From positions 1 through 64,000 of the forward strand of contig JAUXOA010000096.1 of the NCBI GenBank assembly GCA_030682475.1: a DNA stretch of 64,000 bases, written 5' to 3'. The notes beneath the pieces are model-generated. The model did not search any database. It was not told the DNA's origin and saw only the letters and a program-made list of their open reading frames with translations. This stretch comes from Rhodoferax sp. (GTDB taxonomy: Bacteria > Pseudomonadota > Gammaproteobacteria > Burkholderiales > Burkholderiaceae_C). A program made the position numbers and the translations under genes. Positions 1-64,000 of this stretch are shown in pieces (the stretch's first letter is position 1; each line of letters begins with the position of its first letter).

Positions 1-157
1 AATTTTACAAATCTTGAGCTTGTCCATGTTTGAAACTATCCCAATAAATCAACTACTTACGCCACCCTCAACAAATTCAGACCCGGATTTCGAGCCCAAT
101 CAGCTCGCTCTCCTCTGATGAACGTTGGGACACTACTGCTAAATAACAAATAAAAAC
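1..157. other. Intergenic edge region
   Basis: There is no convincing gene here. On the minus strand an ATG at 27-25 opens a frame that runs off the left edge after nine codons (MDKLKICKI). It has no clear Shine-Dalgarno, so it could be the start of a neighbouring gene or nothing. The region is AT-richer than the rest of the window. Confidence 0.4.
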
Positions 158-263
158 TTGCGGGACAGACCGGATCCTGGGACTTTGCGGGACAGACCGC
201 AGCTACGCGCAGCGAGCCAGCTCTGTCCTCAACCGTTCAAGAGCAAGCTCTGTCCTCAACTGA
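158..263 (+). repeat. GGGACAG inverted-box repeat, copy A
   Basis: About 106 bp built from two GCGGGACAG boxes followed by two oppositely oriented CTCTGTCC boxes, with an inner stretch like GCTACGCGCAGCGAGC. Closely related copies lie at 31897-32005 and, inverted, at 57953-58072; a shortened copy is at 40484-40522. This copy abuts the phaC stop codon (266-264, minus strand). The nested inverted boxes can fold, so it resembles a REP/BIME-type extragenic element. It may also act as a 3'-end structure for phaC. Confidence 0.75.
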
Positions 264-1910
264 TCAGCCAGCCTTTGCCTTCACGTAGCGCCCCGGCGCT
301 GCTTCGATCGCCTTGTATTTACCCTTGCCGTAGCTCTTGGGCGCGGGAATCTGTTTGCCGGCCTGGGCTTTGAGCCATTTGGACCAATCGGTCCACCAAC
401 TGCCGGGGTGCTCGGTGGCCCCGGCCAGCCACTCAGTATGGGTTTTCGGCAACTTGTCATCAGATCGTATCCAGTGGCTGCGTTTGTTTTTGACCGGTGG
501 GTTGATGACGCCTGCAATGTGGCCCGAGGCGCCCATCACAAAGCGCTTTTTACCGGGCAGGACTTGGGTCGAGGCGTAGGCGCCACCAATGGGAACAATG
601 TGGTCTTCACGCGAACCATAGATGTAGACCGGCATATCCACCGTGCGCAAATCGACTTTTTCACCGGACACGATGGTCTGGCCGGGCTTGACCAGCTTGT
701 TTTCCAGGTAGGTATTGCGCAGATACCAGGCGTAAAAGGGACCCGGCAGGTTGGTGGAATCGCTGTTCCAGTAGAGCAGGTCGAACGGGGGCGGTGTTTC
801 ACCCTTGAGGTAGTTGCCCACCACGTAGTTCCACACCAGGTCATTGGGCCGCAAAAAGCTGAAGGTGCTTGACAGATCCTGCCCTTTCATCAAACCGCCC
901 TTGCCCATCTCCTTTTCACGGTACTTGACAAAGGCTTCATCAATGAAGACGTCCAGAATGCCGGTGTCGGTGAAATCAAGCAGTGATGTGAGGAAGGTGG
1001 CGCTGGCCACCGGCAGAGGCTTGGAAGGCCGCTTGGTGGCCTGGCCCCGCGCCGCCAACACCGCCAACGCCGTTCCCAAAATGGTACCGCCGACGCAGAA
1101 ACCCAGGGCGTTAATTGTTTTGGCTCCCGTTATTTCTTGGGTTACCGCGATCGCTTGAATGGCGGCGCCCTCAATGTAGTCGTCCCAGGTCTTGTGGGCC
1201 AGCGAAGCATCGGGGTTGCGCCAGCTCACCACAAAGGTTCGGTGGCCCTGCGCCACGACGTAACGGATGAGGGAGTTTTCCGGCTGCAGGTCCAGAATGT
1301 AGAACTTGTTGATGTTGGGCGGAATGAGCAGAAAAGGCTTCTCAAACACCTTGGCCGTGAGCGGCTTGTATTCAATCAGTTGAAACAGATCGTTCTCAAA
1401 TACCACGGCACCCTCGGTGGTGGCGACGTTTTTACCGACTTCAAACAAGCTTTCATCGGTCATGGACACATGGCCCTGACGCATGTCATGAATCAGGTTT
1501 TGCATGCCTTTGGCAATGCTCTCGCCCTTGCTCTCGATCGCCTTCTGTTGCGCCTCGGCGTTGAACGCCATGAAATTGCTCGGTGCCGCCGCCGCCATCC
1601 ACTGCTCCACTGCGAAACGGATACGGGCGCGGGTCTTGGCATCGGTCTCCACGGCGTCCGCCATGCCCATCAGGGTGCGGGCGTTGAGCAGGTAAGCGGC
1701 CGCCGAAAAGGCCGCCACCGGGTTGTCACCCCAGGCCTGCGCAGCAAAGCGTTTGTCGTTGGGCTCGGGTGTGCCCGGCAAGCCCTGCGTCCAGAGCCCG
1801 GCGGCATCCTTGAAGTACTGCTGCTGTAACTCCATCAACTTCTCTGGCGAAAAGTTGATGGAAGGCACTTGGGCCGACTGGGCCAAAAACTCCGGTGAAT
1901 CCTGTGGCAT
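264..1910 (-). CDS. phaC: Class I polyhydroxyalkanoate synthase PhaC
   Basis: Polymerises 3-hydroxyacyl-CoA (mainly 3-hydroxybutyryl-CoA) into storage polyester at the granule surface. The 548-aa product has the PhaC N-terminal domain followed by an alpha/beta-hydrolase core. The lipase-like box GFCVGG places the nucleophilic cysteine near residue 272. The later GSREDHIVP and ASGHIAGVINPP segments supply the catalytic Asp and His. The frame is open to 1946, but MPQDSPEF at 1910 is preceded by AGAGGACACAGC, a good ribosome-binding site, so that start is used. The GGGACAG repeat follows the stop directly. phaA and phaB are not in the window; the repressor gene phaR is, at 62.0-62.6 kb. Length and motifs fit class I, which needs no PhaE/PhaR subunit. 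Confidence 0.95.
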   Translation of the reverse strand: MPQDSPEFLAQSAQVPSINFSPEKLMELQQQYFKDAAGLWTQGLPGTPEPNDKRFAAQAWGDNPVAAFSAAAYLLNARTLMGMADAVETDAKTRARIRFAVEQWMAAAAPSNFMAFNAEAQQKAIESKGESIAKGMQNLIHDMRQGHVSMTDESLFEVGKNVATTEGAVVFENDLFQLIEYKPLTAKVFEKPFLLIPPNINKFYILDLQPENSLIRYVVAQGHRTFVVSWRNPDASLAHKTWDDYIEGAAIQAIAVTQEITGAKTINALGFCVGGTILGTALAVLAARGQATKRPSKPLPVASATFLTSLLDFTDTGILDVFIDEAFVKYREKEMGKGGLMKGQDLSSTFSFLRPNDLVWNYVVGNYLKGETPPPFDLLYWNSDSTNLPGPFYAWYLRNTYLENKLVKPGQTIVSGEKVDLRTVDMPVYIYGSREDHIVPIGGAYASTQVLPGKKRFVMGASGHIAGVINPPVKNKRSHWIRSDDKLPKTHTEWLAGATEHPGSWWTDWSKWLKAQAGKQIPAPKSYGKGKYKAIEAAPGRYVKAKAG

Positions 1911-2029
1911 GCTGTGTCCTCTTCGTATACTTGCCTGGCGCTGCAAGCCCTGCTATCTTAGCCCGAGTAGCTTGGGTTAACCCCTCCAATTCCTGACATT
2001 TTTACACGCCCCTACCTGCTTTTTTGTCT

Positions 2030-2311
2030 ATGTACATTGTGCCCATTGCCTGGTTGTATGTTGCTCTCATGATGGCGGTTGCCGAAGCCAACCATACCAA
2101 TGGCACCGTTCTGGGTGCGGTAATTACCTTTGTGCTCTACGGCCTGGGGCCCGTGGCACTGGTGGTTTACCTGATAGGCGCGCCGGCCCGGCGCCGCGCC
2201 ATCAAGGCGAAAGAAGCAGCCGAACGGGCTGCGCAGGCCCACTCAGTCCAGCCAGATGCAGGCCGCCATGCGGCCGCTGACGCGGTCGCGCCGGTGCGAA
2301 AAGAACCGTGA
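2030..2311 (+). CDS. Small hypothetical membrane protein
   Basis: A 93-aa protein with two hydrophobic segments (about residues 1-20 and 27-48) and a charged, Ala-rich tail containing RRRAIKAKEAAERAAQ. I recognise no enzymatic motif. It starts at ATG 2030; a TTG two codons upstream is an alternative. It diverges from phaC and its last 69 bp overlap the 3' end of pgeF on the opposite strand. The tail codons may therefore be shaped partly by pgeF. Reality is supported by the hydrophobic N-terminus and the otherwise empty phaC-pgeF gap. Confidence 0.6.
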   Translation: MYIVPIAWLYVALMMAVAEANHTNGTVLGAVITFVLYGLGPVALVVYLIGAPARRRAIKAKEAAERAAQAHSVQPDAGRHAAADAVAPVRKEP

Positions 2312-3022
2312 CGGGTTGCTGACGGTGCACCAGGGTTGACTGCCATCGTTGCCGTATATTTGCGTCACGCCCAAGGCGGTCAAGCGCAAACGTGCGAGCC
2401 CCTGCAGGTCTGCCAGCCATTTGCCACCGGTTTTGGGCGTGAACATCGCCAGGGTGGCCCGGTCGTGCGCCACAAATACGTCGCGCACATCGTTCCCCAC
2501 TTCAAACGCTTGCCGACCAATGCAGGGACCCAGCCAAGCTATTATTTTTGCGGCATACGGCGAAGTATCTACGAGATCTGGAGCACTAAATTTTTCCAAA
2601 ACCGACTCAAGTACACCCTGCCCACCCTGCCCTGCCAGACCACGCCAGCCAGCGTGCGCCGCCGCCACCAGGCTGCCCTGCTCATTGGTCAACAACACCG
2701 GCAGGCAATCTGCCACCATGATGGTGCAGGCTACGCGGGACTTGTCTGTGCTGCAGCCATCCGCCTGCGTACCCTGCGCGGTCTTGTCAGAAAGCGATAC
2801 GGCGCGGGCGCCATGCACCTGTGACAAAAATACCGGCTGCGCGCCAATCGCTTGCTGGAGGATGGCGCGGTTGGCAGCCACATCCGCCGGGTGATCGCCG
2901 ACGTGCTCGCCCAGGTTCAGCGAGTCATAGGGCGCAGCCGACCCGCCACCGGCACGCGTGGTACAAACTGCGCGCACAGGGTTGGGCGCCGGCCACTTCG
3001 GGATCAGCCAATCAGGATTCAC
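2243..3022 (-). CDS. pgeF: Peptidoglycan editing factor PgeF (YfiH/DUF152 family)
   Basis: A 259-aa protein of the Cu-oxidase_4/YfiH family. Members were long called multicopper polyphenol oxidases. E. coli YfiH is now known as PgeF, which removes misincorporated residues from UDP-MurNAc peptide precursors in the cytoplasm. Visible family features are CTTRAGGGSAAPYDSLNLG near the N-terminus, SQVHGARAV, the zinc-site block VADCLPVLLTN, and AAHAGWRGLAGQG with the conserved histidine. The start at 3022 gives a natural N-terminus. It lies close to phaC on the same strand; to my knowledge this neighbourhood is common in Comamonadaceae. Confidence 0.9.
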   Translation of the reverse strand: MNPDWLIPKWPAPNPVRAVCTTRAGGGSAAPYDSLNLGEHVGDHPADVAANRAILQQAIGAQPVFLSQVHGARAVSLSDKTAQGTQADGCSTDKSRVACTIMVADCLPVLLTNEQGSLVAAAHAGWRGLAGQGGQGVLESVLEKFSAPDLVDTSPYAAKIIAWLGPCIGRQAFEVGNDVRDVFVAHDRATLAMFTPKTGGKWLADLQGLARLRLTALGVTQIYGNDGSQPWCTVSNPSRFFSHRRDRVSGRMAACIWLD

Positions 3023-3089
3023 GGGCTATCCTTTCAACCGAGATAGTTCATTAGAAAATATGCCGTTCGGGCTAATCAACAATCTCGGT

Positions 3090-3755
3090 TCAACCCTCAT
3101 TGTCCGGGCAATTGACCGGCTGCGCCCTCTGGAATGCCGACAACGCCATGCAGGCATCAAACGCTGCCATGGTACGCGGCAGGCCGTCAAAATTAACATC
3201 AAAGCGGCGTCCGTTGAAAATTTGCGGCACCAGGCAGCAGTCGGCCAGCGTGGGTGTGTTGCCGTGGCAATAGACCGAGGCAGGCTGCTGCGCCTGCTGC
3301 CTTTGCACTGCATTGACTTGCAATTGACGCTCGAAGCTCTCCAACCCTTCGCGTACCCAGTGGCGGTACCAGGTATTTTTGGCTTCTTCGTCCACCTTGA
3401 GCTGTTTCACCAGGTACTTCAGCACCCGCAAATTATTAAGCGGGTGAATCTCACACGCGATCGACTGCGCCAGCGCCCGCACCTTGGCGCGGCCCACTGC
3501 GTCCTGCGGCAGCAAGGGCGGTTGCGGATGGGTTTCGTCCAAGTACTCGATGATGGCCATCGACTGCGACAGGCGCTGTCCATCGACTTCCAACATGGGC
3601 ACCAGTGTGTCGGCCGCGATGGCGGCGTAAGCCTCTTTTTTGTGGTCCCCGCGCGCAATATGCACCGGCACATAGTCGTAGCGCAAGCCTTTGAGCGCCA
3701 GCGCAATGCGCACCCGGAACGAAGCGGAAGAACGGAAGTAATTGTGAAGTTTCAT
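3090..3755 (-). CDS. Zeta-class glutathione S-transferase, maleylpyruvate/maleylacetoacetate isomerase
   Basis: A 221-aa cytosolic enzyme. The N-terminal thioredoxin-like domain begins MKLHNYFRSSASFRVRIAL, with the SSxSxRVR signature of zeta GSTs that bind glutathione and isomerise maleyl to fumaryl compounds. An all-helical C-terminal domain follows, with NPTLADCCLVPQ-like sequence. The start is MKLHNYF at 3755; a longer open frame to 3824 lacks family similarity. Two roles are possible: maleylpyruvate isomerase (NagL type) or maleylacetoacetate isomerase. A gentisate operon lies 2.3 kb away on the other strand and contains dioxygenase and fumarylpyruvate hydrolase but no isomerase. This gene could supply the missing step, which is inference from proximity. 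Confidence 0.88.
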   Translation of the reverse strand: MKLHNYFRSSASFRVRIALALKGLRYDYVPVHIARGDHKKEAYAAIAADTLVPMLEVDGQRLSQSMAIIEYLDETHPQPPLLPQDAVGRAKVRALAQSIACEIHPLNNLRVLKYLVKQLKVDEEAKNTWYRHWVREGLESFERQLQVNAVQRQQAQQPASVYCHGNTPTLADCCLVPQIFNGRRFDVNFDGLPRTMAAFDACMALSAFQRAQPVNCPDNEG

Positions 3756-3854
3756 GGTGTGGAGGATAAACCAGAAACAGGCCGGTTTCGGCGCAGTCCA
3801 TTCAAAGACATTCACCGGCATCACGGGCTACACGGCAGCCGACTGAAGCCTCTC

Positions 3855-5585
3855 TCAAAGGGTGCGCACATGCACCTTGTCGTAGGCCACCAGCAGCTTG
3901 TGGTGCATTTCGCACCCAATCAGCATCAGCCCGGGCGCGGGGATGCCCATAAAGCGATCGGTTTGCATGATGAGGGCGTGCGCCTGCGCCACAGCGCCCG
4001 CGCCGTAAAGCTGGCGCAAGGCGTCCAGGTAGGGCCCGGTATCGCCTATGTCGGCCAGATTGATCAGGCTCTCAATGCAGGCGTAGACCAGGCGACGCTG
4101 GGGGTTGAGCTGGTCGAAGTGCCGGACCCAGTCACAGCCCTCCAGCGTGGCGGCTTCGTCGCCAATGGCCAGCGCCAGCAGGGTTTTGAGTTCGCCCACG
4201 CGCAGGTCGCTCCAAAACGATCCGGCGTCCGCTGCCAGCCCAATCACCGCCGCCACCGGACGCTGGTCCGCCAGGGCAGATTCATTCAGGGTGGCCAGCA
4301 GGTCGGAACATTCCTGGTCGTCCAGATCGGTCAGATTCAGGATCGCTTCGCGGATGCTGTTACCGACGCTGTTGTTCTCGAACTCCAGGTCGTCCACCGG
4401 GTAAATTTCGGACATGCCGGGCACCAGCACGCGGCAGGCGTAGACGCCCAGATGGGTGAAGTCGGAAATGTAGATCTCGTGCCCTTCGCTGTGGATGCGA
4501 TTCACGGCCCAGGCATAGTCTTCGGCCGTGGTGTTGCTGAAGTTCCAGTCGCAAAACCCGTAGTCGGGCACATCGCCCAGAAACTTCCAGTGGATAACAC
4601 CGCTGGAGTCGACAAAATGGATTTCGATATTGGGCGAGCTTGCCACTTCTTCCAGATCAAAGCTTGGCGCCGGAAAACCTGCCAGCGCGTCCAGCGCGCG
4701 GCCCTGCAACAGTTCGGTCAGCGCGCGTTCCAGCGCAATCTCGAAACGCGGATGGGCGCCAAAGCTGGCAAAGCAACCCTGGTCTTCGGGGTGCAGCAGG
4801 GTCACGTTCATCACCGGGTACTGGCCACCCAGCGAGGCGTCTTTGACCAAAATGCCAAAGCCCGCCGCGCGCAGAGCTTTGATACCGGCGGCAATGCGCG
4901 GGTAGCGCGCGATCACCGCTTCAGGCACGTCGGGCAGACAAATGCCCTGGCTGATGATGCGGAACTTGATGTGCCGCTCAAAGATCTCCGACAAAGCCTG
5001 CGTGCGCGCCTCGGCCTGGGTGTTGCCGGCCGACATGCCGTTGCTGACATACAGGTTGCCAATGATGTTGACCGGAATATAAGTGACGGCGCCATCGCGC
5101 TGGCGCACGTAGGGAATGGCACAAATGCCGCGCTCGACGTTGCCGGAATTGAATTCCACCAGGCTGGCGGCGTCGATACTGCCCAGCGGGTTGTAAAACT
5201 GCTGCAGCTCGGGGTTCAACAAACCGGCGGGCCAACTGCCGTCTTGCCCTGGTTCAAACCACTGCTCCTGCGGGTAATGCACATGGTGCCGATCAGCCAC
5301 TTTGGGCCCGAGGTAATAGTGGGTCCAGAAATAGTTGGTTGAAAGGCGCTCAAAAAACTCACCCAGGGCGCTGGCCAGACAGGCCAGCCGGGTGGCCCCC
5401 TTGCCATTGGTAAACAGGAGCGGGCAATCACGGTCGCGAATATGCACCGACCAGATGCCGTCCACCGGGTTCAGCCAGCTTCTCTCTTCAATATGAAATC
5501 CGAGCGCTTGGAGCTTGGCTTGCAAGGTGTTGATGGTGGATTCGAGCGAGGCGTCTTTGCCTGGAATAAAATTTTCGGTATGCAT
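3855..5585 (-). CDS. ycaO: YcaO, accessory factor for ribosomal protein S12 methylthiolation
   Basis: A 576-aa YcaO-superfamily protein (ATP-dependent amide activation fold). Its N-terminus, FIPGKDASLES then SWLNPVDGIWSVHIRDRDC, TNGKGATR and SALGEFFERLSTNYF, matches E. coli YcaO (586 aa) closely. E. coli YcaO improves RimO-dependent beta-methylthiolation of Asp88 of S12. The Asn/Glu-rich stretch SALGEFFERLS belongs to the YcaO ATP-binding region. The C-terminal part is the tetratricopeptide-like domain of the E. coli protein. The start is ATG 5585 (MHTENFIPG); ATG 5597 is also possible and the frame is open further upstream. It stands alone, divergent from the ABM gene. rimO is in the same window at 60.6-62.0 kb. 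Confidence 0.92.
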   Translation of the reverse strand: MHTENFIPGKDASLESTINTLQAKLQALGFHIEERSWLNPVDGIWSVHIRDRDCPLLFTNGKGATRLACLASALGEFFERLSTNYFWTHYYLGPKVADRHHVHYPQEQWFEPGQDGSWPAGLLNPELQQFYNPLGSIDAASLVEFNSGNVERGICAIPYVRQRDGAVTYIPVNIIGNLYVSNGMSAGNTQAEARTQALSEIFERHIKFRIISQGICLPDVPEAVIARYPRIAAGIKALRAAGFGILVKDASLGGQYPVMNVTLLHPEDQGCFASFGAHPRFEIALERALTELLQGRALDALAGFPAPSFDLEEVASSPNIEIHFVDSSGVIHWKFLGDVPDYGFCDWNFSNTTAEDYAWAVNRIHSEGHEIYISDFTHLGVYACRVLVPGMSEIYPVDDLEFENNSVGNSIREAILNLTDLDDQECSDLLATLNESALADQRPVAAVIGLAADAGSFWSDLRVGELKTLLALAIGDEAATLEGCDWVRHFDQLNPQRRLVYACIESLINLADIGDTGPYLDALRQLYGAGAVAQAHALIMQTDRFMGIPAPGLMLIGCEMHHKLLVAYDKVHVRTL

Positions 5586-5688
5586 GGTTGCCAGCATACC
5601 GCACTCATCATCGTCCCGGCCGGCAGATGCATGGCCTGACGGTAAAATTACCCGCCAGTCAACACCAAACAAGCTGCAGGAAACTTTC

Positions 5689-5991
5689 ATGATCCTCGAA
5701 CTCGCCGACATTCGCATTCACCCCGGGCAGAACGCCGCTTTTGAAGAAGCCATCCAGCGCGCTTTGAAAACCGTCATCCGTGAGGTCAAAGGGTTTCAGG
5801 GCTACGAGATCAACCGGGGCATTGAAAGCACCGAGCGCTACCTGCTCCAGATTTTCTGGGACACGCTGGAAGACCATACGGTGGGTTTTCGCCAATCGCC
5901 TGCGTTTGCCCAATGGCGCGCCATCGTGGGGCCGTTTTTTGCCGGCGCTCCGGTGGTCGAGCACTTTGACCTGGTGGCCAAGTCAGTCTGA
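5689..5991 (+). CDS. ABM-domain (antibiotic biosynthesis monooxygenase) protein
   Basis: A 100-aa single-domain protein with the dimeric alpha+beta ABM fold: ELADIRIHPGQNAAFEEAI, then VKGFQGYEINRGIE and FWDTLEDHTVGFRQSPAF. It starts at ATG 5689 behind GCAGGAAACTTTC; the frame extends upstream to 5515 only over ycaO sequence. It sits first in the gentisate operon, 27 bp before the hydroxylase. ABM proteins range from quinone-forming monooxygenases to heme or ring-cleavage accessory proteins, so its substrate cannot be named. The position suggests a role in handling aromatic or quinone intermediates. Confidence 0.82.
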   Translation: MILELADIRIHPGQNAAFEEAIQRALKTVIREVKGFQGYEINRGIESTERYLLQIFWDTLEDHTVGFRQSPAFAQWRAIVGPFFAGAPVVEHFDLVAKSV

Positions 5992-6018
5992 AATGAACTC
6001 CCGCATCCCAACAAATTG

Positions 6019-7215
6019 ATGCCCATGAATTCACACCACATTGTTATCGCTGGCGGCGGCATCGGAGGCCTTGCCGCCGCCCTGGTATTGGGCAGGCAGG
6101 GCTACCGGGTGACCGTGCTGGAACAGTCGGAGGCTTTTGGCGAGATTGGCGCGGGCATCCAGATTGGCCCCAACGCCTTTCGCATGTTCGAGCACCTCGG
6201 GCTGACACAGGTCATTGAGCAGGTGGCCTATTTTCCGCCCGCATTGCAAATGCGCGATGTGCGCACCGGAGAACTGGTGGTGTGTGCACCGGTGGGCGAC
6301 GCCGCGCAGGCCACCTACGGATTTCGCTACGGCGTGATCTACCGGATGGACATTCACACTGTCTTTCTGGATGCCTGCCGTGCCCTGCCCAACATCACAT
6401 TGCGCACTGGCGCCAAGGTGGCCCGCTACACGCAGGATGCACGCGGGGTCAAGGTGACCCTGGGCACAGACGAGACCATTGAGGCAGATGCCCTGATTGG
6501 CGCCGATGGCCTGTGGAGTGGCGTGCGCCAGTCCATCGTGGCCGATGGCAAGCCCCGGGTGTCAGGCCATATTGCCTACCGCGCCGTGTTGCCGGTGGCT
6601 GACGTGCCCGAGCATCTTTACAGCCCCGACGTGGTGCTGTGGGGCGGCGAGAAGACCCATCTGGTGCACTACCCGCTGCGCCGGGGCGAACTGTTCAATC
6701 TGGTGGCGGTATTTCACAGCAACCAGTTCGATGAAGGCTGGAACACCTTTGGCGATCCGGCCGAACTCACCGAGCGCTTTGCCCAAGCTGCGCCGCAAGT
6801 CAAAGAACTGCTGGCCAAAATTAACACCTGGAAGATGTGGGTACTGTGCGACCGCGAACCGGTCAAAAACTGGTCTGACGGCCGGGTCACGCTGCTGGGC
6901 GACGCCGCCCACCCGATGCTGCAATACCTGGCACAGGGCGCCTGCATGGCGATTGAAGATGCCGTGGTGCTGGGTGCGGCCTTGAAACAAAGCAGCGGCA
7001 ATTTTGCCGCTGCTTTCCAAAAATACCAGCAGGCGCGCTACCTGCGCACCGGTCGCGTGCAACTGACTGCCCGCTTTTATGGCGACATCTATCATGCGTC
7101 AGGGGTGCAGCGCGAGTTGCGCAACCAGATGTTCCAAAGCGGCACCGAGAGCGCCGGATTCGCCGGGCTGTCGTGGCTGTATAAGGGCATCGACCCCGAC
7201 CAGCCTTTTGCATGA
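6019..7215 (+). CDS. 3-hydroxybenzoate 6-hydroxylase (FAD monooxygenase)
   Basis: A 398-aa flavoprotein hydroxylase. The N-terminal FAD-binding Rossmann motif is IVIAGGGIGGLAAALVLGRQG. The DGLWSGVR region follows mid-protein, and the second FAD motif DGRVTLLGDAAHPMLQYLAQGACMAIED comes near residue 295. The C-terminal part (GDIYHASGVQRELRNQMFQ) resembles known 3-hydroxybenzoate 6-hydroxylases that make gentisate with NADH and O2. Salicylate 1-hydroxylase is the closest alternative, but the next two genes degrade gentisate, which favours the 6-hydroxylase. The start is ATG 6019 or ATG 6025; neither has a strong Shine-Dalgarno. Its TGA overlaps the next ATG (ATGA), implying translational coupling. 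Confidence 0.88.
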   Translation: MPMNSHHIVIAGGGIGGLAAALVLGRQGYRVTVLEQSEAFGEIGAGIQIGPNAFRMFEHLGLTQVIEQVAYFPPALQMRDVRTGELVVCAPVGDAAQATYGFRYGVIYRMDIHTVFLDACRALPNITLRTGAKVARYTQDARGVKVTLGTDETIEADALIGADGLWSGVRQSIVADGKPRVSGHIAYRAVLPVADVPEHLYSPDVVLWGGEKTHLVHYPLRRGELFNLVAVFHSNQFDEGWNTFGDPAELTERFAQAAPQVKELLAKINTWKMWVLCDREPVKNWSDGRVTLLGDAAHPMLQYLAQGACMAIEDAVVLGAALKQSSGNFAAAFQKYQQARYLRTGRVQLTARFYGDIYHASGVQRELRNQMFQSGTESAGFAGLSWLYKGIDPDQPFA

Positions 7216-8270
7216 GTTCCAAAATGACCAATACCACCGCGCTGCGCCAGCAGTTGTACCAAGACATGTCGCCCCTGAACCTGACCCCTCTGTGGGCGGT
7301 TCTTCATGCCTTGGTACCACCCCAACCAGCGTCTCCATGTGTTCCTGCACTATGGGAATATGAGCAGATAAAACCATTCCTGAAACGCGCCGGCGAAGCT
7401 ATCAGCGCCGAGGAAGCGGTGCGCCGGGTGCTGATTCTGGAAAACCCAGCGCTGCGCGGCCAGTCGGCCATCACGCAGTCCCTCTACGCCGGTCTGCAGC
7501 TCATCCTGCCCGGTGAAGTTGCACCCAGCCACCGCCACACCCAAAGCGCACTGCGCTTCATTGTGGAGGGCACCGGTGCCTACACGGCGGTGGCTGGCGA
7601 GCGCACCACCATGCACCCCGGTGACTTCATCATCACCCCCAGTTGGACCTGGCACGACCATGGCAACGAAGCCGCTGAGCCTGTGGTCTGGCTCGACGGG
7701 CTGGACATTCCCATGATCCGCTTCTTCGATGCCGGTTTTGCGCAGAACGACACGGCCAAATCGCAGACTGTCGCGCGTGCCGAGGGCAGCAGTTTTGCGC
7801 GTTATGGCCACAACATGGCGCCCGTCAGAGGCGACCCGCCCTTTGGTGCCACCTCGCCGATCTTCAGCTACCCCTATGAACGCAGCCGCGAGGCGCTGCA
7901 CCAGCTCGAGTGCAACGCCCCGGTGGACGCCTGGGATGGCGTCAAACTGCGCTATATCAACCCGGCCACCGGCGGCTCACCGATGCCCACCATGGCCACC
8001 TTCATGCAACGCCTGCCTGCCGGGTTTGACGGCAAAGCCTGGCGCCAGACCGATGGCGCCGTGTACAGCGTGGTCGAAGGTGCGGGTACTGCGTACATTG
8101 ATGGGCCCACGGGTTCTGTACGATTCGACTTCGAGGCGCGCGACCATTTTGTTGTACCCTCATGGCAGGCGCTGCGTCTGGCATCAACAGGGGGTTGCGT
8201 GCTGTTCAGTTATTCCGACCGTCCGGTGCATCAGGCGCTGGGCATTCACAAAGAAGAAAGACTCCCATGA
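7212..8270 (+). CDS. Gentisate 1,2-dioxygenase
   Basis: A 352-aa bicupin that cleaves gentisate to maleylpyruvate with Fe(II) and O2. The first cupin carries [16 protein letters not shown], with the metal-binding His-x-His and Glu typical of gentisate dioxygenases, followed by [20 protein letters not shown]. The second cupin lies around residues 250-340 ([19 protein letters not shown], then [13 protein letters not shown]). The usual family length is 340-370 aa. It overlaps the upstream hydroxylase stop by 4 bp and the downstream hydrolase start by 4 bp. Confidence 0.93.
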
Positions 8271-8962
8271 ACTATGTTTTTAATCCTGCCCCCACGGTGT
8301 CTGTGCCGGTGCTGGGCACGTCCGCACGCTTTCCGGTGCACCGCATCTACTGCGTTGGGCGGAACTATGAGGAACATGCCAAGGAAATGGGCTTTAGCGG
8401 CCGCGAGCCGCCCTTCTTCTTTCTGAAACCGACCGACGCATTGGTCGTGGTCAACGCGGGTGAGCCAGGGGTCATGCCCTACCCCAGCCTGACCCAAAAC
8501 CTGCACCACGAAATCGAACTGGTAGTAGCCATTGGCACGGGCGGCAAAAACATCAAGGCAGCCGACGCCCACAAGCACATCTATGGCTACGCCGTCGGAC
8601 TGGACATGACGCGCCGTGATCTGCAAAACGAGATGAAAAAACAGGGCCGCCCCTGGTGCATTGGCAAGGCGTTTGATGCGTCGGCGCCGATCGGCGCTAT
8701 CACCCCGGCTCCAGCAGCAGGCGCTATCGCCAATGCCGAGATTTACCTGCAGGTGAACGGACAGGACCGCCAGCGTAGCAATGTATCCAAACTGATCTGG
8801 AACATCGCTGAAACCATCGAGCACCTGTCAGCCGCGTGGGAACTGCAGCCGGGTGATTTGATCTACACCGGCACTCCTGAAGGCGTGGCCGCTGTGGTGG
8901 CGGGCGACACCATGCTAGGCGCCGTGGCGGGGCTGCAATCCATCACGGTTACTGTCAAGTAA
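8267..8962 (+). CDS. Fumarylpyruvate hydrolase (FAH family)
   Basis: A 231-aa fumarylacetoacetate hydrolase-family enzyme. [21 protein letters not shown] opens the domain. [22 protein letters not shown] (metal-ligand glutamates) and [13 protein letters not shown] follow, then [12 protein letters not shown] near the end. It hydrolyses fumarylpyruvate to fumarate and pyruvate, the last step of the gentisate route, as NagK does. The start at ATG 8267 overlaps the dioxygenase stop and has AAGAAGAAAG just upstream. A longer in-frame reading to 8162 lies entirely inside the dioxygenase and is rejected. Confidence 0.93.
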
Positions 8963-8971
8963 GGCCCGCTT

Positions 8972-9448
8972 TTGCACATCCTTGAATCACTGGCAAAATT
9001 TTGCGCCATTCTGGCCGGCCTCTTGCTCACCACCATCACCCTGGCGACCTGCGCCAGCCTGCTCGGCCGCAACACGATGGGCGTGACGCTAGTCGGCGAT
9101 TTTGAGCTGACTGGCGTCGCCACCGGTGCCGCCATTGCGCTTTTTTTACCCTGGTGCCAATTGCGGCGCGGCAACATCATTGTTGACTTCTTTACTGCCA
9201 AAGCCAGCGCCAAAACCAATGCCGCTCTGGACCGGCTCGGTGCGCTGCTGCTGGCACTGGCCATGGGTCTGCTGACCTGGCGCACCAGCGTGGGCGGCCT
9301 CAACGCGTTCAACACCCAATCCGGCACGATGATGCTGGGTTTCCCGGAATGGATTGTTTACGCAGCCATGGTTCCGCCCCTGGCGCTGACAGCAGCCATC
9401 GGGCTGTGGCAGGGGCTGAACGACTTTGGTGATGAGGTGCAACCATGA
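8972..9448 (+). CDS. dctQ: TRAP transporter small permease (DctQ)
   Basis: A 158-aa inner-membrane protein with four hydrophobic segments (about residues 8-30, 45-63, 83-101, 125-145), as expected for the DctQ subunit of a tripartite ATP-independent periplasmic transporter. It starts at TTG 8972, nine bases after the hydrolase stop; no ATG is closer. Its stop overlaps the dctM start (ATGA), the normal Q-M arrangement. With dctM and dctP it would import an organic acid using a sodium or proton gradient. The operon context points to an aromatic carboxylate such as 3-hydroxybenzoate or gentisate. Confidence 0.9.
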   Translation: MHILESLAKFCAILAGLLLTTITLATCASLLGRNTMGVTLVGDFELTGVATGAAIALFLPWCQLRRGNIIVDFFTAKASAKTNAALDRLGALLLALAMGLLTWRTSVGGLNAFNTQSGTMMLGFPEWIVYAAMVPPLALTAAIGLWQGLNDFGDEVQP

Positions 9449-10764
9449 GCCCGCTGCTGCTGACGCTGATGATTTTTGCGATCATGCTGGGGCTGATGCT
9501 TATTCGTATACCGATTGCCATTGCCATGTTTGCGGCAGGCTGCGTCGGCTACGTCGCCCAGGCGGGCTGGGGACCCTTGAGCAACTTTCTCAACGCCCAG
9601 GCCTTTGCCCGCTTCGCCAGCTATGACTTGTCTGTCATTCCCCTGTTCATTTTGATGGGACATTTCGCCACCCAGGGCGGCATCTCGAAAGCCCTGTTTG
9701 GTTTCGCCAGCGCACTCATGTCGCGTTTCAAAGGCGGCCTGGCGATGGCGGCCGTGCTGGCCAGTGCCGCCTTTGGTTCCATCTGCGGGTCTTCGGTGGC
9801 CACTGCGGCCACCATCACCTCGGTGGCACTGCCCGAGATGAAACGCCATGGCTACTCGGGGCGACTGTCCACCGGCACGCTGGCCGCCGGGGGCACGCTT
9901 GGCATTCTGATACCGCCCTCGGTGCCGCTGGTGATTTATGCCATTTTGACCGAGCAGAATATTGCCAAGCTGTTTGCGGCCGCCATGGTGCCTGGCATCA
10001 TTGCGATGCTGGGCTACATGATTGCCATTGCCATCTACGTGCGTCTGGTACCCGGCCACGCGCCCGACAACGATGTGGTTGGCGACAGGATCACCGCCAA
10101 GATCATGATGGGCATCGTGCCCATCGCGCTTGTTTTTCTGATCGTCTTTGGTGGCATTTACGGTGGCTACTTTACCCCAACCGAAGGGGCTGCCGTCGGC
10201 GCGGCGTCCACCTTTGTAGCGGCACTGCTGAAACGCGAGTTGACTCTTAAGAAGCTCAAATACTGCTTTTATGCCACGGCGGAGGGCTCGGCCATGATCT
10301 TCATGATCTTCATCGGTGCCGACTTGATGAACTCCGCGTTGGCGCTGACCCAGGTGCCCAACCAGATGGCGGGTGTGGTGCAAGGCTGGGGCCTGTCACC
10401 GCTGATGGTGGTCTCATTCATTCTGCTGTTTTACGTGGTGCTGGGCTCGGTGATGGACGAGCTGTCGATGATCCTGCTCACCATTCCCATCTTCTTCCCG
10501 ATGGTCATCGGCCTTGACTTCGGTATGCCAAAAGATTCGGTGGCCATCTGGTTTGGCATCATGGTGTTGATGACGGTGGGCTTTGGCCTGCTGGCGCCGC
10601 CGGTCGGGCTGAACGTGTATGTCGTCAATGGCATGGCCAAAGATGTGCCGATCGCCGAGAGCTACAAAGGTGTCATGCCGTTTTTGATTAGCGATGTGTT
10701 TCGCACGCTGCTGCTGCTGTTCTTTCCCGGCATCTCGCTGTGGCTCGTCAAATACGTCACTTAG
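9445..10764 (+). CDS. dctM: TRAP transporter large permease (DctM)
   Basis: A 439-aa polytopic protein of the ion-transporter superfamily with about a dozen hydrophobic helices. Family signatures include SVIPLFILMGHFATQGG, AAFGSICGSSVATAATI, GTLGILIPPSVPLVIYAI and GFGLLAPPVGLNVYVV. It forms the translocation channel with DctQ. The start overlaps the dctQ stop by 4 bp. The binding-protein gene follows after 67 bp. Confidence 0.94.
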   Translation: MSPLLLTLMIFAIMLGLMLIRIPIAIAMFAAGCVGYVAQAGWGPLSNFLNAQAFARFASYDLSVIPLFILMGHFATQGGISKALFGFASALMSRFKGGLAMAAVLASAAFGSICGSSVATAATITSVALPEMKRHGYSGRLSTGTLAAGGTLGILIPPSVPLVIYAILTEQNIAKLFAAAMVPGIIAMLGYMIAIAIYVRLVPGHAPDNDVVGDRITAKIMMGIVPIALVFLIVFGGIYGGYFTPTEGAAVGAASTFVAALLKRELTLKKLKYCFYATAEGSAMIFMIFIGADLMNSALALTQVPNQMAGVVQGWGLSPLMVVSFILLFYVVLGSVMDELSMILLTIPIFFPMVIGLDFGMPKDSVAIWFGIMVLMTVGFGLLAPPVGLNVYVVNGMAKDVPIAESYKGVMPFLISDVFRTLLLLFFPGISLWLVKYVT

Positions 10765-10831
10765 GGTAAATCCCGTCACCCCTGTGCCTGATTTCAGGTA
10801 CCTTGTCGCCATCAACCTTCTGGAGCCCCCC

Positions 10832-11911
10832 ATGATTCAAAGACGCACACTACTCAAATCCACCGCTGCAGTGGCACTTGCTGCGCCCGCGTTGAGCGGC
10901 CTTGCTCAGCAAACCGTTACCCTCAAGTTTCATACCTTCATGTCACCGCTGTCCAACGTATGGCTGAACATGCACAAGGTCTGGATGAACAAAGTCGAAC
11001 AAGAATCCGGCGGACGTATCAAGTTTGAAGCTTACCCGGCCATGCAGTTGGGCGGCACACCCGTGCAGTTGTATGACCAGGCCAAAGACGGCGTGGTGGA
11101 CATTGTCTGGACGCTTCCCGGCAACACGGCCGGGCGCTTCCCGCGCATAGAAGTGTTTGAGCTGCCCTTCATCATGACCCACGCCGAGGCGACGTCCAAG
11201 GCCTATTGGGAATATGTGCAAACCGTGGCCACCGATGAGTTCAAGGACACGCAGGTGCTGGCGCTGCATGTGCATGGTCCGGGCATGTTCCACACCAAAG
11301 ACAAACAAATCAAGACCGCAGCCGACCTCAAAGGCCTGAAAATGCGCGGCCCTACGCGCCAGATCACCAAGATGCTGGGCTATTTGGGTGCCACGCCGGT
11401 GGGCATGCCCCTGCCTGGTATTCCCGACGCCCTGTCCAAAGGCACCATTGATGGCGCGGCCATCCCATGGGAAGTGGTTCCTGCGGTCAAAGTGAATGAA
11501 CTCACCAAGTTCCACAGCGAATTTGACCCCGCAGCCGGGGCGCTGTACACCACCACGTTCGTGATGGCCATGAACAAGGCCAAGTACGATTCGCTCCCCG
11601 CCGATCTGAAAAAGATCATCGACAACAACTCCGGCCTGGCGACCTCTGGTTGGCTGGGCAAGGTACAACAGGCCGGTGATGTGGCGGGCCGGCAATCGGC
11701 GGTTGACCGCAAAAACACGATCTACACCATCCCGCCGACGGATGCCCAGGAGTTCAAACGCAAGGCCAATTTGGTTGAAGTGGAGTGGATGCAAGACATG
11801 AACAAGCGCGGCTTTGACGGCCGCAAGCTGCTCGACAGCGCACGCGCCTTGATCGAGAAACACAGCAAGGCCGCACCCGCTGCTGCCAAGACAGCACCGA
11901 AAAAAGCCTGA
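10832..11911 (+). CDS. dctP: TRAP transporter periplasmic substrate-binding protein (DctP)
   Basis: A 359-aa DctP-family solute receptor. The N-terminus MIQRRTLLKSTAAVALAAPA has a twin arginine followed by a hydrophobic stretch and an Ala-x-Ala-like end, so it is probably exported by Tat, or otherwise by Sec. The mature part contains the TRAP binding-protein pattern: LKFHTFMSPLSNVWLNMH, a central MRGPTRQITKMLGYLGATPVG with the carboxylate-binding Arg, and IDGAAIPWEVVPAVK. The C-terminus ends in an Ala/Lys/Pro-rich tail. It starts at ATG 10832. Binding an aromatic acid is inferred from the gentisate genes upstream. Confidence 0.92.
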   Translation: MIQRRTLLKSTAAVALAAPALSGLAQQTVTLKFHTFMSPLSNVWLNMHKVWMNKVEQESGGRIKFEAYPAMQLGGTPVQLYDQAKDGVVDIVWTLPGNTAGRFPRIEVFELPFIMTHAEATSKAYWEYVQTVATDEFKDTQVLALHVHGPGMFHTKDKQIKTAADLKGLKMRGPTRQITKMLGYLGATPVGMPLPGIPDALSKGTIDGAAIPWEVVPAVKVNELTKFHSEFDPAAGALYTTTFVMAMNKAKYDSLPADLKKIIDNNSGLATSGWLGKVQQAGDVAGRQSAVDRKNTIYTIPPTDAQEFKRKANLVEVEWMQDMNKRGFDGRKLLDSARALIEKHSKAAPAAAKTAPKKA

Positions 11912-11926
11912 CATTACACTGCGTTC

Positions 11927-12472
11927 ATGCTGCGAACCCCCATCAAACACTGCAAAAACTGCGGCGCTGCCGTGAGCTACCGAATACCGGACGATGGCGA
12001 CACCAAAGAGCGTGCGGTCTGCACCGCCTGCTACACCCTCCATTACGAAAACCCGCTCAACGTGGTGGGCACCGTGCCGCATTGGGGTGACAAGGTACTG
12101 CTTTGCAAACGCAATATCGAGCCGCGTTGGGGCAAATGGACGTTGCCGGCCGGCTTTATGGAGCTCGATGAGACCGTGGCCGAAGGCGCTGCGCGCGAAA
12201 CGCTGGAGGAGGCCGGGGCTCAATTCGAGATGGAAGGTTTTTTCTCTCTTCTCAACGTCGCCCGCGTCGGGCAGGTCCACATGTTCTACCGGGCACGCCT
12301 GCTCAGCGACACCTTCAGCCCCGGCTTTGAGACCATCGAGGCACGCCTGTTTTCTGAGGCCGAAATTCCCTGGGACGAGATTGCGTTCAGAACCGTCAAG
12401 GAAACGCTGGAACACTACTTTGCAGACCGCCGCGCTGGCCATTTCTCCATTCACACCATTGATATCGTCTGA
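11927..12472 (+). CDS. NUDIX hydrolase with N-terminal zinc ribbon
   Basis: A 181-aa protein. CKNC and CTAC (residues 9-12 and 32-35) form a rubredoxin-like zinc ribbon. The NUDIX box at about residues 75-97 is intact: G-x5-E-x7-REx-x-EE-x-G, reading GFMELDE...ARETLEEAGA. This architecture is like NudC-type and ADP-ribose/NADH pyrophosphatase relatives, but the exact nucleotide substrate is not readable. It begins 15 bp after dctP and could be cotranscribed, though no functional link is obvious. Its last 169 bp are duplicated at 13163-13331. Confidence 0.9.
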   Translation: MLRTPIKHCKNCGAAVSYRIPDDGDTKERAVCTACYTLHYENPLNVVGTVPHWGDKVLLCKRNIEPRWGKWTLPAGFMELDETVAEGAARETLEEAGAQFEMEGFFSLLNVARVGQVHMFYRARLLSDTFSPGFETIEARLFSEAEIPWDEIAFRTVKETLEHYFADRRAGHFSIHTIDIV

Positions 12473-12601
12473 AATTGAAAACGCCTCAAAGGCAGCGGCA
12501 TATTTCGTTACAAATAATCCATTACAAAACCTCCGCACAAGACGTACTGAGCACTACACTCGGACCAAAATCCAGATCAAAATAATCGGGAGGAATTGAA
12601 A

Positions 12602-13054
12602 ATGCGTTTTGATCTTGCCGTGCGAGCCGTACTCGCCACCACAGTCGTGGCCTTTGCAATGGTTGGCTGCAGTGTGTTGCAGCCCGACGCGCACCTGGCG
12701 GCATTCAGTACCCAGATGACAGGCTTGAACCAGATACCGCGCGTGAACACCCCGGCTACCGGCCGGGTGGACGCTTTGTTGGACAAAAACACCCTGCTGT
12801 TCCGCTGGAAGCTGTCGTTTACAGGCCTGAGTGGCCCAGCCACAGCGGGCCACTTTCATGGCCCGGCCGCCATTGGTGCCAACGCGAACACTACCCTCCC
12901 CTTCAAAAACCCAATCAAGAGCCCCTTGGACGGTCGGGCCATGCTGACCCCAGCGCAGGCTGCAGACCTACTGGCTGGAAAATGGTACATCAATATTCAC
13001 ACCACAGCCCACCCCGGCGGTGAAATTCGAGGACAGATGATTTTGCGTGAGTAA
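12602..13054 (+). CDS. CHRD-domain lipoprotein
   Basis: A 150-aa protein. A signal peptide with a lipobox (FAMVGC, Cys about residue 22) predicts a lipid-anchored envelope protein. The mature part matches the CHRD pattern: an opening with LNQIP, central GHFHGPA, and an end with WYINIHTTAHPGGEIRGQM. CHRD domains occur in eukaryotic chordin and in bacterial surface or periplasmic proteins; their bacterial role is poorly defined. It starts at ATG 12602 behind GGGAGGAATTGAAA, a strong ribosome-binding site. It sits between the full NUDIX gene and the dsbB/NUDIX scar. Confidence 0.88.
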   Translation: MRFDLAVRAVLATTVVAFAMVGCSVLQPDAHLAAFSTQMTGLNQIPRVNTPATGRVDALLDKNTLLFRWKLSFTGLSGPATAGHFHGPAAIGANANTTLPFKNPIKSPLDGRAMLTPAQAADLLAGKWYINIHTTAHPGGEIRGQMILRE

Positions 13055-13135
13055 GGCAATTGATGGCTTTTGAGGGCACTCTGAAACTCATGGCTGCAAT
13101 ATTGCCTGGCCCGTTTGGCGAACGTCTGGCCGGAT

Positions 13136-13167
13136 TCAGCGGCGTTTCGCTAGTCTGTAGATCAGCG
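13136..13167 (-). pseudogene. dsbB 3'-end fragment
   Basis: These 32 bp match the last ten codons and stop of dsbB (18978-19009) with one mismatch, in the same orientation. The match begins exactly at the stop codon. It runs directly into the NUDIX fragment through a shared CAGCG, the signature of illegitimate recombination at microhomology. Confidence 0.8.
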
Positions 13168-13331
13168 ACACCTTCAGCCCCGGCTTTGAGACCATCGAGG
13201 CACGCCTGTTTTCTGAGGCCAAAATTCCCTGGGACGAGATTGCGTTCAGAACCGTCAAGGAAACGCTGGAACACTACTTTGCAGACCGCCGCGCTGGCCA
13301 CTTCTCCATCCATGTCATAGATATCGTCTGA
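13163..13331 (+). pseudogene. Duplicated 3' end of the NUDIX gene
   Basis: About 169 bp nearly identical to 12304-12472, the last 55 codons and stop of the NUDIX hydrolase. The differences are one A/G change in the middle and a small cluster near the end. It lacks the NUDIX box and a start, so it is a remnant. An open frame from 13060 runs through it but has no independent support. It is fused at its left end to a dsbB tail. Confidence 0.85.
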
Positions 13332-13401
13332 GTTAAAGCGCTTGCGGCTTTTGGGGCTTCGTTGGCTTTAAACCGGCGGGGGCTAGAGGCACTTTTTGTG
13401 C

Positions 13402-16400
13402 TTATTTTTCCTCGATTAGCCTGATTTCTTCGGCAGTCAACTCAAACAGTTGATACACGATGGCGTCGATCTCAAGCTCGGCCTGCGTGATGGCTTGAGT
13501 GAATGCCGCCACACGCTCGCGAGCTTGCGTGACGGCGGCGTCCCAGTCGTTGCGCTCGGTTAAGTTGAGCTCGCGTTTGAAGCGTTTTTTCAGCTCGGCG
13601 GTGAAATCACCAAACTCAGGCACGCCACTCTGCCAGGCCGCAGGCAGCTTGGCACCGCCTGCGGCCGTCAAATTGCTTAAGCCACCCGGCACCAGGTCGC
13701 GCAGCGCAGCGCGGCCAAAGCGGGCAATCTCGTCGCGGCGTGATTCGGCGGCAGTTTGGGCGGATTGGGCCAGTGTGACGAGCCGAGCTTTTACCGTTTG
13801 TGACGCTTCGGGGATGGGTAGCGTTTCGACGTGCTGGGTAAAGAGACGATAAAACCCGCCCCGGTAGGCACTGGTCATGCCGGTCAACAAAAACCACATC
13901 GCCTTGGAAACCATCAAGGCCAGTAAAAAATGGTCCGCATCGGCAACGAAATAACCGGTGTTGGCCATCACCGACTGCTGGGTTTCGATAGAGAAATTGG
14001 GCTTGTCGCTCATGTCCACATAGACCAGCTTCACCGAGTCAAACTTGTCGTAATAGGCGCAAGCGCGCAGCTCCCACCAAAACTCACCTTGGTCGCTGCG
14101 TTTGCGAGCTTGGGGCTCAAAGCTTTGCAGCCAACGGGCGACTGCTGGCTGCTGGCTGCTGAACCATTGCCAGGCCAGCGCTTCGACAAGCTCAGCGCGA
14201 ACGGTAGTGGGGGCTGGGCTTGCCGCCTGCGCTGCCACTACCAGGGTTTGACCCTGCTGCGCCTCAAAGCCCAGACGGGTGCTGCCATTTTTAATCAAGA
14301 GCAAATGCTCGTTGTGCGCTTCAACGCGCCACTTCTTCAGGTTTTCGCCGCGCAAAAAAGGTTTGATCAGAGCAGCGCTGCGGGGGTCTTCGCTGATCAG
14401 GCGATCTTTGCTGACGCCATCGAGCACGAAGGCTTCGTTGAGCCCGGTCAAGAGCCCGCGATAAGGAGAGCCGTAAACCTCTTTAAGCGTCTTGCGTCCA
14501 TGCTGTAGTTTGTAGCGCAAGGCGGCTTCGCGGCGGTCTTCCAGACGCCAGCTTTCACTACCAAGCTGGCCTTGCGGCATCAGGCAGGCAGACGCATTGA
14601 AGGCCTCAATCAATTTGCCAGGCACCTCGGTTTTGAGCGTCAGAAACTTGATGTTCTGCGCCGCATCGGGTGCACCGCTGCGTTGCAAGGTGATGATGAC
14701 CGGATAAGTGGTGACGCCTTCAAACACCTGTAAATCGCCAAAATCAACCACCGTCTCAATCTGCGCATGCGCCAGCAGATAGGCGCGCAACTTTTCTCCC
14801 GAACCGGTTTTGAAAAACGTGGACGACGAAATAAATCCGAGGCGCCCACCGGCATTACCGTTGCAGTCCACCTCACGCAAAAGGCGAATACCCAGCTCAA
14901 AAAAGTAGCAATACAAGTCTGCCCGGTCAGTGGCCACGGCGTAACGCTTTTCCAGGTAAGGCTTGATGCCCTTGAGCCGCTCCATGCGCACATACGGCGG
15001 ATTGCCCACGATCACATCAAAGCCGCCTTGCGCCACAACGCCGGGGAAAGCGCTGGTCCAGTTGAAGGCCTTGGGGTCAAACTCCAGGCCACCGTCCGCG
15101 CTGGAGACCAGACTGTTGCCGACACGCAGGTTGGCTTCCAGGCTTTCCAGCGGCTTGCCGTGTTTGGCGGTTTTGAGCCAGAGGCTGAGTTTGGTGATCT
15201 CGATGCTTTCGGCGTTCAAATCGACGCCAAACAGGTTGCTGTTCAAAATCTCTTTGTCGGCGTTGAACACTTCCATGCTGCCGGTAATCACCGCAATTTG
15301 TTCGTTGACGTTGTTGTATTCCGCCAGCAGCACGTCAAATGCTGCCACCAAAAACGCGCCGGAACCACAGGCCGGGTCGCACACCTTGAGGGTGATGAGC
15401 TCGGCCAGCCAGGCGCGCCAGAAGATAAGCTCCACCACGCGTTCGGGCTGCGCCAGCGTTTTCGCGTATTTCTTTTCTTCAGCAGCGGGTTTGCGCCATT
15501 CGCCACTTATTTGATAGTTACACAGGAATTCTGCACGGCGGCTCTCAATGGTTTTACCCAATGTCTGGTCGACAATGAAAGCGGTGATGAACTCGGGCGT
15601 GTAAACAATGCCATGCTCTTTGCGCGCACCGTTGACCGAGCTGGTAGCGGCCCTGGCTTGCTCTGCTTGCCGGGTAATGGCCTCCAGCGTAAAGGCGCCG
15701 GTGTCGGCCAGCTCTTTGAGTTGCTCCAGGTCGGTGATGGACTGCTCAAATATGTGGCCCAGCACGTTGACCGAAACTTCGCCGCCAAAGTCGTATTTGC
15801 CGAACTCCATGAACATGTCACAGGCGGCATTGGGCACGCTCAAATTGTCGAGCAAACCGTCTGGCGCGAACAAGCCACCGTTGTAGGGCGGAATGCCGCG
15901 CTCGGGCAGGCCTTTGTCGATGGCCCTGAACAGGGTTTTGTAATGCTCGTATTTGGGTACAACCGCCCAGCCGCTGCTGTTGTTGACGCTTCTCAAAGTA
16001 TCGGCTGGCAGCAGGCCGCGCTGCTGGGCAAATGCAATAAACAACACGCGGTCAAGCAGCTTTTGCGCCGGGGTGATGAGCGCACCGGGCGCCAAGTCGT
16101 TGGCGTGTGCCAAGGCGGTGATGAGCTGGATACGCCAGCGCTTGTAGTCAGCGTAAAGCTCGCGGGTGATTTGTTTTTCGATCTGCCCGGATTCGTTCAG
16201 CAGCGCGGCGGTGCGCCCACCCAGCAGGTTGTCGGCCCCCAGTAACAGCATCAACCGCTGGTAGTGGGCGGGCGAGTCGGCCACCTCCAGCAAATCAAAG
16301 CGCTCGTACACGCGGCGCGTGTGGCCGACCGCATAGAGCCGGATTTCCAGCATGTTGGAGAGCAACAAAAACTTGCAGTTGGGCAAGTCCATGGCGTATT

Positions 16401-16806
16401 CCCATACCTGCTGGACCGGCGACTTGTAGCGCCCAGGCATCATCACATCCAGGTTGGGTGTGTCCGCACCTTTGAGCTCGACTGGCACCAGACCTGAGTC
16501 GCCGTGCGGGCCAAAACGTCCCAACAGAATGTCGGCCCGCCCTTTGCCAACATAGTTTTCATCCGCCAGAGTGAACTCGGAGCCACTGCCAAAGGCTTTG
16601 TAACCGAGCAGCTCACAGAAGAATTTTTGCGTGAAGGCACCGCGAATTTGCTGCTCATTGCGCTGCCGAATCGCCCCGCTGCGGATGGTTTCTGCCCATT
16701 CAGTGAGCAACAATTGATGCGCTGGCGGCGCTGCCGCCTGCGGCGCCGAGCGCGCCAGTAAGCGGGCGTTAAACAGGTGTTGGTGATCGAGTGCTTGTTG
16801 GGCCAT
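13402..16806 (-). CDS. Single-chain Type IIG-like restriction-modification enzyme (Eco57I-type methylase fused to nuclease)
   Basis: An 1134-aa multidomain protein. The N-terminus has a PD-(D/E)xK-like nuclease core (GKGRADILLG about residues 88-96, then VELKG about 109-113). A helical linker follows. The adenine-methyltransferase domain has motif I DPACGSGAF at 477-485 and catalytic motif IV NPPY at 602-605. The C-terminus (about 800-1134) looks like a target-recognition domain with coiled-coil Arg/Glu-rich segments. This R-M-S order in one chain is typical of Type IIG/IIL enzymes; BREX PglX-like methylases are a weaker alternative. No partner genes are adjacent. Near residue 868 an in-frame VRAELVEA stretch comes from a dispersed DNA repeat. 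It starts at ATG 16806. Confidence 0.85.
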   Translation of the reverse strand: MAQQALDHQHLFNARLLARSAPQAAAPPAHQLLLTEWAETIRSGAIRQRNEQQIRGAFTQKFFCELLGYKAFGSGSEFTLADENYVGKGRADILLGRFGPHGDSGLVPVELKGADTPNLDVMMPGRYKSPVQQVWEYAMDLPNCKFLLLSNMLEIRLYAVGHTRRVYERFDLLEVADSPAHYQRLMLLLGADNLLGGRTAALLNESGQIEKQITRELYADYKRWRIQLITALAHANDLAPGALITPAQKLLDRVLFIAFAQQRGLLPADTLRSVNNSSGWAVVPKYEHYKTLFRAIDKGLPERGIPPYNGGLFAPDGLLDNLSVPNAACDMFMEFGKYDFGGEVSVNVLGHIFEQSITDLEQLKELADTGAFTLEAITRQAEQARAATSSVNGARKEHGIVYTPEFITAFIVDQTLGKTIESRRAEFLCNYQISGEWRKPAAEEKKYAKTLAQPERVVELIFWRAWLAELITLKVCDPACGSGAFLVAAFDVLLAEYNNVNEQIAVITGSMEVFNADKEILNSNLFGVDLNAESIEITKLSLWLKTAKHGKPLESLEANLRVGNSLVSSADGGLEFDPKAFNWTSAFPGVVAQGGFDVIVGNPPYVRMERLKGIKPYLEKRYAVATDRADLYCYFFELGIRLLREVDCNGNAGGRLGFISSSTFFKTGSGEKLRAYLLAHAQIETVVDFGDLQVFEGVTTYPVIITLQRSGAPDAAQNIKFLTLKTEVPGKLIEAFNASACLMPQGQLGSESWRLEDRREAALRYKLQHGRKTLKEVYGSPYRGLLTGLNEAFVLDGVSKDRLISEDPRSAALIKPFLRGENLKKWRVEAHNEHLLLIKNGSTRLGFEAQQGQTLVVAAQAASPAPTTVRAELVEALAWQWFSSQQPAVARWLQSFEPQARKRSDQGEFWWELRACAYYDKFDSVKLVYVDMSDKPNFSIETQQSVMANTGYFVADADHFLLALMVSKAMWFLLTGMTSAYRGGFYRLFTQHVETLPIPEASQTVKARLVTLAQSAQTAAESRRDEIARFGRAALRDLVPGGLSNLTAAGGAKLPAAWQSGVPEFGDFTAELKKRFKRELNLTERNDWDAAVTQARERVAAFTQAITQAELEIDAIVYQLFELTAEEIRLIEEK
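14181..14204 (-). repeat. VRAELVEA-type palindromic repeat inside the R-M gene
   Basis: A 24-bp copy of the element also seen at 28093-28117 and, in multiple arms, at 57851-57922. Here it lies in frame within the C-terminal third of the restriction-modification gene and translates as VRAELVEA. Confidence 0.8.
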
Positions 16807-16814
16807 GTGCCTGA

Positions 16815-17366
16815 TTATCGGGCCGCGCCAGGCAACCCCAGCTCCTTCTCGTGCATCCAGGCGGCATGTTGGGGCGCGCGTTTGGTGCGGGACCACTCGG
16901 CCAGCATGTCCCATTTGACCGCGTCGAGTTTTTTCATCATCTCGGGCGTGCCGGTGTTGGCGGTCAGCTCCAGCCGGTGACCGTTGGGATCAAAGAAATA
17001 GATGGACTTGAAGATAGTGTGATCGGTCACCCCCACCACCGCTATGCCACTGGCTTGCAGGCGCGCCTTGGCGGCTTCCAGCTCAATCACACTGTCCACC
17101 TCCAGCGCAATGTGCTGTACCCAATCGGGCGTGTTGACATCGCGCCCCATGGCGGGTGAATTGGGCAGCTCAAAAAACGCCAGTATATTGCCGCCGCCGG
17201 CGTCCATAAACAAATGCATGTAAGGGTCAGGCGCGTGGGTGGATGGCACCCGGTCCTCGGCAATGGCCAACACAAAGTTCATGTTGAGGTGTTGCGTGTA
17301 CCAATCCACAGTTTCTTTGGCGTCCTTGCAGCGGTAGGCGACGTGGTGGATTTTCTTGATGGGCAT
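16815..17366 (-). CDS. VOC-family (glyoxalase/dioxygenase fold) protein
   Basis: A 183-aa protein of the vicinal oxygen chelate fold: IHHVAYRCKDAKETVDWYTQHLN at the N-terminus, DWVQHIALEVDS in the middle and IYFFDPNGHRLELTAN near the end. It carries the His and Glu positions expected for metal binding. It starts at ATG 17366 (MPIKKIHH); the frame continues upstream without similarity. It ends 8 bp before the R-M start on the same strand, so the two may be cotranscribed. Its specific reaction is unknown; glyoxalase, extradiol dioxygenase and resistance roles all occur in the family. Confidence 0.87.
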   Translation of the reverse strand: MPIKKIHHVAYRCKDAKETVDWYTQHLNMNFVLAIAEDRVPSTHAPDPYMHLFMDAGGGNILAFFELPNSPAMGRDVNTPDWVQHIALEVDSVIELEAAKARLQASGIAVVGVTDHTIFKSIYFFDPNGHRLELTANTGTPEMMKKLDAVKWDMLAEWSRTKRAPQHAAWMHEKELGLPGAAR

Positions 17367-17481
17367 GCAAGTCTCCGTCAAAAGCTGCGGGCCCGGGCCT
17401 TTGGCCGCACTGCTGCCAGGCAAGCCAGCCTGATGGCCCTTCGCGTCCGGCGCGCCGGGGTGAAACTCAAGCGCTGTGGTT

Positions 17482-18072
17482 TCAGTCCTTGAATCCCTCA
17501 ATCTGGATCCACAGCTTGATCTCGTCGCCGATGTTGGGCACGGCGAACTTCATGCCGAAGTCGGTGCGCTTGAACGAGCCGCTCGCATTTCCACCGCACA
17601 TCTCTTTCTTGTTCACGGGATGCGCCCGGCATGTCCAGTTCTCGACACGCAGAATCAGGGGCTTGGTCACGCCCAGCAGGGTCAGGTTGCCCTCTATGCT
17701 GCCAGGGTTGTCGCCGGCGAATTTGACGCTGGTCGACTTGTAGGTCATGGTCGGAAATTCGGCTACGTTGAAGAAATCCGGTGTGCGCAGGTGATCGTCG
17801 AGCGAACGCGGCCGTGACCCCTTGTCGTTATCGCCGCTGTTGACCGAGGCGGTCTGTACCGTGATCTCGACCGAGGCGGCCTTGGCGGCGCGGTCGAGCG
17901 TAAACTTGCCGGCGGATTTACCGAAATGGCCGCGCCAATTGGACACGCCGAAATGACTCACCTCCCAGTGCGGGAAGGTGTGCGTCGGGTCGACCGTGTA
18001 GGATTCGGGCGCGGCGAGCACGCCCAGCGGCAGGGCAAGCGCGACGGCACCGATTGCGAGTTTTTGGAACAT
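17482..18072 (-). CDS. YceI-family periplasmic protein
   Basis: A 196-aa protein with a clear Sec signal peptide (residues 1-21, ending GVLAAP). The YceI lipocalin-like barrel starts ESYTVDPTHTFPHWEVSHFG, with the conserved SVNSGDNDKGSR and DDHLRTPDFFNVAEFPTMTYKS blocks. YceI proteins bind isoprenoid or fatty lipids in the periplasm. It starts at ATG 18072 behind AGAAGGAAAAG. It is 70 bp downstream of a polytopic membrane protein on the same strand and may form a pair with it. Confidence 0.93.
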   Translation of the reverse strand: MFQKLAIGAVALALPLGVLAAPESYTVDPTHTFPHWEVSHFGVSNWRGHFGKSAGKFTLDRAAKAASVEITVQTASVNSGDNDKGSRPRSLDDHLRTPDFFNVAEFPTMTYKSTSVKFAGDNPGSIEGNLTLLGVTKPLILRVENWTCRAHPVNKKEMCGGNASGSFKRTDFGMKFAVPNIGDEIKLWIQIEGFKD

Positions 18073-18142
18073 GAAACTTTTCCTTCTGGGGTGAAATGGA
18101 CAACAAAATCGACAACAATCAAGCCGCTGTCTGGGGGGCAAA

Positions 18143-18943
18143 CTACCAGCTCAGGGCACAGGCGACGCCTGCGACCACGAAAGTATAAAGCGAAACCAGG
18201 ACTGCTTGCAGCCACAGCGGCGCTTTTTCCGGAACCGGCAGGGTTGCTGCGACTGGTACCAGCGCCAGCACCAGCACCGAGTACCAGCGCAAATCCGCGA
18301 GTACCATGGCGCCTGCGGCGATCAGCCCGGCGATAAGAGCGGTCGTCAGCATGAAGGTTGCGCCCGCCTCGGTTTTCTTGCCGGTGATCATTTGCGGCAG
18401 CAGGAACGCGCCCGCCCCGACGCCAAGCGCAATTGCGTACAGTCCGTAGCTGGCGGATGCGCCGATGATGGCTGCAATGCCTGTGCCCAGGCCCAGGCCC
18501 AGGCCCGCAGCGCCCGCGCGCACCCCGTGGCCACTCAGGTACACCTGCGAAAAACCGATGAGCCAGGCAACGCAAGCCAGTGCGGTGCCGCCGAGCAGCC
18601 ACGCCTGCGCCGCCTCTTTTTGCGTCAGCACCGGCCAGAACGCCCATAGCGCTGCGGCGCCACCCGCGAGCGCGAGCAAAACCGCTCCGATCTTCGTGGG
18701 CTTGAACGCGAAATCCGCCAGCATGCCGATGATCGGGGCGGCAAAGCCGAGCAGGATGATCTTGCGCGTTACCGTCAGCGGAGTGAAGGTAAAGTCCGAG
18801 ACGAAAAAGACCGCCGTACCGAATGCCGCCACCACGGCCAGCCCGGCGAGCCTGACGCGTCCCAGTGCCAGCGCGACGACGAGGCCGGCGACAAAAGGTG
18901 CGACCCCGCCTTGGACCGCGGGATGATTGAAAAAATCGTTCAT
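18143..18943 (-). CDS. Polytopic inner-membrane protein of unknown function
   Basis: A 266-aa, very hydrophobic, Ala/Gly/Leu-rich protein with about eight predicted helices. A Gly-rich run (GAAGLGLGLGTGIAAIIG) lies in the centre. No catalytic or binding motif is recognisable. It starts at ATG 18943 behind AAGGAACGT. It is followed by the yceI-family gene and preceded by the accessory boundary at dsbB. Base composition looks GC-richer than the flanking core genes, as in the sigma54 block further on; this was judged by eye and not computed. Confidence 0.8.
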   Translation of the reverse strand: MNDFFNHPAVQGGVAPFVAGLVVALALGRVRLAGLAVVAAFGTAVFFVSDFTFTPLTVTRKIILLGFAAPIIGMLADFAFKPTKIGAVLLALAGGAAALWAFWPVLTQKEAAQAWLLGGTALACVAWLIGFSQVYLSGHGVRAGAAGLGLGLGTGIAAIIGASASYGLYAIALGVGAGAFLLPQMITGKKTEAGATFMLTTALIAGLIAAGAMVLADLRWYSVLVLALVPVAATLPVPEKAPLWLQAVLVSLYTFVVAGVACALSW

Positions 18944-18977
18944 ACGTTCCTTGTTGACTAGGGAGCCACGGCCCAAC

Positions 18978-19496
18978 TCAGCGGCGTTTCGCTAGTCTGG
19001 AGATCAGCGCCAGGGCCAGCACGGCAATGCCGACAAAGGACAAAAACGACCAGTTGGCGATGGAGCCGCCCAGAAAGGTCCAGTCCACCTTGGCGCAGTC
19101 ACCACTGCCCTTGAACATCATGGGAATGGCGCGCTGCAGCGGGAAAGTCTCGATCATTCCATAAAAATCGCGGCCGCAGGATGCGATCTCTGGCGGGTAC
19201 CACTGCAACCAGCTTTGCCGGGCCGCTACAAAGGCGCCGAAACCAGCGCTAACCAGCACCACCACGGCCCCACCAATATGCAGACCTTTTTTACCACTGG
19301 CCGCCGTTAAACCTGCCACAAGCGCTATCAAAACAAGAACGTAGCGTTGAACGATGCACATCGGGCAAGGCTCCAGCCCCACCCTGTGCTGCAAGTACTG
19401 GCCAAACGCCAGCAAAGCGATACAAACCACACTGAGCAAGGCGAAGATCCGGCGCGGAGAGTTGTCCAGCCAGCCCGTCAAAACCTGCGAAATCAT
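18978..19496 (-). CDS. dsbB: Disulfide bond formation protein DsbB
   Basis: A 172-aa inner-membrane protein that reoxidises DsbA and passes electrons to quinone. It has four hydrophobic helices. The first periplasmic pair is CPMC (VGLEPCPMCIVQRY, residues 43-46). The second cysteine pair is split (ASCGRDFYGMIETFPLQ and GSGDC), as in DsbB. It starts at ATG 19496 (MISQVLTGW); the longer open frame upstream lacks similarity. The last 32 bp recur at 13136-13167, marking a rearrangement. Confidence 0.93.
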   Translation of the reverse strand: MISQVLTGWLDNSPRRIFALLSVVCIALLAFGQYLQHRVGLEPCPMCIVQRYVLVLIALVAGLTAASGKKGLHIGGAVVVLVSAGFGAFVAARQSWLQWYPPEIASCGRDFYGMIETFPLQRAIPMMFKGSGDCAKVDWTFLGGSIANWSFLSFVGIAVLALALISRLAKRR

Positions 19497-19500
19497 GGCA

Positions 19501-19731
19501 TCAGCCTGCCGCCTCGTCCGCCGCCTTGCAGGAGGGCGCGCACACAGCCTGGGATTTGCCGAGTATCTTGCGCGAGGCCATCTGTGAGCGGGCGCGATGC
19601 TTGCCACACAGAAAGCACGACATGGTCGCGGCACCAAACGAGGTTGCCGCCGTGAACGGGGAGCCCGATACTTTGGATTTGTAACGCAGGCCGTCGGCCA
19701 GCATTTTGGTTTTTGTGTCAGCTTTTGCCAT
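19501..19731 (-). CDS. Small conserved-looking hypothetical protein with CxxC
   Basis: A 76-aa protein, MAKADTKTKMLADGLRYKSK at the start. It has a central MSCFLCGKHRARSQM motif (CxxC, possible zinc or thiol site) and two further cysteines (VCAPSC). The position of the four cysteines suggests a small zinc ribbon. It lies 4 bp upstream of dsbB on the same strand, so it is probably cotranscribed. I do not recognise the family. The alternative start at 19743 adds four residues. Confidence 0.65.
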   Translation of the reverse strand: MAKADTKTKMLADGLRYKSKVSGSPFTAATSFGAATMSCFLCGKHRARSQMASRKILGKSQAVCAPSCKAADEAAG

Positions 19732-19835
19732 AGGGTAGATCATACTTCGATCAGCAACCCTGACCCTGCCAGGTCGACGGCCACTGAAAACTTGCTAAAG
19801 TTACGTTCTTTATAAATATTCGGAAAAGGTTTCAA

Positions 19836-20108
19836 ATGGCACGCACTGTGAATTGCATCAAACTCGGACGGCAAGCCGAGGGACTGGATTTTCCGCCCTA
19901 CCCTGGCGAACTCGGCAAGCGCATCTGGGAGAGCGTGAGCAAGGAAGCCTGGGCCGCCTGGCTCAAGCATCAGACCATGCTGCTGAATGAAAACCGTCTG
20001 AATCTGGCGGACATCCGGGCCCGCCAGTACTTGGCGCGCCAGATGGAAAATCACTTTTTTGGCGCGGGTGCCGATGCCGCGCAGGGCTACGTGCCGCCCA
20101 GCGCTTGA
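19836..20108 (+). CDS. yggX: Probable Fe(2+)-trafficking protein YggX
   Basis: A 90-aa cytosolic protein matching YggX over its full length: [30 protein letters not shown] with the conserved Cys7, then [19 protein letters not shown] and [15 protein letters not shown]. YggX protects iron-sulfur clusters from oxidation and may deliver iron. It starts at ATG 19836 behind GGAAAAGG. It diverges from the dsbB pair. Confidence 0.95.
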
Positions 20109-20258
20109 GCCCCCGGCCCATGGCTGAACCGGTAGCTGCCGCTTTATTGTGCACACCATTCGATCGTGCAGGCGCTGCGCTGGGCCAGGTGTTGAGTAAA
20201 GTAGCGTGCAAGTTGCAAGTTGCAACATTTTTCAAAATCCGCAGAAAACTCAAAAAAC
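20109..20258. other. Intergenic region between yggX and the sigma54 regulator
   Basis: 150 bp between the 3' ends of yggX and the response regulator. It holds a run of TTGCAA-type repeats at 20212-20228 that match a sequence upstream of the sigma54 promoter at 23153. I see no convincing terminator. Confidence 0.5.
20212..20228 (-). promoter_or_regulatory. Candidate activator-binding motif, copy 2
   Basis: On the minus strand the site reads ATGTTGCAACTTGCAAC. It differs at three of 17 positions from the copy at 23074-23090 and fits ATGTTGCAAYTTGYAAY. It lies just past the 3' end of the regulator gene, an unusual place for an activator site, and no -24/-12 promoter is apparent nearby. It may be a decoy, a chance match or a remnant. 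Confidence 0.35.
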
Positions 20259-21611
20259 TCAAGCCGGTTTGCTCGCAAAGCGCTTGAGCTTGCGCCACAA
20301 CGATACCCGGTCGATCCCCAACATCTGCGCCGCCAGCGTCTGGTTGCCGCGCGCCTCCTCCAGCACCCAGTGGATGTAATCGCGTTCCTGTTCCTCCAGC
20401 GGCAACACCCGGTTGTCATGTCGGCGGAAGGTGCGGATCGTCAGCTCGCGCAGGTCGTCGGGCAGATGGGTGGCTTCCAGCGTATCGCCCTGACACAGGG
20501 CCACACCACGCTCGATGATGTTCTCCAGCTCGCGCACGTTGCCAGGAAAATCGTAAGCCTTGAGCAGCGCCAGCGCTTCGCCGGAAATGCTGCGCACCGG
20601 TTTGCCCATCACGGGCGCGGCGCGGTCGAGAGCGTGCTGAGCCAGGAGCGGGATGTCCTCGCGCCGCCCGGACAGCGGCGGAATGTGCAGGTTGACGACG
20701 TTGAGCCGAAAGTACATATCCTGGCGAAAGCGCCCTTCTGCGACCCATTCCTTCATGTTGCGGTTGCTCGCAGCGATGAAGCGCACGTCGATCTTGAACG
20801 GCTTCGTTCCGCCCACCGGCTGAACTTCGCGTTCCTGGAGCACGCGCAGGAGTTTGACCTGCATGCCAGAAGACATTTCGGTCACTTCGTCCAGGAACAG
20901 TGTGCCGCCGTGCGCCGTCGCCAGCAGGCCCGCCTTGCCGATCGCGCCGGTGAAAGCACCCTTTTCGTGACCAAACAATTCGTTCGCCAGCAGCTCTTCG
21001 TTGAACGCCCCGCAGTTGACCGCGACGAAAGGGCCGTCGGGGCGCCCGCCGTGCTCGTGCAGATAGCGCGCGAACAGCTCCTTGCCGGTGCCCGATTCGC
21101 CGGTGATGAGCACGTTGCAGCCGGTGTGAGCAACCTGGCGTGCCATGTCGATGAGCTTCTGCATGCCGGCGTCGCGGGTGACGATGCGGGTGCGGCCCTC
21201 GACCGCATCGAGCTGCGCGCGCAACGCCCGGTTCTCGCGCTTCAGGCGCACTTTTTCCAGCGCTTCGATGACAGTCTGGCGCACTTCGTCGAGCCGGAAC
21301 GGTTTCGCAATGTAGTGGAATGCGCCCACCTTCATCGCCGCAACGGCGGATTCCAGCGTGGCATAGCCGGTGATCATGATGACCTCGGTGTCGGGGTGCC
21401 GGGTCTTGCAGCGCCGCAGCAGTTGCATGCCGTCAATCTTGTCCATCTTGAGGTCGGTCAGCACCAGATCGAACGGCTGGGTGTCAATCAGTTCGAGTGC
21501 GTGGGCCGGGCTCTGTGTCGCGGTGATCGCGTAGCCCTCCTTGGCGAGCACGTGCTCCAGGTTGCGAAGCGCAATTTTCTCGTCGTCGACGAGCAGCAAG
21601 CGAGCTTTCAT
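20259..21611 (-). CDS. Sigma54-dependent response regulator (NtrC family)
   Basis: A 450-aa protein with three domains. The receiver (residues 1-115) has phosphoacceptor Asp53 (LVLTDLKM) and Lys103 (IAKPF). The AAA+ sigma54-interaction domain (about 140-370) has Walker A GESGTGKE at 171-178, the sigma54-contact loop GAFTGA at 218-223, Walker B GTLFLDEV at 236-243 and an arginine-finger region. The C-terminal Fis-type helix-turn-helix is near 424-446 (QTLAAQMLGIDRVSLWRKLKRF). Its ATG overlaps the kinase stop by 4 bp. With the -24/-12 promoter at 23153 it very likely activates the divergent TauE operon. Confidence 0.95.
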   Translation of the reverse strand: MKARLLLVDDEKIALRNLEHVLAKEGYAITATQSPAHALELIDTQPFDLVLTDLKMDKIDGMQLLRRCKTRHPDTEVIMITGYATLESAVAAMKVGAFHYIAKPFRLDEVRQTVIEALEKVRLKRENRALRAQLDAVEGRTRIVTRDAGMQKLIDMARQVAHTGCNVLITGESGTGKELFARYLHEHGGRPDGPFVAVNCGAFNEELLANELFGHEKGAFTGAIGKAGLLATAHGGTLFLDEVTEMSSGMQVKLLRVLQEREVQPVGGTKPFKIDVRFIAASNRNMKEWVAEGRFRQDMYFRLNVVNLHIPPLSGRREDIPLLAQHALDRAAPVMGKPVRSISGEALALLKAYDFPGNVRELENIIERGVALCQGDTLEATHLPDDLRELTIRTFRRHDNRVLPLEEQERDYIHWVLEEARGNQTLAAQMLGIDRVSLWRKLKRFASKPA

Positions 21612-23056
21612 GGTAATTCTCTCGGGTCGACAGGCAGGCGGATGCGGAACCGCGCGCCGCCATCGTGGCAGTTGGCGGCAACCAGGCAGCCGTCGTGCTC
21701 TTCGATGATTTCGAACGCAACGAACAGGCCGAGCCCGCTGCCGTGGCCGATGGCCTTGGTGGTGAAGAAGGGATCAAAAATGCGTTCGAGGAGGTCGGGT
21801 GGAATGCCAGAGCCGGTATCGGTGACGCTGATTTCGACCGCGAGATCGCCCGCCCGACAGCCGCCGCACGGGACCGGAAAATCATCGCCTTTGTCGCCCA
21901 CCCTGAGCTGCTGTGCGCCGAGAGTCAGCGTGCCGCACTCGCCCATCGCGGCGTAGGCGTTGACGATCAGGTTGAGCAGCACCTGTTGCAGGCGAGGCCG
22001 GTCGGCATGAAGCGTGAGCCCCGGCGCGATTTCCAGACAGACCTCGACGTTGGCCGGGCGCTTGTCCTTGAGAAAGAGCAGGGTTTCCTCAACCAGTTCG
22101 GCAAGCGGCACGCAGCTGGGCTCGAACGCGCGATCACCGGAATAATTCAGCAACGCACGCACAATGCGCCGCGCGCGCAGCGTTTCGGCGTCGATGTCCT
22201 CGACCAGCTGAGCACGGAAATCCGGGTCAATGCTGGTTTCTTCTTTAAGTATCTGCGCCGACGACGAAATATTCGAGAGCGGATTATTGAGCTCGTGCGC
22301 CACCCCCGACAGCAGCGTGCCCAGCGAGGCGAGCTTTTCCGAACGGACGAGCGTGTGCTGGCGGTGTGCCAGCTCATCTAGCACATGGTTAAACGCCGCG
22401 GTCAGCGAGACGATCTCCCGGTCTGCGCTGTCCGGTGCAAGGCGGGTTAACCGGCCGCTGGCAACCGCCTCCATGCGGTTTTCCATGGCCTTGAGTGGCC
22501 GGGTCACCAGGTGCGCGAGCAGCACGCCGGTCACCACCAGGATCAGCGCTATCGCCGCAAGAAAAATCAGGAAGTTGCGCTGGTGCGCCTGCAGGGCCAG
22601 GTCGACCGAACGGCGCTCACGCAGGGCGAGGTTTTCACCCACGGTGACGATGCGGGTGCCGAGTGCGCGCGCAGCGGCGGCCAGCGCCTCGTCATCGGGC
22701 GCGCGGGCGTGCGTGGCCATTGCGTCGGCGTAGCGCGCAAGATCGGAGGCGAGCCTGGCGGCCGCGCCTGTGCCCGCCAGCGCGTTGATGACGACGGCAT
22801 CGCGCCTTAGAAACTCGCGCGCACGGTCGACGAAATATGCGTGCTCCACGAGATCGCTGGCCTGGCCGTAGAGGAAGTGATTCTTCTCGAAACGGCGCAT
22901 CTCCAGCGTCGCGTCAAACAGCTCAGAGATTTTGCTCCCCTCGCGCACTTTGTCCTCGATCTGCGCGAGTTCGAACAAGGCAACCGCTGACAAGCCGACA
23001 ACGAGCGCAGCAAGAGACAGGTAGGCAACGGCGATTTTCGCCCGCAGAGAATGCAT
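21608..23056 (-). CDS. Membrane-bound sensor histidine kinase
   Basis: A 482-aa kinase. TM1 is at about residues 8-30. A periplasmic helical sensor loop of about 130 residues follows, then TM2 at about 163-184 and HAMP at about 185-237. The HisKA phosphoacceptor is His254 (SGVAHELNNPLSNI), and the HATPase_c domain has N, G1 (DTGSGIPPDLL) and G2 (GHGSGLGLF) boxes. It is the partner of the NtrC-type regulator, with which it overlaps by 4 bp. The sensor loop has no recognised ligand domain, so the signal is unknown. It starts at ATG 23056. The target operon begins 150 bp away in the opposite direction. Confidence 0.94.
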   Translation of the reverse strand: MHSLRAKIAVAYLSLAALVVGLSAVALFELAQIEDKVREGSKISELFDATLEMRRFEKNHFLYGQASDLVEHAYFVDRAREFLRRDAVVINALAGTGAAARLASDLARYADAMATHARAPDDEALAAAARALGTRIVTVGENLALRERRSVDLALQAHQRNFLIFLAAIALILVVTGVLLAHLVTRPLKAMENRMEAVASGRLTRLAPDSADREIVSLTAAFNHVLDELAHRQHTLVRSEKLASLGTLLSGVAHELNNPLSNISSSAQILKEETSIDPDFRAQLVEDIDAETLRARRIVRALLNYSGDRAFEPSCVPLAELVEETLLFLKDKRPANVEVCLEIAPGLTLHADRPRLQQVLLNLIVNAYAAMGECGTLTLGAQQLRVGDKGDDFPVPCGGCRAGDLAVEISVTDTGSGIPPDLLERIFDPFFTTKAIGHGSGLGLFVAFEIIEEHDGCLVAANCHDGGARFRIRLPVDPRELP

Positions 23057-23073
23057 GGCAGGAGTCTAACCCG

Positions 23074-23090
23074 ATGTTGCAATTTGTAAT
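23074..23090 (+). promoter_or_regulatory. Candidate upstream activator site for the sigma54 operon
   Basis: The sequence ATGTTGCAATTTGTAAT lies 63-79 bp upstream of the -24 element, in the range where NtrC-family enhancers sit. A related copy lies at 20212-20228. Assignment to the adjacent regulator is inference. Confidence 0.45.
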
Positions 23091-23152
23091 AGCCCTGGTG
23101 CGATAAACCTTACTGGTCTATAAAAATCAAGCACTTACAGGAAGTTTTTTTC

Positions 23153-23168
23153 TGGCACACATCCTGCT
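23153..23168 (+). promoter_or_regulatory. Sigma54 (-24/-12) promoter
   Basis: TGGCAC, five bases, then CTGCT. The invariant GG and GC are ten bases apart, as required for RpoN holoenzyme. Transcription would start near 23179-23181, about 30 bp before the first gene of the plus-strand operon. It sits next to genes for a sigma54-dependent activator and its kinase, which strengthens the call. Confidence 0.85.
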
Positions 23169-23209
23169 TCATGGTAACGCAACGTCCCAATCACTCATGT
23201 GAGAAAGCC

Positions 23210-23419
23210 ATGTCAAAACTACACCACGAAGCGCTTTTCGCCCACAGTCCCGAGCAAACCTATCTAAACGAACGCCTGCAATCTGCCCGATGGCTGGGTT
23301 GGACGCTGCCCGTAGTGGCGCCGCAAACTCAATCGACGCCCAACGCGCGTTCGGCTACCGCGATGTTCGCTGAAGCCGTCGGCCTCGCGACCGACCCTGC
23401 GAGCGGCGAACCGATCTGA
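23210..23419 (+). CDS. Small unknown protein, first gene of the sigma54 operon
   Basis: A 69-aa protein (MSKLHHEALFAHSPEQTYLN...). It is rich in Ala, Ser and Thr, with a short hydrophobic centre (ARWLGWTLPVVAP) that is too short for a confident membrane segment. I recognise no family. ATG 23210 follows TGAGAAAGCC, and its TGA overlaps the ATG of the next gene (TGATG), implying coupled translation. Position immediately after the -24/-12 promoter supports that it is expressed. Confidence 0.65.
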   Translation: MSKLHHEALFAHSPEQTYLNERLQSARWLGWTLPVVAPQTQSTPNARSATAMFAEAVGLATDPASGEPI

Positions 23420-23793
23420 TGAAACGCCGCGTGCTCCTCGCCCTGCGCCTGGTGTCACCGGTGGACAGACTGTTTTCAGTTGGCGCCGCGCTATCACGCC
23501 GGATGGATGCCGAACTCGAAGTGCTGGCCGACCCCGAGCATCCGGACTGGGCCGGGATTGGCATGCGGTTGTCGGCACTGAGTCGATCCGATCTCGTTTG
23601 TCACCTGACGCCGATGCCCGGAATCGACGCCCGCCAGGTGGTCGAGTACGCACGCAACCACGAGCATGTTGTTTCGGTGGTGGTCGGTCGTCCGGCCGCC
23701 TGGGACAACGGGACGTCAAGCAATCAGTGGGCGCTACTTGAATGCCCTCTGGTGGCGGCCTCCGACCACCCGGCACATCCGCGCGAAGAGTGA
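23419..23793 (+). CDS. Unknown protein, possibly universal-stress-like fold
   Basis: A 124-aa protein beginning MKRRVLLALRLVSPVDRLFSV. It has alternating hydrophobic strands and helices (VLLALRLV, ELEVLADP, HVVSVVVGRPAAW, CPLVAAS). That pattern, with a C-terminal VVGRP segment, is reminiscent of UspA-type alpha/beta proteins, but the ATP-binding GxxG-S/T motif is not clear. Function is not assigned. It is coupled to the upstream gene by a 1-bp stop/start overlap. Confidence 0.65.
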   Translation: MKRRVLLALRLVSPVDRLFSVGAALSRRMDAELEVLADPEHPDWAGIGMRLSALSRSDLVCHLTPMPGIDARQVVEYARNHEHVVSVVVGRPAAWDNGTSSNQWALLECPLVAASDHPAHPREE

Positions 23794-23834
23794 GTGTTTT
23801 TTTGTACAACCCCAACCTACCCAGCGAGACCTTC

Positions 23835-24161
23835 ATGAAACAAGACCCATCGAAACTGCCACAGACCGTACTCTGGGGCGGCATCACTGTCGTCCTTTAC
23901 TGGCTGCTGTTCTACTACGCCGACGGATTCTTGCGTCTCGCCCACACCACGCTCGACGCCTGCGCTGTCGGCAACAGCGCCCAACCCCTGTACTACAACA
24001 AGACCACGCCGGAACTCTGCGGTCAACAAGGGGGCAACTTTATCGAGGGCATCTGGTGGTACGTGTTCGCGCCGATTGCAATGGCATTCGCGCTCTCCTT
24101 CACCCACGGCAACTTTACCAGCCTGTTCTGGGACGTGATCGGCCTCAAGGCCAAGAAATAA
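23835..24161 (+). CDS. Two-helix membrane protein with paired periplasmic cysteines
   Basis: A 108-aa protein with hydrophobic helices at about residues 11-28 and 71-89. The 42-residue loop between them carries Cys43 and Cys62 and is probably periplasmic; the tail ends in KAKK. The cysteines could form a disulfide or bind a thiol or sulfur species. It starts at ATG 23835 (MKQDPSKL). It lies 21 bp upstream of the TauE/SafE permease and may be its accessory subunit. I do not recognise the family. Confidence 0.75.
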   Translation: MKQDPSKLPQTVLWGGITVVLYWLLFYYADGFLRLAHTTLDACAVGNSAQPLYYNKTTPELCGQQGGNFIEGIWWYVFAPIAMAFALSFTHGNFTSLFWDVIGLKAKK

Positions 24162-24182
24162 CCTGCACAATACGAAAGCAAT

Positions 24183-25271
24183 ATGGAACTGATTAACTTC
24201 ATTGAAATTACCCCGGTCAACGCGATCCTGCTGATATTGGTCGGTTTTGTCGGGGGCATGGTGTCCGGCTTCATCGGATCGGGCGGTGCCTTCGTGCTCA
24301 CCCCCGCGATGATGGCCCTGGGCGCACCAGGCATTGTCGCGGTGGCGAGCAATATCTGTCACAAATTTCCCAAAGCGCTGGTCGGAGCGGTCAAGCGCAA
24401 TAAATATGGGCAGGTCGATGTCAAGCTGGGGCTGGTTCTAGGCCTGTTCGCCGAAGTCGGTGTTTTGGTTGGCAAAAACGTAATGACTCATATCAAGAAC
24501 ACCTTCGGCGCGGTCGGTACCGACCTCTACGTGTCAACGGTGTTTGTCGTCACGCTGGCCATCGTCGGCGGCTTCGTGCTGAAGGATTACCGTAAGCTGA
24601 AGGCGCTGGATGACGCAGGCGAAGGCGAAGAAGTCACGCCGATCACCCAACTGGCGCGTTGGGTGCAGTCGGTGAAAATTCCGGGCACAATGATTTATTC
24701 CAGAGCTGCGCAGGCAGAGTTCTCGATCCTGTTCCTCGTCCCCATCGGGTTCGCCACCGGCTTCCTGGCTTCGGCGATCGCCGTCGGCGGCTTCATCGGC
24801 GTCCCGGCGATGATCTACATCCTCGGCCTGCCTGCGGTCATGGCGTCCGCTACCGAGCTCGTCATCGCCTTCATCATGGGTCTGGGCGGCACGATTTTCT
24901 ATGGTCTGGAAGGCGTGGTGGACATCCGCCTGGCGATGTTGATCCTGCTCGGCTCGCTGTTCGGCGTGCAGTTGGGCGCGATTGGCACCACGTATGTGAA
25001 GGACTACCAGGTGAAATTCACCATGGCGGTCATCATGCTGACGGTGTTGTTCTCGCGCTTCTTCTATATTCCCGGCTACCTCGGCAAGCTCGGCATCATG
25101 GCGCCCCTGCCCGAGTCCACCGTGCAGGTGCTCAAGTGGATCGGCGACGGCGTGCTGGCGCTGGCGCTGATCCTGGGGGCTTACACGGTGCTGTCCGCGC
25201 TGTTCCAGGGCATCCACGAGCACAAGAAGCGGCACCAGCCGCATACGGACGCAGTCGGCGTGGCTGAATAG
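24183..25271 (+). CDS. TauE/SafE-family anion exporter/permease
   Basis: A 362-aa inner-membrane protein of the TauE/SafE (DUF81) family with about eight to ten helices. The first repeat has VGGMVSGFIGSGGAFVLTPAMMALG, and the second has FATGFLASAIAVGGFIGVPAMIYILGLP, the paired Gly-rich signature of the family. Known members move sulfite, sulfoacetate, taurine-derived anions or related organosulfur compounds; this substrate cannot be read from sequence. A cytoplasmic loop of about 50 residues separates the halves, longer than in minimal members. It is the last gene of the sigma54-controlled operon. Confidence 0.9.
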   Translation: MELINFIEITPVNAILLILVGFVGGMVSGFIGSGGAFVLTPAMMALGAPGIVAVASNICHKFPKALVGAVKRNKYGQVDVKLGLVLGLFAEVGVLVGKNVMTHIKNTFGAVGTDLYVSTVFVVTLAIVGGFVLKDYRKLKALDDAGEGEEVTPITQLARWVQSVKIPGTMIYSRAAQAEFSILFLVPIGFATGFLASAIAVGGFIGVPAMIYILGLPAVMASATELVIAFIMGLGGTIFYGLEGVVDIRLAMLILLGSLFGVQLGAIGTTYVKDYQVKFTMAVIMLTVLFSRFFYIPGYLGKLGIMAPLPESTVQVLKWIGDGVLALALILGAYTVLSALFQGIHEHKKRHQPHTDAVGVAE

Positions 25272-25306
25272 GCTGAAAAATCAATTGAAGCGCTCTTCTC
25301 GTGCGG

Positions 25307-25813
25307 CTACCGAAGCCACTTTTGCAGGAACTGGGCCTGCCCCATGGCCGGGTCGAGTTGGTAACTGGCAAACCCGACTCGGGTGTAGAGCTTGATGGCA
25401 CCGGCATTGCCCTGAAGCACTTCAAGCGTGAGTTTGCAGGCACCACGCTCGCTCGCAATTTGTTCAACCAGCGCCAGCATCTTTTCGGCGACACGCTGCC
25501 CCCGATGCTCGGGTAACACCACCACATCGTGAACGTTCACCAAGGGCTGACAGGCAAAGGTGGAGAAGCCTTCGATACAGTTCACCAGCCCGACCGGGCG
25601 CTCACTGCCGGTACCGCCAAACGCCAGCACACTGAAAGCCTGCGGGCGAGCCGCGAGTGCGGGCACAAGATGGGTCCTGGCGAACTCACTCAGGGGCTCA
25701 CCTCCCCCCATCGGGTCCCTGGCATAAGCGTCCAGCAGGTGCACCAATGCCGCGCCATGCGCAGGATTGGCGTAATCGGCACGGCAAACGCGCACAGATG
25801 AAGTATTGGGCAT
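25307..25813 (-). CDS. GNAT-family N-acetyltransferase
   Basis: A 168-aa protein with the GNAT fold. Motif A is visible as VVVLPEHRGQRVAEKMLALVEQIA, with the R/Q-x-x-G-x-G/A-like acetyl-CoA loop. Motif B is GACKLTLEVLQGNAGAIKLYTRVGF. It starts at ATG 25813 (MPNTSSVRV). It lies 11 bp downstream of glmM on the same strand and could be the tail of that operon. The acceptor substrate is unknown. Confidence 0.88.
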   Translation of the reverse strand: MPNTSSVRVCRADYANPAHGAALVHLLDAYARDPMGGGEPLSEFARTHLVPALAARPQAFSVLAFGGTGSERPVGLVNCIEGFSTFACQPLVNVHDVVVLPEHRGQRVAEKMLALVEQIASERGACKLTLEVLQGNAGAIKLYTRVGFASYQLDPAMGQAQFLQKWLR

Positions 25814-25824
25814 GTGGGGCAGAG

Positions 25825-27156
25825 TCAGGCCGTGATCGTGCCAGCGATCCGCTCGGCACAAGCCCTGGCCTGCGCCGCGTCACGTGCCTCTACCATCACC
25901 CGCAACACAGGCTCGGTGCCACTCGCGCGTATCAGCAGTCGGCCGCTAGCGCCCAATTCAGCCTCCACCGCCTGCGTTTCACGGGCAAGCTGGGCGCTGG
26001 CTTTCCAGTCCTGGCCAGGTTTCAGGCGAACATTGATCAGGGTTTGCGGAAACAGTGTCACTTTAGCCATCAACTCAGCCATGCTTTTACCACTCCGAAC
26101 GCAAGCTTGCAGCACCTGCAGGGCCGAAATCAAGCCATCTCCGGTGGTGTGTTGGTCAAGCGCCAGCAAGTGGCCGGAGCCTTCACCGCCGAGCAGCCAT
26201 TTGTGCTTTTCCAGTTCTTCGAGCACATAACGGTCACCCACCTTGGCACGCACAAACTGCACGCCACGGGCCTTCAGGGCCAGCTCCACCGCCATATTGG
26301 TCATCAAAGTACCCACGACGCCCGGCACGTGTTCGTCACGCCCCAGGCGGTGGTCCACTATGAGGTAAAGAAGCTCGTCACCGTTGTAGAGGCGGCCGTC
26401 AGCATCCACCAGTTGCAGGCGGTCAGCGTCACCATCGAGCGCCACGCCAAAATGGGCCTTATGCGCCTTGACGGCGTCAATCAAGGCCTGCGGGTGGGTG
26501 GCCCCCACTTCGTGATTGATGTTCAAACCATTGGGCGAACAGCCGATGGAGATAACTTCAGCGCCCAGTTCGTGAAACACTTTAGGTGCCACTTGGTAAG
26601 CCGCACCATGCGCCCCATCGACCACGATCTTCACGCCCTTGAGCGAGAGATCGTTGGCAAAAGTACTCTTGCAGAATTCGATGTAGCGGCCTGCCGCATC
26701 GTCCAGGCGACGGGTCTTGCCCAGACTGGCGGAGTCAGCCCACACCGGCGCCTCGTTCAACGCAGCCTCCACATCAAGCTCCCAGGCGTCAGACAGCTTG
26801 CTGCCCCGGGCATTGAAAAACTTGAAGCCGTTGTCGGGGAAAGGATTGTGGCTGGCGCTGATGACCACGCCCAGAGAGGCTCGCTGCGCCCGGGTCAGGT
26901 AGGCCACGCCCGGGGTCGGCAAGGGGCCCAGCAGCACCACATCGACACCGGCAGAGTTAAAACCGCTCTCCAGTGCACTCTCCAGCATGTAGCCGGAGAT
27001 GCGGGTGTCTTTGCCGATCAGCACCGTTGGCCGTGCTTCATATTTTTTGAGTACACGACCCACTGCATGTGCCAGACGCAACACGAAATCAGGCGTGATG
27101 GGCGCTTGCCCCACGGTGCCGCGAATGCCGTCTGTGCCGAAATACTTTCTGCTCAT
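25825..27156 (-). CDS. glmM: Phosphoglucosamine mutase
   Basis: A 443-aa enzyme that converts glucosamine-6-phosphate to glucosamine-1-phosphate for UDP-GlcNAc, feeding peptidoglycan and lipid A. The N-terminus [12 protein letters not shown] is diagnostic. The phosphoserine loop is [14 protein letters not shown] (Ser near residue 100), the metal loop is LDGDADR, and the C-terminal phosphate-binding loop is [16 protein letters not shown]. It follows folP by 17 bp in the conserved rlmE-ftsH-folP-glmM order. Confidence 0.97.
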
Positions 27157-27173
27157 AGGTCCACCCTTACCCT

Positions 27174-28070
27174 TTAATTTATTCCACTCGTAGCTATGTA
27201 TTTTATAGCACTTAGGACCTTGATTGCCTGTACCGTTTCCCGCACATCGTGGACCCGAACAATGGCCGCGCCGCGCTCGACTGCCAGCAAAGCGGCGGCC
27301 ACGCTGGGAACCATACGTTCATCAACATTCAGAGCCGTCACCGAGGCCAGCGGGGTGCCGGTGAGCGCAGCCAAAGATGATTTTCGCGACCAGCCGGCCA
27401 CCAGGGGGTAGCCGCCGGTCAGCAATTCATTTTGCCGTGCCAGCAACGCAAAATTCTGTGCCACAGTTTTGCCAAAACCAATCCCGGGGTCAATGGCAAT
27501 TCGACTCTTGTCAACCCCCTGTCTTTGCAAATGCTGGGCTATTCGCTCCAGAAACAATAGCACCTGCGGCACCACGTCGCCCTCCATGGGAGCGCTCTGC
27601 ATGGTCTGTGGCTCGCGATGCATGTGCATCAGACAGACACCACACCCTGGGTGCCGTGACACGACTTGCATCCCATCCAATGGAGCGGGTACAGACTCGG
27701 GCTCAGTCCAGCGCAAGGCAAAAATGTCGTTGATGATGTCGGCTCCGAGGTCCAGCACGGCTTGCATCACTTTGGGCTTGTAGGTATCCACAGACACCGG
27801 AACACCCAGCTTGACGGCTTCACGCACGACCGGCAGTACACGTGCCAACTCTTCTTCCAGGGCTAAGGGCAAGGCGCCTGGACGGGTCGATTCGCCGCCG
27901 ATGTCCAGAATATCAGCACCGTCCTTGAGCAGCTTTTCACAATGCTGCAAAGCCGCCACCGTGGAGGCATGCTGCCCGCCATCCGAGAATGAGTCGGGTG
28001 TGACGTTGACGATGCCCATCACCTTGGGCATCGTCAAATCAATAAGGAATCGGGTGGTGTTCCATTTCAT
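27174..28070 (-). CDS. folP: Dihydropteroate synthase
   Basis: A 298-aa TIM-barrel enzyme joining p-aminobenzoate and dihydropterin pyrophosphate in folate synthesis; it is the sulfonamide target. The signature loop [15 protein letters not shown] appears early, [14 protein letters not shown] follows, and [12 protein letters not shown] and [13 protein letters not shown] come later. The frame continues upstream to 28139, but that extension crosses the VRAELVEA repeat, so ATG 28070 is taken as the start. The Shine-Dalgarno there is weak. Confidence 0.95.
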
Positions 28071-28092
28071 GAAGAACCCACAGTGCAAATAG

Positions 28093-28117
28093 GCTTCGAC
28101 AAGCTCAGCCCGAACGG
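28093..28117 (-). repeat. VRAELVEA-type palindromic repeat
   Basis: A 25-bp element between ftsH and folP, matching the copies at 14181 and 57851-57922. It contains the near-palindrome CTTCGACAAGCTCAGCCCGA and lies in the short ftsH-folP gap. Confidence 0.8.
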
Positions 28118-28148
28118 GGTGGTAGCGCTTAAATGACAAGCCTTGCGG

Positions 28149-30065
28149 CTAGGCTGCCGTAGGCGCCGCGTCCGGATTCACTGCCGGTGCGTCGCCGCTG
28201 CTGTTGTCACCCGAGGACGTCGTGCGTGGCGTCCAGTCTTTGGGAGGCCGCGGCTCTTTGCCGGCCATGATGTCGTCCAGTTGGTCACTGTCGATGGTTT
28301 CCCACTCCAGCAAGGCTTTGGCCATGGCGTGGATTTTGTCCTGATTGTCTTCGATCAGCTTACGCGCCTGGGCGTACTGCTGGTCAATGATGCGGCGAAC
28401 CTCAGTGTCCACCTTCTGCATGGTCTGCTCGCTCATGTTGGTGGTCTTGGTGACAGAGCGACCGAGAAATACCTCACCCTCGTTTTCAGCATAGACCATG
28501 GGGCCCATCGCATCGGTCATGCCGTAACGGGTAACCATGTCACGCGCAATGTGGGTGGCGCGCTCGAAGTCGTTGCTGGCCCCTGTGGTCCTCTGGTTCA
28601 TGAAAACTTCTTCGGCGATACGGCCACCGAACAGCATGCTGATCTGGTGCAGCATGTAGTCGCTGTCATAGCTGTAACGGTCTTGCGCTGGCAAACTCAT
28701 GGTGACACCCAAAGCGCGACCACGCGGGATGATGGTCACCTTATGCACTGGATCGCACTTGGACAGCAACTTGCCAATCAAGGCGTGGCCTGACTCGTGA
28801 TAAGCCGTGTTCTTGCGTTCGCTTTCCGGCATGACCATGCTCTTGCGCTCGGGCCCCATCAGGATCTTGTCTTTGGCTTTCTCGAAGTCCTGCATTTCCA
28901 CCGTCCGGGCGTTGCGGCGCGCGGCCATCAGAGCGGCTTCATTGCACAGATTGGCAAGGTCGGCACCCGACATACCCGGCGTACCGCGCGCGATAACGCC
29001 CGCATTGACATCCTGCCCCAAAGGCACCTTGCGCATGTGCACATTGAGAATCTGCTCACGGCCGCGAATGTCGGGCAACGAGACATACACCTGGCGGTCG
29101 AAACGACCCGGGCGCAGCAAGGCGGCGTCCAGAATGTCGGGGCGGTTGGTGGCGGCTACCACGATCACGCCGACGTTGGTCTCAAAGCCGTCCATCTCCA
29201 CCAGCATCTGGTTCAGGGTTTGCTCGCGCTCATCATTACCACCGCCCAGACCGGCGCCACGCTGGCGGCCCACCGCGTCAATTTCGTCAATGAAAATGAT
29301 GCAGGGGGCGTTTTTCTTGGCGTTGTCAAACATGTCGCGCACACGGGACGCACCCACGCCGACGAACATTTCAACAAAATCGGAACCTGAAATCGAAAAG
29401 AAAGGCACTTTGGCCTCGCCGGCGATGCCCTTGGCGAGCAGGGTCTTGCCGGTACCCGGCGGTCCAATCAGCAGCAAACCACGCGGTATGCGGCCGCCCA
29501 GCTTCTGGAATCTTTGCGGATCTTTCAGGAAGTCGACCACTTCCTTGACCTCTTCCTTGGCCTCATCGCAACCGGCCACATCGGCAAAGGTCACTTGGTT
29601 GGTGTTCTCGTCAAGCAGGCGCGCCTTGGATTTGCCAAAGCTGAAAGCGCCACCCTTGCCACCGCCCTGCATCTGACGCATGAAATAGACCCAGACACCA
29701 ATCAGCAGCAGCATCGGGCCCCAACTGACCAAAAGCGTCATGAGCAAGGAGCCTTCATCGCGGGGTTTGACGTCAAACTTGACGCCATTGGCAATCAGGT
29801 CGCCCACCAGACCGCGGTCAAGGTAAGTGGCCGTGGTTCTGACTTTACGGTCGTCATTGGTCACCGCAATAATTTCAGTGCCGCCCTGACCTTCCTGAAT
29901 GACGACGCTCTTGATGCGCTTGCCGCGAACTTCTTCCAGAAAATCGGAATAACCCAGCGAACCGGCACCCACCGGTCCCCGCGCGTCAAACTGTTTGAAC
30001 ACAGTGAAAAGCACAAGGGCAATGACAAGCCAGACGGCAATTTTCGAGAACCACTGATTATTCAA
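28149..30065 (-). CDS. ftsH: ATP-dependent zinc metalloprotease FtsH
   Basis: A 638-aa inner-membrane AAA protease for membrane-protein quality control and regulator turnover, including LpxC in enterobacteria. There are two N-terminal helices (about residues 7-24 and 100-120) around a periplasmic domain. The AAA module has Walker A GPPGTGKT, Walker B IIFIDEID and the SRH region with RPGRFDRQ. The protease site is HESGHAL. The C-terminal tail is Pro/Thr/Ala-rich. The start is probably TTG 30065 ([14 protein letters not shown]), with GGAG nine bases upstream. GTG 30086 has no such site. Confidence 0.96.
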
Positions 30066-30183
30066 GCGAGGCTCCAATACGGACACAAATAAGAATGCGA
30101 GACATAAGTGGGCCCTATTTTAGGGCTTTCAAGGCGTGCCGGACGGGGCTTTCAAGTTTTCAGCCACAGATAAAGCATGGGAT

Positions 30184-30858
30184 TCAGGATGGCTTCAAAC
30201 CCATACCTACCAAAAACGTTTCTGATGACTTGTCGCGGGAGGCCTTGGGTTTGATCGGTTTAACCACCAGAAATGTCTGCTTGAATCGTTTGACCAAATC
30301 GGCGTAGCCGCCGCCATGAAAGACTTTAGCCACCAGCGCACCCTGCGGTTTCATGTGGTTTTGGGCGAATTCAAGCGCCAGTTCGACCAAATTTTCAATG
30401 CGCGCAGTATCTGCAGACGCAATGCCTGACAAATTAGGCGCCATGTCTGACACCACCACATCCGCTTGCCGGCCCCTCATCTCATCCGCCAGGCGCTGCA
30501 AGACCTCCGGCTCGCGAAAATCCCCCTGCAAAAAGACGACACCCTCCACCGGCTCCATGGGCAGCATATCCAGCGCGATGATGCTGCCGTTGAGCGCCCC
30601 CACTGCCGCCCCGCCGCCGGTTGCCGTTTTAGGCGACATTTTGCGTCGCAGGTACTGGCTCCAGGCGCCCGGAGTCGAACCCAGATCAACCACCAGTTGA
30701 CCCGGTTTGATCAAATTAAGCGTTTCGTCAATTTCCTTGAGCTTGTAAGCGGCGCGGGCGCGGTAACCCTCCAGCTTCGCCAACTTGACGTACGGGTCGT
30801 TGACGTGATCATTGATCCATGCCCGATTGACTTTGCTGCTTTTGGTTTTAACTTTCAT
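30184..30858 (-). CDS. rlmE: 23S rRNA (uridine-2552 2'-O) methyltransferase RlmE
   Basis: A 224-aa SAM-dependent methyltransferase (FtsJ) acting on the 50S subunit. It has [13 protein letters not shown], the SAM-binding [27 protein letters not shown] with the catalytic Asp, and [11 protein letters not shown] with the catalytic Lys, plus a C-terminal [16 protein letters not shown]. It starts at ATG 30858 ([11 protein letters not shown]). It is first gene of rlmE-ftsH-folP-glmM and diverges from yhbY with 28 bp between starts. Confidence 0.96.
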
Positions 30859-30886
30859 TTTGACCTTCGTGACCGATAATAGCGGC

Positions 30887-31360
30887 ATGCCCCAAATTCA
30901 ACTGAGCCCCGCCCAACGCAAAGTACACCGCTCGGAAGCGCATCACCTCGATCCGGTGGTAATGGTGGGCGGTGACGGGCTCACCGCCGCTGTCAAAAAG
31001 GAAGCCGACGCTGCCTTGAATGCCCACGGGCTGATCAAGGTGCGTGTCTTTGTCGACGAGCGTGCAGCGCGGGAAGCCATGTTTCAGACCCTGGCCGACG
31101 AACTTAACGCCGCACCGATTCAACACATCGGCAAACTCCTGGTGCTGTGGCGCCCCGTGCCCGAGCGGGAAAAGGCCACCGATGAAGACCGCATGCCCGG
31201 TCCACGCGACTTCAAAGTGCTCAAGTACAGCAAACGCGGTGGCCAGCGTCCGGAGGTGAAAACCCTGCGCGTTCTGGGCAATCAGCGCCTCACGGCAGGG
31301 GGCCAGGTCAAACGCGCCAAGCCTAAACAAATCAGCATCAAAAAGCGCAGTCAGACGTAG
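30887..31360 (+). CDS. yhbY: YhbY-family RNA-binding (CRM) protein
   Basis: A 157-aa protein with an N-terminal CRM domain (about residues 1-98): [31 protein letters not shown], including a GxxG-like loop, then [16 protein letters not shown] and [10 protein letters not shown]. YhbY associates with pre-50S particles. A basic C-terminal tail ([16 protein letters not shown]) of about 50 residues extends beyond the E. coli protein (97 aa). It starts at ATG 30887 without a Shine-Dalgarno; a GATAAT at 30875-30880 would start transcription about at the ATG. It overlaps the 3' end of greA by 10 bp on the opposite strand. Confidence 0.93.
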
Positions 31361-31827
31361 CTGACCGCCATCACTTCATAGTGCCTGACACCGCCGGGGG
31401 CCTGGACCTCTGCGCTGTCGCCTTGTTCCTTACCGATCAAGGCACGGGCTATCGGGCTGCCAATATTGACCAAACCCAGTTTGATGTCAGCCTCGTCTTC
31501 ACCGACGATCTGGTAGGTCACCACATCACCCGACGACTCGTCTTCGAGCTTTACTGTGGCACCGAACACGACGCGACCTTCAGCATCGAGCTCGGCGGGA
31601 TCAATGATCTGGCAGGCCGACAGCTTGCCTTCGACCTCCTGAATACGCCCTTCAATAAAACCCTGGCGATCTTTGGCGACTTCATATTCGGCGTTTTCGC
31701 TCAAGTCGCCCTGGGCGCGCGCCTCGGCAATGGCGTTGATGACCCAGGGGCGATCAACGGTTTTGAGTTTGTGCAGCTCGGCCTTGAGTTTTTCAGCGCC
31801 GCGCTTGGTGATGGGAATGGTCGCCAC
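31351..31827 (-). CDS. greA: Transcription elongation factor GreA
   Basis: A 158-aa factor that stimulates RNA-polymerase transcript cleavage. The N-terminal coiled coil carries the acidic tip (ARAQGDLSENAEYEVAKDRQ), with the conserved Asp and Glu. The C-terminal FKBP-like domain ends [13 protein letters not shown]. It starts at ATG 31827 (MATIPITKRGAEKL). It lies downstream of carAB on the same strand, separated by a strong hairpin and a GGGACAG repeat, so it may have its own transcription. Confidence 0.97.
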   Translation of the reverse strand: MATIPITKRGAEKLKAELHKLKTVDRPWVINAIAEARAQGDLSENAEYEVAKDRQGFIEGRIQEVEGKLSACQIIDPAELDAEGRVVFGATVKLEDESSGDVVTYQIVGEDEADIKLGLVNIGSPIARALIGKEQGDSAEVQAPGGVRHYEVMAVSYV

Positions 31828-31851
31828 GTACTGCTCCGTTGGGGGTTATAC

Positions 31852-31884
31852 AAAAGGAAACCGCCGAGCGTTGCCGCTCGGCGG
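31852..31884 (-). terminator. Hairpin between carB and greA
   Basis: A perfect 10-bp stem, CCGCCGAGCG pairing with CGCTCGGCGG around a TTGC loop (31861-31884). On the minus strand it is followed by TTTCCTTTTG. This looks like an intrinsic terminator or attenuator for carAB, 33 bp before greA. Confidence 0.65.
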
Positions 31885-31896
31885 TGAGGGAAAATT

Positions 31897-32005
31897 TTGC
31901 GGGACAGACCGCATCCTGAGACTTTGCGGGACAGTCCGCAGTTACGCGAAGCGAACAAGCTCTGTCCTCAACCGTTCAAAGAGCAAGCTCTGTCCCCAAC
32001 TGACT
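31897..32005 (+). repeat. GGGACAG inverted-box repeat, copy B
   Basis: About 109 bp, nearly identical to copy A: two GCGGGACAG boxes, the GCGAAGCGAACAAGC middle and two CTCTGTCC boxes. It lies just beyond the carB stop, in the same orientation relative to carB as copy A has to phaC. Confidence 0.75.
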
Positions 32006-32032
32006 GATTATGCCGTGATTGTCAGCTCACCC

Positions 32033-35291
<3,259 letters not shown>

Positions 35292-35299
<8 letters not shown>

Positions 35300-36485
35300 T
35301 TTTGCGGGTCTCCATCAGCGCGGTGAAGCGGTCAAACAAATAGGCAATATCGTGCGGGCCGGGCGAGGCTTCCGGGTGGCCCTGGAAGCAGAAGGCCGGC
35401 TTGTCGGTGCGGGCCAGGCCTTGCAGCGTACCGTCAAACAGGCTGATGTGCGTGGCGCGCAAGTTGGCAGGCAAAGACTTTTCATCCACCGCAAAACCAT
35501 GGTTCTGGCTGGTGATGCTGACGCGCCCGCTGTCGAGGTCTTTCACCGGGTGATTGGCGCCGTGGTGGCCAAACTTCATCTTGAAGGTCTTTGCACCCGA
35601 AGCCAGCGCCATGATCTGGTGCCCCAGACAAATACCAAAGGTGGGAATGCCCGTTTCGATCAACTCAGCCGTTGCGGCGATGGCGTAGTCGCAAGGCTGG
35701 GGGTCGCCCGGACCATTACTTAAGAAGATGCCATCGGGCTTGTGCTTGAGCACCTCAGCCGCACTGGTTTGTGCTGGCACCACCGTGATCCTGCAAGCCC
35801 TGCTGCTTAGCATACGCAAGATGTTGAACTTGACACCAAAATCGTAGGCGACAACGTGAAACTTCGGACTCGTCTGCTCACCATAACCGGGCTTACCGTT
35901 AAGTTGCGGATGCGCCAACTGCCACTCGGTCTGCGTCCAGCCATACGGTGCCGTGACCGTGACCACCCGGGCCAGATCAAGCCCCGACATATTGGGTGCA
36001 CCTTTGGCCCGTGCGACCGCCTGGTCGATGGCGGTCTGCGTGACGGCCTCGCCCTGGGCCAGGCCGACAATGCAGCCGTTTTGCGCGCCCTGGCTGCGCA
36101 ACTGGCGCGTCAGCTTGCGCGTGTCGATATTGGCAATGGCCACGGTGCCTTGGCGAACCAGGTAGTCGCCAAGGGGCATGGACTGACGAAAATTGGAAGC
36201 CACCAAAGACAAATCCTTGATGATGAGGCCTGCCGCGTGCACCCGTGCGGCTTCGACGTCCTGGGCGTTGACGCCGTAGTTGCCAATGTGCGGGTAGGTG
36301 AGCGTGACGATTTGCTGGCAGTAGCTCGGGTCTGTGAGGATTTCCTGGTAGCCGGTCATGGCGGTGTTGAACACCACCTCACCGACGGTGGAGCCAGCAG
36401 CTCCGATGGAGTTTCCAACAAACACCGTACCGTCTGCGAGCGCCAGAATGGCGGGGGGGAATGTTCCCTGTAAAGACAAAAGCAC
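35292..36485 (-). CDS. carA: Carbamoyl-phosphate synthase, small subunit
   Basis: A 397-aa glutaminase subunit supplying ammonia to CarB. The N-terminal domain has [34 protein letters not shown]. The class I amidotransferase domain has the nucleophile loop [12 protein letters not shown] (Cys near residue 275), SQNHGFAV and a catalytic His/Glu pair near GHPEASPGP. The start is GTG 36485 with GGAGAA seven bases upstream; the open frame to 36530 lacks similarity. E. coli CarA is 382 aa. Confidence 0.96.
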
Positions 36486-36608
36486 TGGGTTCTCCGGATG
36501 GGGTTTTCGGGTACGCCCAAACGCGCTCAAGAGACAACTCTTGGCTTGCTGCTTAAAGGGGATTGGCTTGAGAAGGCTCTAGGCGTACGGGGTGCGGTGA
36601 AGCCGCCC

Positions 36609-36614
36609 ATTGTA
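36609..36614 (-). promoter_or_regulatory. Candidate -10 box for carAB
   Basis: On the minus strand TACAAT followed by GGGCGGC, about 125 bp upstream of the carA GTG. No strong -35 is visible at the usual distance. The leader contains the small hairpin GCGGTGAAGCCGC, but I see no pyrimidine attenuator. Confidence 0.35.
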
Positions 36615-36638
36615 GCCGATGGGAACCCCCAGACACCG

Positions 36639-37430
36639 TCATTCCAGTGCTGCAGCCGCACTGGCGTGCAGGCAAATGGCGGCGGCGGCCGCGACGTTAA
36701 GCGACTCTTCGCCGCCGGGCTGGGCAATGCGCACATGCAGGCGTGCCAGTGCTTGCAACTCCGCGCTCACGCCCTGCCCTTCGTGACCGAGCGCCCAGGC
36801 ACAGGGCATGGGCAACTCTTTGTTTTGCAGTGCCTGGTGCAAAAAGGTGCCGTGGTGCGAGCTGGTAACAATAATCGGCAACGTCAGCGCAGCCAACTCG
36901 GGCAGCGCCACACCCTCGATCAGTTGCAGACCCCAATGGGCGCCCATGCCGGCGCGTAGCACTTTGGGGCTCCACAGCGCGGCTGTGCCTTTGAGGGCAA
37001 TGATCTGTTTGAAACCAAAGGCCGAGGCACTGCGCAGAATAGAGCCGACGTTGCCGGCGTCTTGCACGCGGTCCAGAATGACGGAGGCCACGCCCGCTTG
37101 CAAGACTGGAAGTAGCGGCAGATCAAACACAAAACCCATGCGCGCAGGCGACTCCAGGCCACTGATGTCCGAGAACAGTGCGTCGGGAATTACTGTATTT
37201 TTGGTAGCAGCCTGCGCCAATTCGACGGCGACTAGTGGCCAAAAAGACGCTGAAAAAACACCCACAGCGGGTGCCACGCCGCGCAGCAATGCGGCACGGC
37301 ACAGGTGATCTCCCTCGACCCAAAATCGCCCCTGTTTGCGGTATGCCGTGCCATCTTGCGACAAACGACGCAGGTCTTTAAGAAAAGCGTTGTCGCGCGA
37401 CGTGATGTGTTGCGTCTGGGCATTGGTCAT
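36639..37430 (-). CDS. SpoU-family (TrmH/RlmB-like) RNA 2'-O-methyltransferase
   Basis: A 263-aa SPOUT methyltransferase. The N-terminal substrate-binding part (about residues 1-100) begins [20 protein letters not shown]. The catalytic domain has [21 protein letters not shown] (motif 1 with the key Asn and Arg), then [11 protein letters not shown] (motif 2) and [18 protein letters not shown] (motif 3). The target is an rRNA or tRNA ribose; which one is not certain. It overlaps rnhB by 4 bp, so it is the last gene of the long envelope cluster. Confidence 0.92.
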
Positions 37431-38044
37431 CGCAACACCTCAGCCACCGGGCGGAAGGTTTTGCGATGCTGCGGACACGCGCCGTGCGCGGCCAGGGCCG
37501 CCAGGTGCTCGGCAGTGCCGTAGCCTTTGTGCCTGGCAAAACCGTATTGCGGGTACTGCTGGTCGAGCTCGACACACCAGCGGTCGCGGTGCACCTTGGC
37601 CAGAATGGACGCCGCCGAAATCGTCGGAACTGTAGCGTCGCCTTTGATGATGGCTTGGGCCAGCATGTCCAGCACCGGCAGGCGGTTGCCGTCCACCAGC
37701 ACCATTTTTGGCCTGAGCCGCAGGCCCTCTACCGCCCGGCGCATGGCGAGCAGCGTCGCTTGCAAAATGTTAAGTTGGTCAATTTCTTCGACACTGGCCT
37801 CGGCAATCGAGCAACACAAGGCTTTGGCACGGATTTCATCAAACAGCTTTTCGCGACGCAGCGCCGTGAGTGTTTTGGAATCCGCCAGACCTTTGATGGG
37901 TTTTAGGTCATCCAACATCACGGCAGCGGCCACCACCGGCCCGGCCAGCGGGCCGCGCCCGGCTTCGTCCACCCCGGCAATCAGACCGGGAATGTCCCAA
38001 ATAAGAGTGGCTTGTTCAGCCTTGGAGTACTTGCTGGATCGCAT
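37427..38044 (-). CDS. rnhB: Ribonuclease HII
   Basis: A 205-aa enzyme that removes ribonucleotides from DNA-RNA hybrids. Catalytic block [21 protein letters not shown] carries the DEAGRG motif. Later come [21 protein letters not shown] and [16 protein letters not shown]. It overlaps lpxB by 29 bp and the SpoU gene by 4 bp, showing tight cotranscription. Confidence 0.97.
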
Positions 38045-39221
38045 CGGCCGCTAAACGAGGAGTATCGCGTTGCAATTCAGCATGCAGCACGGTGAATTTT
38101 TGTTGCAAAGCGGCTATTCTCTCAGGGCTTGTGTCCTTGGCATCGAGCCAGGCCAACACCGCATCGGCCAGGGCCTGCGGCGTGGCAGCGTCTTGCAGCA
38201 ATTCGGGCACCACGAATTCCCGGCAAAGAATGTTGGGCAAACCGACCCAGGGCTGCAGTTTTTTGCGTCGCATGATCTGCCACGACAGCCAGCTCATATG
38301 GTAGGCGATCACCATGGGTCGCTTGAACAAGGCGGCTTCCAGGGTGGCGGTGCCACTGGCAATCAGCGTGACATCACACGCGGCCAGTACCGTGTGGGAC
38401 TGAGCTTCCACGATCTGCAGGTGCCCCAGAAAACCACTGGCACGGGCCGCCTGTTCTATTTGAGCTTTCAGAGACGGTACCGCAGGCACTATAAATTTGA
38501 CAACTGGTAGCGCTTGTTTTACGAGGGCTGCGGCCTGAAAGAACCTTAAGGCCAGGTGCTGAATTTCAGATTTCCGGCTACCGGGCAAGATGGCGACCAC
38601 CCGGTCTTCATCTGCCAGCCCCAGCCTGGACCGCGCCGCGGACCGGTCGGGCACCATGGGAATGACCTTGGCCAGCGGGTGACCGACATAAGTGGCCGCA
38701 ATGCCGTGCTGCGCCAGCAAGGCGGGCTCAAACGGGAAGATGCAAAGCACATGGTCCACGCTGCGACGGATCTTTTCAACGCGCTCCGCTCGCCAGGCCC
38801 AGACCGAGGGTGACACAAAATGCACCGTCTTGATGCCTTTTACTTTCAGCGCGGCTTCCAGATCGAGATTGAAATCAGGCGCATCCACGCCAATGAACAC
38901 AGCCGGTCGCTGCTGCAATAGCCGGACTTTAAGCTGTTCGCGAATGCCCACAATCTCGCGGTAACGGCGCAGCACTTCCCAGCCATAGCCATGCACCGAC
39001 AATTTATCATGCGGCCACCAGGCGTCAAATCCGCGGCGGATCATCTGCGGCCCCCCAATACCGGCTGCGTGCAGGGACGGCCAGCGCTCGCGCAGTCCGT
39101 CCAGCAACAAACCCGCCAGCAAGTCACCCGAGGTTTCGCCTGCCACCAGCGCCACCTGGAGTGGTGGGCGGGCGCCATCAGCCGATTCACTAACCGGCGG
39201 GAACGCAGACATGCCAGTCAT
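38016..39221 (-). CDS. lpxB: Lipid-A-disaccharide synthase
   Basis: A 401-aa GT19 glycosyltransferase that joins UDP-2,3-diacylglucosamine and lipid [22 protein letters not shown] is the N-terminal signature. [26 protein letters not shown] and [11 protein letters not shown] follow, and the C-terminal [14 protein letters not shown] contributes to nucleotide binding. It starts at ATG 39221; ATG 39212 is also possible. It follows lpxA by 6 bp. Confidence 0.97.
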
Positions 39222-39227
39222 CGGAAC

Positions 39228-40022
39228 TTAGCGCACGATGCCGCGCTGGGGCGCTACTTGCTCCAAGAATGAGAGCATCATCTCCACATCCGGTAAGGAC
39301 TCGGGGCTTGTTTGAGTCAATTCGGCAATGCGCGCACGGGCTGCCTGTAGCGTCAGGTCATCGCGGTACAGGGCCTTGTGCATGGCCTTGACGGCAGCCA
39401 CCCGTTCTGGTGAAAAACCACGACGGCGCAGTCCTTCAAAGTTCATGGAACGCGCTACAGCGGGCTGGCCCTGACACATGACGAAAGGTGGAAGATCAGC
39501 CAACAATAGCGTGCACATCGCGGTCATGCTGTGGGCACCGATTTTCACAAACTGGTGCACCACGGTAAAACCGCCCAGAATCGCCCAGTCCCCCACCTGT
39601 ACGTGGCCCGCCAGTTGGGAATTGTTGGCAAAAATGGTGTTGTTACCCACGGCACAATCGTGCGCCAGGTGGACGTAAGCCATCAGCCAGTTGTCGTCGC
39701 CTATCCGGGTGACGCCTGCGCCCCCCGGTGAGCCGATGTTGAAAGTACAAAACTCGCGAATGGTGTTGCGGTCGCCGATGACAAGCTCGCAAGGCTCGCC
39801 AGCGTACTTTTTATCTTGCGGAATGGCGCCCAGGGAGTTGAATTGAAAAATCCGGTTGTCGCACCCGATGGTGGTGTGCCCTTCGAGTACGCAATGCGGA
39901 CCAATGGTGGTGCCGGCGCCGACCTTGACGTGCGGACCAATGAGGGTGTAGGGGCCCACGGTTACCGAGCTGTCAAGCTCGGCCCCGGAATCAACAAGGG
40001 CCGTGGCATGAATCGCTGTCAC
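39228..40022 (-). CDS. lpxA: UDP-N-acetylglucosamine acyltransferase
   Basis: A 264-aa left-handed beta-helix protein with hexapeptide repeats ([31 protein letters not shown]-type rungs), carrying out the first step of lipid A synthesis. The catalytic His is in [15 protein letters not shown]. The C-terminal helical part begins [17 protein letters not shown]. It is in the lpxD-fabZ-lpxA-lpxB order typical of proteobacteria. Confidence 0.97.
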
Positions 40023-40032
40023 CAGTGCGTCC

Positions 40033-40470
40033 TCACTTGATGGCGCGCATGGCGCAGGTCAACTCAGCTTCCACGGCGAGCTCGTCAGCCACCAGGGCGC
40101 GCGCCTTGAACTTGAAAATACCGGCTTTCATGCGCAGCAGTTCAACCTCAAGAATAAGCTGATCCCCGGGCTCCACCGGACGTTTGAAGCGAGCGCCGTC
40201 AATGCCGGCGAAATAGTAGACCATTTGGTCGTTCGGAGACGTATCGAGCGCGTCAAACGCCAGCAGGGCGGCGGCTTGTGCCAGGGCTTCGAGCATCAGC
40301 ACGCCCGGCATGACGGGTCGGTGCGGGAAATGCCCTTCAAAAAACGGCTCGTTGATGGTGACGTTCTTCAGCGCCTTGATGCTTTTGCCCTTGTCCAGTT
40401 CCAGTACCCGGTCCACCAGCAGGAACGGGTAACGGTGTGGCAGTTGCTTGAGAATTTTGTGGATGTCCAT
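40033..40470 (-). CDS. fabZ: 3-hydroxyacyl-ACP dehydratase FabZ
   Basis: A 145-aa hotdog-fold dehydratase of fatty-acid synthesis. [17 protein letters not shown] is the N-terminal family motif. [27 protein letters not shown] contains the active-site His and Glu. It starts at ATG 40470. The 36 bp before it hold a truncated GGGACAG repeat and no obvious Shine-Dalgarno. Confidence 0.97.
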
Positions 40471-40483
40471 CGGGTTCTAATTA

Positions 40484-40522
40484 GTTGGGGACAGAGCTTC
40501 GCTACGCTACGGTCTGTCCCGC
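40484..40522 (-). repeat. GGGACAG inverted-box repeat, truncated copy D
   Basis: About 39 bp with one GGGGACAG box and one CTGTCCC box around TTCGCTACGCTACGG. It lies between fabZ and lpxD and overlaps the lpxD stop codon, so the last residues of LpxD (KRDRP) come from the repeat. Confidence 0.65.
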
Positions 40523-41526
40523 TTGCGCCGGGCATCGGTGATGCCCGGCGGGGTTGTTAGTTTATCTTCCAGCGCCCGAATACGATCACGCAAACTGTGC
40601 AGATGTTTGAGTGAGGCCGCATTTTTTTCCCAAGCTGCATTGTCGTCAATCGGGAACAGGCCGGTGTAATGCCCTGGTTTTCGAATCGACCGGGTGACAA
40701 CGCTTGCGGCAGAAATATTGACCTCATCGGCCAGCGCGAGATGCCCCAACACAATCGCACCGCCACCCAGGGTGCAATGGGCGCCAATGGTGGCGCTGCC
40801 CGCCACGCCCACACAGCCTGCCAGTGCCGAGTGTTTTCCAATGTGCACGTTATGGCCGATCTGTATCAGGTTGTCGAGCTTCACGCCATCTTCGATGACG
40901 GTGTCTTGCAAGGCGCCGCGGTCGATGCAGGTATTGGCCCCAATTTCAACATCGTTGCCGATCCGAACCGCCCCCAGTTGTTCGATTTTTTCCCAAGTAC
41001 CCGCGTTGGGGGCAAAGCCAAAACCATCCGCGCCGATGACAACGCCAGGATGCAACAGGCATCTTTCGCCAATAACGCAGTCTTCCCCCACGCTGACACG
41101 TGACTTGAGCACGGTATCGGCGCCAATGCGGGCGCCGCGCTCGACCACGCACAGCGCGCCAATGCGGGCCAGTGGATGAACAAAGGCATCTGCATCAATC
41201 ACCGCACTGGGATGCACCTGCGGCCGCACTGCCGCCGGTGGAAGACTTTTTTTCCAGAGCTGCGTGACGCGGGCAAAATACAGATAGGGTTGGTCGGTCA
41301 CAATGCAGGCGCCACGCGAGAGTGCGATGGCGCGCATCTCGGGGCTGACGATGACGCAAGCCGCTTTTGACGTCGCCAGTTGGCTCTGGTACCTGGGATG
41401 GCTGAGGAAACTCAAGTGTTGAGGGCTTGCCGTTTCCAGCGCAGACAGACCCTCGATGGTGAGGCCAGAGTCGCCATGCAGCTCACCCCCGAGCAGCTCA
41501 ACAATCGAACCTAGACTTAAGCTCAC
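40507..41526 (-). CDS. lpxD: UDP-3-O-acylglucosamine N-acyltransferase
   Basis: A 339-aa trimeric left-handed beta-helix enzyme, the third step of lipid A synthesis. The N-terminal uridine-binding domain (about residues 1-100) includes [23 protein letters not shown]. Hexapeptide rungs follow, with the catalytic His in [16 protein letters not shown]. The C-terminus has a helix ([23 protein letters not shown]) and then [11 protein letters not shown]. That last part is encoded by a 10-bp hairpin (40527-40549) plus the truncated GGGACAG repeat. Confidence 0.96.
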
Positions 41527-41548
41527 ACTTCACAGGCCTGGTGCGGGC

Positions 41549-42067
41549 TTACTTGACGCTAGCCGAGTTCAGGACCTTGATCACTTTGTCGGTGATGTCA
41601 TGTTTTGGATTGACATAAACCGCTTCTTGAAGAACCAGGTCATATTTTTCAGCTTCAGCGACCTGCTTGACGACCTTGTTGGCGCGCTCAAGCACTTGCT
41701 GCAATTCTTCGTTTTTCCGGGCATTGAGATCTTCCTGAAATTCACGGCGCTTGCGCTGAAAGTCCCGGTCCTGATCGACCAGTTGCTTCTGGCGACTGGC
41801 ACGTTGACCCTCCGGCAAAGTCGGCGCTTCACGCTCGAATTTGTCGGCCATCGTCTTCAACGCAGCCCCTTGATCGACGAGTTCCTTCTCGCGCCTGGAA
41901 AATTCCTGCTCCAGCTTGGCCTGTGCAGCCTTGGCCGTACTCGCCTCTTTGAAAATCCGGTCGGTATTGACAAACCCGATACGGAACTCTTGCGCCTGCA
42001 CCGGTACAGAGGCAAGCAGACCACCCAGCACAATGCCGGCACAGCAGCGGCGTAGTAAATAGTTCAT
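41549..42067 (-). CDS. skp: OmpH/Skp-family periplasmic chaperone
   Basis: A 172-aa protein with a signal peptide (residues 1-25, ending VPVQAQ). The rest forms the long coiled-coil arms of Skp: EASTAKAAQAKLEQEFSRREKELVDQ, a Lys/Arg/Glu-rich middle and VAEAEKYDLVLQEAVYV returning to the core. It escorts outer-membrane proteins to the BAM complex. Its ATG shares one base with the bamA stop (TAATG). Confidence 0.94.
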   Translation of the reverse strand: MNYLLRRCCAGIVLGGLLASVPVQAQEFRIGFVNTDRIFKEASTAKAAQAKLEQEFSRREKELVDQGAALKTMADKFEREAPTLPEGQRASRQKQLVDQDRDFQRKRREFQEDLNARKNEELQQVLERANKVVKQVAEAEKYDLVLQEAVYVNPKHDITDKVIKVLNSASVK

Positions 42068-44367
42068 TAAAAAGTAGTTCCAATCTGAAATTGCATGCTC
42101 TGTATTTTATCGCCATCAAATTTTTTGACCGGCTTGGCGAATGCCAGACGCAATGGCCCCACCGGCGATATCCAACTGATACCCACACCTACCGACGAAC
42201 GCAGGCTGTTTGCATTGGCATTGATGGCCAAACCGGCGACTGGACCGGCCACACTGCCCACATCAAAGAAAGCGTACAAGCGCAAAGTCCGGTCATTGCC
42301 GGCACCGGGAAACGGAGTCAGCAATTCAGCATTCAAATTCAGCTTTCTGTTTCCGCCCTCTACCGTGCCATTCGCATCCCGCGGCCCCAGGCTGCCCTGC
42401 TCAAAGCCACGCACGGACCCGAGTCCACCGCCATAGAATTTCTTGAACACCGGGAATAAACGGTCTCCCGCGGCCACGCCCCATCCCACTTCGCCATTGA
42501 AGGCCGCCGTGAATTGCTTGCTGATGGGAATGAATTCCTGATACTGGTAAGTGGCCCGCAAGTAACGGACGTCGCCCGCGACGGACCACTCGGCATTGGC
42601 GCGTTGATAGCGGCCCGAGTTCGGCGCCAGCGCGCTGTCACGCCGATCACGCCCCCAGCCGACTGTCAGCGGCACGGCCACGCTGCCGTAGCCAAACTGG
42701 TTGGCGTAAGTTTGATACGACGCAGGCAACGCAGTACCCGGGACGATCGTTGTCTTCTCGACGCCAGCACCGAAGTAAACCGTATCGGTCTCCGTGAATG
42801 GCACGCCAAAGCGCAAACTGCCGCCAGAGGTCACGAGTTGATAAGAGTTCTTGTCCTGGTACGGACTGCTCGTCTTGTGGTAAAAATCAATGGTTCGGGA
42901 GACGCCATCCGGCGTAAAGTAGGGATCGGTCGTATTGAAAACGACGATGCGATTGAACTTGCTGGTGTTGACCTGAACGCCCAGCGAGTTTCCGGACCCA
43001 AATGCATTTTCCTGTTTCAGGCCAAACGAGAGTCCGAGCCCGTCGCCACTTGAATAACCCGCCCCCAGGCTCAGGCTTCCGGTAGGTTTTTCAACCACAT
43101 TGATGGTCAGATCAACCTGGTCCGGTGAACCGGGTACTTCCTGGGTCTCGATACCGACTTCCTTGAAGTAGCCCAGGCGATCGACGCGGTCACGTGACAG
43201 CCGGATCTTGTCGCCGTCATACCATGAGGCCTCAAACTGCCGAAACTCCCTGCGCACCACCACATCACGCGTGCGATTGTTGCCGGCAACATTGATTTTC
43301 CGGACGTAGGCCCGACGCGACGGATCCGCCTGCAGGACCAAGGCAACGCGGTTGTTTGCCCGATCAATGTCCGGACGCGCTTGCACCCGCGCAAAAGCAA
43401 ATCCGAAATTTCCGAAATAATCGGTGAACGCCTTGGTGGTCTTGGCCACTTCATCCGCGTTATAGGCCTGCCCGGGTCGAATCGTCACCAGCGATTTGAA
43501 TTCATCGTCTTTGCCAAGAAAATTCCCCTCGAGCTTGACGCCACTCACGACAAAACGCTCACCTTCCGTGATGTTGATGGTGATGGCGATGTCCGTTTTG
43601 TTTGGCAAAATTGCAACCTGCGTTGAGTCCACCTTGAACTCCAGATAGCCCCGTGTCAAATAATACGACCTCAAGGATTCAATATCGGCGTTGAGCTTGG
43701 CACGTGAATAGCGATCCGATTTGGTATACCAGCTCAACCAGCCGCCGGTGTCAAGATCAAACAGACCACGCAGGGTCGACTCACTGAAAACCTGGTTACC
43801 AACGATCCGTATTTCGCTGATTTTTGCAGGATCCCCTTCAAGCACCGTGAACGTCAGGTTGACCCGGTTGCGCTCAATCGGTGTGACCGTCGTCACAACT
43901 TCCGACGCGTACAGGCTGCGATTGATGTACTGCCGCTTGAGCTCCTGCTCAGCCCGGTCAAGTTGTGCCTTGTCAAAGGGTCGGCCATCGGCCAGACCGA
44001 CATCACGCAAAGCCTTTTTGAGAACATCCTTGTCGAACTCTTTTGTTCCGACGAATTCAACATCGGCGATGGTTGGCCGCTCCTCGACAACGATCACCAG
44101 CACATCACCACTGACTTCAATTCGCACGTCCTTGAACAAGCCCAGACCAAAAAGCGTCCGGATCGCAGAGGATCCCTTTTCGTCGTTATAGACATCCCCG
44201 ACCCGAACCGGCAGCGACACGAAAACGGTTCCCGGTTCCACTCGCTGCAGGCCCTCGATACGAATATCGCGCACGGTGAAAGGGTTGACCGCCCACGCCG
44301 CGTTGGCCACAAAAACCAGGGAAGCCACGGCCGATACGGTGCGCCATTGAGATCGATTGAATTGCAT
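42067..44367 (-). CDS. bamA: Outer membrane protein assembly factor BamA
   Basis: A 766-aa Omp85 protein. A signal peptide (residues 1-27, NAAWAVNPF) is followed by five POTRA domains (about 28-425) and a C-terminal 16-strand barrel. The barrel holds the Omp85 motif GGLGSVRGFEQGSLGPRD and ends MQFQIGTTF, with an aromatic last residue. It inserts beta-barrel proteins into the outer membrane. It starts at ATG 44367; the ribosome-binding site is weak. It lies between rseP and skp as usual. Confidence 0.97.
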   Translation of the reverse strand: MQFNRSQWRTVSAVASLVFVANAAWAVNPFTVRDIRIEGLQRVEPGTVFVSLPVRVGDVYNDEKGSSAIRTLFGLGLFKDVRIEVSGDVLVIVVEERPTIADVEFVGTKEFDKDVLKKALRDVGLADGRPFDKAQLDRAEQELKRQYINRSLYASEVVTTVTPIERNRVNLTFTVLEGDPAKISEIRIVGNQVFSESTLRGLFDLDTGGWLSWYTKSDRYSRAKLNADIESLRSYYLTRGYLEFKVDSTQVAILPNKTDIAITINITEGERFVVSGVKLEGNFLGKDDEFKSLVTIRPGQAYNADEVAKTTKAFTDYFGNFGFAFARVQARPDIDRANNRVALVLQADPSRRAYVRKINVAGNNRTRDVVVRREFRQFEASWYDGDKIRLSRDRVDRLGYFKEVGIETQEVPGSPDQVDLTINVVEKPTGSLSLGAGYSSGDGLGLSFGLKQENAFGSGNSLGVQVNTSKFNRIVVFNTTDPYFTPDGVSRTIDFYHKTSSPYQDKNSYQLVTSGGSLRFGVPFTETDTVYFGAGVEKTTIVPGTALPASYQTYANQFGYGSVAVPLTVGWGRDRRDSALAPNSGRYQRANAEWSVAGDVRYLRATYQYQEFIPISKQFTAAFNGEVGWGVAAGDRLFPVFKKFYGGGLGSVRGFEQGSLGPRDANGTVEGGNRKLNLNAELLTPFPGAGNDRTLRLYAFFDVGSVAGPVAGLAINANANSLRSSVGVGISWISPVGPLRLAFAKPVKKFDGDKIQSMQFQIGTTF

Positions 44368-44415
44368 TTTTAATATTGAGAAGTCAAGCCGGTGTCGATT
44401 GTCAACACCAGACAA

Positions 44416-45777
44416 TTAGCCAAATAAGCGGGTGATATCGTTGAAAATAGCAATCGACATCATGGCCAGGAGGATTGCAACGCCACCTCGCTGCAAGCGC
44501 TCCATCCAGGCGTCGGAGACCGATTTCCCCGTGATGCCCTCCCAAAGATAATACATCAGGTGACCGCCATCCAGAACCGGCAGCGGGAGTAAATTCAAAA
44601 CGCCCAGACTAACGCTGATCAAGGCAAGAAATAACAAGTACTGCGTCAATCCCATGCCAGCCGATTTGCCCGCGTAGTCTGCAATCGTCAAAGGACCACT
44701 GAGATTTTTGACTGAGGCCTCGCCGACCAGCATTTTCCCTATCATTTTGAGCGTCAATACCGATACTTCCCAGGTACGAATCATGCCGCGCCACAAACCG
44801 TCTGCAGCCCCGTACCTCACCATCACCAGCTCCGGCATGGCCCCGACATAGGCACCGATTTTCCCGATTACAAGCTCGCCATCTTGCCGGGTCTCAGGTT
44901 TGACGGCTACTTCCAGCTCTGTTCCGGCACGATTTATTTTCCAGACCGCAGGAACCGCCTCCCCCTGCACGACCGAAGACCGAATAAGCTGGCGCAGCTG
45001 CTGCCCGTCCACCACCGGCACCGACCCCACCTGTCGCACCAGATCGCCATCCCGCAAACCCGCTTTGTCGGCCGCTGCGCCAACCACGACCGCGCCAAGG
45101 ACAGGGCGGCTGAAAGGGCCAACAATCCCGATCCTTCGAAATAACTGGGCGTCCGCATCCCTGACATCCATGGCGCTGAGCTTGAGCAACACGTCGTCGC
45201 TGGTGCCGCGCGCAGGCCTGACCACCCCCAAGCGCACATCCTGCCCCTCCAGGGCACCCCGGGTCAGAAACCAGCGCAGATCTTCAAACGACTTGACGTC
45301 CTGAAGCTCGTCGCCATCAAACCCGGCTTGCTGAACCCTTTCACCACCGATCAATCCGGCATGCGCGGCGATTGATCCGGCCGCAGGGCTGGCCAGAATC
45401 GCGGCCGGATGTTGCACGCCACTCCAGTTCACCACCGCATACAGCAACACCGCCAGCAGCAAATTGGCGACAGGGCCAGCCGCCACGATGGCAACACGCG
45501 AGCGCAAAGGCTGGGTGTTGAAGGCCAGATGCCGCTCCGCGTCGGCCACGGGCGCCTCGCGTTCGTCGAGCATCTTCACGTAGCCCCCCAGCGGAAAAGC
45601 CGCAATCACAAACTCGGTCGATGAGCCTTTAGGCTGCCAGCGGAACAAGGTTTTTCCAAACCCGATGGAAAACCGCAGCACTTTGACACCGCAGGCCACG
45701 GCCATGCGGTAGTGTCCATACTCATGCACTGCGATCAACAGTCCGAGGGCGAGCACAAATGCGGCAATGGTTAGCAT
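44416..45777 (-). CDS. rseP: RIP zinc metalloprotease RseP
   Basis: A 453-aa site-2 protease of the inner membrane that cleaves anti-sigma factors in the envelope stress response. Zinc motif HEYGH lies in the first helix (residues 18-22). Two PDZ domains (about 125-300) include GERVQQAGFDGDEL and KAGLRDGDLVRQVG. The second zinc-ligand motif LNLLPLPVLDGGHLMYY is near the end. It overlaps dxr by 7 bp. Confidence 0.96.
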   Translation of the reverse strand: MLTIAAFVLALGLLIAVHEYGHYRMAVACGVKVLRFSIGFGKTLFRWQPKGSSTEFVIAAFPLGGYVKMLDEREAPVADAERHLAFNTQPLRSRVAIVAAGPVANLLLAVLLYAVVNWSGVQHPAAILASPAAGSIAAHAGLIGGERVQQAGFDGDELQDVKSFEDLRWFLTRGALEGQDVRLGVVRPARGTSDDVLLKLSAMDVRDADAQLFRRIGIVGPFSRPVLGAVVVGAAADKAGLRDGDLVRQVGSVPVVDGQQLRQLIRSSVVQGEAVPAVWKINRAGTELEVAVKPETRQDGELVIGKIGAYVGAMPELVMVRYGAADGLWRGMIRTWEVSVLTLKMIGKMLVGEASVKNLSGPLTIADYAGKSAGMGLTQYLLFLALISVSLGVLNLLPLPVLDGGHLMYYLWEGITGKSVSDAWMERLQRGGVAILLAMMSIAIFNDITRLFG

Positions 45778-46988
45778 GGTTCTCCCACACGGCGAACCAC
45801 CTGCTGGGCGGCAGCACGGGACAGCGCATCCAGCGCGAACAGATCGTCCAGAGACTGGGGACTTGCAGTGGCAACGGTTGCCAGAGTTTCCAGATTGACC
45901 ACGTGAATCTGATCAAAACGAATTTTATTGTCAAGAAACGCCGCCACAGCCACTTCATTGGCGGCATTCAACACGGCGGGTGTGCCTTCGGGTGCTTTCA
46001 AAACCGACCATGCCAGCTTCAAGCCTGGAAAGCGTTGTTCATGTCCCTTCGAATCCAGCGACTCGAACGTCATGTCAGCCATTGCCCTGAAATCCAGTGC
46101 GGCGGCACCGGACGCCATACGATCCGGCCAGGACAGGCCATAAGCAATGGGAACTTTCATGTCCGGCGTGCCGAGTTGCGCCACCACCGAGTGATCTTTG
46201 TACTGCACCATCGAATGGATGACACTCTGCGGGTGAATCACCACCTCGATCTGATCTGGACGGACACCGAAAAGGAAGCGGGCCTCAATGACTTCGAGCG
46301 CTTTGTTCATCATGGTGGCGGAATCAACGGAAATCTTGCGTCCCATCACCCAGTTGGGGTGGACACAGGCCTGCTCCGGCGTCACATCACGCAGCGTGTC
46401 GGGTTCGCGCTGGCGAAACGGTCCCCCGGAAGCGGTAAGAATGATTTTGTCGATCTGACCCGGCCAGACCGCTGCGTCATCGGGCAGGGATTGAAAAACG
46501 GCGGAATGCTCGCTGTCAATCGGCAGCAGCTTGGCGCCCCCTTTTGCTACGGCTTGCAGGAAGTAGTCGCCACCCACCACGAGGGCCTCCTTGTTTGCCA
46601 ACAGCAAACGCTTGCCGGCCCGTGCCGCCCCCAGACAGGCAGCCAGTCCGGCGGCCCCCACGATCGCAGCCATCACGGTATCGACCAGTTCATGCGATGC
46701 GATCATGGTGATGGCCGGCGCACCCCAGAGAACCCGCGTCGACAAGTGGAGTTCCCGGCACTTCTGCTCCAGCGCGCGGCCATGGGGCTCGCTGGCCATG
46801 ACGGCAAACACCGGTTTGAACTGCACACACTGCTGCAGCATCAGTTGAGTCTGTGTTGACGCGCTGAGGGCAAACACCTCGAAACGATCGGAATGCCGCG
46901 CAATCACATCCAGCGTGCTGAGCCCGATTGATCCGGTCGATCCTAATATAGCGATGCGCTTCTTCACCTTGCTTGCCAAATCATTCAT
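45771..46988 (-). CDS. dxr: 1-deoxy-D-xylulose 5-phosphate reductoisomerase
   Basis: A 405-aa NADPH enzyme of the MEP isoprenoid pathway. IAILGSTGSIGLSTLDVIARH is the NADPH-binding start. LLLANKEALVVGG, LLPIDSEHSAVFQ and ILTASGGPFRQ carry metal and substrate ligands. VHPNWVMGRKISVDSATMMNKALE is characteristic. It starts at ATG 46988; the longer open frame lies inside cdsA. It is 8 bp downstream of cdsA. Confidence 0.97.
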   Translation of the reverse strand: MNDLASKVKKRIAILGSTGSIGLSTLDVIARHSDRFEVFALSASTQTQLMLQQCVQFKPVFAVMASEPHGRALEQKCRELHLSTRVLWGAPAITMIASHELVDTVMAAIVGAAGLAACLGAARAGKRLLLANKEALVVGGDYFLQAVAKGGAKLLPIDSEHSAVFQSLPDDAAVWPGQIDKIILTASGGPFRQREPDTLRDVTPEQACVHPNWVMGRKISVDSATMMNKALEVIEARFLFGVRPDQIEVVIHPQSVIHSMVQYKDHSVVAQLGTPDMKVPIAYGLSWPDRMASGAAALDFRAMADMTFESLDSKGHEQRFPGLKLAWSVLKAPEGTPAVLNAANEVAVAAFLDNKIRFDQIHVVNLETLATVATASPQSLDDLFALDALSRAAAQQVVRRVGEPC

Positions 46989-46996
46989 CAGGGTTT

Positions 46997-47842
46997 TCAC
47001 ACAGAATACAGCATCATGGCCAGCGGCAGTGTCGGCAATAAAGCATCCACCCGGTCCAGTACACCACCATGCCCCGGCAGCAGGCCACTGCTGTCCTTGA
47101 CGCCGGCACTGCGCTTGACCAGCGATTCGAACAAATCTCCCACCACGCTCATCGCCGCCATAAACACCACCGCAAGCAACAGCAGCCAGCCGCCTTTGAG
47201 TCCGAGGTGACTGTACAAACTGGGAACAGTGATTCCCGATGCAGCATCGGCCCAACGCCAGACAAACGCCAGGATAAGCACGCCCACCACGCCGCCCCAG
47301 ACGCCTTCCCAGCTTTTGCCGGGACTGATGCCTGGCGCGAGTTTGCTGCGGCTAAAACGTCCACCAAATGCCTTGCCCGCAAAATAAGCAAAGATATCCG
47401 CCACCCACACCAGCAGCAGAATCGAAAGCAAAAAATTGATGCCAATCACCCGGGCCTGCGCCACCGCCAGCCAGGCCAAGCAGAGCGCGATAAGACCCGA
47501 AACCAGCCGGACCGCCCGTGGATGGCCGGACCACGCCGACACACCACCGCGCAACAGCCAGGCGCCGACAAGCACCCATGCAGCGCCAGCCAGGAGCCAC
47601 AGCAAGGCCAAGGATTGTTCCAACACCCCAAGCCACCATGTTGCTGTGCACACGAGCACACTGACCAAGCCGCAGAGTAGCGAAGTCACCTGACCATACC
47701 CGTTGAGGCGGCCCCACTCCCAGGCGCCGGCAGCCATCAGTACCAGGGCAATCGCGATAAACGGCGCGGGCGAGCGATAGAACAAGGCTGGCAGCAAGAC
47801 GAGCAGCAGGGCGAGGGCCGTGATAACGCGCTGTTTTAGCAT
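46997..47842 (-). CDS. cdsA: Phosphatidate cytidylyltransferase
   Basis: A 281-aa inner-membrane enzyme making CDP-diacylglycerol. It has about seven to eight hydrophobic helices. The family signature near the C-terminus is SVVGDLFESLVKRSAGVKDSSGLLPGHGGVLDRVDA. It starts at ATG 47842 with GAGGAAAAGAAA upstream, 10 bp after uppS. The longer frame to 48082 overlaps uppS and is rejected. Confidence 0.97.
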   Translation of the reverse strand: MLKQRVITALALLLVLLPALFYRSPAPFIAIALVLMAAGAWEWGRLNGYGQVTSLLCGLVSVLVCTATWWLGVLEQSLALLWLLAGAAWVLVGAWLLRGGVSAWSGHPRAVRLVSGLIALCLAWLAVAQARVIGINFLLSILLLVWVADIFAYFAGKAFGGRFSRSKLAPGISPGKSWEGVWGGVVGVLILAFVWRWADAASGITVPSLYSHLGLKGGWLLLLAVVFMAAMSVVGDLFESLVKRSAGVKDSSGLLPGHGGVLDRVDALLPTLPLAMMLYSV

Positions 47843-47852
47843 TTTCTTTTCC

Positions 47853-48575
47853 TCAGGCAACTGTTGGGGCGGCCGACAGTGCAACAAGCTGGCCTGATGT
47901 TTTGCCAAACCGTCTTTCACGTTGTTTGAAGACCTCGATGGCCAGGTCAAGCGCCGCTTCATCAAACTCTGGCCAGAGCTGGTCGCTAAAATAAAATTCC
48001 GAATAGGCCGTTTGCCACAGCAGAAAATTGCTGATGCGCTGCTCGCCTCCGGTACGGATGACCAAATCGGGATCAGCAACATGCGCCAGGGCCATGGCCC
48101 CGCTCAATTCGAGTTCAGTGACAGGTTTGCCCTGCGCCGCCAATTTAGCAGCCGCCTGAAGAATATCCCAGCGACCGCCGTAATTGAAGCAGACATTCAA
48201 AATCAGGCGTGAATTGGCAGCCGTCGCCAACTCGGCCTGCTCTATGCCGGCCGCCACTTTCGCCGACAAACCGGTGCGTTCGCCGACAAAATGCAATTGC
48301 ACACCATCGGCCTTGAGCTGTGGCACCTCTCTGGTCAGCGCCATGGCGAAGAGATCCATCAGACCGGACACCTCTTCGGCGGGACGACTCCAGTTTTCCG
48401 ATGAAAAGGCGAATACGGTCAACACGCCCACACCCCGCTGCGCACACGCCTTGACGCATCGGCGCAGCGAATCAACACCTTGCTTATGGCCGGCAGCCCG
48501 CGGAAGAAACCGTTTTGATGCCCAGCGCCCGTTGCCATCCATCACAATGGCGATGTGGTGAGGTAGCTGGCTCAT
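47853..48575 (-). CDS. uppS: Isoprenyl transferase (undecaprenyl diphosphate synthase)
   Basis: A 240-aa cis-prenyltransferase making the lipid carrier for cell-wall synthesis. HIAIVMDGNGRWASKR is the catalytic Asp block. GVGVLTVFAFSSENWSRP and VIRTGGEQRISNFLLWQTAYSEFYF are further conserved regions. It lies 12 bp downstream of frr. Confidence 0.97.
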   Translation of the reverse strand: MSQLPHHIAIVMDGNGRWASKRFLPRAAGHKQGVDSLRRCVKACAQRGVGVLTVFAFSSENWSRPAEEVSGLMDLFAMALTREVPQLKADGVQLHFVGERTGLSAKVAAGIEQAELATAANSRLILNVCFNYGGRWDILQAAAKLAAQGKPVTELELSGAMALAHVADPDLVIRTGGEQRISNFLLWQTAYSEFYFSDQLWPEFDEAALDLAIEVFKQRERRFGKTSGQLVALSAAPTVA

Positions 48576-48587
48576 GGCTTGGGCAAT

Positions 48588-49148
48588 CTATACCGCCATG
48601 ATGTCTTGCTCTTTTGCAGCAACCAACTGGTCAATCGCGATGATGTGCCGATCCGTCGTTTTCTGGATTTCTGCCTCAGACCGCTTTTGATCATCTTCAG
48701 AGGCCAGCTTGTCTTTAACCGTTTTCTTGACCGCTTCGTTGGCATCACGACGCAGATTGCGCACCGCGATCTTGGCGTTTTCACCTTCACTCTTGACAAT
48801 CTTGGTGAGTTCCTTGCGGCGCTCTTCCGACATGGCTGGCATGGGAACACGAATCAAATCACCCATGGACGACGGGTTGAGCCCCAAATCGCTATCGCGA
48901 ATGGCCCTCTCAATCTTGGCCCCCATCCCCTTTTCCCAAGGCTGGACACTGATGGTGCGGGCATCGAGCAAAGACACATTGGCCACCTGGCTGATTGGCA
49001 GCATGGCGCCGTAGTAGTCAACGTGGACTGAATCCAGCAACGCGGGGTTGGCCCGGCCGGTACGAATCTTGGTCAGATTGTTCTTGAAAGCAGCGATGGA
49101 TTGGTCCATCTTGACTTCAACCGTGTGTTTTATTTCAGCAATTGGCAT
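48588..49148 (-). CDS. frr: Ribosome recycling factor
   Basis: A 186-aa factor that splits post-termination ribosomes with [29 protein letters not shown] is the family signature. The second domain and the long coiled coil include [35 protein letters not shown]. It lies downstream of pyrH in the conserved order. Confidence 0.98.
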
Positions 49149-49208
49149 GTTTCTCTCCTCACTCGACTATTCAACGGACACTGTACGTCTGGTGCCATTT
49201 TGGCATGC

Positions 49209-49931
49209 TCAGGCATAGACCAGCGTGCCTTCATCTTCCCCCATCACCACGCGCTTGAGGGCGCCATGCTTGACAATGGAAAAAACCTTGACTGGCAGCT
49301 TTTGATCGCGGCACAAGGCAAACGCGGTGGCATCCATGATGCCCAGATTTTTCGAAATCGCCTCATCAAATGAAATTTTGCTGTAGCGGGTGGCCAACGA
49401 GTCCTTTTGGGGATCAGCGGTGTAAACCCCATCGACCTTGGTGGCTTTCAGCACGATTTCAGCGCCAATTTCGGCACCCCGCAAAGCAGCGGCGGTATCG
49501 GTGGTAAAAAATGGGTTGCCGGTACCGGCGGCAAAAATAACAACCTTGCCTTCCTCGAGGTATTGCAACGCCTTGGGTCTGATATAGGGCTCGACCACCT
49601 GTTCAATGGCAATCGCCGACATGACGCGCGCTGTCAGACCCGCTTTGTTCATGGTGTCGCCCAAGGCCAGGGCGTTCATGACGGTGGCCAGCATACCCAT
49701 GTAGTCCGCAGTGGCCCGGTCCATGCCGACCGAACCACCGGCCACGCCGCGAAAAATATTGCCGCCGCCAATCACGACCGCCACTTCCACACCAAGGCGT
49801 GTCACCTCAGCCACCTCGTCCACCATGCGGACAATGGTGTCGCGGTTGATGCCAAACTGGTCATCCCCCATCAAAGCCTCGCCTGACAGCTTGAGCAAAA
49901 TACGCTTGTAGGCTGGTTTGGCGATGGACAT
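49209..49931 (-). CDS. pyrH: Uridylate kinase
   Basis: A 240-aa hexameric UMP kinase. [20 protein letters not shown] is the N-terminal phosphate-binding region. [13 protein letters not shown] and [19 protein letters not shown] bind UMP and ATP. It starts at ATG 49931 ([10 protein letters not shown]). It lies 113 bp downstream of tsf. Confidence 0.97.
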
Positions 49932-50044
49932 GATGAAACTCCTTGATGTGATGACTGTTAAGCGAGACAAGTCCGAATTCAACCCGATGATCTTGATTTG
50001 AATTTGGGCATGGAAAAAACCGGTTTCTACAGGCCAGGTGACAA

Positions 50045-50968
50045 TCAGCTTGACTGCTTGGCGGCCGCCACCTGGGCCGCCACCTCAGCCGCGAAATCGT
50101 CAACTTTCTTCTCGATGCCTTCGCCCACGACATACAGCGTAAAGGACTTCACGCTCGTACCAGTTGCCTTGAGCATCTGCTCGACGGTCTGTTTATCGTT
50201 TTTCACGAATGGTTGGTTGAACAGCGACACTTCCTTGAGGTATTTCTGCACGCCACCCTCGATACGCTTGGCGACAATCTCGGCCGACTGAACCGGCTTA
50301 CCCGCAGCGGTCGCGGTGTCAGCATCGGCAGCCGCTTTGGCGGCCGCAACAGAACGCTCTCTGGCCACCAGTTCGACCGGTACATCGGCGCTGGACAAAG
50401 CCACCGGCTTCATGGCGGCGACGTGCATGGCCGCATCCTTGGCGGCAAGCTCATCGCCCTCAAACTCAAGCACCACGCCAATCCGCGTGCCGTGCAAATA
50501 GATCGCCAGTTTGTTGCCTGCTGAAAAACGCTTGAATCGACGAAAGCTCATGTTCTCGCCAATTTTGCCAATCAGGCCTTTGCGCACGTCTTCCAGCGTC
50601 GGACCAAAGCTGTCCTGGGCATAAGGCAAGGCACCCAGAGCCGCCACGTCAGCCGGGTTGTTCTTCGCAATCAGCACCGCAGCCGCATTGGCGAGCGCCA
50701 AAAAGCTGTCGTTCTTGGTGACGAAGTCGGTTTCGCAATTAACTTCAAGCAGGGCACCCACCGCGCCATCAATGTAGCTGGTGACCACACCCTCGGCGGT
50801 GATGCGGCCAGCCGCCTTGCCGGCTTTGCTACCCAGCTTGACACGCAGCAGCTCTTCGGCTTTGGCCATATCGCCCTCAGCCTCGGTCAATGCGCGTTTG
50901 CACTCCATCATGGGCGCGTCGGTTTTGCCACGCAGTTCAGCCACCATACTTGCGGTAATTGCAACCAT
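50045..50968 (-). CDS. tsf: Translation elongation factor Ts
   Basis: A 307-aa nucleotide-exchange factor for EF-Tu. The N-terminal UBA-like domain is followed by the core: [32 protein letters not shown], with the TDF-like contact motif in [14 protein letters not shown]. It starts at ATG 50968. It follows rpsB after an 87-bp gap holding a terminator-like hairpin. Confidence 0.98.
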
Positions 50969-51011
50969 CTTGATTCTCCGTACTCAGTTCAATGATTTTA
51001 AAAGGGACTAA

Positions 51012-51040
51012 AAAAAAGGGGCATAGAAGCCCCCTTTTTT
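51012..51040 (-). terminator. Terminator/attenuator hairpin between rpsB and tsf
   Basis: A perfect 10-bp stem (AAAAAAGGGG with CCCCTTTTTT) around a nine-base loop, flanked by A and T runs so that it can work on either strand. Partial termination here would make rpsB more abundant than tsf mRNA, as is known for some bacteria. Confidence 0.75.
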
Positions 51041-51055
51041 GGGGTCGCAGACAAC

Positions 51056-51808
51056 TCAGGCAGCGGCCTCGTTCACTTCAACAAATTCGTCAGCGCTCTC
51101 AGCCACAATCGCCTTGAGCACATCGTCAACCACGTTGGCACGGCCTTCAATGATCGCATCGGCAATGCCACGGGCATACAGGATCACGGCTTTGGAGGAG
51201 TCATCGTTACCGGGAATGATGTAGTCAATGCCTTCGGGTGAGTGATTGGTGTCAACCACCGCGATCAGGGGAATGCCGAGTTTTTTGGCTTCAGCAATGG
51301 CAATTTTGTGAAAGCCCACGTCGATCACAAAAATAGCATCCGGCAGAACCGTCATGTCCTGAATACCGCCAATGTCTCTTTCCAGCTTCGCGAGTTCGCG
51401 GGCAAACATCAACTGCTCTTTTTTGCTCAGACTGTCCAGACCCGCTTCTTGCTGAATCTTCATGTCTTTGAGGCGTTTGATGGAAGTCTTGACGGTCTTG
51501 AAGTTGGTCAGCATGCCGCCCAGCCAACGCTGGTCAACATAAGGAACGCCAGCACGCTGGGCTTCCAGAGCCACGGTCTCACGCGCCTGGCGTTTTGTGC
51601 CAACCATCAGCACCGTGCCACGCTTGGCGGAGATTTGGCGCGCAAACTTGGCAGCCTCCTGGAACATCGGCAGCGATTTTTCCAGGTTGATAATGTGAAT
51701 CTTGTTGCGATGGCCGAAAATGTACGGGGCCATCTTGGGGTTCCAGAAGCGGGTCTGGTGACCAAAATGGACACCGGCTTCCAGCATTTCGCGCATGGTA
51801 ACTGACAT
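51056..51808 (-). CDS. rpsB: 30S ribosomal protein S2
   Basis: A 250-aa ribosomal protein. [28 protein letters not shown] is the N-terminal signature and [25 protein letters not shown] the second. It starts at ATG 51808 behind TTGGAGTTAAAT. It is first gene of the long minus-strand cluster, with a leader of about 145 nt from the predicted promoter; S2 often autoregulates through such leaders. Confidence 0.98.
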
Positions 51809-51962
51809 ATTTAACTCCAAAGGTTAGGTCTAAAATCCAGTTCGTTTTGCAACCCTTGAAGGCACTTGTTAATTTGCCTTTAAGAACCGCAACACCTTGA
51901 TGAAACTGGTTTGCTGATTTGCTTCGCCAAACAGCCATCCGGCCACTCAGCAAAACCCAAAG

Positions 51963-51971
51963 ACTATAGCA
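51963..51971 (-). promoter_or_regulatory. Extended -10 promoter for rpsB
   Basis: On the minus strand TGCTATAGT, an extended -10 (TGn plus TATAGT). Transcription would start near 51955. No good -35 is seen, consistent with an extended -10 promoter. The distance to the rpsB ATG leaves a leader of about 145 nt. Confidence 0.5.
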
Positions 51972-51987
51972 CAACTCCCGCAAACTG

Positions 51988-53316
51988 ATGCTTCCAGACC
52001 TCCACACGACGCTGCACAAGCTGCGCACCGGCCAGACCCACCCCCTGGCAGAAATTGAGCGGGCCATCGATGCCGCCCAATCAGCGCGCTGCCAGCATGT
52101 TTTTCTAGTCCCCATGTTTGACGAGGCCCGCGCCGTTGCGAGCACCCCGGACATCCGGGAAAAACCGCTGGCGGGCCTCGCGGTGTCGATCAAAGACCTG
52201 TTCGACGTTGCCGGACAAACCACCAGCGCCGGCTCCATCGCACTCAAAGACGCCCCGCCCGCGACGCATGACAGTGCGGCCGTCGCCCGGCTGCGACGCG
52301 CAGGCGCCACGCTCATTGGGCGCACCAACATGACTGAGTTTGCGTTCTCGGGTGTGGGCATCAATCCGCACTTTGGCACCCCGGCCAACGCTTGCTCGCT
52401 TGAGGTGCCCCGCATCCCCGGCGGGTCTTCGTCGGGCGCTGCCGTCTCGGTGGCAACCGGTGCCGCGTTTATTGGCCTGGGATCGGACACCGGCGGCTCG
52501 ATTCGCATACCGGCAGCACTCAACGGCATCGTCGGTTTCAAAAATACCACCCGACTGGTTCCGACCGAGGGCGCGCTGCCCCTGTCCAGCACCCTGGACA
52601 CCGTCTGCGCGCTCACCCGCTCCGTACCTGACGCGATGCTTGCCCACGAGCTATTGGCCCAGCGCCGGATAACGCGCAGCATGGCGCCGCTTTGCGCCTA
52701 CCGCCTGGGCGTCGCCAGCACCTTGATGCTTGACGGACTGGACGCCACAGTGTTGCGCGCCTGGCAGCGCACCTTGACCACCCTGCGCGCTGCCGGCGCC
52801 CGCATTGACGAACTCGCACTTTCCGAGATCAATGAGCTCCAGCAAATTCAGGCCAGTGGCGGCTTCTCGGCCGCCGAAAGCTACGCCTGGCACCACCCTC
52901 TGCTCGAACGCAAAGGGCAAGACTACGACCCGCGTGTCGCCGCGCGCATCCAGCGCGGTGCGACAATGAGCGCTTGCGACTACATAGAGCTGCACGGCAA
53001 CCGGCGCAGTTGGATAAAAAAAATGGACGCCACCATGCACGGCTTTGATGCTTTTTTGTCGCCCACCGTACCCATCGTGGCGCCACCCATCGCCGAGCTA
53101 GCCCCTGGCGCCGAACGCGACGAAGCTTTTTTTCGCGTCAATGCCCTGCTGCTGCGAAACACCAGCGTGATCAACATGCTCGATGGTTGTGCGATCTCCA
53201 TACCCTGCCATGCGCGCGACGAGTTGCCCGTGGGTTTGATGGTCTGGGCTGGCGCACTACGTGACGACCCGGTGCTCAACATTGCGCTCCAGATCGAGCA
53301 GTTGCTGCGCAAATGA
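51988..53316 (+). CDS. Amidase-signature hydrolase
   Basis: A 442-aa amidase-signature enzyme. Ser-cisSer-Lys triad elements are visible: Lys in LAGLAVSIKDLFDVAGQ, the Gly/Ser-rich RIPGGSSSGAAVSVATG, and GSDTGGSIRIPAALNG with the nucleophilic Ser. GatA is unlikely because gatB/gatC are absent and the sequence is shorter. The adjacent D-amino-acid dehydrogenase, overlapping by 4 bp, suggests a role in nitrogen salvage from amides. The start ATG 51988 has no clear Shine-Dalgarno. Confidence 0.88.
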   Translation: MLPDLHTTLHKLRTGQTHPLAEIERAIDAAQSARCQHVFLVPMFDEARAVASTPDIREKPLAGLAVSIKDLFDVAGQTTSAGSIALKDAPPATHDSAAVARLRRAGATLIGRTNMTEFAFSGVGINPHFGTPANACSLEVPRIPGGSSSGAAVSVATGAAFIGLGSDTGGSIRIPAALNGIVGFKNTTRLVPTEGALPLSSTLDTVCALTRSVPDAMLAHELLAQRRITRSMAPLCAYRLGVASTLMLDGLDATVLRAWQRTLTTLRAAGARIDELALSEINELQQIQASGGFSAAESYAWHHPLLERKGQDYDPRVAARIQRGATMSACDYIELHGNRRSWIKKMDATMHGFDAFLSPTVPIVAPPIAELAPGAERDEAFFRVNALLLRNTSVINMLDGCAISIPCHARDELPVGLMVWAGALRDDPVLNIALQIEQLLRK

Positions 53317-54566
53317 AGATTGCAGTCATTGGCGCCGGCATCATCGGCGTCACCACGGCCTACGAGTTGGCCTGTGACGGGCACGAAGTCACCGTGCTGG
53401 AGCGACGCGGGGCCGCTGCCGAGGAAGCCAGTTTTGCCAATGCCGGCCTGGTGGCGCCAGGCTACGTCACACCCTGGGCCGCACCCGGTATGCCGACCAA
53501 GGTGTTCCGACATTTATTCAGCCGCTACGCACCGGTCAAAGTGGGGCTGCCGCTCTCGGGCCGCGAGTTGGTCTGGATCTGGAAGTGGTTTGGCGCCTGT
53601 AAACTTGACACCTATCTGACCAACCGGGCCCACCTGCAACGCCTGGCGTTTTACAGCCGCGAGCGGCTGCACCACATCACAACCGATCTGAAGCTGGAAT
53701 ACGAGCGCAGCAACGGCTACATGGTGCTGCTGCGGTCCGAGCGAGACAGCAAAGGAATGCAGCCTGGTCTGCAGGTGCTGCGCAATGCCGGTGTGACTTT
53801 CAAAGAGATCAACCCGGTGCAAGCGCGCCAAATCGAGACTGCACTCAATCCGGACATGGCATTTTTTGGCGCCGTTTATTTGCAAGACGACGAAGTGGGC
53901 AACTGCCGCCAGTTTGCCCTGCTGCTGAAAAATGAGGCGCAGCGAATGGGCGTCAACTTTTTGTTCAACACCACCGTCACGCAAGTGGCACCAGGCGCCG
54001 GGGTCGCAGTTAGCGTGGCAGGCGAAAACACAGCACGTCAATTCAACGCCGCCGTGATGTGCGCCGGTCTGGATTCGGTTCGGCTGCTTGAACCTTTGGG
54101 CCTGAAAATTCCGCTGGCAGCCGTCCACGGCTACTCGGTCAGCGCCACCATTCGGGAGCCGCTCAATGCCCCCCGCAGTGCCGTGATGGACGAGCACTAC
54201 AAAGTGGCTATTTCACGTCTGGGCAAGCGCGTGCGGGTGGCTGGCAGTGCCGAACTCGGTGGCGCTCCCGACAAAAAACGTGCAAGTTCCCTGCAAACCC
54301 TGTACAAAGTATTGCACGACTGGTTTCCCGGCGCGGCCAACCTGTCCAACGGCGTGCAGGAATGGAAAGGCGCGCGCCCCATGCTGCCTGACGGACCGCC
54401 GATCCTCGGCGCCAGCAGTATGACAGGACTCTGGCTGAACCTGGGACACGGCTCCAGCGGCTGGGCGCTAAGCTGCGGCTCGGCCCGGGCCCTGGCAGAC
54501 CTGATCGGTGGTAGAACGTCCGACCTGGATGTCAGCGGATTTGGGACCGGGCGGCTCCGCGCTTAA
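53313..54566 (+). CDS. dadA: D-amino acid dehydrogenase (DadA family)
   Basis: A 417-aa FAD oxidoreductase of the DAO family. The N-terminus MKIAVIGAGIIGVTTAYELACDGHEVTVLERR is the dinucleotide-binding motif. ASFANAGLVAPGYVTPWAAPGMP is characteristic of DadA, and the C-terminal GLWLNLGHGSSGWALSCGSARALADLI closes the FAD site. It oxidises D-amino acids (typically D-alanine) to 2-oxo acids at the inner membrane. Its ATG overlaps the amidase stop (ATGA). No alanine racemase gene is adjacent. Confidence 0.92.
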   Translation: MKIAVIGAGIIGVTTAYELACDGHEVTVLERRGAAAEEASFANAGLVAPGYVTPWAAPGMPTKVFRHLFSRYAPVKVGLPLSGRELVWIWKWFGACKLDTYLTNRAHLQRLAFYSRERLHHITTDLKLEYERSNGYMVLLRSERDSKGMQPGLQVLRNAGVTFKEINPVQARQIETALNPDMAFFGAVYLQDDEVGNCRQFALLLKNEAQRMGVNFLFNTTVTQVAPGAGVAVSVAGENTARQFNAAVMCAGLDSVRLLEPLGLKIPLAAVHGYSVSATIREPLNAPRSAVMDEHYKVAISRLGKRVRVAGSAELGGAPDKKRASSLQTLYKVLHDWFPGAANLSNGVQEWKGARPMLPDGPPILGASSMTGLWLNLGHGSSGWALSCGSARALADLIGGRTSDLDVSGFGTGRLRA

Positions 54567-54578
54567 TGTGTTGACACA

Positions 54579-55448
54579 ATGCGATCTTCACAGACAATCA
54601 ACGCCATGAACCCCGAACTCTTCCAAAAACTGGCCGCTGCGGCTGACGGCATGCCGGCATTTCCCCAAAGCGTCCAGAAAATTCTGGGACTGACCCGGGA
54701 CATCAACTGCTCACACAAGGACCTGATACAGATCATTGACAAAGATCCGGTGGTCGCGGTCAAGGTCCTGCGGATTGTCAACTCCGCCTACTACGCCCTG
54801 ACCAAGCCGATCACTTCCATCAACCATGCCGTGGTGTATCTGGGTCTTAACACAATCAAGAATCTGACCTTGAAAATTGCAGCCATCGGCATGTTGCCCA
54901 CCCACAATGCGGCTGGGTTTGACGGTCCACAGTACCTGTTGCACTCGCTGGCCACTGCCGGTATCGCCAAACAACTGGCACCTCGGGTGGTTGATGCCAA
55001 CCCGATGGATTGCTTTATCGCCGGTCTGCTGCACGACTATGGCAAAGTCGTGCTTGCGCAGTTCATGCCTGCGGAATTTCGGATAGCCCTGGAGCTCAGT
55101 CAAGAGAAAAAAATCTCGCTGCATCTGACGTTGCGCGAGGTCATCGGCATTGACCATACGGTTGTCGGCGCGATGTTGCTGGAAAAGTGGCGCTTTGCGC
55201 CCAACCTGGTCGAAACCATCCGGCATCAATACGGGACCGACCTAAAGGACACCGATATGATTGCCTGTGTCTTTGCCGCCAACCAGATCAGTAAAAAACT
55301 GGAATTTGGCTTCGGTGGCAATCCTTGGGTTGATGAGCTTCCTCCCACGATTGCCAAACGGCTGGGGGGCACGCTGGACGAAGTGATTGTTTCTTTGGGA
55401 GATTTGGTGCCCACGTTTGAGGAAGCCAAGATATTTTCAACAATTTGA
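54579..55448 (+). CDS. HDOD-domain signalling protein
   Basis: A 289-aa protein dominated by an HDOD domain (about residues 25-220). It contains MPAFPQSVQKILGLTRD, IIDKDPVVAVKVLRIVNSAYYAL, SINHAVVYLGLNTIKNL and the degenerate HD-like FIAGLLHDYGKVVLAQFMP. HDOD proteins act in signalling and stress control rather than as cyclic-di-GMP phosphodiesterases. There is no second output domain. It starts at 54579, or at the second Met at 54606. It may be cotranscribed with the following MBL gene. Confidence 0.9.
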   Translation: MRSSQTINAMNPELFQKLAAAADGMPAFPQSVQKILGLTRDINCSHKDLIQIIDKDPVVAVKVLRIVNSAYYALTKPITSINHAVVYLGLNTIKNLTLKIAAIGMLPTHNAAGFDGPQYLLHSLATAGIAKQLAPRVVDANPMDCFIAGLLHDYGKVVLAQFMPAEFRIALELSQEKKISLHLTLREVIGIDHTVVGAMLLEKWRFAPNLVETIRHQYGTDLKDTDMIACVFAANQISKKLEFGFGGNPWVDELPPTIAKRLGGTLDEVIVSLGDLVPTFEEAKIFSTI

Positions 55449-55457
55449 GTGCAAGGC

Positions 55458-56345
55458 ATGAGAGTCAAATTTTGGGGTGTGCGCGGTTCGATTGCTTCAC
55501 CCGGTCCGAACACCGTGCGCTATGGCGGCAACACCACCTGCATCGAAATTCGCACTGACAACAACGAGTTGATCATCCTCGACGCCGGTACCGGCATCTT
55601 TCCGCTGTCTCAAACGCTGCTGGCGGAGTTGCCGGTGACCGCCAATGTGCTGATCACCCACTCGCACTGGGACCACATTCAGGGATTACCCTTTTTCATG
55701 CCCAATTTCATTGCTGGTAATGTCTTGCGACTGCATGGTGCGTTTGACCCGGTTTCAGGCAAAGGCGTGGAGCAGGTCATGTCGGTGCAACTGCAATACA
55801 GCTATTTTCCGGTGCGCGAAGCCGAGATGAAAGCGCGCATTGAATACGTCACGCTCAGCCCTGAACAAAGCGTTCAGATCGGCTCTGCCACGGTCACACC
55901 CTGTCTGATGAACCATCCAGTCATTGACTTCGGCTACCGGATTGAAGCCAACGGCAAATCGGTTTTCTTCACCGGTGACCACGAGCCGCCATTGAACATT
56001 TACGAGCCCGGTGATAAAGGCTATGCCAAATACCAAACTTTCGTCGATGAGAAAACCGACAGCATCCTGCGTGCCATGCGGGGGGTGGACGTACTGATCG
56101 CCGACTGCTCCTACACCGAGCAGGAATACCCGGCCAAAAAGGGTTGGGGCCACGGCACCTTCAACTCCAGCATCCAGTACGCCAAAGACGCCGGCGCCAA
56201 GGTGCTGTTTTGTACGCACCACGAACCCACTCGCAGTGACGACGCGCTGGAGGCGGTGTTCCGGCAGGTGCTGGCGGATAAACCCCCGCAAGCCGGTGGC
56301 CCCGACTATCGCTTGGCCCGTGAGGGCGAAAGCTACGAGTTTTAG
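55458..56345 (+). CDS. MBL-fold metallo-hydrolase
   Basis: A 295-aa metallo-beta-lactamase-fold protein. It begins MRVKFWGVRGSIASPGPNTVRYGGNTTCIE, like the RNase Z/CpdP-type subgroup. The metal motif is THSHWDHIQG, FTGDHEPP provides a further His/Asp, and FCTHHEPTRSDDALE is near the end. The substrate is not assigned; phosphodiester or cyclic-nucleotide hydrolysis is possible. The start is ATG 55458; GTG 55449 is an alternative three codons upstream. It follows the HDOD gene by 9 bp. Confidence 0.88.
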   Translation: MRVKFWGVRGSIASPGPNTVRYGGNTTCIEIRTDNNELIILDAGTGIFPLSQTLLAELPVTANVLITHSHWDHIQGLPFFMPNFIAGNVLRLHGAFDPVSGKGVEQVMSVQLQYSYFPVREAEMKARIEYVTLSPEQSVQIGSATVTPCLMNHPVIDFGYRIEANGKSVFFTGDHEPPLNIYEPGDKGYAKYQTFVDEKTDSILRAMRGVDVLIADCSYTEQEYPAKKGWGHGTFNSSIQYAKDAGAKVLFCTHHEPTRSDDALEAVFRQVLADKPPQAGGPDYRLAREGESYEF

Positions 56346-56349
56346 GCCT

Positions 56350-57816
56350 GTGCTAAAAATTGATTTCCGCTCGCGCCAGGCCTTGTACAGCGTTGACGCA
56401 ACACGCCGCATCGAACACGCCGCCCAGGCGGCTCTGCCAGCCCACACCCTAATGCAACGCGCCGGGCTGGCCGTGGCCCAACTGGCACTGGCGCTAGCAC
56501 CCCACGCCCGGCGCATCTGGGTTGCATGCGGCCCCGGCAACAACGGCGGCGACGGGCTGGAAGCCGCCATGCACCTGCAACGCTGGGGCAAACTGCCGAT
56601 TGTGAGCTGGCTCGGCAGCCCCGACAAAGCGCCCGAAGACGCTGCTGCGTCATACCAGCGTGCAGTAGATGCGGGTGTCACTTTCACCGAGACTCCGCCA
56701 CACGACTACGACTTGTGCATCGATGCCCTGCTGGGCATGGGTGCCGATAATCGTGCGCCAGAAGGCCGCATGGCAGAGTGGATCAAGCTGATCAACGCGG
56801 GCACATCTGAAGTGCTGGCCGTGGATTTACCCACCGGGCTGGATGCCGATACCGGTGTTGTTGCGCAACACAGCGTCAAAGCCCGGCACACCTTGAGCCT
56901 GCTCACGCTCAAACCCGGCTTGTTCACAGCCGATGGGCGCGACGCTACAGGAGCCGTGTGGCTGGACGACCTGAATGCCGGTCACAACACCTCTGCCGAC
57001 CAGGCAGTTGTCGCGCCCATAGCCTGGCTGGCTGGCGCACCGATTGCTGCGGCACGACGCCATGCCTCGCACAAAGGCAGCTACGGCGATGTGGCCGTGG
57101 TCGGCGGCGCACCGGGCATGACGGGTGCGGCCCTGCTGGCCGCGTCAGCCGCCCTGCACGCGGGCGCAGGACGGGTCTTTGTCAGCTTGCTCGATGGCGG
57201 CAGCATGAGTGTTGATGCGCGCCAGCCCGAACTGATGTTCAGACCGGTCAATGGGCTGGACTTCTCGGCCATGACAGTGGTCTGCGGCTGTGGCGGCGGG
57301 GACGCCGTTCGCGGCCCGCTTGCGAGGATATTGTCCACCGCTGCCAACGCTGTTATTGATGCAGATGCTATCAATGTAATAGCGAACGACACCCAACTCC
57401 AGACCTTGCTGGCCGCCCGGGCCAAGCGTCCTGCGGCCACCGTACTGACCCCCCATCCGCTGGAAGCCGCTCGCCTGCTGGGCAGCACGGCCACCCAGGT
57501 GCAACACGAGCGCCTGGCCGCCGCCAGGCAACTGGCGCAGCGCTTTGGCTGCACGGTGGTGCTCAAAGGCTCGGGCACCGTCATCGCAGCAATCGGGCAA
57601 GCGCCGGTCATCAACCCCACCGGCAACGCCAGATTGGCCACGGCCGGTACCGGTGATGTGCTGGCCGGCATGGTGGGGGCCGGACTGGCAGCCGGGTTGC
57701 CAGCCTTCCAGGCCGCCTGTGAGGCGGTCTACCGACATGGGCTGGTGGCCGATCACTGGCTCGGCCCGCAAAACTTGACTGCCGACACGCTGAGCCGGTC
57801 AACTACCAATTATTGA
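56350..57816 (+). CDS. nnrD: Bifunctional NAD(P)HX epimerase/dehydratase
   Basis: A 488-aa metabolite-repair enzyme. The N-terminal YjeF epimerase domain (about residues 1-205) has WVACGPGNNGGDGLEAAMHLQRWG and AVDLPTGLDADTG. The C-terminal ADP-dependent dehydratase domain (about 220-488) has KGSYGDVAVVGGAPGMTGAALLAASAAL, TPHPLEAARLLG and GNARLATAGTGDVLAGMVGAGLA. It repairs hydrated NADH and NADPH. The start is GTG 56350, five bases after the MBL stop; no ATG fits and the frame upstream lies inside the MBL gene. It is named nnrD for the C-terminal activity. Confidence 0.93.
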   Translation: MLKIDFRSRQALYSVDATRRIEHAAQAALPAHTLMQRAGLAVAQLALALAPHARRIWVACGPGNNGGDGLEAAMHLQRWGKLPIVSWLGSPDKAPEDAAASYQRAVDAGVTFTETPPHDYDLCIDALLGMGADNRAPEGRMAEWIKLINAGTSEVLAVDLPTGLDADTGVVAQHSVKARHTLSLLTLKPGLFTADGRDATGAVWLDDLNAGHNTSADQAVVAPIAWLAGAPIAAARRHASHKGSYGDVAVVGGAPGMTGAALLAASAALHAGAGRVFVSLLDGGSMSVDARQPELMFRPVNGLDFSAMTVVCGCGGGDAVRGPLARILSTAANAVIDADAINVIANDTQLQTLLAARAKRPAATVLTPHPLEAARLLGSTATQVQHERLAAARQLAQRFGCTVVLKGSGTVIAAIGQAPVINPTGNARLATAGTGDVLAGMVGAGLAAGLPAFQAACEAVYRHGLVADHWLGPQNLTADTLSRSTTNY

Positions 57817-57850
57817 TACTTCCATAAATTATGACAGGCAACTTACTACC

Positions 57851-57922
57851 GTTCGCCCTGAGCTAGTCGAAGGGCCTGTCCTGAGCTAGTCGAAGGGCTT
57901 CGACTAGCTCAGCCCGAACGGT
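57851..57922. repeat. Three-armed VRAELVEA-type palindromic repeat
   Basis: Two direct copies of the roughly 23-bp element (57851-57873 and 57875-57897) are followed by an inverted copy (57899-57922). The first and third pair into a long hairpin; the second could pair with the third instead. It lies just after the NAD(P)HX repair gene and could end transcription there. The rest of the gap to 57952 holds nothing recognisable. Confidence 0.8.
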
Positions 57923-57952
57923 GTGGTGTCATGAATTACGAAAACATCAATA

Positions 57953-58072
57953 GTCAGTTGAGGACAGAGCTTGCTCTCTTGAATGGTTGAGGACAGAGCT
58001 TGCTCGCTGCGCGTAGCTTCGGTCTGTCCCGCAAAGTCTCAGGTTTCGGTCTGTCCCGCAAAATCTCAGGAT
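57953..58072 (-). repeat. GGGACAG inverted-box repeat, copy C
   Basis: About 120 bp, an inverted copy relative to A and B: two GAGGACAGAGC boxes, then GCGCGTAGC, then two CTGTCCCGC boxes. It ends seven bases before the rnr stop codon. Here it is oriented oppositely to its flanking minus-strand gene compared with copies A and B. Confidence 0.75.
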
Positions 58073-58078
58073 TCAAGC

Positions 58079-60346
58079 TTAGCGGCGTGCCTTTCGGCCT
58101 TTTTTCTTGGCTGTCGCCTGTTCAACGGTGGACTTCGCAGCCCGGCTCGAAGACTGGAGCGCAGGTACCAAAGGCTCTGCTATTTTTCGTGCCGGGCGTT
58201 TCCTGCCCGCGCTGCCCGGCTCATCGTCCAGATCAGCGTGATCGCCGCCTTCACGCAGCGACCCTTTGTCTTTCATGACGCGTGAAACCAGCCCATCCCC
58301 TCCTTCTTGAACCAGCCGAAAATCGATTCTGCGACCATCCAGGTCAACCCGGCTGACCTGCACCTGAACCCGGGTGCCAATCGCGTAACGCATACCGGTG
58401 CGCTCGCCACGCAGCTCCTGGCGCGCTTCGTCAAAGCGAAAGTACTCGCCGCCCAGCTCGGTGATGTGCACCAGCCCTTCGACATACATGGCGTCCAGGG
58501 TAACGAAAATTCCGAAGCTGGTTACTGAACTGACGACACCACCGTACTCTTCCCCAAGGTGCTCGCGCATGTACTTGCACTTGAGCCAGGCTTCGACGTC
58601 GCGGCTGGCCTCGTCAGCACGGCGTTCATTGGCGCTGCAATGCATGCCGGCAGCTTGCCAGGCCTGGGTCTCCAGGCTCAATTTCTTCGGCTTTTGCCCC
58701 GGTTCAGCTACGCGCGAAGCCAACCCTTTTTCAAGCCGCCTGGCCAGCTTGACGTGGGCTTCGCCCGGCGTCGGCAGAACCGGCAACTGGTATCTGGTCT
58801 TGGCCAGAATCGCCTTGATGACACGGTGCACCAGCAGATCCGGGTAACGCCGGATTGGACTGGTGAAATGGGTGTAGGCATCAAACGCCAGGCCGAAGTG
58901 GCCCTCATTGAGAGGCGTGTAGATGGCCTGCTGCATCGAGCGCAACAGCATGGAATGAATTTGCGGTGCGTCCGGCCGGTCTTTGGTAGCGGCGGCAATG
59001 GCCTGAAATTCGCCTGGCGATGGATCGTCACTGATCGTCAGCCCCAGGCCAGTGACTTTGAGGTAGTTGCGAAGGATTTCTTTTTTCTCGGGGGTGGGGC
59101 CCTCATGCACCCGAAACAAACCTGCATGCTTGCTGTGGGCGATAAAATCAGCGCTGCATACGTTGGCCGCCAGCATGGCCTCTTCAATCAGCTTGTGCGC
59201 ATCATTGCGCGTGCGCGGCACGATTTTCTCGATGTGCCCGTTCTCATTGCAAATGATCTGCGTCTCAACGGTCTCGAAATCCACTGCGCCACGGCGCACG
59301 CGCGACTTCAGCAGTGCCTGGTACACATCGTGCAGATTGATCAAATCATTTACCCGATCTTTGCGTTTGAGCGCCTCAGGGCCCCGCGTGTTGGCCAAAA
59401 TAGCCGCCACCTCGGTGTAGCTGAAGCGGGCGTGGCTCCACATCACTGCCGGGTAAAACTGGTAGGCCGACACCTCGCCGTCCTCGCTCACCACCATGTC
59501 GCATACCATGCACAGGCGTTCGACTTCCGGGTTGAGCGAACACAGCCCGTTGGACAGTTTCTCGGGCAGCATTGGAATCACGCGGCGCGGGAAGTAAACG
59601 CTGGTGGCACGCTCATAGGCGTCGACGTCAATGCTTGAGCCGGTTTCCACGTAATGGCTGACATCGGCAATGGCCACCAGCAAGCGCCAGCCCTTGACGG
59701 CGGCTTTGCCCTTGCCAATTTTTGTCGGCTCGCAATACACCGCATCATCAAAATCGCGGGCATCTTCGCCATCAATCGTCACCAGCGGCACGTCGGTCAA
59801 ATCAACCCGGTGTTTCTTGTCTTGTGGGCGCACCGTGTCAGGCAAGGTACGGGCCAAGGCAATGCATGCGTCCGAAAACTCATGCGGCACACTGTATTTG
59901 CGCACGGCGATTTCGATCTCCATGCCGGGGTCGTCAATCTCGCCCAGTATCTCCTTGACGCGCCCCACCGGCTGGCCGTACAGGGTCGGTGGCTCCGTCA
60001 ATTCAACCACAACGACCTGGCCCGATTTGGCCGAACCGGTCGCAGCTTTGGGAATCAATACATCCTGCCCGTAGCATTTATCTTCAGGGACGACGATCCA
60101 GATGCCACTTTCCTGCAACAGGCGGCCGATGATGGGCCGATTTGAGCGTTCGATAATCTCAAGCACCCGCCCCTCAGGCCGTCCCTTGCGATCACTGCGC
60201 ACAATGCGGGCCTTGACCCGGTCCTTGTGCAGCACCGCGCGCATTTCGTTGGGTGGCAAATAGATGTCGGATTCACCGTCATCACGGGATACAAACCCAT
60301 GACCATCACGGTGGCCTTGAACAGTTCCTTCAACTTCATCCAGCAA
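58079..60346 (-). CDS. rnr: Ribonuclease R
   Basis: A 755-aa 3'-5' exoribonuclease that degrades structured RNA. Cold-shock domains come first (VEGTVQGHRDGHGFVSRDDGESDIYLPP). The RNB catalytic domain has the Asp cluster TIDGEDARDFDDAVYCEP and FTSPIRRYPDLLVHRVIKA. An S1 domain (YGGVVSSVTSFGIFVTLDAMYVEGLVH) and a basic tail ending AKKKGRKARR follow. The first canonical start in frame is TTG 60346, which has no good Shine-Dalgarno. AUC at 60373 lies six bases after GAGGAG and would add nine residues (KNNSQTSGL region). The long helix-turn-helix N-terminus of E. coli RNase R is absent. Confidence 0.93.
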   Translation of the reverse strand: MLDEVEGTVQGHRDGHGFVSRDDGESDIYLPPNEMRAVLHKDRVKARIVRSDRKGRPEGRVLEIIERSNRPIIGRLLQESGIWIVVPEDKCYGQDVLIPKAATGSAKSGQVVVVELTEPPTLYGQPVGRVKEILGEIDDPGMEIEIAVRKYSVPHEFSDACIALARTLPDTVRPQDKKHRVDLTDVPLVTIDGEDARDFDDAVYCEPTKIGKGKAAVKGWRLLVAIADVSHYVETGSSIDVDAYERATSVYFPRRVIPMLPEKLSNGLCSLNPEVERLCMVCDMVVSEDGEVSAYQFYPAVMWSHARFSYTEVAAILANTRGPEALKRKDRVNDLINLHDVYQALLKSRVRRGAVDFETVETQIICNENGHIEKIVPRTRNDAHKLIEEAMLAANVCSADFIAHSKHAGLFRVHEGPTPEKKEILRNYLKVTGLGLTISDDPSPGEFQAIAAATKDRPDAPQIHSMLLRSMQQAIYTPLNEGHFGLAFDAYTHFTSPIRRYPDLLVHRVIKAILAKTRYQLPVLPTPGEAHVKLARRLEKGLASRVAEPGQKPKKLSLETQAWQAAGMHCSANERRADEASRDVEAWLKCKYMREHLGEEYGGVVSSVTSFGIFVTLDAMYVEGLVHITELGGEYFRFDEARQELRGERTGMRYAIGTRVQVQVSRVDLDGRRIDFRLVQEGGDGLVSRVMKDKGSLREGGDHADLDDEPGSAGRKRPARKIAEPLVPALQSSSRAAKSTVEQATAKKKGRKARR

Positions 60347-60396
60347 GCCGCTGGTTTGGCTATTATTTTTGATACAATGCTCCTCTTTCCTGAAAT

Positions 60397-60481
60397 GCCC
60401 GGATGGCGGAATTGGTAGACGCGCACGGTTCAGGTCCGTGTGCCGAAAGGTGTGGAGGTTCGAGTCCTCTTCCGGGCACCA
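60397..60481 (+). tRNA. tRNA-Leu(CAG)
   Basis: An 85-nt type II tRNA with long variable arm and encoded CCA. The acceptor stem is GCCCGGA with TCCGGGC. The anticodon loop TTCAGGT, with CAG at 60431-60433, lies between CACGG and CCGTG. The T-arm is GGTTCGAGTCC. It decodes CUG. The gene lies on the opposite strand just upstream of rnr, so the rnr promoter must overlap it. Confidence 0.97.
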
Positions 60482-60494
60482 ATATAAATGAATT

Positions 60495-60530
60495 CCGGGA
60501 ATCTTTAATCAAGGTTCCCGGTCTTTTTTT
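60495..60530 (+). terminator. Terminator 1 after tRNA-Leu
   Basis: A CCGGGAA/TTCCCGG stem with a 13-base loop followed by TCTTTTTTT, a canonical intrinsic terminator 14 bp after the tRNA. Confidence 0.85.
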
Positions 60531-60538
60531 GCAAAGAA

Positions 60539-60574
60539 GCTGCTGTAAGTCCTTGGACTTCCAGCGGCTTTTTT
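60539..60574 (+). terminator. Terminator 2 after tRNA-Leu
   Basis: A second stem (GCTGCTGtAAGTCC with GGACTTccAGCGGC) with a TT loop and a TTTTTT tail, immediately downstream of the first. Both face the convergent rimO gene. Confidence 0.75.
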
Positions 60575-60605
60575 GTTGTCCTCAAATAGTTCAAGCGCTT
60601 CGTTG

Positions 60606-62000
60606 TCAAAACGGCTGGGCCACCAGATCGTGCCCCTGTGCGCTGACAATGCGGGCCTTGGTGAACTCTCCAACTCTCAAAGTCTTGCTGATTTTCTCGG
60701 GCGGCAGCAGCCTCACCACACCATCAATCTCGGGCGCGTCGGCATAGGAGCGGCCAACACCCCCTTTTTTGCCCAAGGCAGGCGCTGCATCCACCAGTAC
60801 CTGCATGGTGGCGCCCACGCGCTGCTGCAGCTTGGCCGTCGATACCGCCTCGGCGACCGCCATGAAGCGGGCACGCCGTTCTTCCCGCAGTTCTAGCGGC
60901 AACATGCCGGGAATGTCGTTGGCAGCAGCGCCCTGCACCGGGCTGTAGGCAAAGCAGCCGACGCGGTCGATTTTGGCTTCCTGCATGAAATCAAGCAGGT
61001 GAGTAAACTCCTCTTCAGTCTCACCCGGGAATCCCGCGATGAAAGTACTGCGCACCACAATCTCGGGACAGGCCTCGCGCCAGCGCTGGATGCGTTCCAG
61101 ATTTTTCTCGCCACTGGCCGGGCGCTTCATGCGCTTGAGCACATCCGGATGGCTGTGCTGGAAAGGTACATCGAGATAAGGCAGTACTTTGCCGCTGGCC
61201 ATCAAGGGCATCACCTCATCCACACTGGGGTACGGGTAGACGTAATGCAGGCGCACCCAGGCGCCGTAAGGCGCCGCCATGTCGCCCAGCGCCTGCACCA
61301 ATTCCAGCATGCGGGTCTTGATCGGCTTGCCGTCCCAAAAACCGGTGCGGTACTTGACGTCGACGCCATAAGCAGAGGTATCCTGGCTGATCACCAGCAC
61401 CTCCTTGACGCCCCCTTCAAACAGGGCGCGCGCTTCATTCAGCACATCACCAATGGGCCGCGACACCAGGTCCCCGCGCATCGACGGGATGATGCAAAAC
61501 GTGCAGCGGTGATTACAGCCTTCGCTGATCTTGATGTAGGCGTAATGTCGGGGCGTGAGTTTGATGCCAGCCACACCGAACGCATTGGGCACCAGGTCGA
61601 GAAAAGGATCGTGTGGCTTGGGCAAATGGGCGTGCACCGCATCCATTACCTCCTGCGTCGCCTGCGGGCCGGTCACGGCCAGCACGCTGGGGTGCATTTT
61701 CCTGACCAGGTTGCCACCGTCCTCTGCCGCTTTGGCGCCCAGACAGCCCGTAACGATCACCTTACCATTTTCTGCTAGCGCCTCACCGATAGTGTCCAGA
61801 CTTTCCTTGATCGCATCATCGATGAAGCCACAGGTGTTGACGATCACCAGATCGGCACCCTGGAACGTTTTGGAGGTTTGATAACCCTCAGCACTTAGTT
61901 GCGTGAGGATCAGCTCAGAGTCTGTCAGTGCCTTGGCACAACCGAGGCTGACGAAACCGACTTTGGGTGGATGGTTGTTTTTTGTAATAACTTCGCTCAT
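60606..62000 (-). CDS. rimO: Ribosomal protein S12 methylthiotransferase RimO
   Basis: A 464-aa radical-SAM enzyme adding a methylthio group to S12 Asp88. The N-terminal UPF0004 domain includes [19 protein letters not shown] and [11 protein letters not shown] (auxiliary cluster cysteines). The radical-SAM motif is [12 protein letters not shown] near residue 160. A TRAM domain is at the C-terminus (about 395-464). Its partner factor YcaO is encoded at 3.9-5.6 kb. Confidence 0.97.
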
Positions 62001-62030
62001 GTGTCAATTGTCCCAGCATTCGCTCCTGGA

Positions 62031-62564
62031 TCAGCGTTTGATGCCGAAAGCTCCGAGCATCTGGCCGGTCTGTTTTTGCATCTGCTCCTGCATTTGTGTC
62101 AACATGTTCTTGGACTGCTCCAGATTACCGCCCATCATGGCCTGTAGCACGGGGGACTGCAGGGCTGCAAATTGCGTCCACATTTCTGGTGACAAGCCCT
62201 TGGACTGCTCCCCGAATTTAGTCTGGAAATCCATCAGTGACTGCATGTTTTTCTCCAGATACCCGCCCATGAGCCCCTGCATGGCATGGCCATAGAACCG
62301 GATCACGCTGGCCAACACCGGCGCGGTAAACATGGGGGACCCATTGGCCTCTTCTTCAAGCATGATTTGAAGAAGAATGCTGCGGGTCAGGTCTTCACTG
62401 GTTTTGACATCGCGTACCACGAAGGACTCACTGTCCATCACCAGGCGCTTGACTTCTGCCAGCGTGATGTAACTCGACGTGTCCGTGTCGTAAAGCCGCC
62501 GATTTGGGTATTTTTTGATGACGCGCTGGTTAACTTTTGTGTCAGCGGTTTTCTTGTTTGGCAT
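62031..62564 (-). CDS. phaR: Polyhydroxyalkanoate synthesis repressor PhaR
   Basis: A 177-aa DNA-binding protein. The N-terminal PHB-accumulation regulatory domain has VIKKYPNRRLYDTDTSSYITLAEVKRLV. The following PHB domain has a C-terminal Met/Gln-rich helix (MLTQMQEQMQKQTGQM). PhaR represses phasin genes and its own gene and is released when it binds nascent granules. A TTGC-N3-GCAA palindrome lies 41 bp upstream of its ATG. It is 58 kb from phaC. Confidence 0.95.
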   Translation of the reverse strand: MPNKKTADTKVNQRVIKKYPNRRLYDTDTSSYITLAEVKRLVMDSESFVVRDVKTSEDLTRSILLQIMLEEEANGSPMFTAPVLASVIRFYGHAMQGLMGGYLEKNMQSLMDFQTKFGEQSKGLSPEMWTQFAALQSPVLQAMMGGNLEQSKNMLTQMQEQMQKQTGQMLGAFGIKR

Positions 62565-62604
62565 GGGGACTCCTCTGGCTCAGACCAAGGCTGAATTAAC
62601 TGTA

Positions 62605-62615
62605 TTGCACTGCAA
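62605..62615. promoter_or_regulatory. Candidate PhaR operator
   Basis: A perfect palindrome TTGCACTGCAA (TTGCA, C, TGCAA), 41 bp upstream of the phaR ATG. It fits the TGC-N3-GCA pattern described for PhaR sites, so autoregulation is likely. This is inference. Confidence 0.5.
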
Positions 62616-62685
62616 CACATTTTAGGGAGTGTCCCACCACAAGACCTCAAGGTTTACCCTGAGGATGAGTGAAAAAAAGAAAATT

Positions 62686-62762
62686 TGGTAGGCGCAATTG
62701 GACTCGAACCAACGACCCCCACCATGTCAAGGTGGTGCTCTAACCAGCTGAGCTATGCGCCT
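62686..62762 (-). tRNA. tRNA-Val(GAC)
   Basis: A 77-nt tRNA with encoded CCA. The acceptor AGGCGCA pairs with TGCGCCT. The anticodon loop is TTGACAT with GAC (plus-strand 62726-62728), flanked by CCACC and GGTGG. The T-arm is TTGGTTCGAGTCCAA. Confidence 0.97.
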
Positions 62763-62867
62763 GAAAACTATCCGAAGCCGCAAAGTATAGCAGCAATCTT
62801 TGTGCACTCGGTTCGCGTTGAAAAGGATGTATTTAAAAGAAAAATGAGCTTGAAACGGATGCGCCAT

Positions 62868-62893
62868 AATTGACGTTTACGTTAACGTCAATT
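62868..62893. promoter_or_regulatory. Perfect palindromic operator upstream of the acyl-CoA dehydrogenase
   Basis: Ten-base arms AATTGACGTT and AACGTCAATT with a six-base spacer, 17 bp before the ATG and overlapping a CATAAT hexamer (62865-62870) that may be the -10. The ACGT-rich symmetry resembles sites of MerR-type LiuR regulators of fatty-acid and branched-chain amino-acid genes. The regulator is not in the window. Confidence 0.6.
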
Positions 62894-62909
62894 GTTTTTT
62901 GGAGATCAC

Positions 62910-63668
62910 ATGGACATCGCAGGCAAAGTATTCATCGTCACCGGTGGCGCATCGGGTTTGGGCGAAGGCACCGCCCGCATGCTGGCGGCCAAGGGTGGAA
63001 AAGTGCTCATCGCCGACATGCAGGCTGAAAAAGGTGAGGCCATTGCGAAGGAAATTGGCGGTGCTTTCGTCAAATGCGATGTAAGCCAGGAGGCCGATGG
63101 CCAGGCGGTGGTTGCCAAGGCGGTGTCGATGGGCAAGTTGATGGGTCTGGTCAACTGCGCGGGCATTGCGCCAGCCGAAAAAACGGTGGGCAAGAATGGT
63201 GCGCACAACCTGGGTGTGTTCAGCAAATGCATCACCGTCAACCTGATCGGCAGCTTCAACATGATTCGCCTGGCCGCTGACGCCATGTGCAAGAACTCCG
63301 CGGAAGCCACCGGTGAGCGCGGCGTGATGATCTCCACCGCGTCCGTGGCGGCCTATGACGGCCAGATTGGCCAGGCCGCCTACAGCGCCTCCAAAGGCGG
63401 CATCGTCGGCATGACGCTGCCGATCGCACGCGATCTGGCACGCAACGGCATTCGCAACATGACCATCGCTCCCGGCATTTTCGGCACGCCCATGATGTTC
63501 GGTATGCCCAAGGAAGTGCAGGACTCGCTGGCCGCCAGCGTGCCCTTCCCGTCCCGCCTGGGCACGCCACAAGACTACGCCAAACTGGCGCTGCACATTT
63601 TTGAGAACGACATGCTCAACGGCGAGGTGATTCGCCTCGACGGTGCCATTCGTCTGGCCCCGCGTTAA
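62910..63668 (+). CDS. Short-chain dehydrogenase, 3-hydroxyacyl-CoA dehydrogenase type II
   Basis: A 252-aa SDR enzyme. The NAD-binding motif is [16 protein letters not shown]. The catalytic Ser/Tyr/Lys lie in [34 protein letters not shown] and [10 protein letters not shown] complete the pattern of human HSD10-like type II 3-hydroxyacyl-CoA dehydrogenases. Probable role: beta-oxidation or isoleucine/branched-chain degradation. It starts at ATG 62910 behind GGAGATCAC. Confidence 0.93.
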
Positions 63669-63720
63669 CACCAAAATACGACTGAAATACCATGGACGCT
63701 CCCACCGCAAGGAGCCGTCC

Positions 63721-64000
63721 ATGAAGGTTTGCACACTGTCCCTGCTGGCGGCGCTGCTTGCCGCAGGCTGTGCCAGTCAGGGCGATTTCAAGTACACCAT
63801 TCCCGAGCAACCGGAAGGCAGCTCCGGCTATGCCGAAAAGCCGGGCTGGGTCACGTCAAAATTTGCCGTCGCCGCAGCTAACCCACTGGCCGCCAATGCG
63901 GGCTACCAGGTGCTCAAGGCAGGCGGCACTGCCGTGGATGCCGCCATCGCGGTGCAGATGGTGCTTACGCTGGTCGAACCCCAGTCAAGTGGCATCGGTG
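63721..64000 (+). CDS. ggt: Gamma-glutamyltransferase family, 5' part (cut by window end)
   Basis: The open frame runs from ATG 63721 off the right edge, giving 93 codons. There is a strong AAGGAG seven bases upstream. The N-terminus MKVCTLSLLAALLAAGC is a lipoprotein signal with Cys17. FAVAAANPLAANAGYQVLKAGGTAVDAAIAVQMVLTLVEPQSSGIGG is the conserved opening of gamma-glutamyltranspeptidases. The self-cleavage Thr and catalytic core lie beyond the window. Probably periplasmic, in glutathione breakdown. The family call is firm; the exact substrate is not. Confidence 0.9.
   Translation, partial: MKVCTLSLLAALLAAGCASQGDFKYTIPEQPEGSSGYAEKPGWVTSKFAVAAANPLAANAGYQVLKAGGTAVDAAIAVQMVLTLVEPQSSGIG

Follow-up and report, generated by a model that had tools for sequence, protein, structure and literature searches.

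Here we describe a chimeric seam of three gene scraps in the genome of a Rhodoferax species, and on balance we lean towards reading it as a fossil duplication joint: a native gene block would have been duplicated in tandem from inside a NUDIX gene to inside the exopolyphosphatase-family gene ppx, a scrap of dsbB would have been taken up at the joint, and the two copies would then have lost genes in complementary fashion. The event is of a known kind and a fresh example of it, and its above-average usefulness comes from the survival of the joint together with parts of both halves.

The window, by which we mean the whole 64,000-nucleotide stretch analysed, comprises positions 1-64,000 of contig JAUXOA010000096.1 in assembly GCA_030682475.1 (Rhodoferax sp.). 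The genome, labelled G000 below and the one assembly behind this case, is a 3.29-Mb draft made up of 112 contigs, with 94% completeness. Gene names follow Pfam, NCBIfam and PADLOC, except for those of dctQMP, fumarylacetoacetase, pst and MnmC and the label DinG, which are our presumptive assignments from general knowledge.

Composition of the seam

Three pieces follow one another with short overlaps at the seam (Table 1): ppx', an internal fragment of ppx; dsbB', the end of dsbB; and NUDIX', the end of the NUDIX gene that stands intact to the left. A sequence-only reading of the same DNA had described a chimera of two gene tails, those of dsbB and NUDIX, joined at a shared 5-bp CAGCG with the intact parent genes on either side. 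Both tails, their junction and the flanking parents are real, and so is the microhomology, but the shared word is one base longer, TCAGCG (6 bp, 13162-13167), and the third piece, ppx', had been overlooked. The overlap of ppx' with dsbB' is TCAGC (13136-13140, judged against the ppx gene of G072), so that words of a few base pairs are shared at both joints, as in microhomology-mediated joining.

In a repeat search of the window, 12303-12472 aligned with 13162-13331 over 170 nt at 96%, a match far beyond what chance could give, and 13128-13170 aligned with 18970-19012 over 43 nt at 88%. Region 13101-13144 matched the interior of ppx with a best E value of 1.4e-9; in the search of the genus the ppx' part matched many genomes (E 4.7e-8 to 3.4e-4), and all 10 of the 10 places fetched lay inside ppx. 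That this piece might be the end of a minus-strand gene is ruled out by its position in the interior of ppx and its plus-strand orientation. The complete scar was present in one of 89 genus genomes, namely G000 itself, when up to eight of the best candidates per genome were considered.

Directly upstream of the NUDIX' piece stands a TAG in the NUDIX frame, and no open reading frame of at least 80 aa is listed in that frame, so that NUDIX' looks dead. It also carries E146K, as would be expected of a dead copy, at a site that does not vary among the relatives aligned without gaps (64 of 80).

Table 1. Features of the seam and its surroundings, in order of position
Feature	Positions	Strand	Basis
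Fumarylacetoacetase-type gene (presumed) with dctQ, dctM, dctP (presumed); left context, starts approximate	8264-11911	+	Same order before NUDIX in G096, G084, G062
NUDIX, intact, copy 1	11927-12472	+	Pfam NUDIX; 86-92% to 9 relatives
CHRD-domain gene (12602-13054) with upstream region as in relatives	12494-13063	+	Pfam CHRD; blastn
ppx', internal fragment of exopolyphosphatase-family gene, 1 base missing	13101-13140	+	Sequence matches to ppx
dsbB', last 32 nt of dsbB	13136-13167	-	31/32 identical to 18978-19009
NUDIX', last 170 nt of NUDIX	13162-13331	+	163/170 identical to 12303-12472, 7 differences
Type IIG restriction-methyltransferase, solitary	13402-16806	-	Profile-based family call
Glyoxalase-family gene	16815-17366	-	Same orientation after NUDIX in G096, G084
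EcsC', 52-nt EcsC-family remnant, block order and orientation kept	17387-17438	+	88% to G066, E 6e-14; family by Pfam
YceI-family gene and membrane-type gene	17482-18943	-	Family search; neither belongs to the block in relatives
Islet: dsbB (-; 18978-19496, Pfam DsbB), small gene 'DUF' (-), Fe-traffic gene (+)	18978-20108	mixed	Order kept in relatives

Older gene order in related genomes

Read with NUDIX forward, the consensus order in relatives is the fumarylacetoacetase gene, (dctQMP), NUDIX, exonuclease, (glyoxalase and an FAD enzyme, on the other strand), EcsC, DinG on the other strand, (a GGDEF-TPR gene), CHRD, (PPK2), ppx and a GGDEF-EAL gene facing ppx, brackets marking members that are sometimes present. 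All members of the block occur in G096, and NUDIX, exonuclease, EcsC, DinG, CHRD and ppx lie on one contig in both G072, where 6 kb of unassigned sequence separates CHRD from ppx, and G032 (across loci L063 and L107). In these three genomes the block runs unduplicated, contiguous and in the same orientation from NUDIX to ppx over about 11-14 kb, with NUDIX and CHRD 6-13 kb apart (13 kb in G032). Partial blocks are found in G066 (EcsC, DinG, CHRD, ppx), in G084 (NUDIX to EcsC) and in G067 and G086 (DinG, CHRD, ppx); in G067 NUDIX has no exonuclease after it. Across 80 NUDIX loci the next recognised gene was the exonuclease in 35 and EcsC in nine, while 36 had none or reached the contig end, and a glyoxalase gene behind NUDIX was seen only in G096 and G084.

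What these comparisons suggest does not all favour a duplication of the whole block: only a few relatives show it entire, and counting against it as well are the wide separation of NUDIX and CHRD in G084 and G062, neither of which has the contiguous arrangement, the restriction of glyoxalase behind NUDIX to two genomes, and the lack of an exonuclease there in some relatives such as G067.

The CHRD region of the window, with its upstream sequence, aligns by blastn with the CHRD loci of relatives from 12494/12497 to 13060/13063, with a best identity of 83% (to G066), and CHRD comes late in the older order. The sequence-only reading had supposed that the duplication was later interrupted by inserted DNA. 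Insertion need not be invoked for CHRD, glyoxalase or the EcsC scrap, relatives of all three being found downstream of NUDIX in unduplicated genomes. It may be the right explanation for the restriction gene, the YceI gene and the membrane gene, of which the 80 NUDIX loci of relatives yielded no instance. That reading had itself named the same intervening genes in genomes without the duplication as an observation that would tell against it, and such genomes exist for some of these genes: CHRD is so placed in G096, G072 and G032, and glyoxalase in G096 and G084.

Two complementary half-copies

To the left of the seam the window holds NUDIX-CHRD-ppx', and to the right NUDIX'-glyoxalase-EcsC'. The pieces of each half keep the order and orientation of the block, and the halves have only the joint gene in common. 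Every retained gene is present in one copy only and in the older order within its copy, the pattern left by complementary loss, and three remnants of lost copies, NUDIX', ppx' and EcsC', are found. As for the outer ends, NUDIX is intact at the left, the intact ppx lies on another contig, C28, and the intact dsbB at the right may have arrived separately.

No remnants of the exonuclease, the FAD enzyme or DinG were seen in the gaps of the window. A DNA search of G000 with 15.3 kb of the G096 block, taking the best 40 of 116 candidates, gave no match for the exonuclease, for EcsC beyond the scrap, for DinG or for PPK2, and just short matches, of 62 and 129 bases, for the FAD gene and the GGDEF-TPR gene. 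Because the genes of the block are thus mostly without a match in G000, we infer most of the second copy rather than see it.

The intact ppx of G000 and the GGDEF-EAL gene facing it lie on C28 (L154), beside a cluster that we take to be pst-like. The ppx' fragment shares 32 matches over 36 bases with this ppx, and 31-36 matches over 36-38 bases with those of other species. In a tree of 11 ppx genes, which has no well-supported fork, the C28 gene is the longest branch. Since ppx' is no closer to the ppx of its own genome, and in view of that long branch, the intact C28 gene may be foreign, or else the joint at ppx' may predate the one at NUDIX'.

Kinship and age of the NUDIX copies

NUDIX and NUDIX' match each of the four nearest relatives equally well (153 and 153, 149 and 149, 145 and 145, 143 and 143 of 170 positions); for the others among the 12 relatives listed, the counts of the two copies differ by up to 6. 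Given this equality, and given that the copies stand 10% from the nearest relative and 4% from each other, NUDIX' is probably an in-paralogue, copied in this lineage after its split from the nearest species. In this respect, and in placing a microhomology at the joint, the within-lineage duplication proposed from the sequence alone has held up.

The same reading took the small number of differences to mean that the event was fairly recent. The differences are indeed only seven, but they are unevenly spread, six of them, at 12442-12460, falling within the last 31 bp, where both copies seem to have changed when judged by the nearest relatives; with such clustering, dating is unsafe.

The dsbB gene and its probably relocated islet

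The sequence-only reading had supposed NUDIX and dsbB to be ancestral neighbours and proposed a search for their scar-free adjacency in relatives. None was seen: dsbB was absent from the retrieved flank of NUDIX (up to 10 kb, shorter at contig ends) at all 80 named loci, and in relatives it adjoins argA and the Fe-traffic gene instead. Both NUDIX and dsbB are strongly matched in 30 of 35 same-genus genomes (the exceptions are G004, G008, G025, G026 and G035), and among these 30 they share a contig in one, G010, at a distance of about 553 kb. They are about 227 kb apart in G084 and about 555 kb apart in G062.

In five of five relatives argA lies within 2 kb of the 3' end of dsbB, at 53-74 bp in G096 and G062 and at 0.8-1.9 kb in G072, G032 and G084. 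The window's contig has neither of the usual outer neighbours of the islet, argA being on contig C2 and no match turning up for the gene that we take to be MnmC-like, and the islet has probably been relocated. The intact dsbB lies only 5.8 kb to the right of the seam, a proximity that counts against the favoured reading in that it makes chance templating of the dsbB' scrap hard to accept; a link between the scrap and this nearby gene is likely.

In relatives dsbB and argA are close convergent neighbours, and in G000 both dsbB (18978) and argA (C2 near 25585, L250) carry GCTGAGTTGGGCC over their stop codons. Such a shared sequence would be compatible with dsbB and argA having once been convergent, with an inverted repeat between them at which the DNA broke. 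The dsbB 3' flanks inspected in seven relatives had no GCTGAGTTGGGCC, and inverted repeats there had arms of at most 9 bp. As to a reciprocal junction of such a break, the 1.5 kb beside argA on C2, where the adjoining gene is presumably ribonucleotide-reductase-like, matched none of the block sequences compared.

Three further readings were considered and rejected. A relative of the small DUF gene occurs about 4 kb from NUDIX at four loci and might have marked an old dsbB neighbourhood, but at none of the 80 loci is NUDIX accompanied by dsbB or the Fe-traffic gene. One inversion reaching from NUDIX to dsbB could produce a joint of this kind, yet it would have disrupted the two genes, which both stand intact. 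A third course is recombination between two PPK2 genes, of which one adjoins dsbB in many relatives and another lies between CHRD and ppx in G096, but contig C6 has no PPK2 match, and it is ppx' that sits at the joint.

Origin of the arrangement

A tandem duplication keeps its outer genes whole and leaves a chimeric seam between them. Duplication of the block, a templated scrap where the copies meet and losses from opposite copies make up the most economical reading of the locus. The sequences themselves show the chimeric joints, the two complementary partial copies, the order of the block in several relatives and the absence of the scar from every other genus genome searched; for the rest of the reading we infer polymerase switching, duplication of the whole block, the order of the losses and the route by which dsbB arrived. 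Replication or repair would have run through CHRD into ppx and switched at TCAGC to the 3' end of dsbB, of which some 26-32 nt would have been copied before a second switch, at TCAGCG, led back into NUDIX. The left NUDIX would have stayed whole, with the chimeric ppx'-dsbB'-NUDIX' seam in the middle. Redundant genes would then have been lost from opposite copies, the left one keeping NUDIX and CHRD and the right one glyoxalase and the 52-nt EcsC scrap; the restriction gene, the YceI gene and the membrane gene would have come in, and the dsbB islet would have moved to the right-hand side.

The main rival is a more local event, in which serial template switching left NUDIX at its 3' end, took in no more than CHRD-ppx' and dsbB', and came back into NUDIX at a point 170 nt further upstream. 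The duplicated DNA would never have exceeded about 0.7 kb plus the 170 nt, and the old downstream CHRD and other genes would have been deleted later. The same arrangement would result with fewer deletions and with joints of 5-6 bp microhomology, and serial switching with inserted sequence is known in E. coli (PMC3161906). An extra switch would however be needed, from the NUDIX 3' flank to the region upstream of CHRD near 12473-12494, where no clear microhomology is seen, and the original CHRD would still have to be lost afterwards, together with the intervening genes. We regard this course as rather unlikely.

The duplication of a NUDIX-dsbB segment can also be amended to fit the new data, if dsbB first moved downstream of CHRD-ppx, the stretch from NUDIX to dsbB was then duplicated, a deletion at TCAGC afterwards brought ppx' and dsbB' together, and both copies lost genes. 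This would account for the intact dsbB lying at the right and facing the way expected after a tandem duplication, and an imperfect GGCC..A.TCAGC is common to ppx and the dsbB flank at the joint. We nevertheless think it improbable, as dsbB is near the block at none of the 80 loci of relatives, the 3' flank of the intact dsbB is without ppx, and the islet stands on the window's contig without either usual outer neighbour.

Elements that integrate at gene ends leave a direct repeat of the gene's 3' end around the insert. A mobile element or foreign DNA that inserted at the NUDIX 3' end, bringing CHRD, regenerating the gene end and displacing the NUDIX tail, would produce just such a layout, and the microhomology joints would also fit illegitimate transformation. 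Among the frames of the 0.69-kb insert (12473-13161) that were scanned for families, however, no gene besides CHRD was recognised, relatives have CHRD and ppx close together, and at its end the insert carries a dsbB scrap of the genome's own (31/32), all of which leaves an insertion of this kind very improbable.

An assembly or binning chimera, conceivable for a draft in 112 contigs, is hardly credible, given that the 5-6 bp shared at the joints are generally too short to mislead the usual assemblers, that the copies differ by 4%, and that the genes to the left and right of the seam have their matches in one and the same genus and are similar in G+C, with the exception of the membrane gene (0.65).

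Relation to known systems

In the tandem duplication-random loss model of animal mitochondrial genomes, a duplication is followed by loss from alternate copies. In broad outline the block duplication favoured here follows the same course, and it differs in that it concerns a bacterial chromosome, that many genes of the block are not found at all and that other genes have been added.

For the joints themselves, E. coli offers the nearest likeness: in amplification, rearrangements that are joined at a few bases and carry inserts from nearby have been attributed to repeated template switching (PMC3161906). A few shared bases and complex joints holding sequence from elsewhere are features common to those rearrangements and ours. 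Those, however, arose in stressed laboratory cells, whereas here a degraded joint lies in a natural genome and the process is reconstructed from it.

The rapid change of gene order in bacteria has yet to be explained. The SNAP hypothesis holds that duplication of a segment, followed by loss of redundant genes, alters bacterial gene order (PMC7055797), and a later paper names it as a possible cause of changes in operon clusters (PMC8046335). The authors of the hypothesis state that there was so far no direct empirical evidence for rearrangements in modern species caused in this way, and that the completed process leaves no feature unique to the model (PMC7055797). The present locus resembles the SNAP scheme in its two partial copies of one block, complementary retained genes and new gene order, and is unlike it in that the joint scar survives; SNAP moreover involves positive selection for dosage during niche change, whereas our case is known from sequence alone.

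A chimeric joint between complementary half-copies would be a feature of the kind that the SNAP authors find missing, and we put at about even the chance that this surviving joint between complementary half-copies of a native block is direct natural evidence that duplication and complementary loss reorder bacterial genes. A keyword search of the literature, at the level of titles, brought to light no recognised bacterial case with a surviving duplication joint. If the reading is true, such joints, scraps fused at microhomology near their intact parents, should be simple to screen for, which would allow a count of how much gene reordering is owed to duplication and loss.

Further observations on neighbouring genes

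The presumed pstS gene of the C28 cluster had weak or no matches in the 11 relatives searched. Between DinG and EcsC, G096 has some 150 bases (L109 9949-10107) that match many places in G000 and are apparently a dispersed repeat. The membrane-type gene (18143-18943) is without a Pfam or NCBIfam match, and one other of the 89 genus genomes has it, at 41% identity. The restriction gene, which lies about 9 bp from the stop codon of the glyoxalase gene, occupies the place where most close relatives carry an exonuclease/Cho-type gene.
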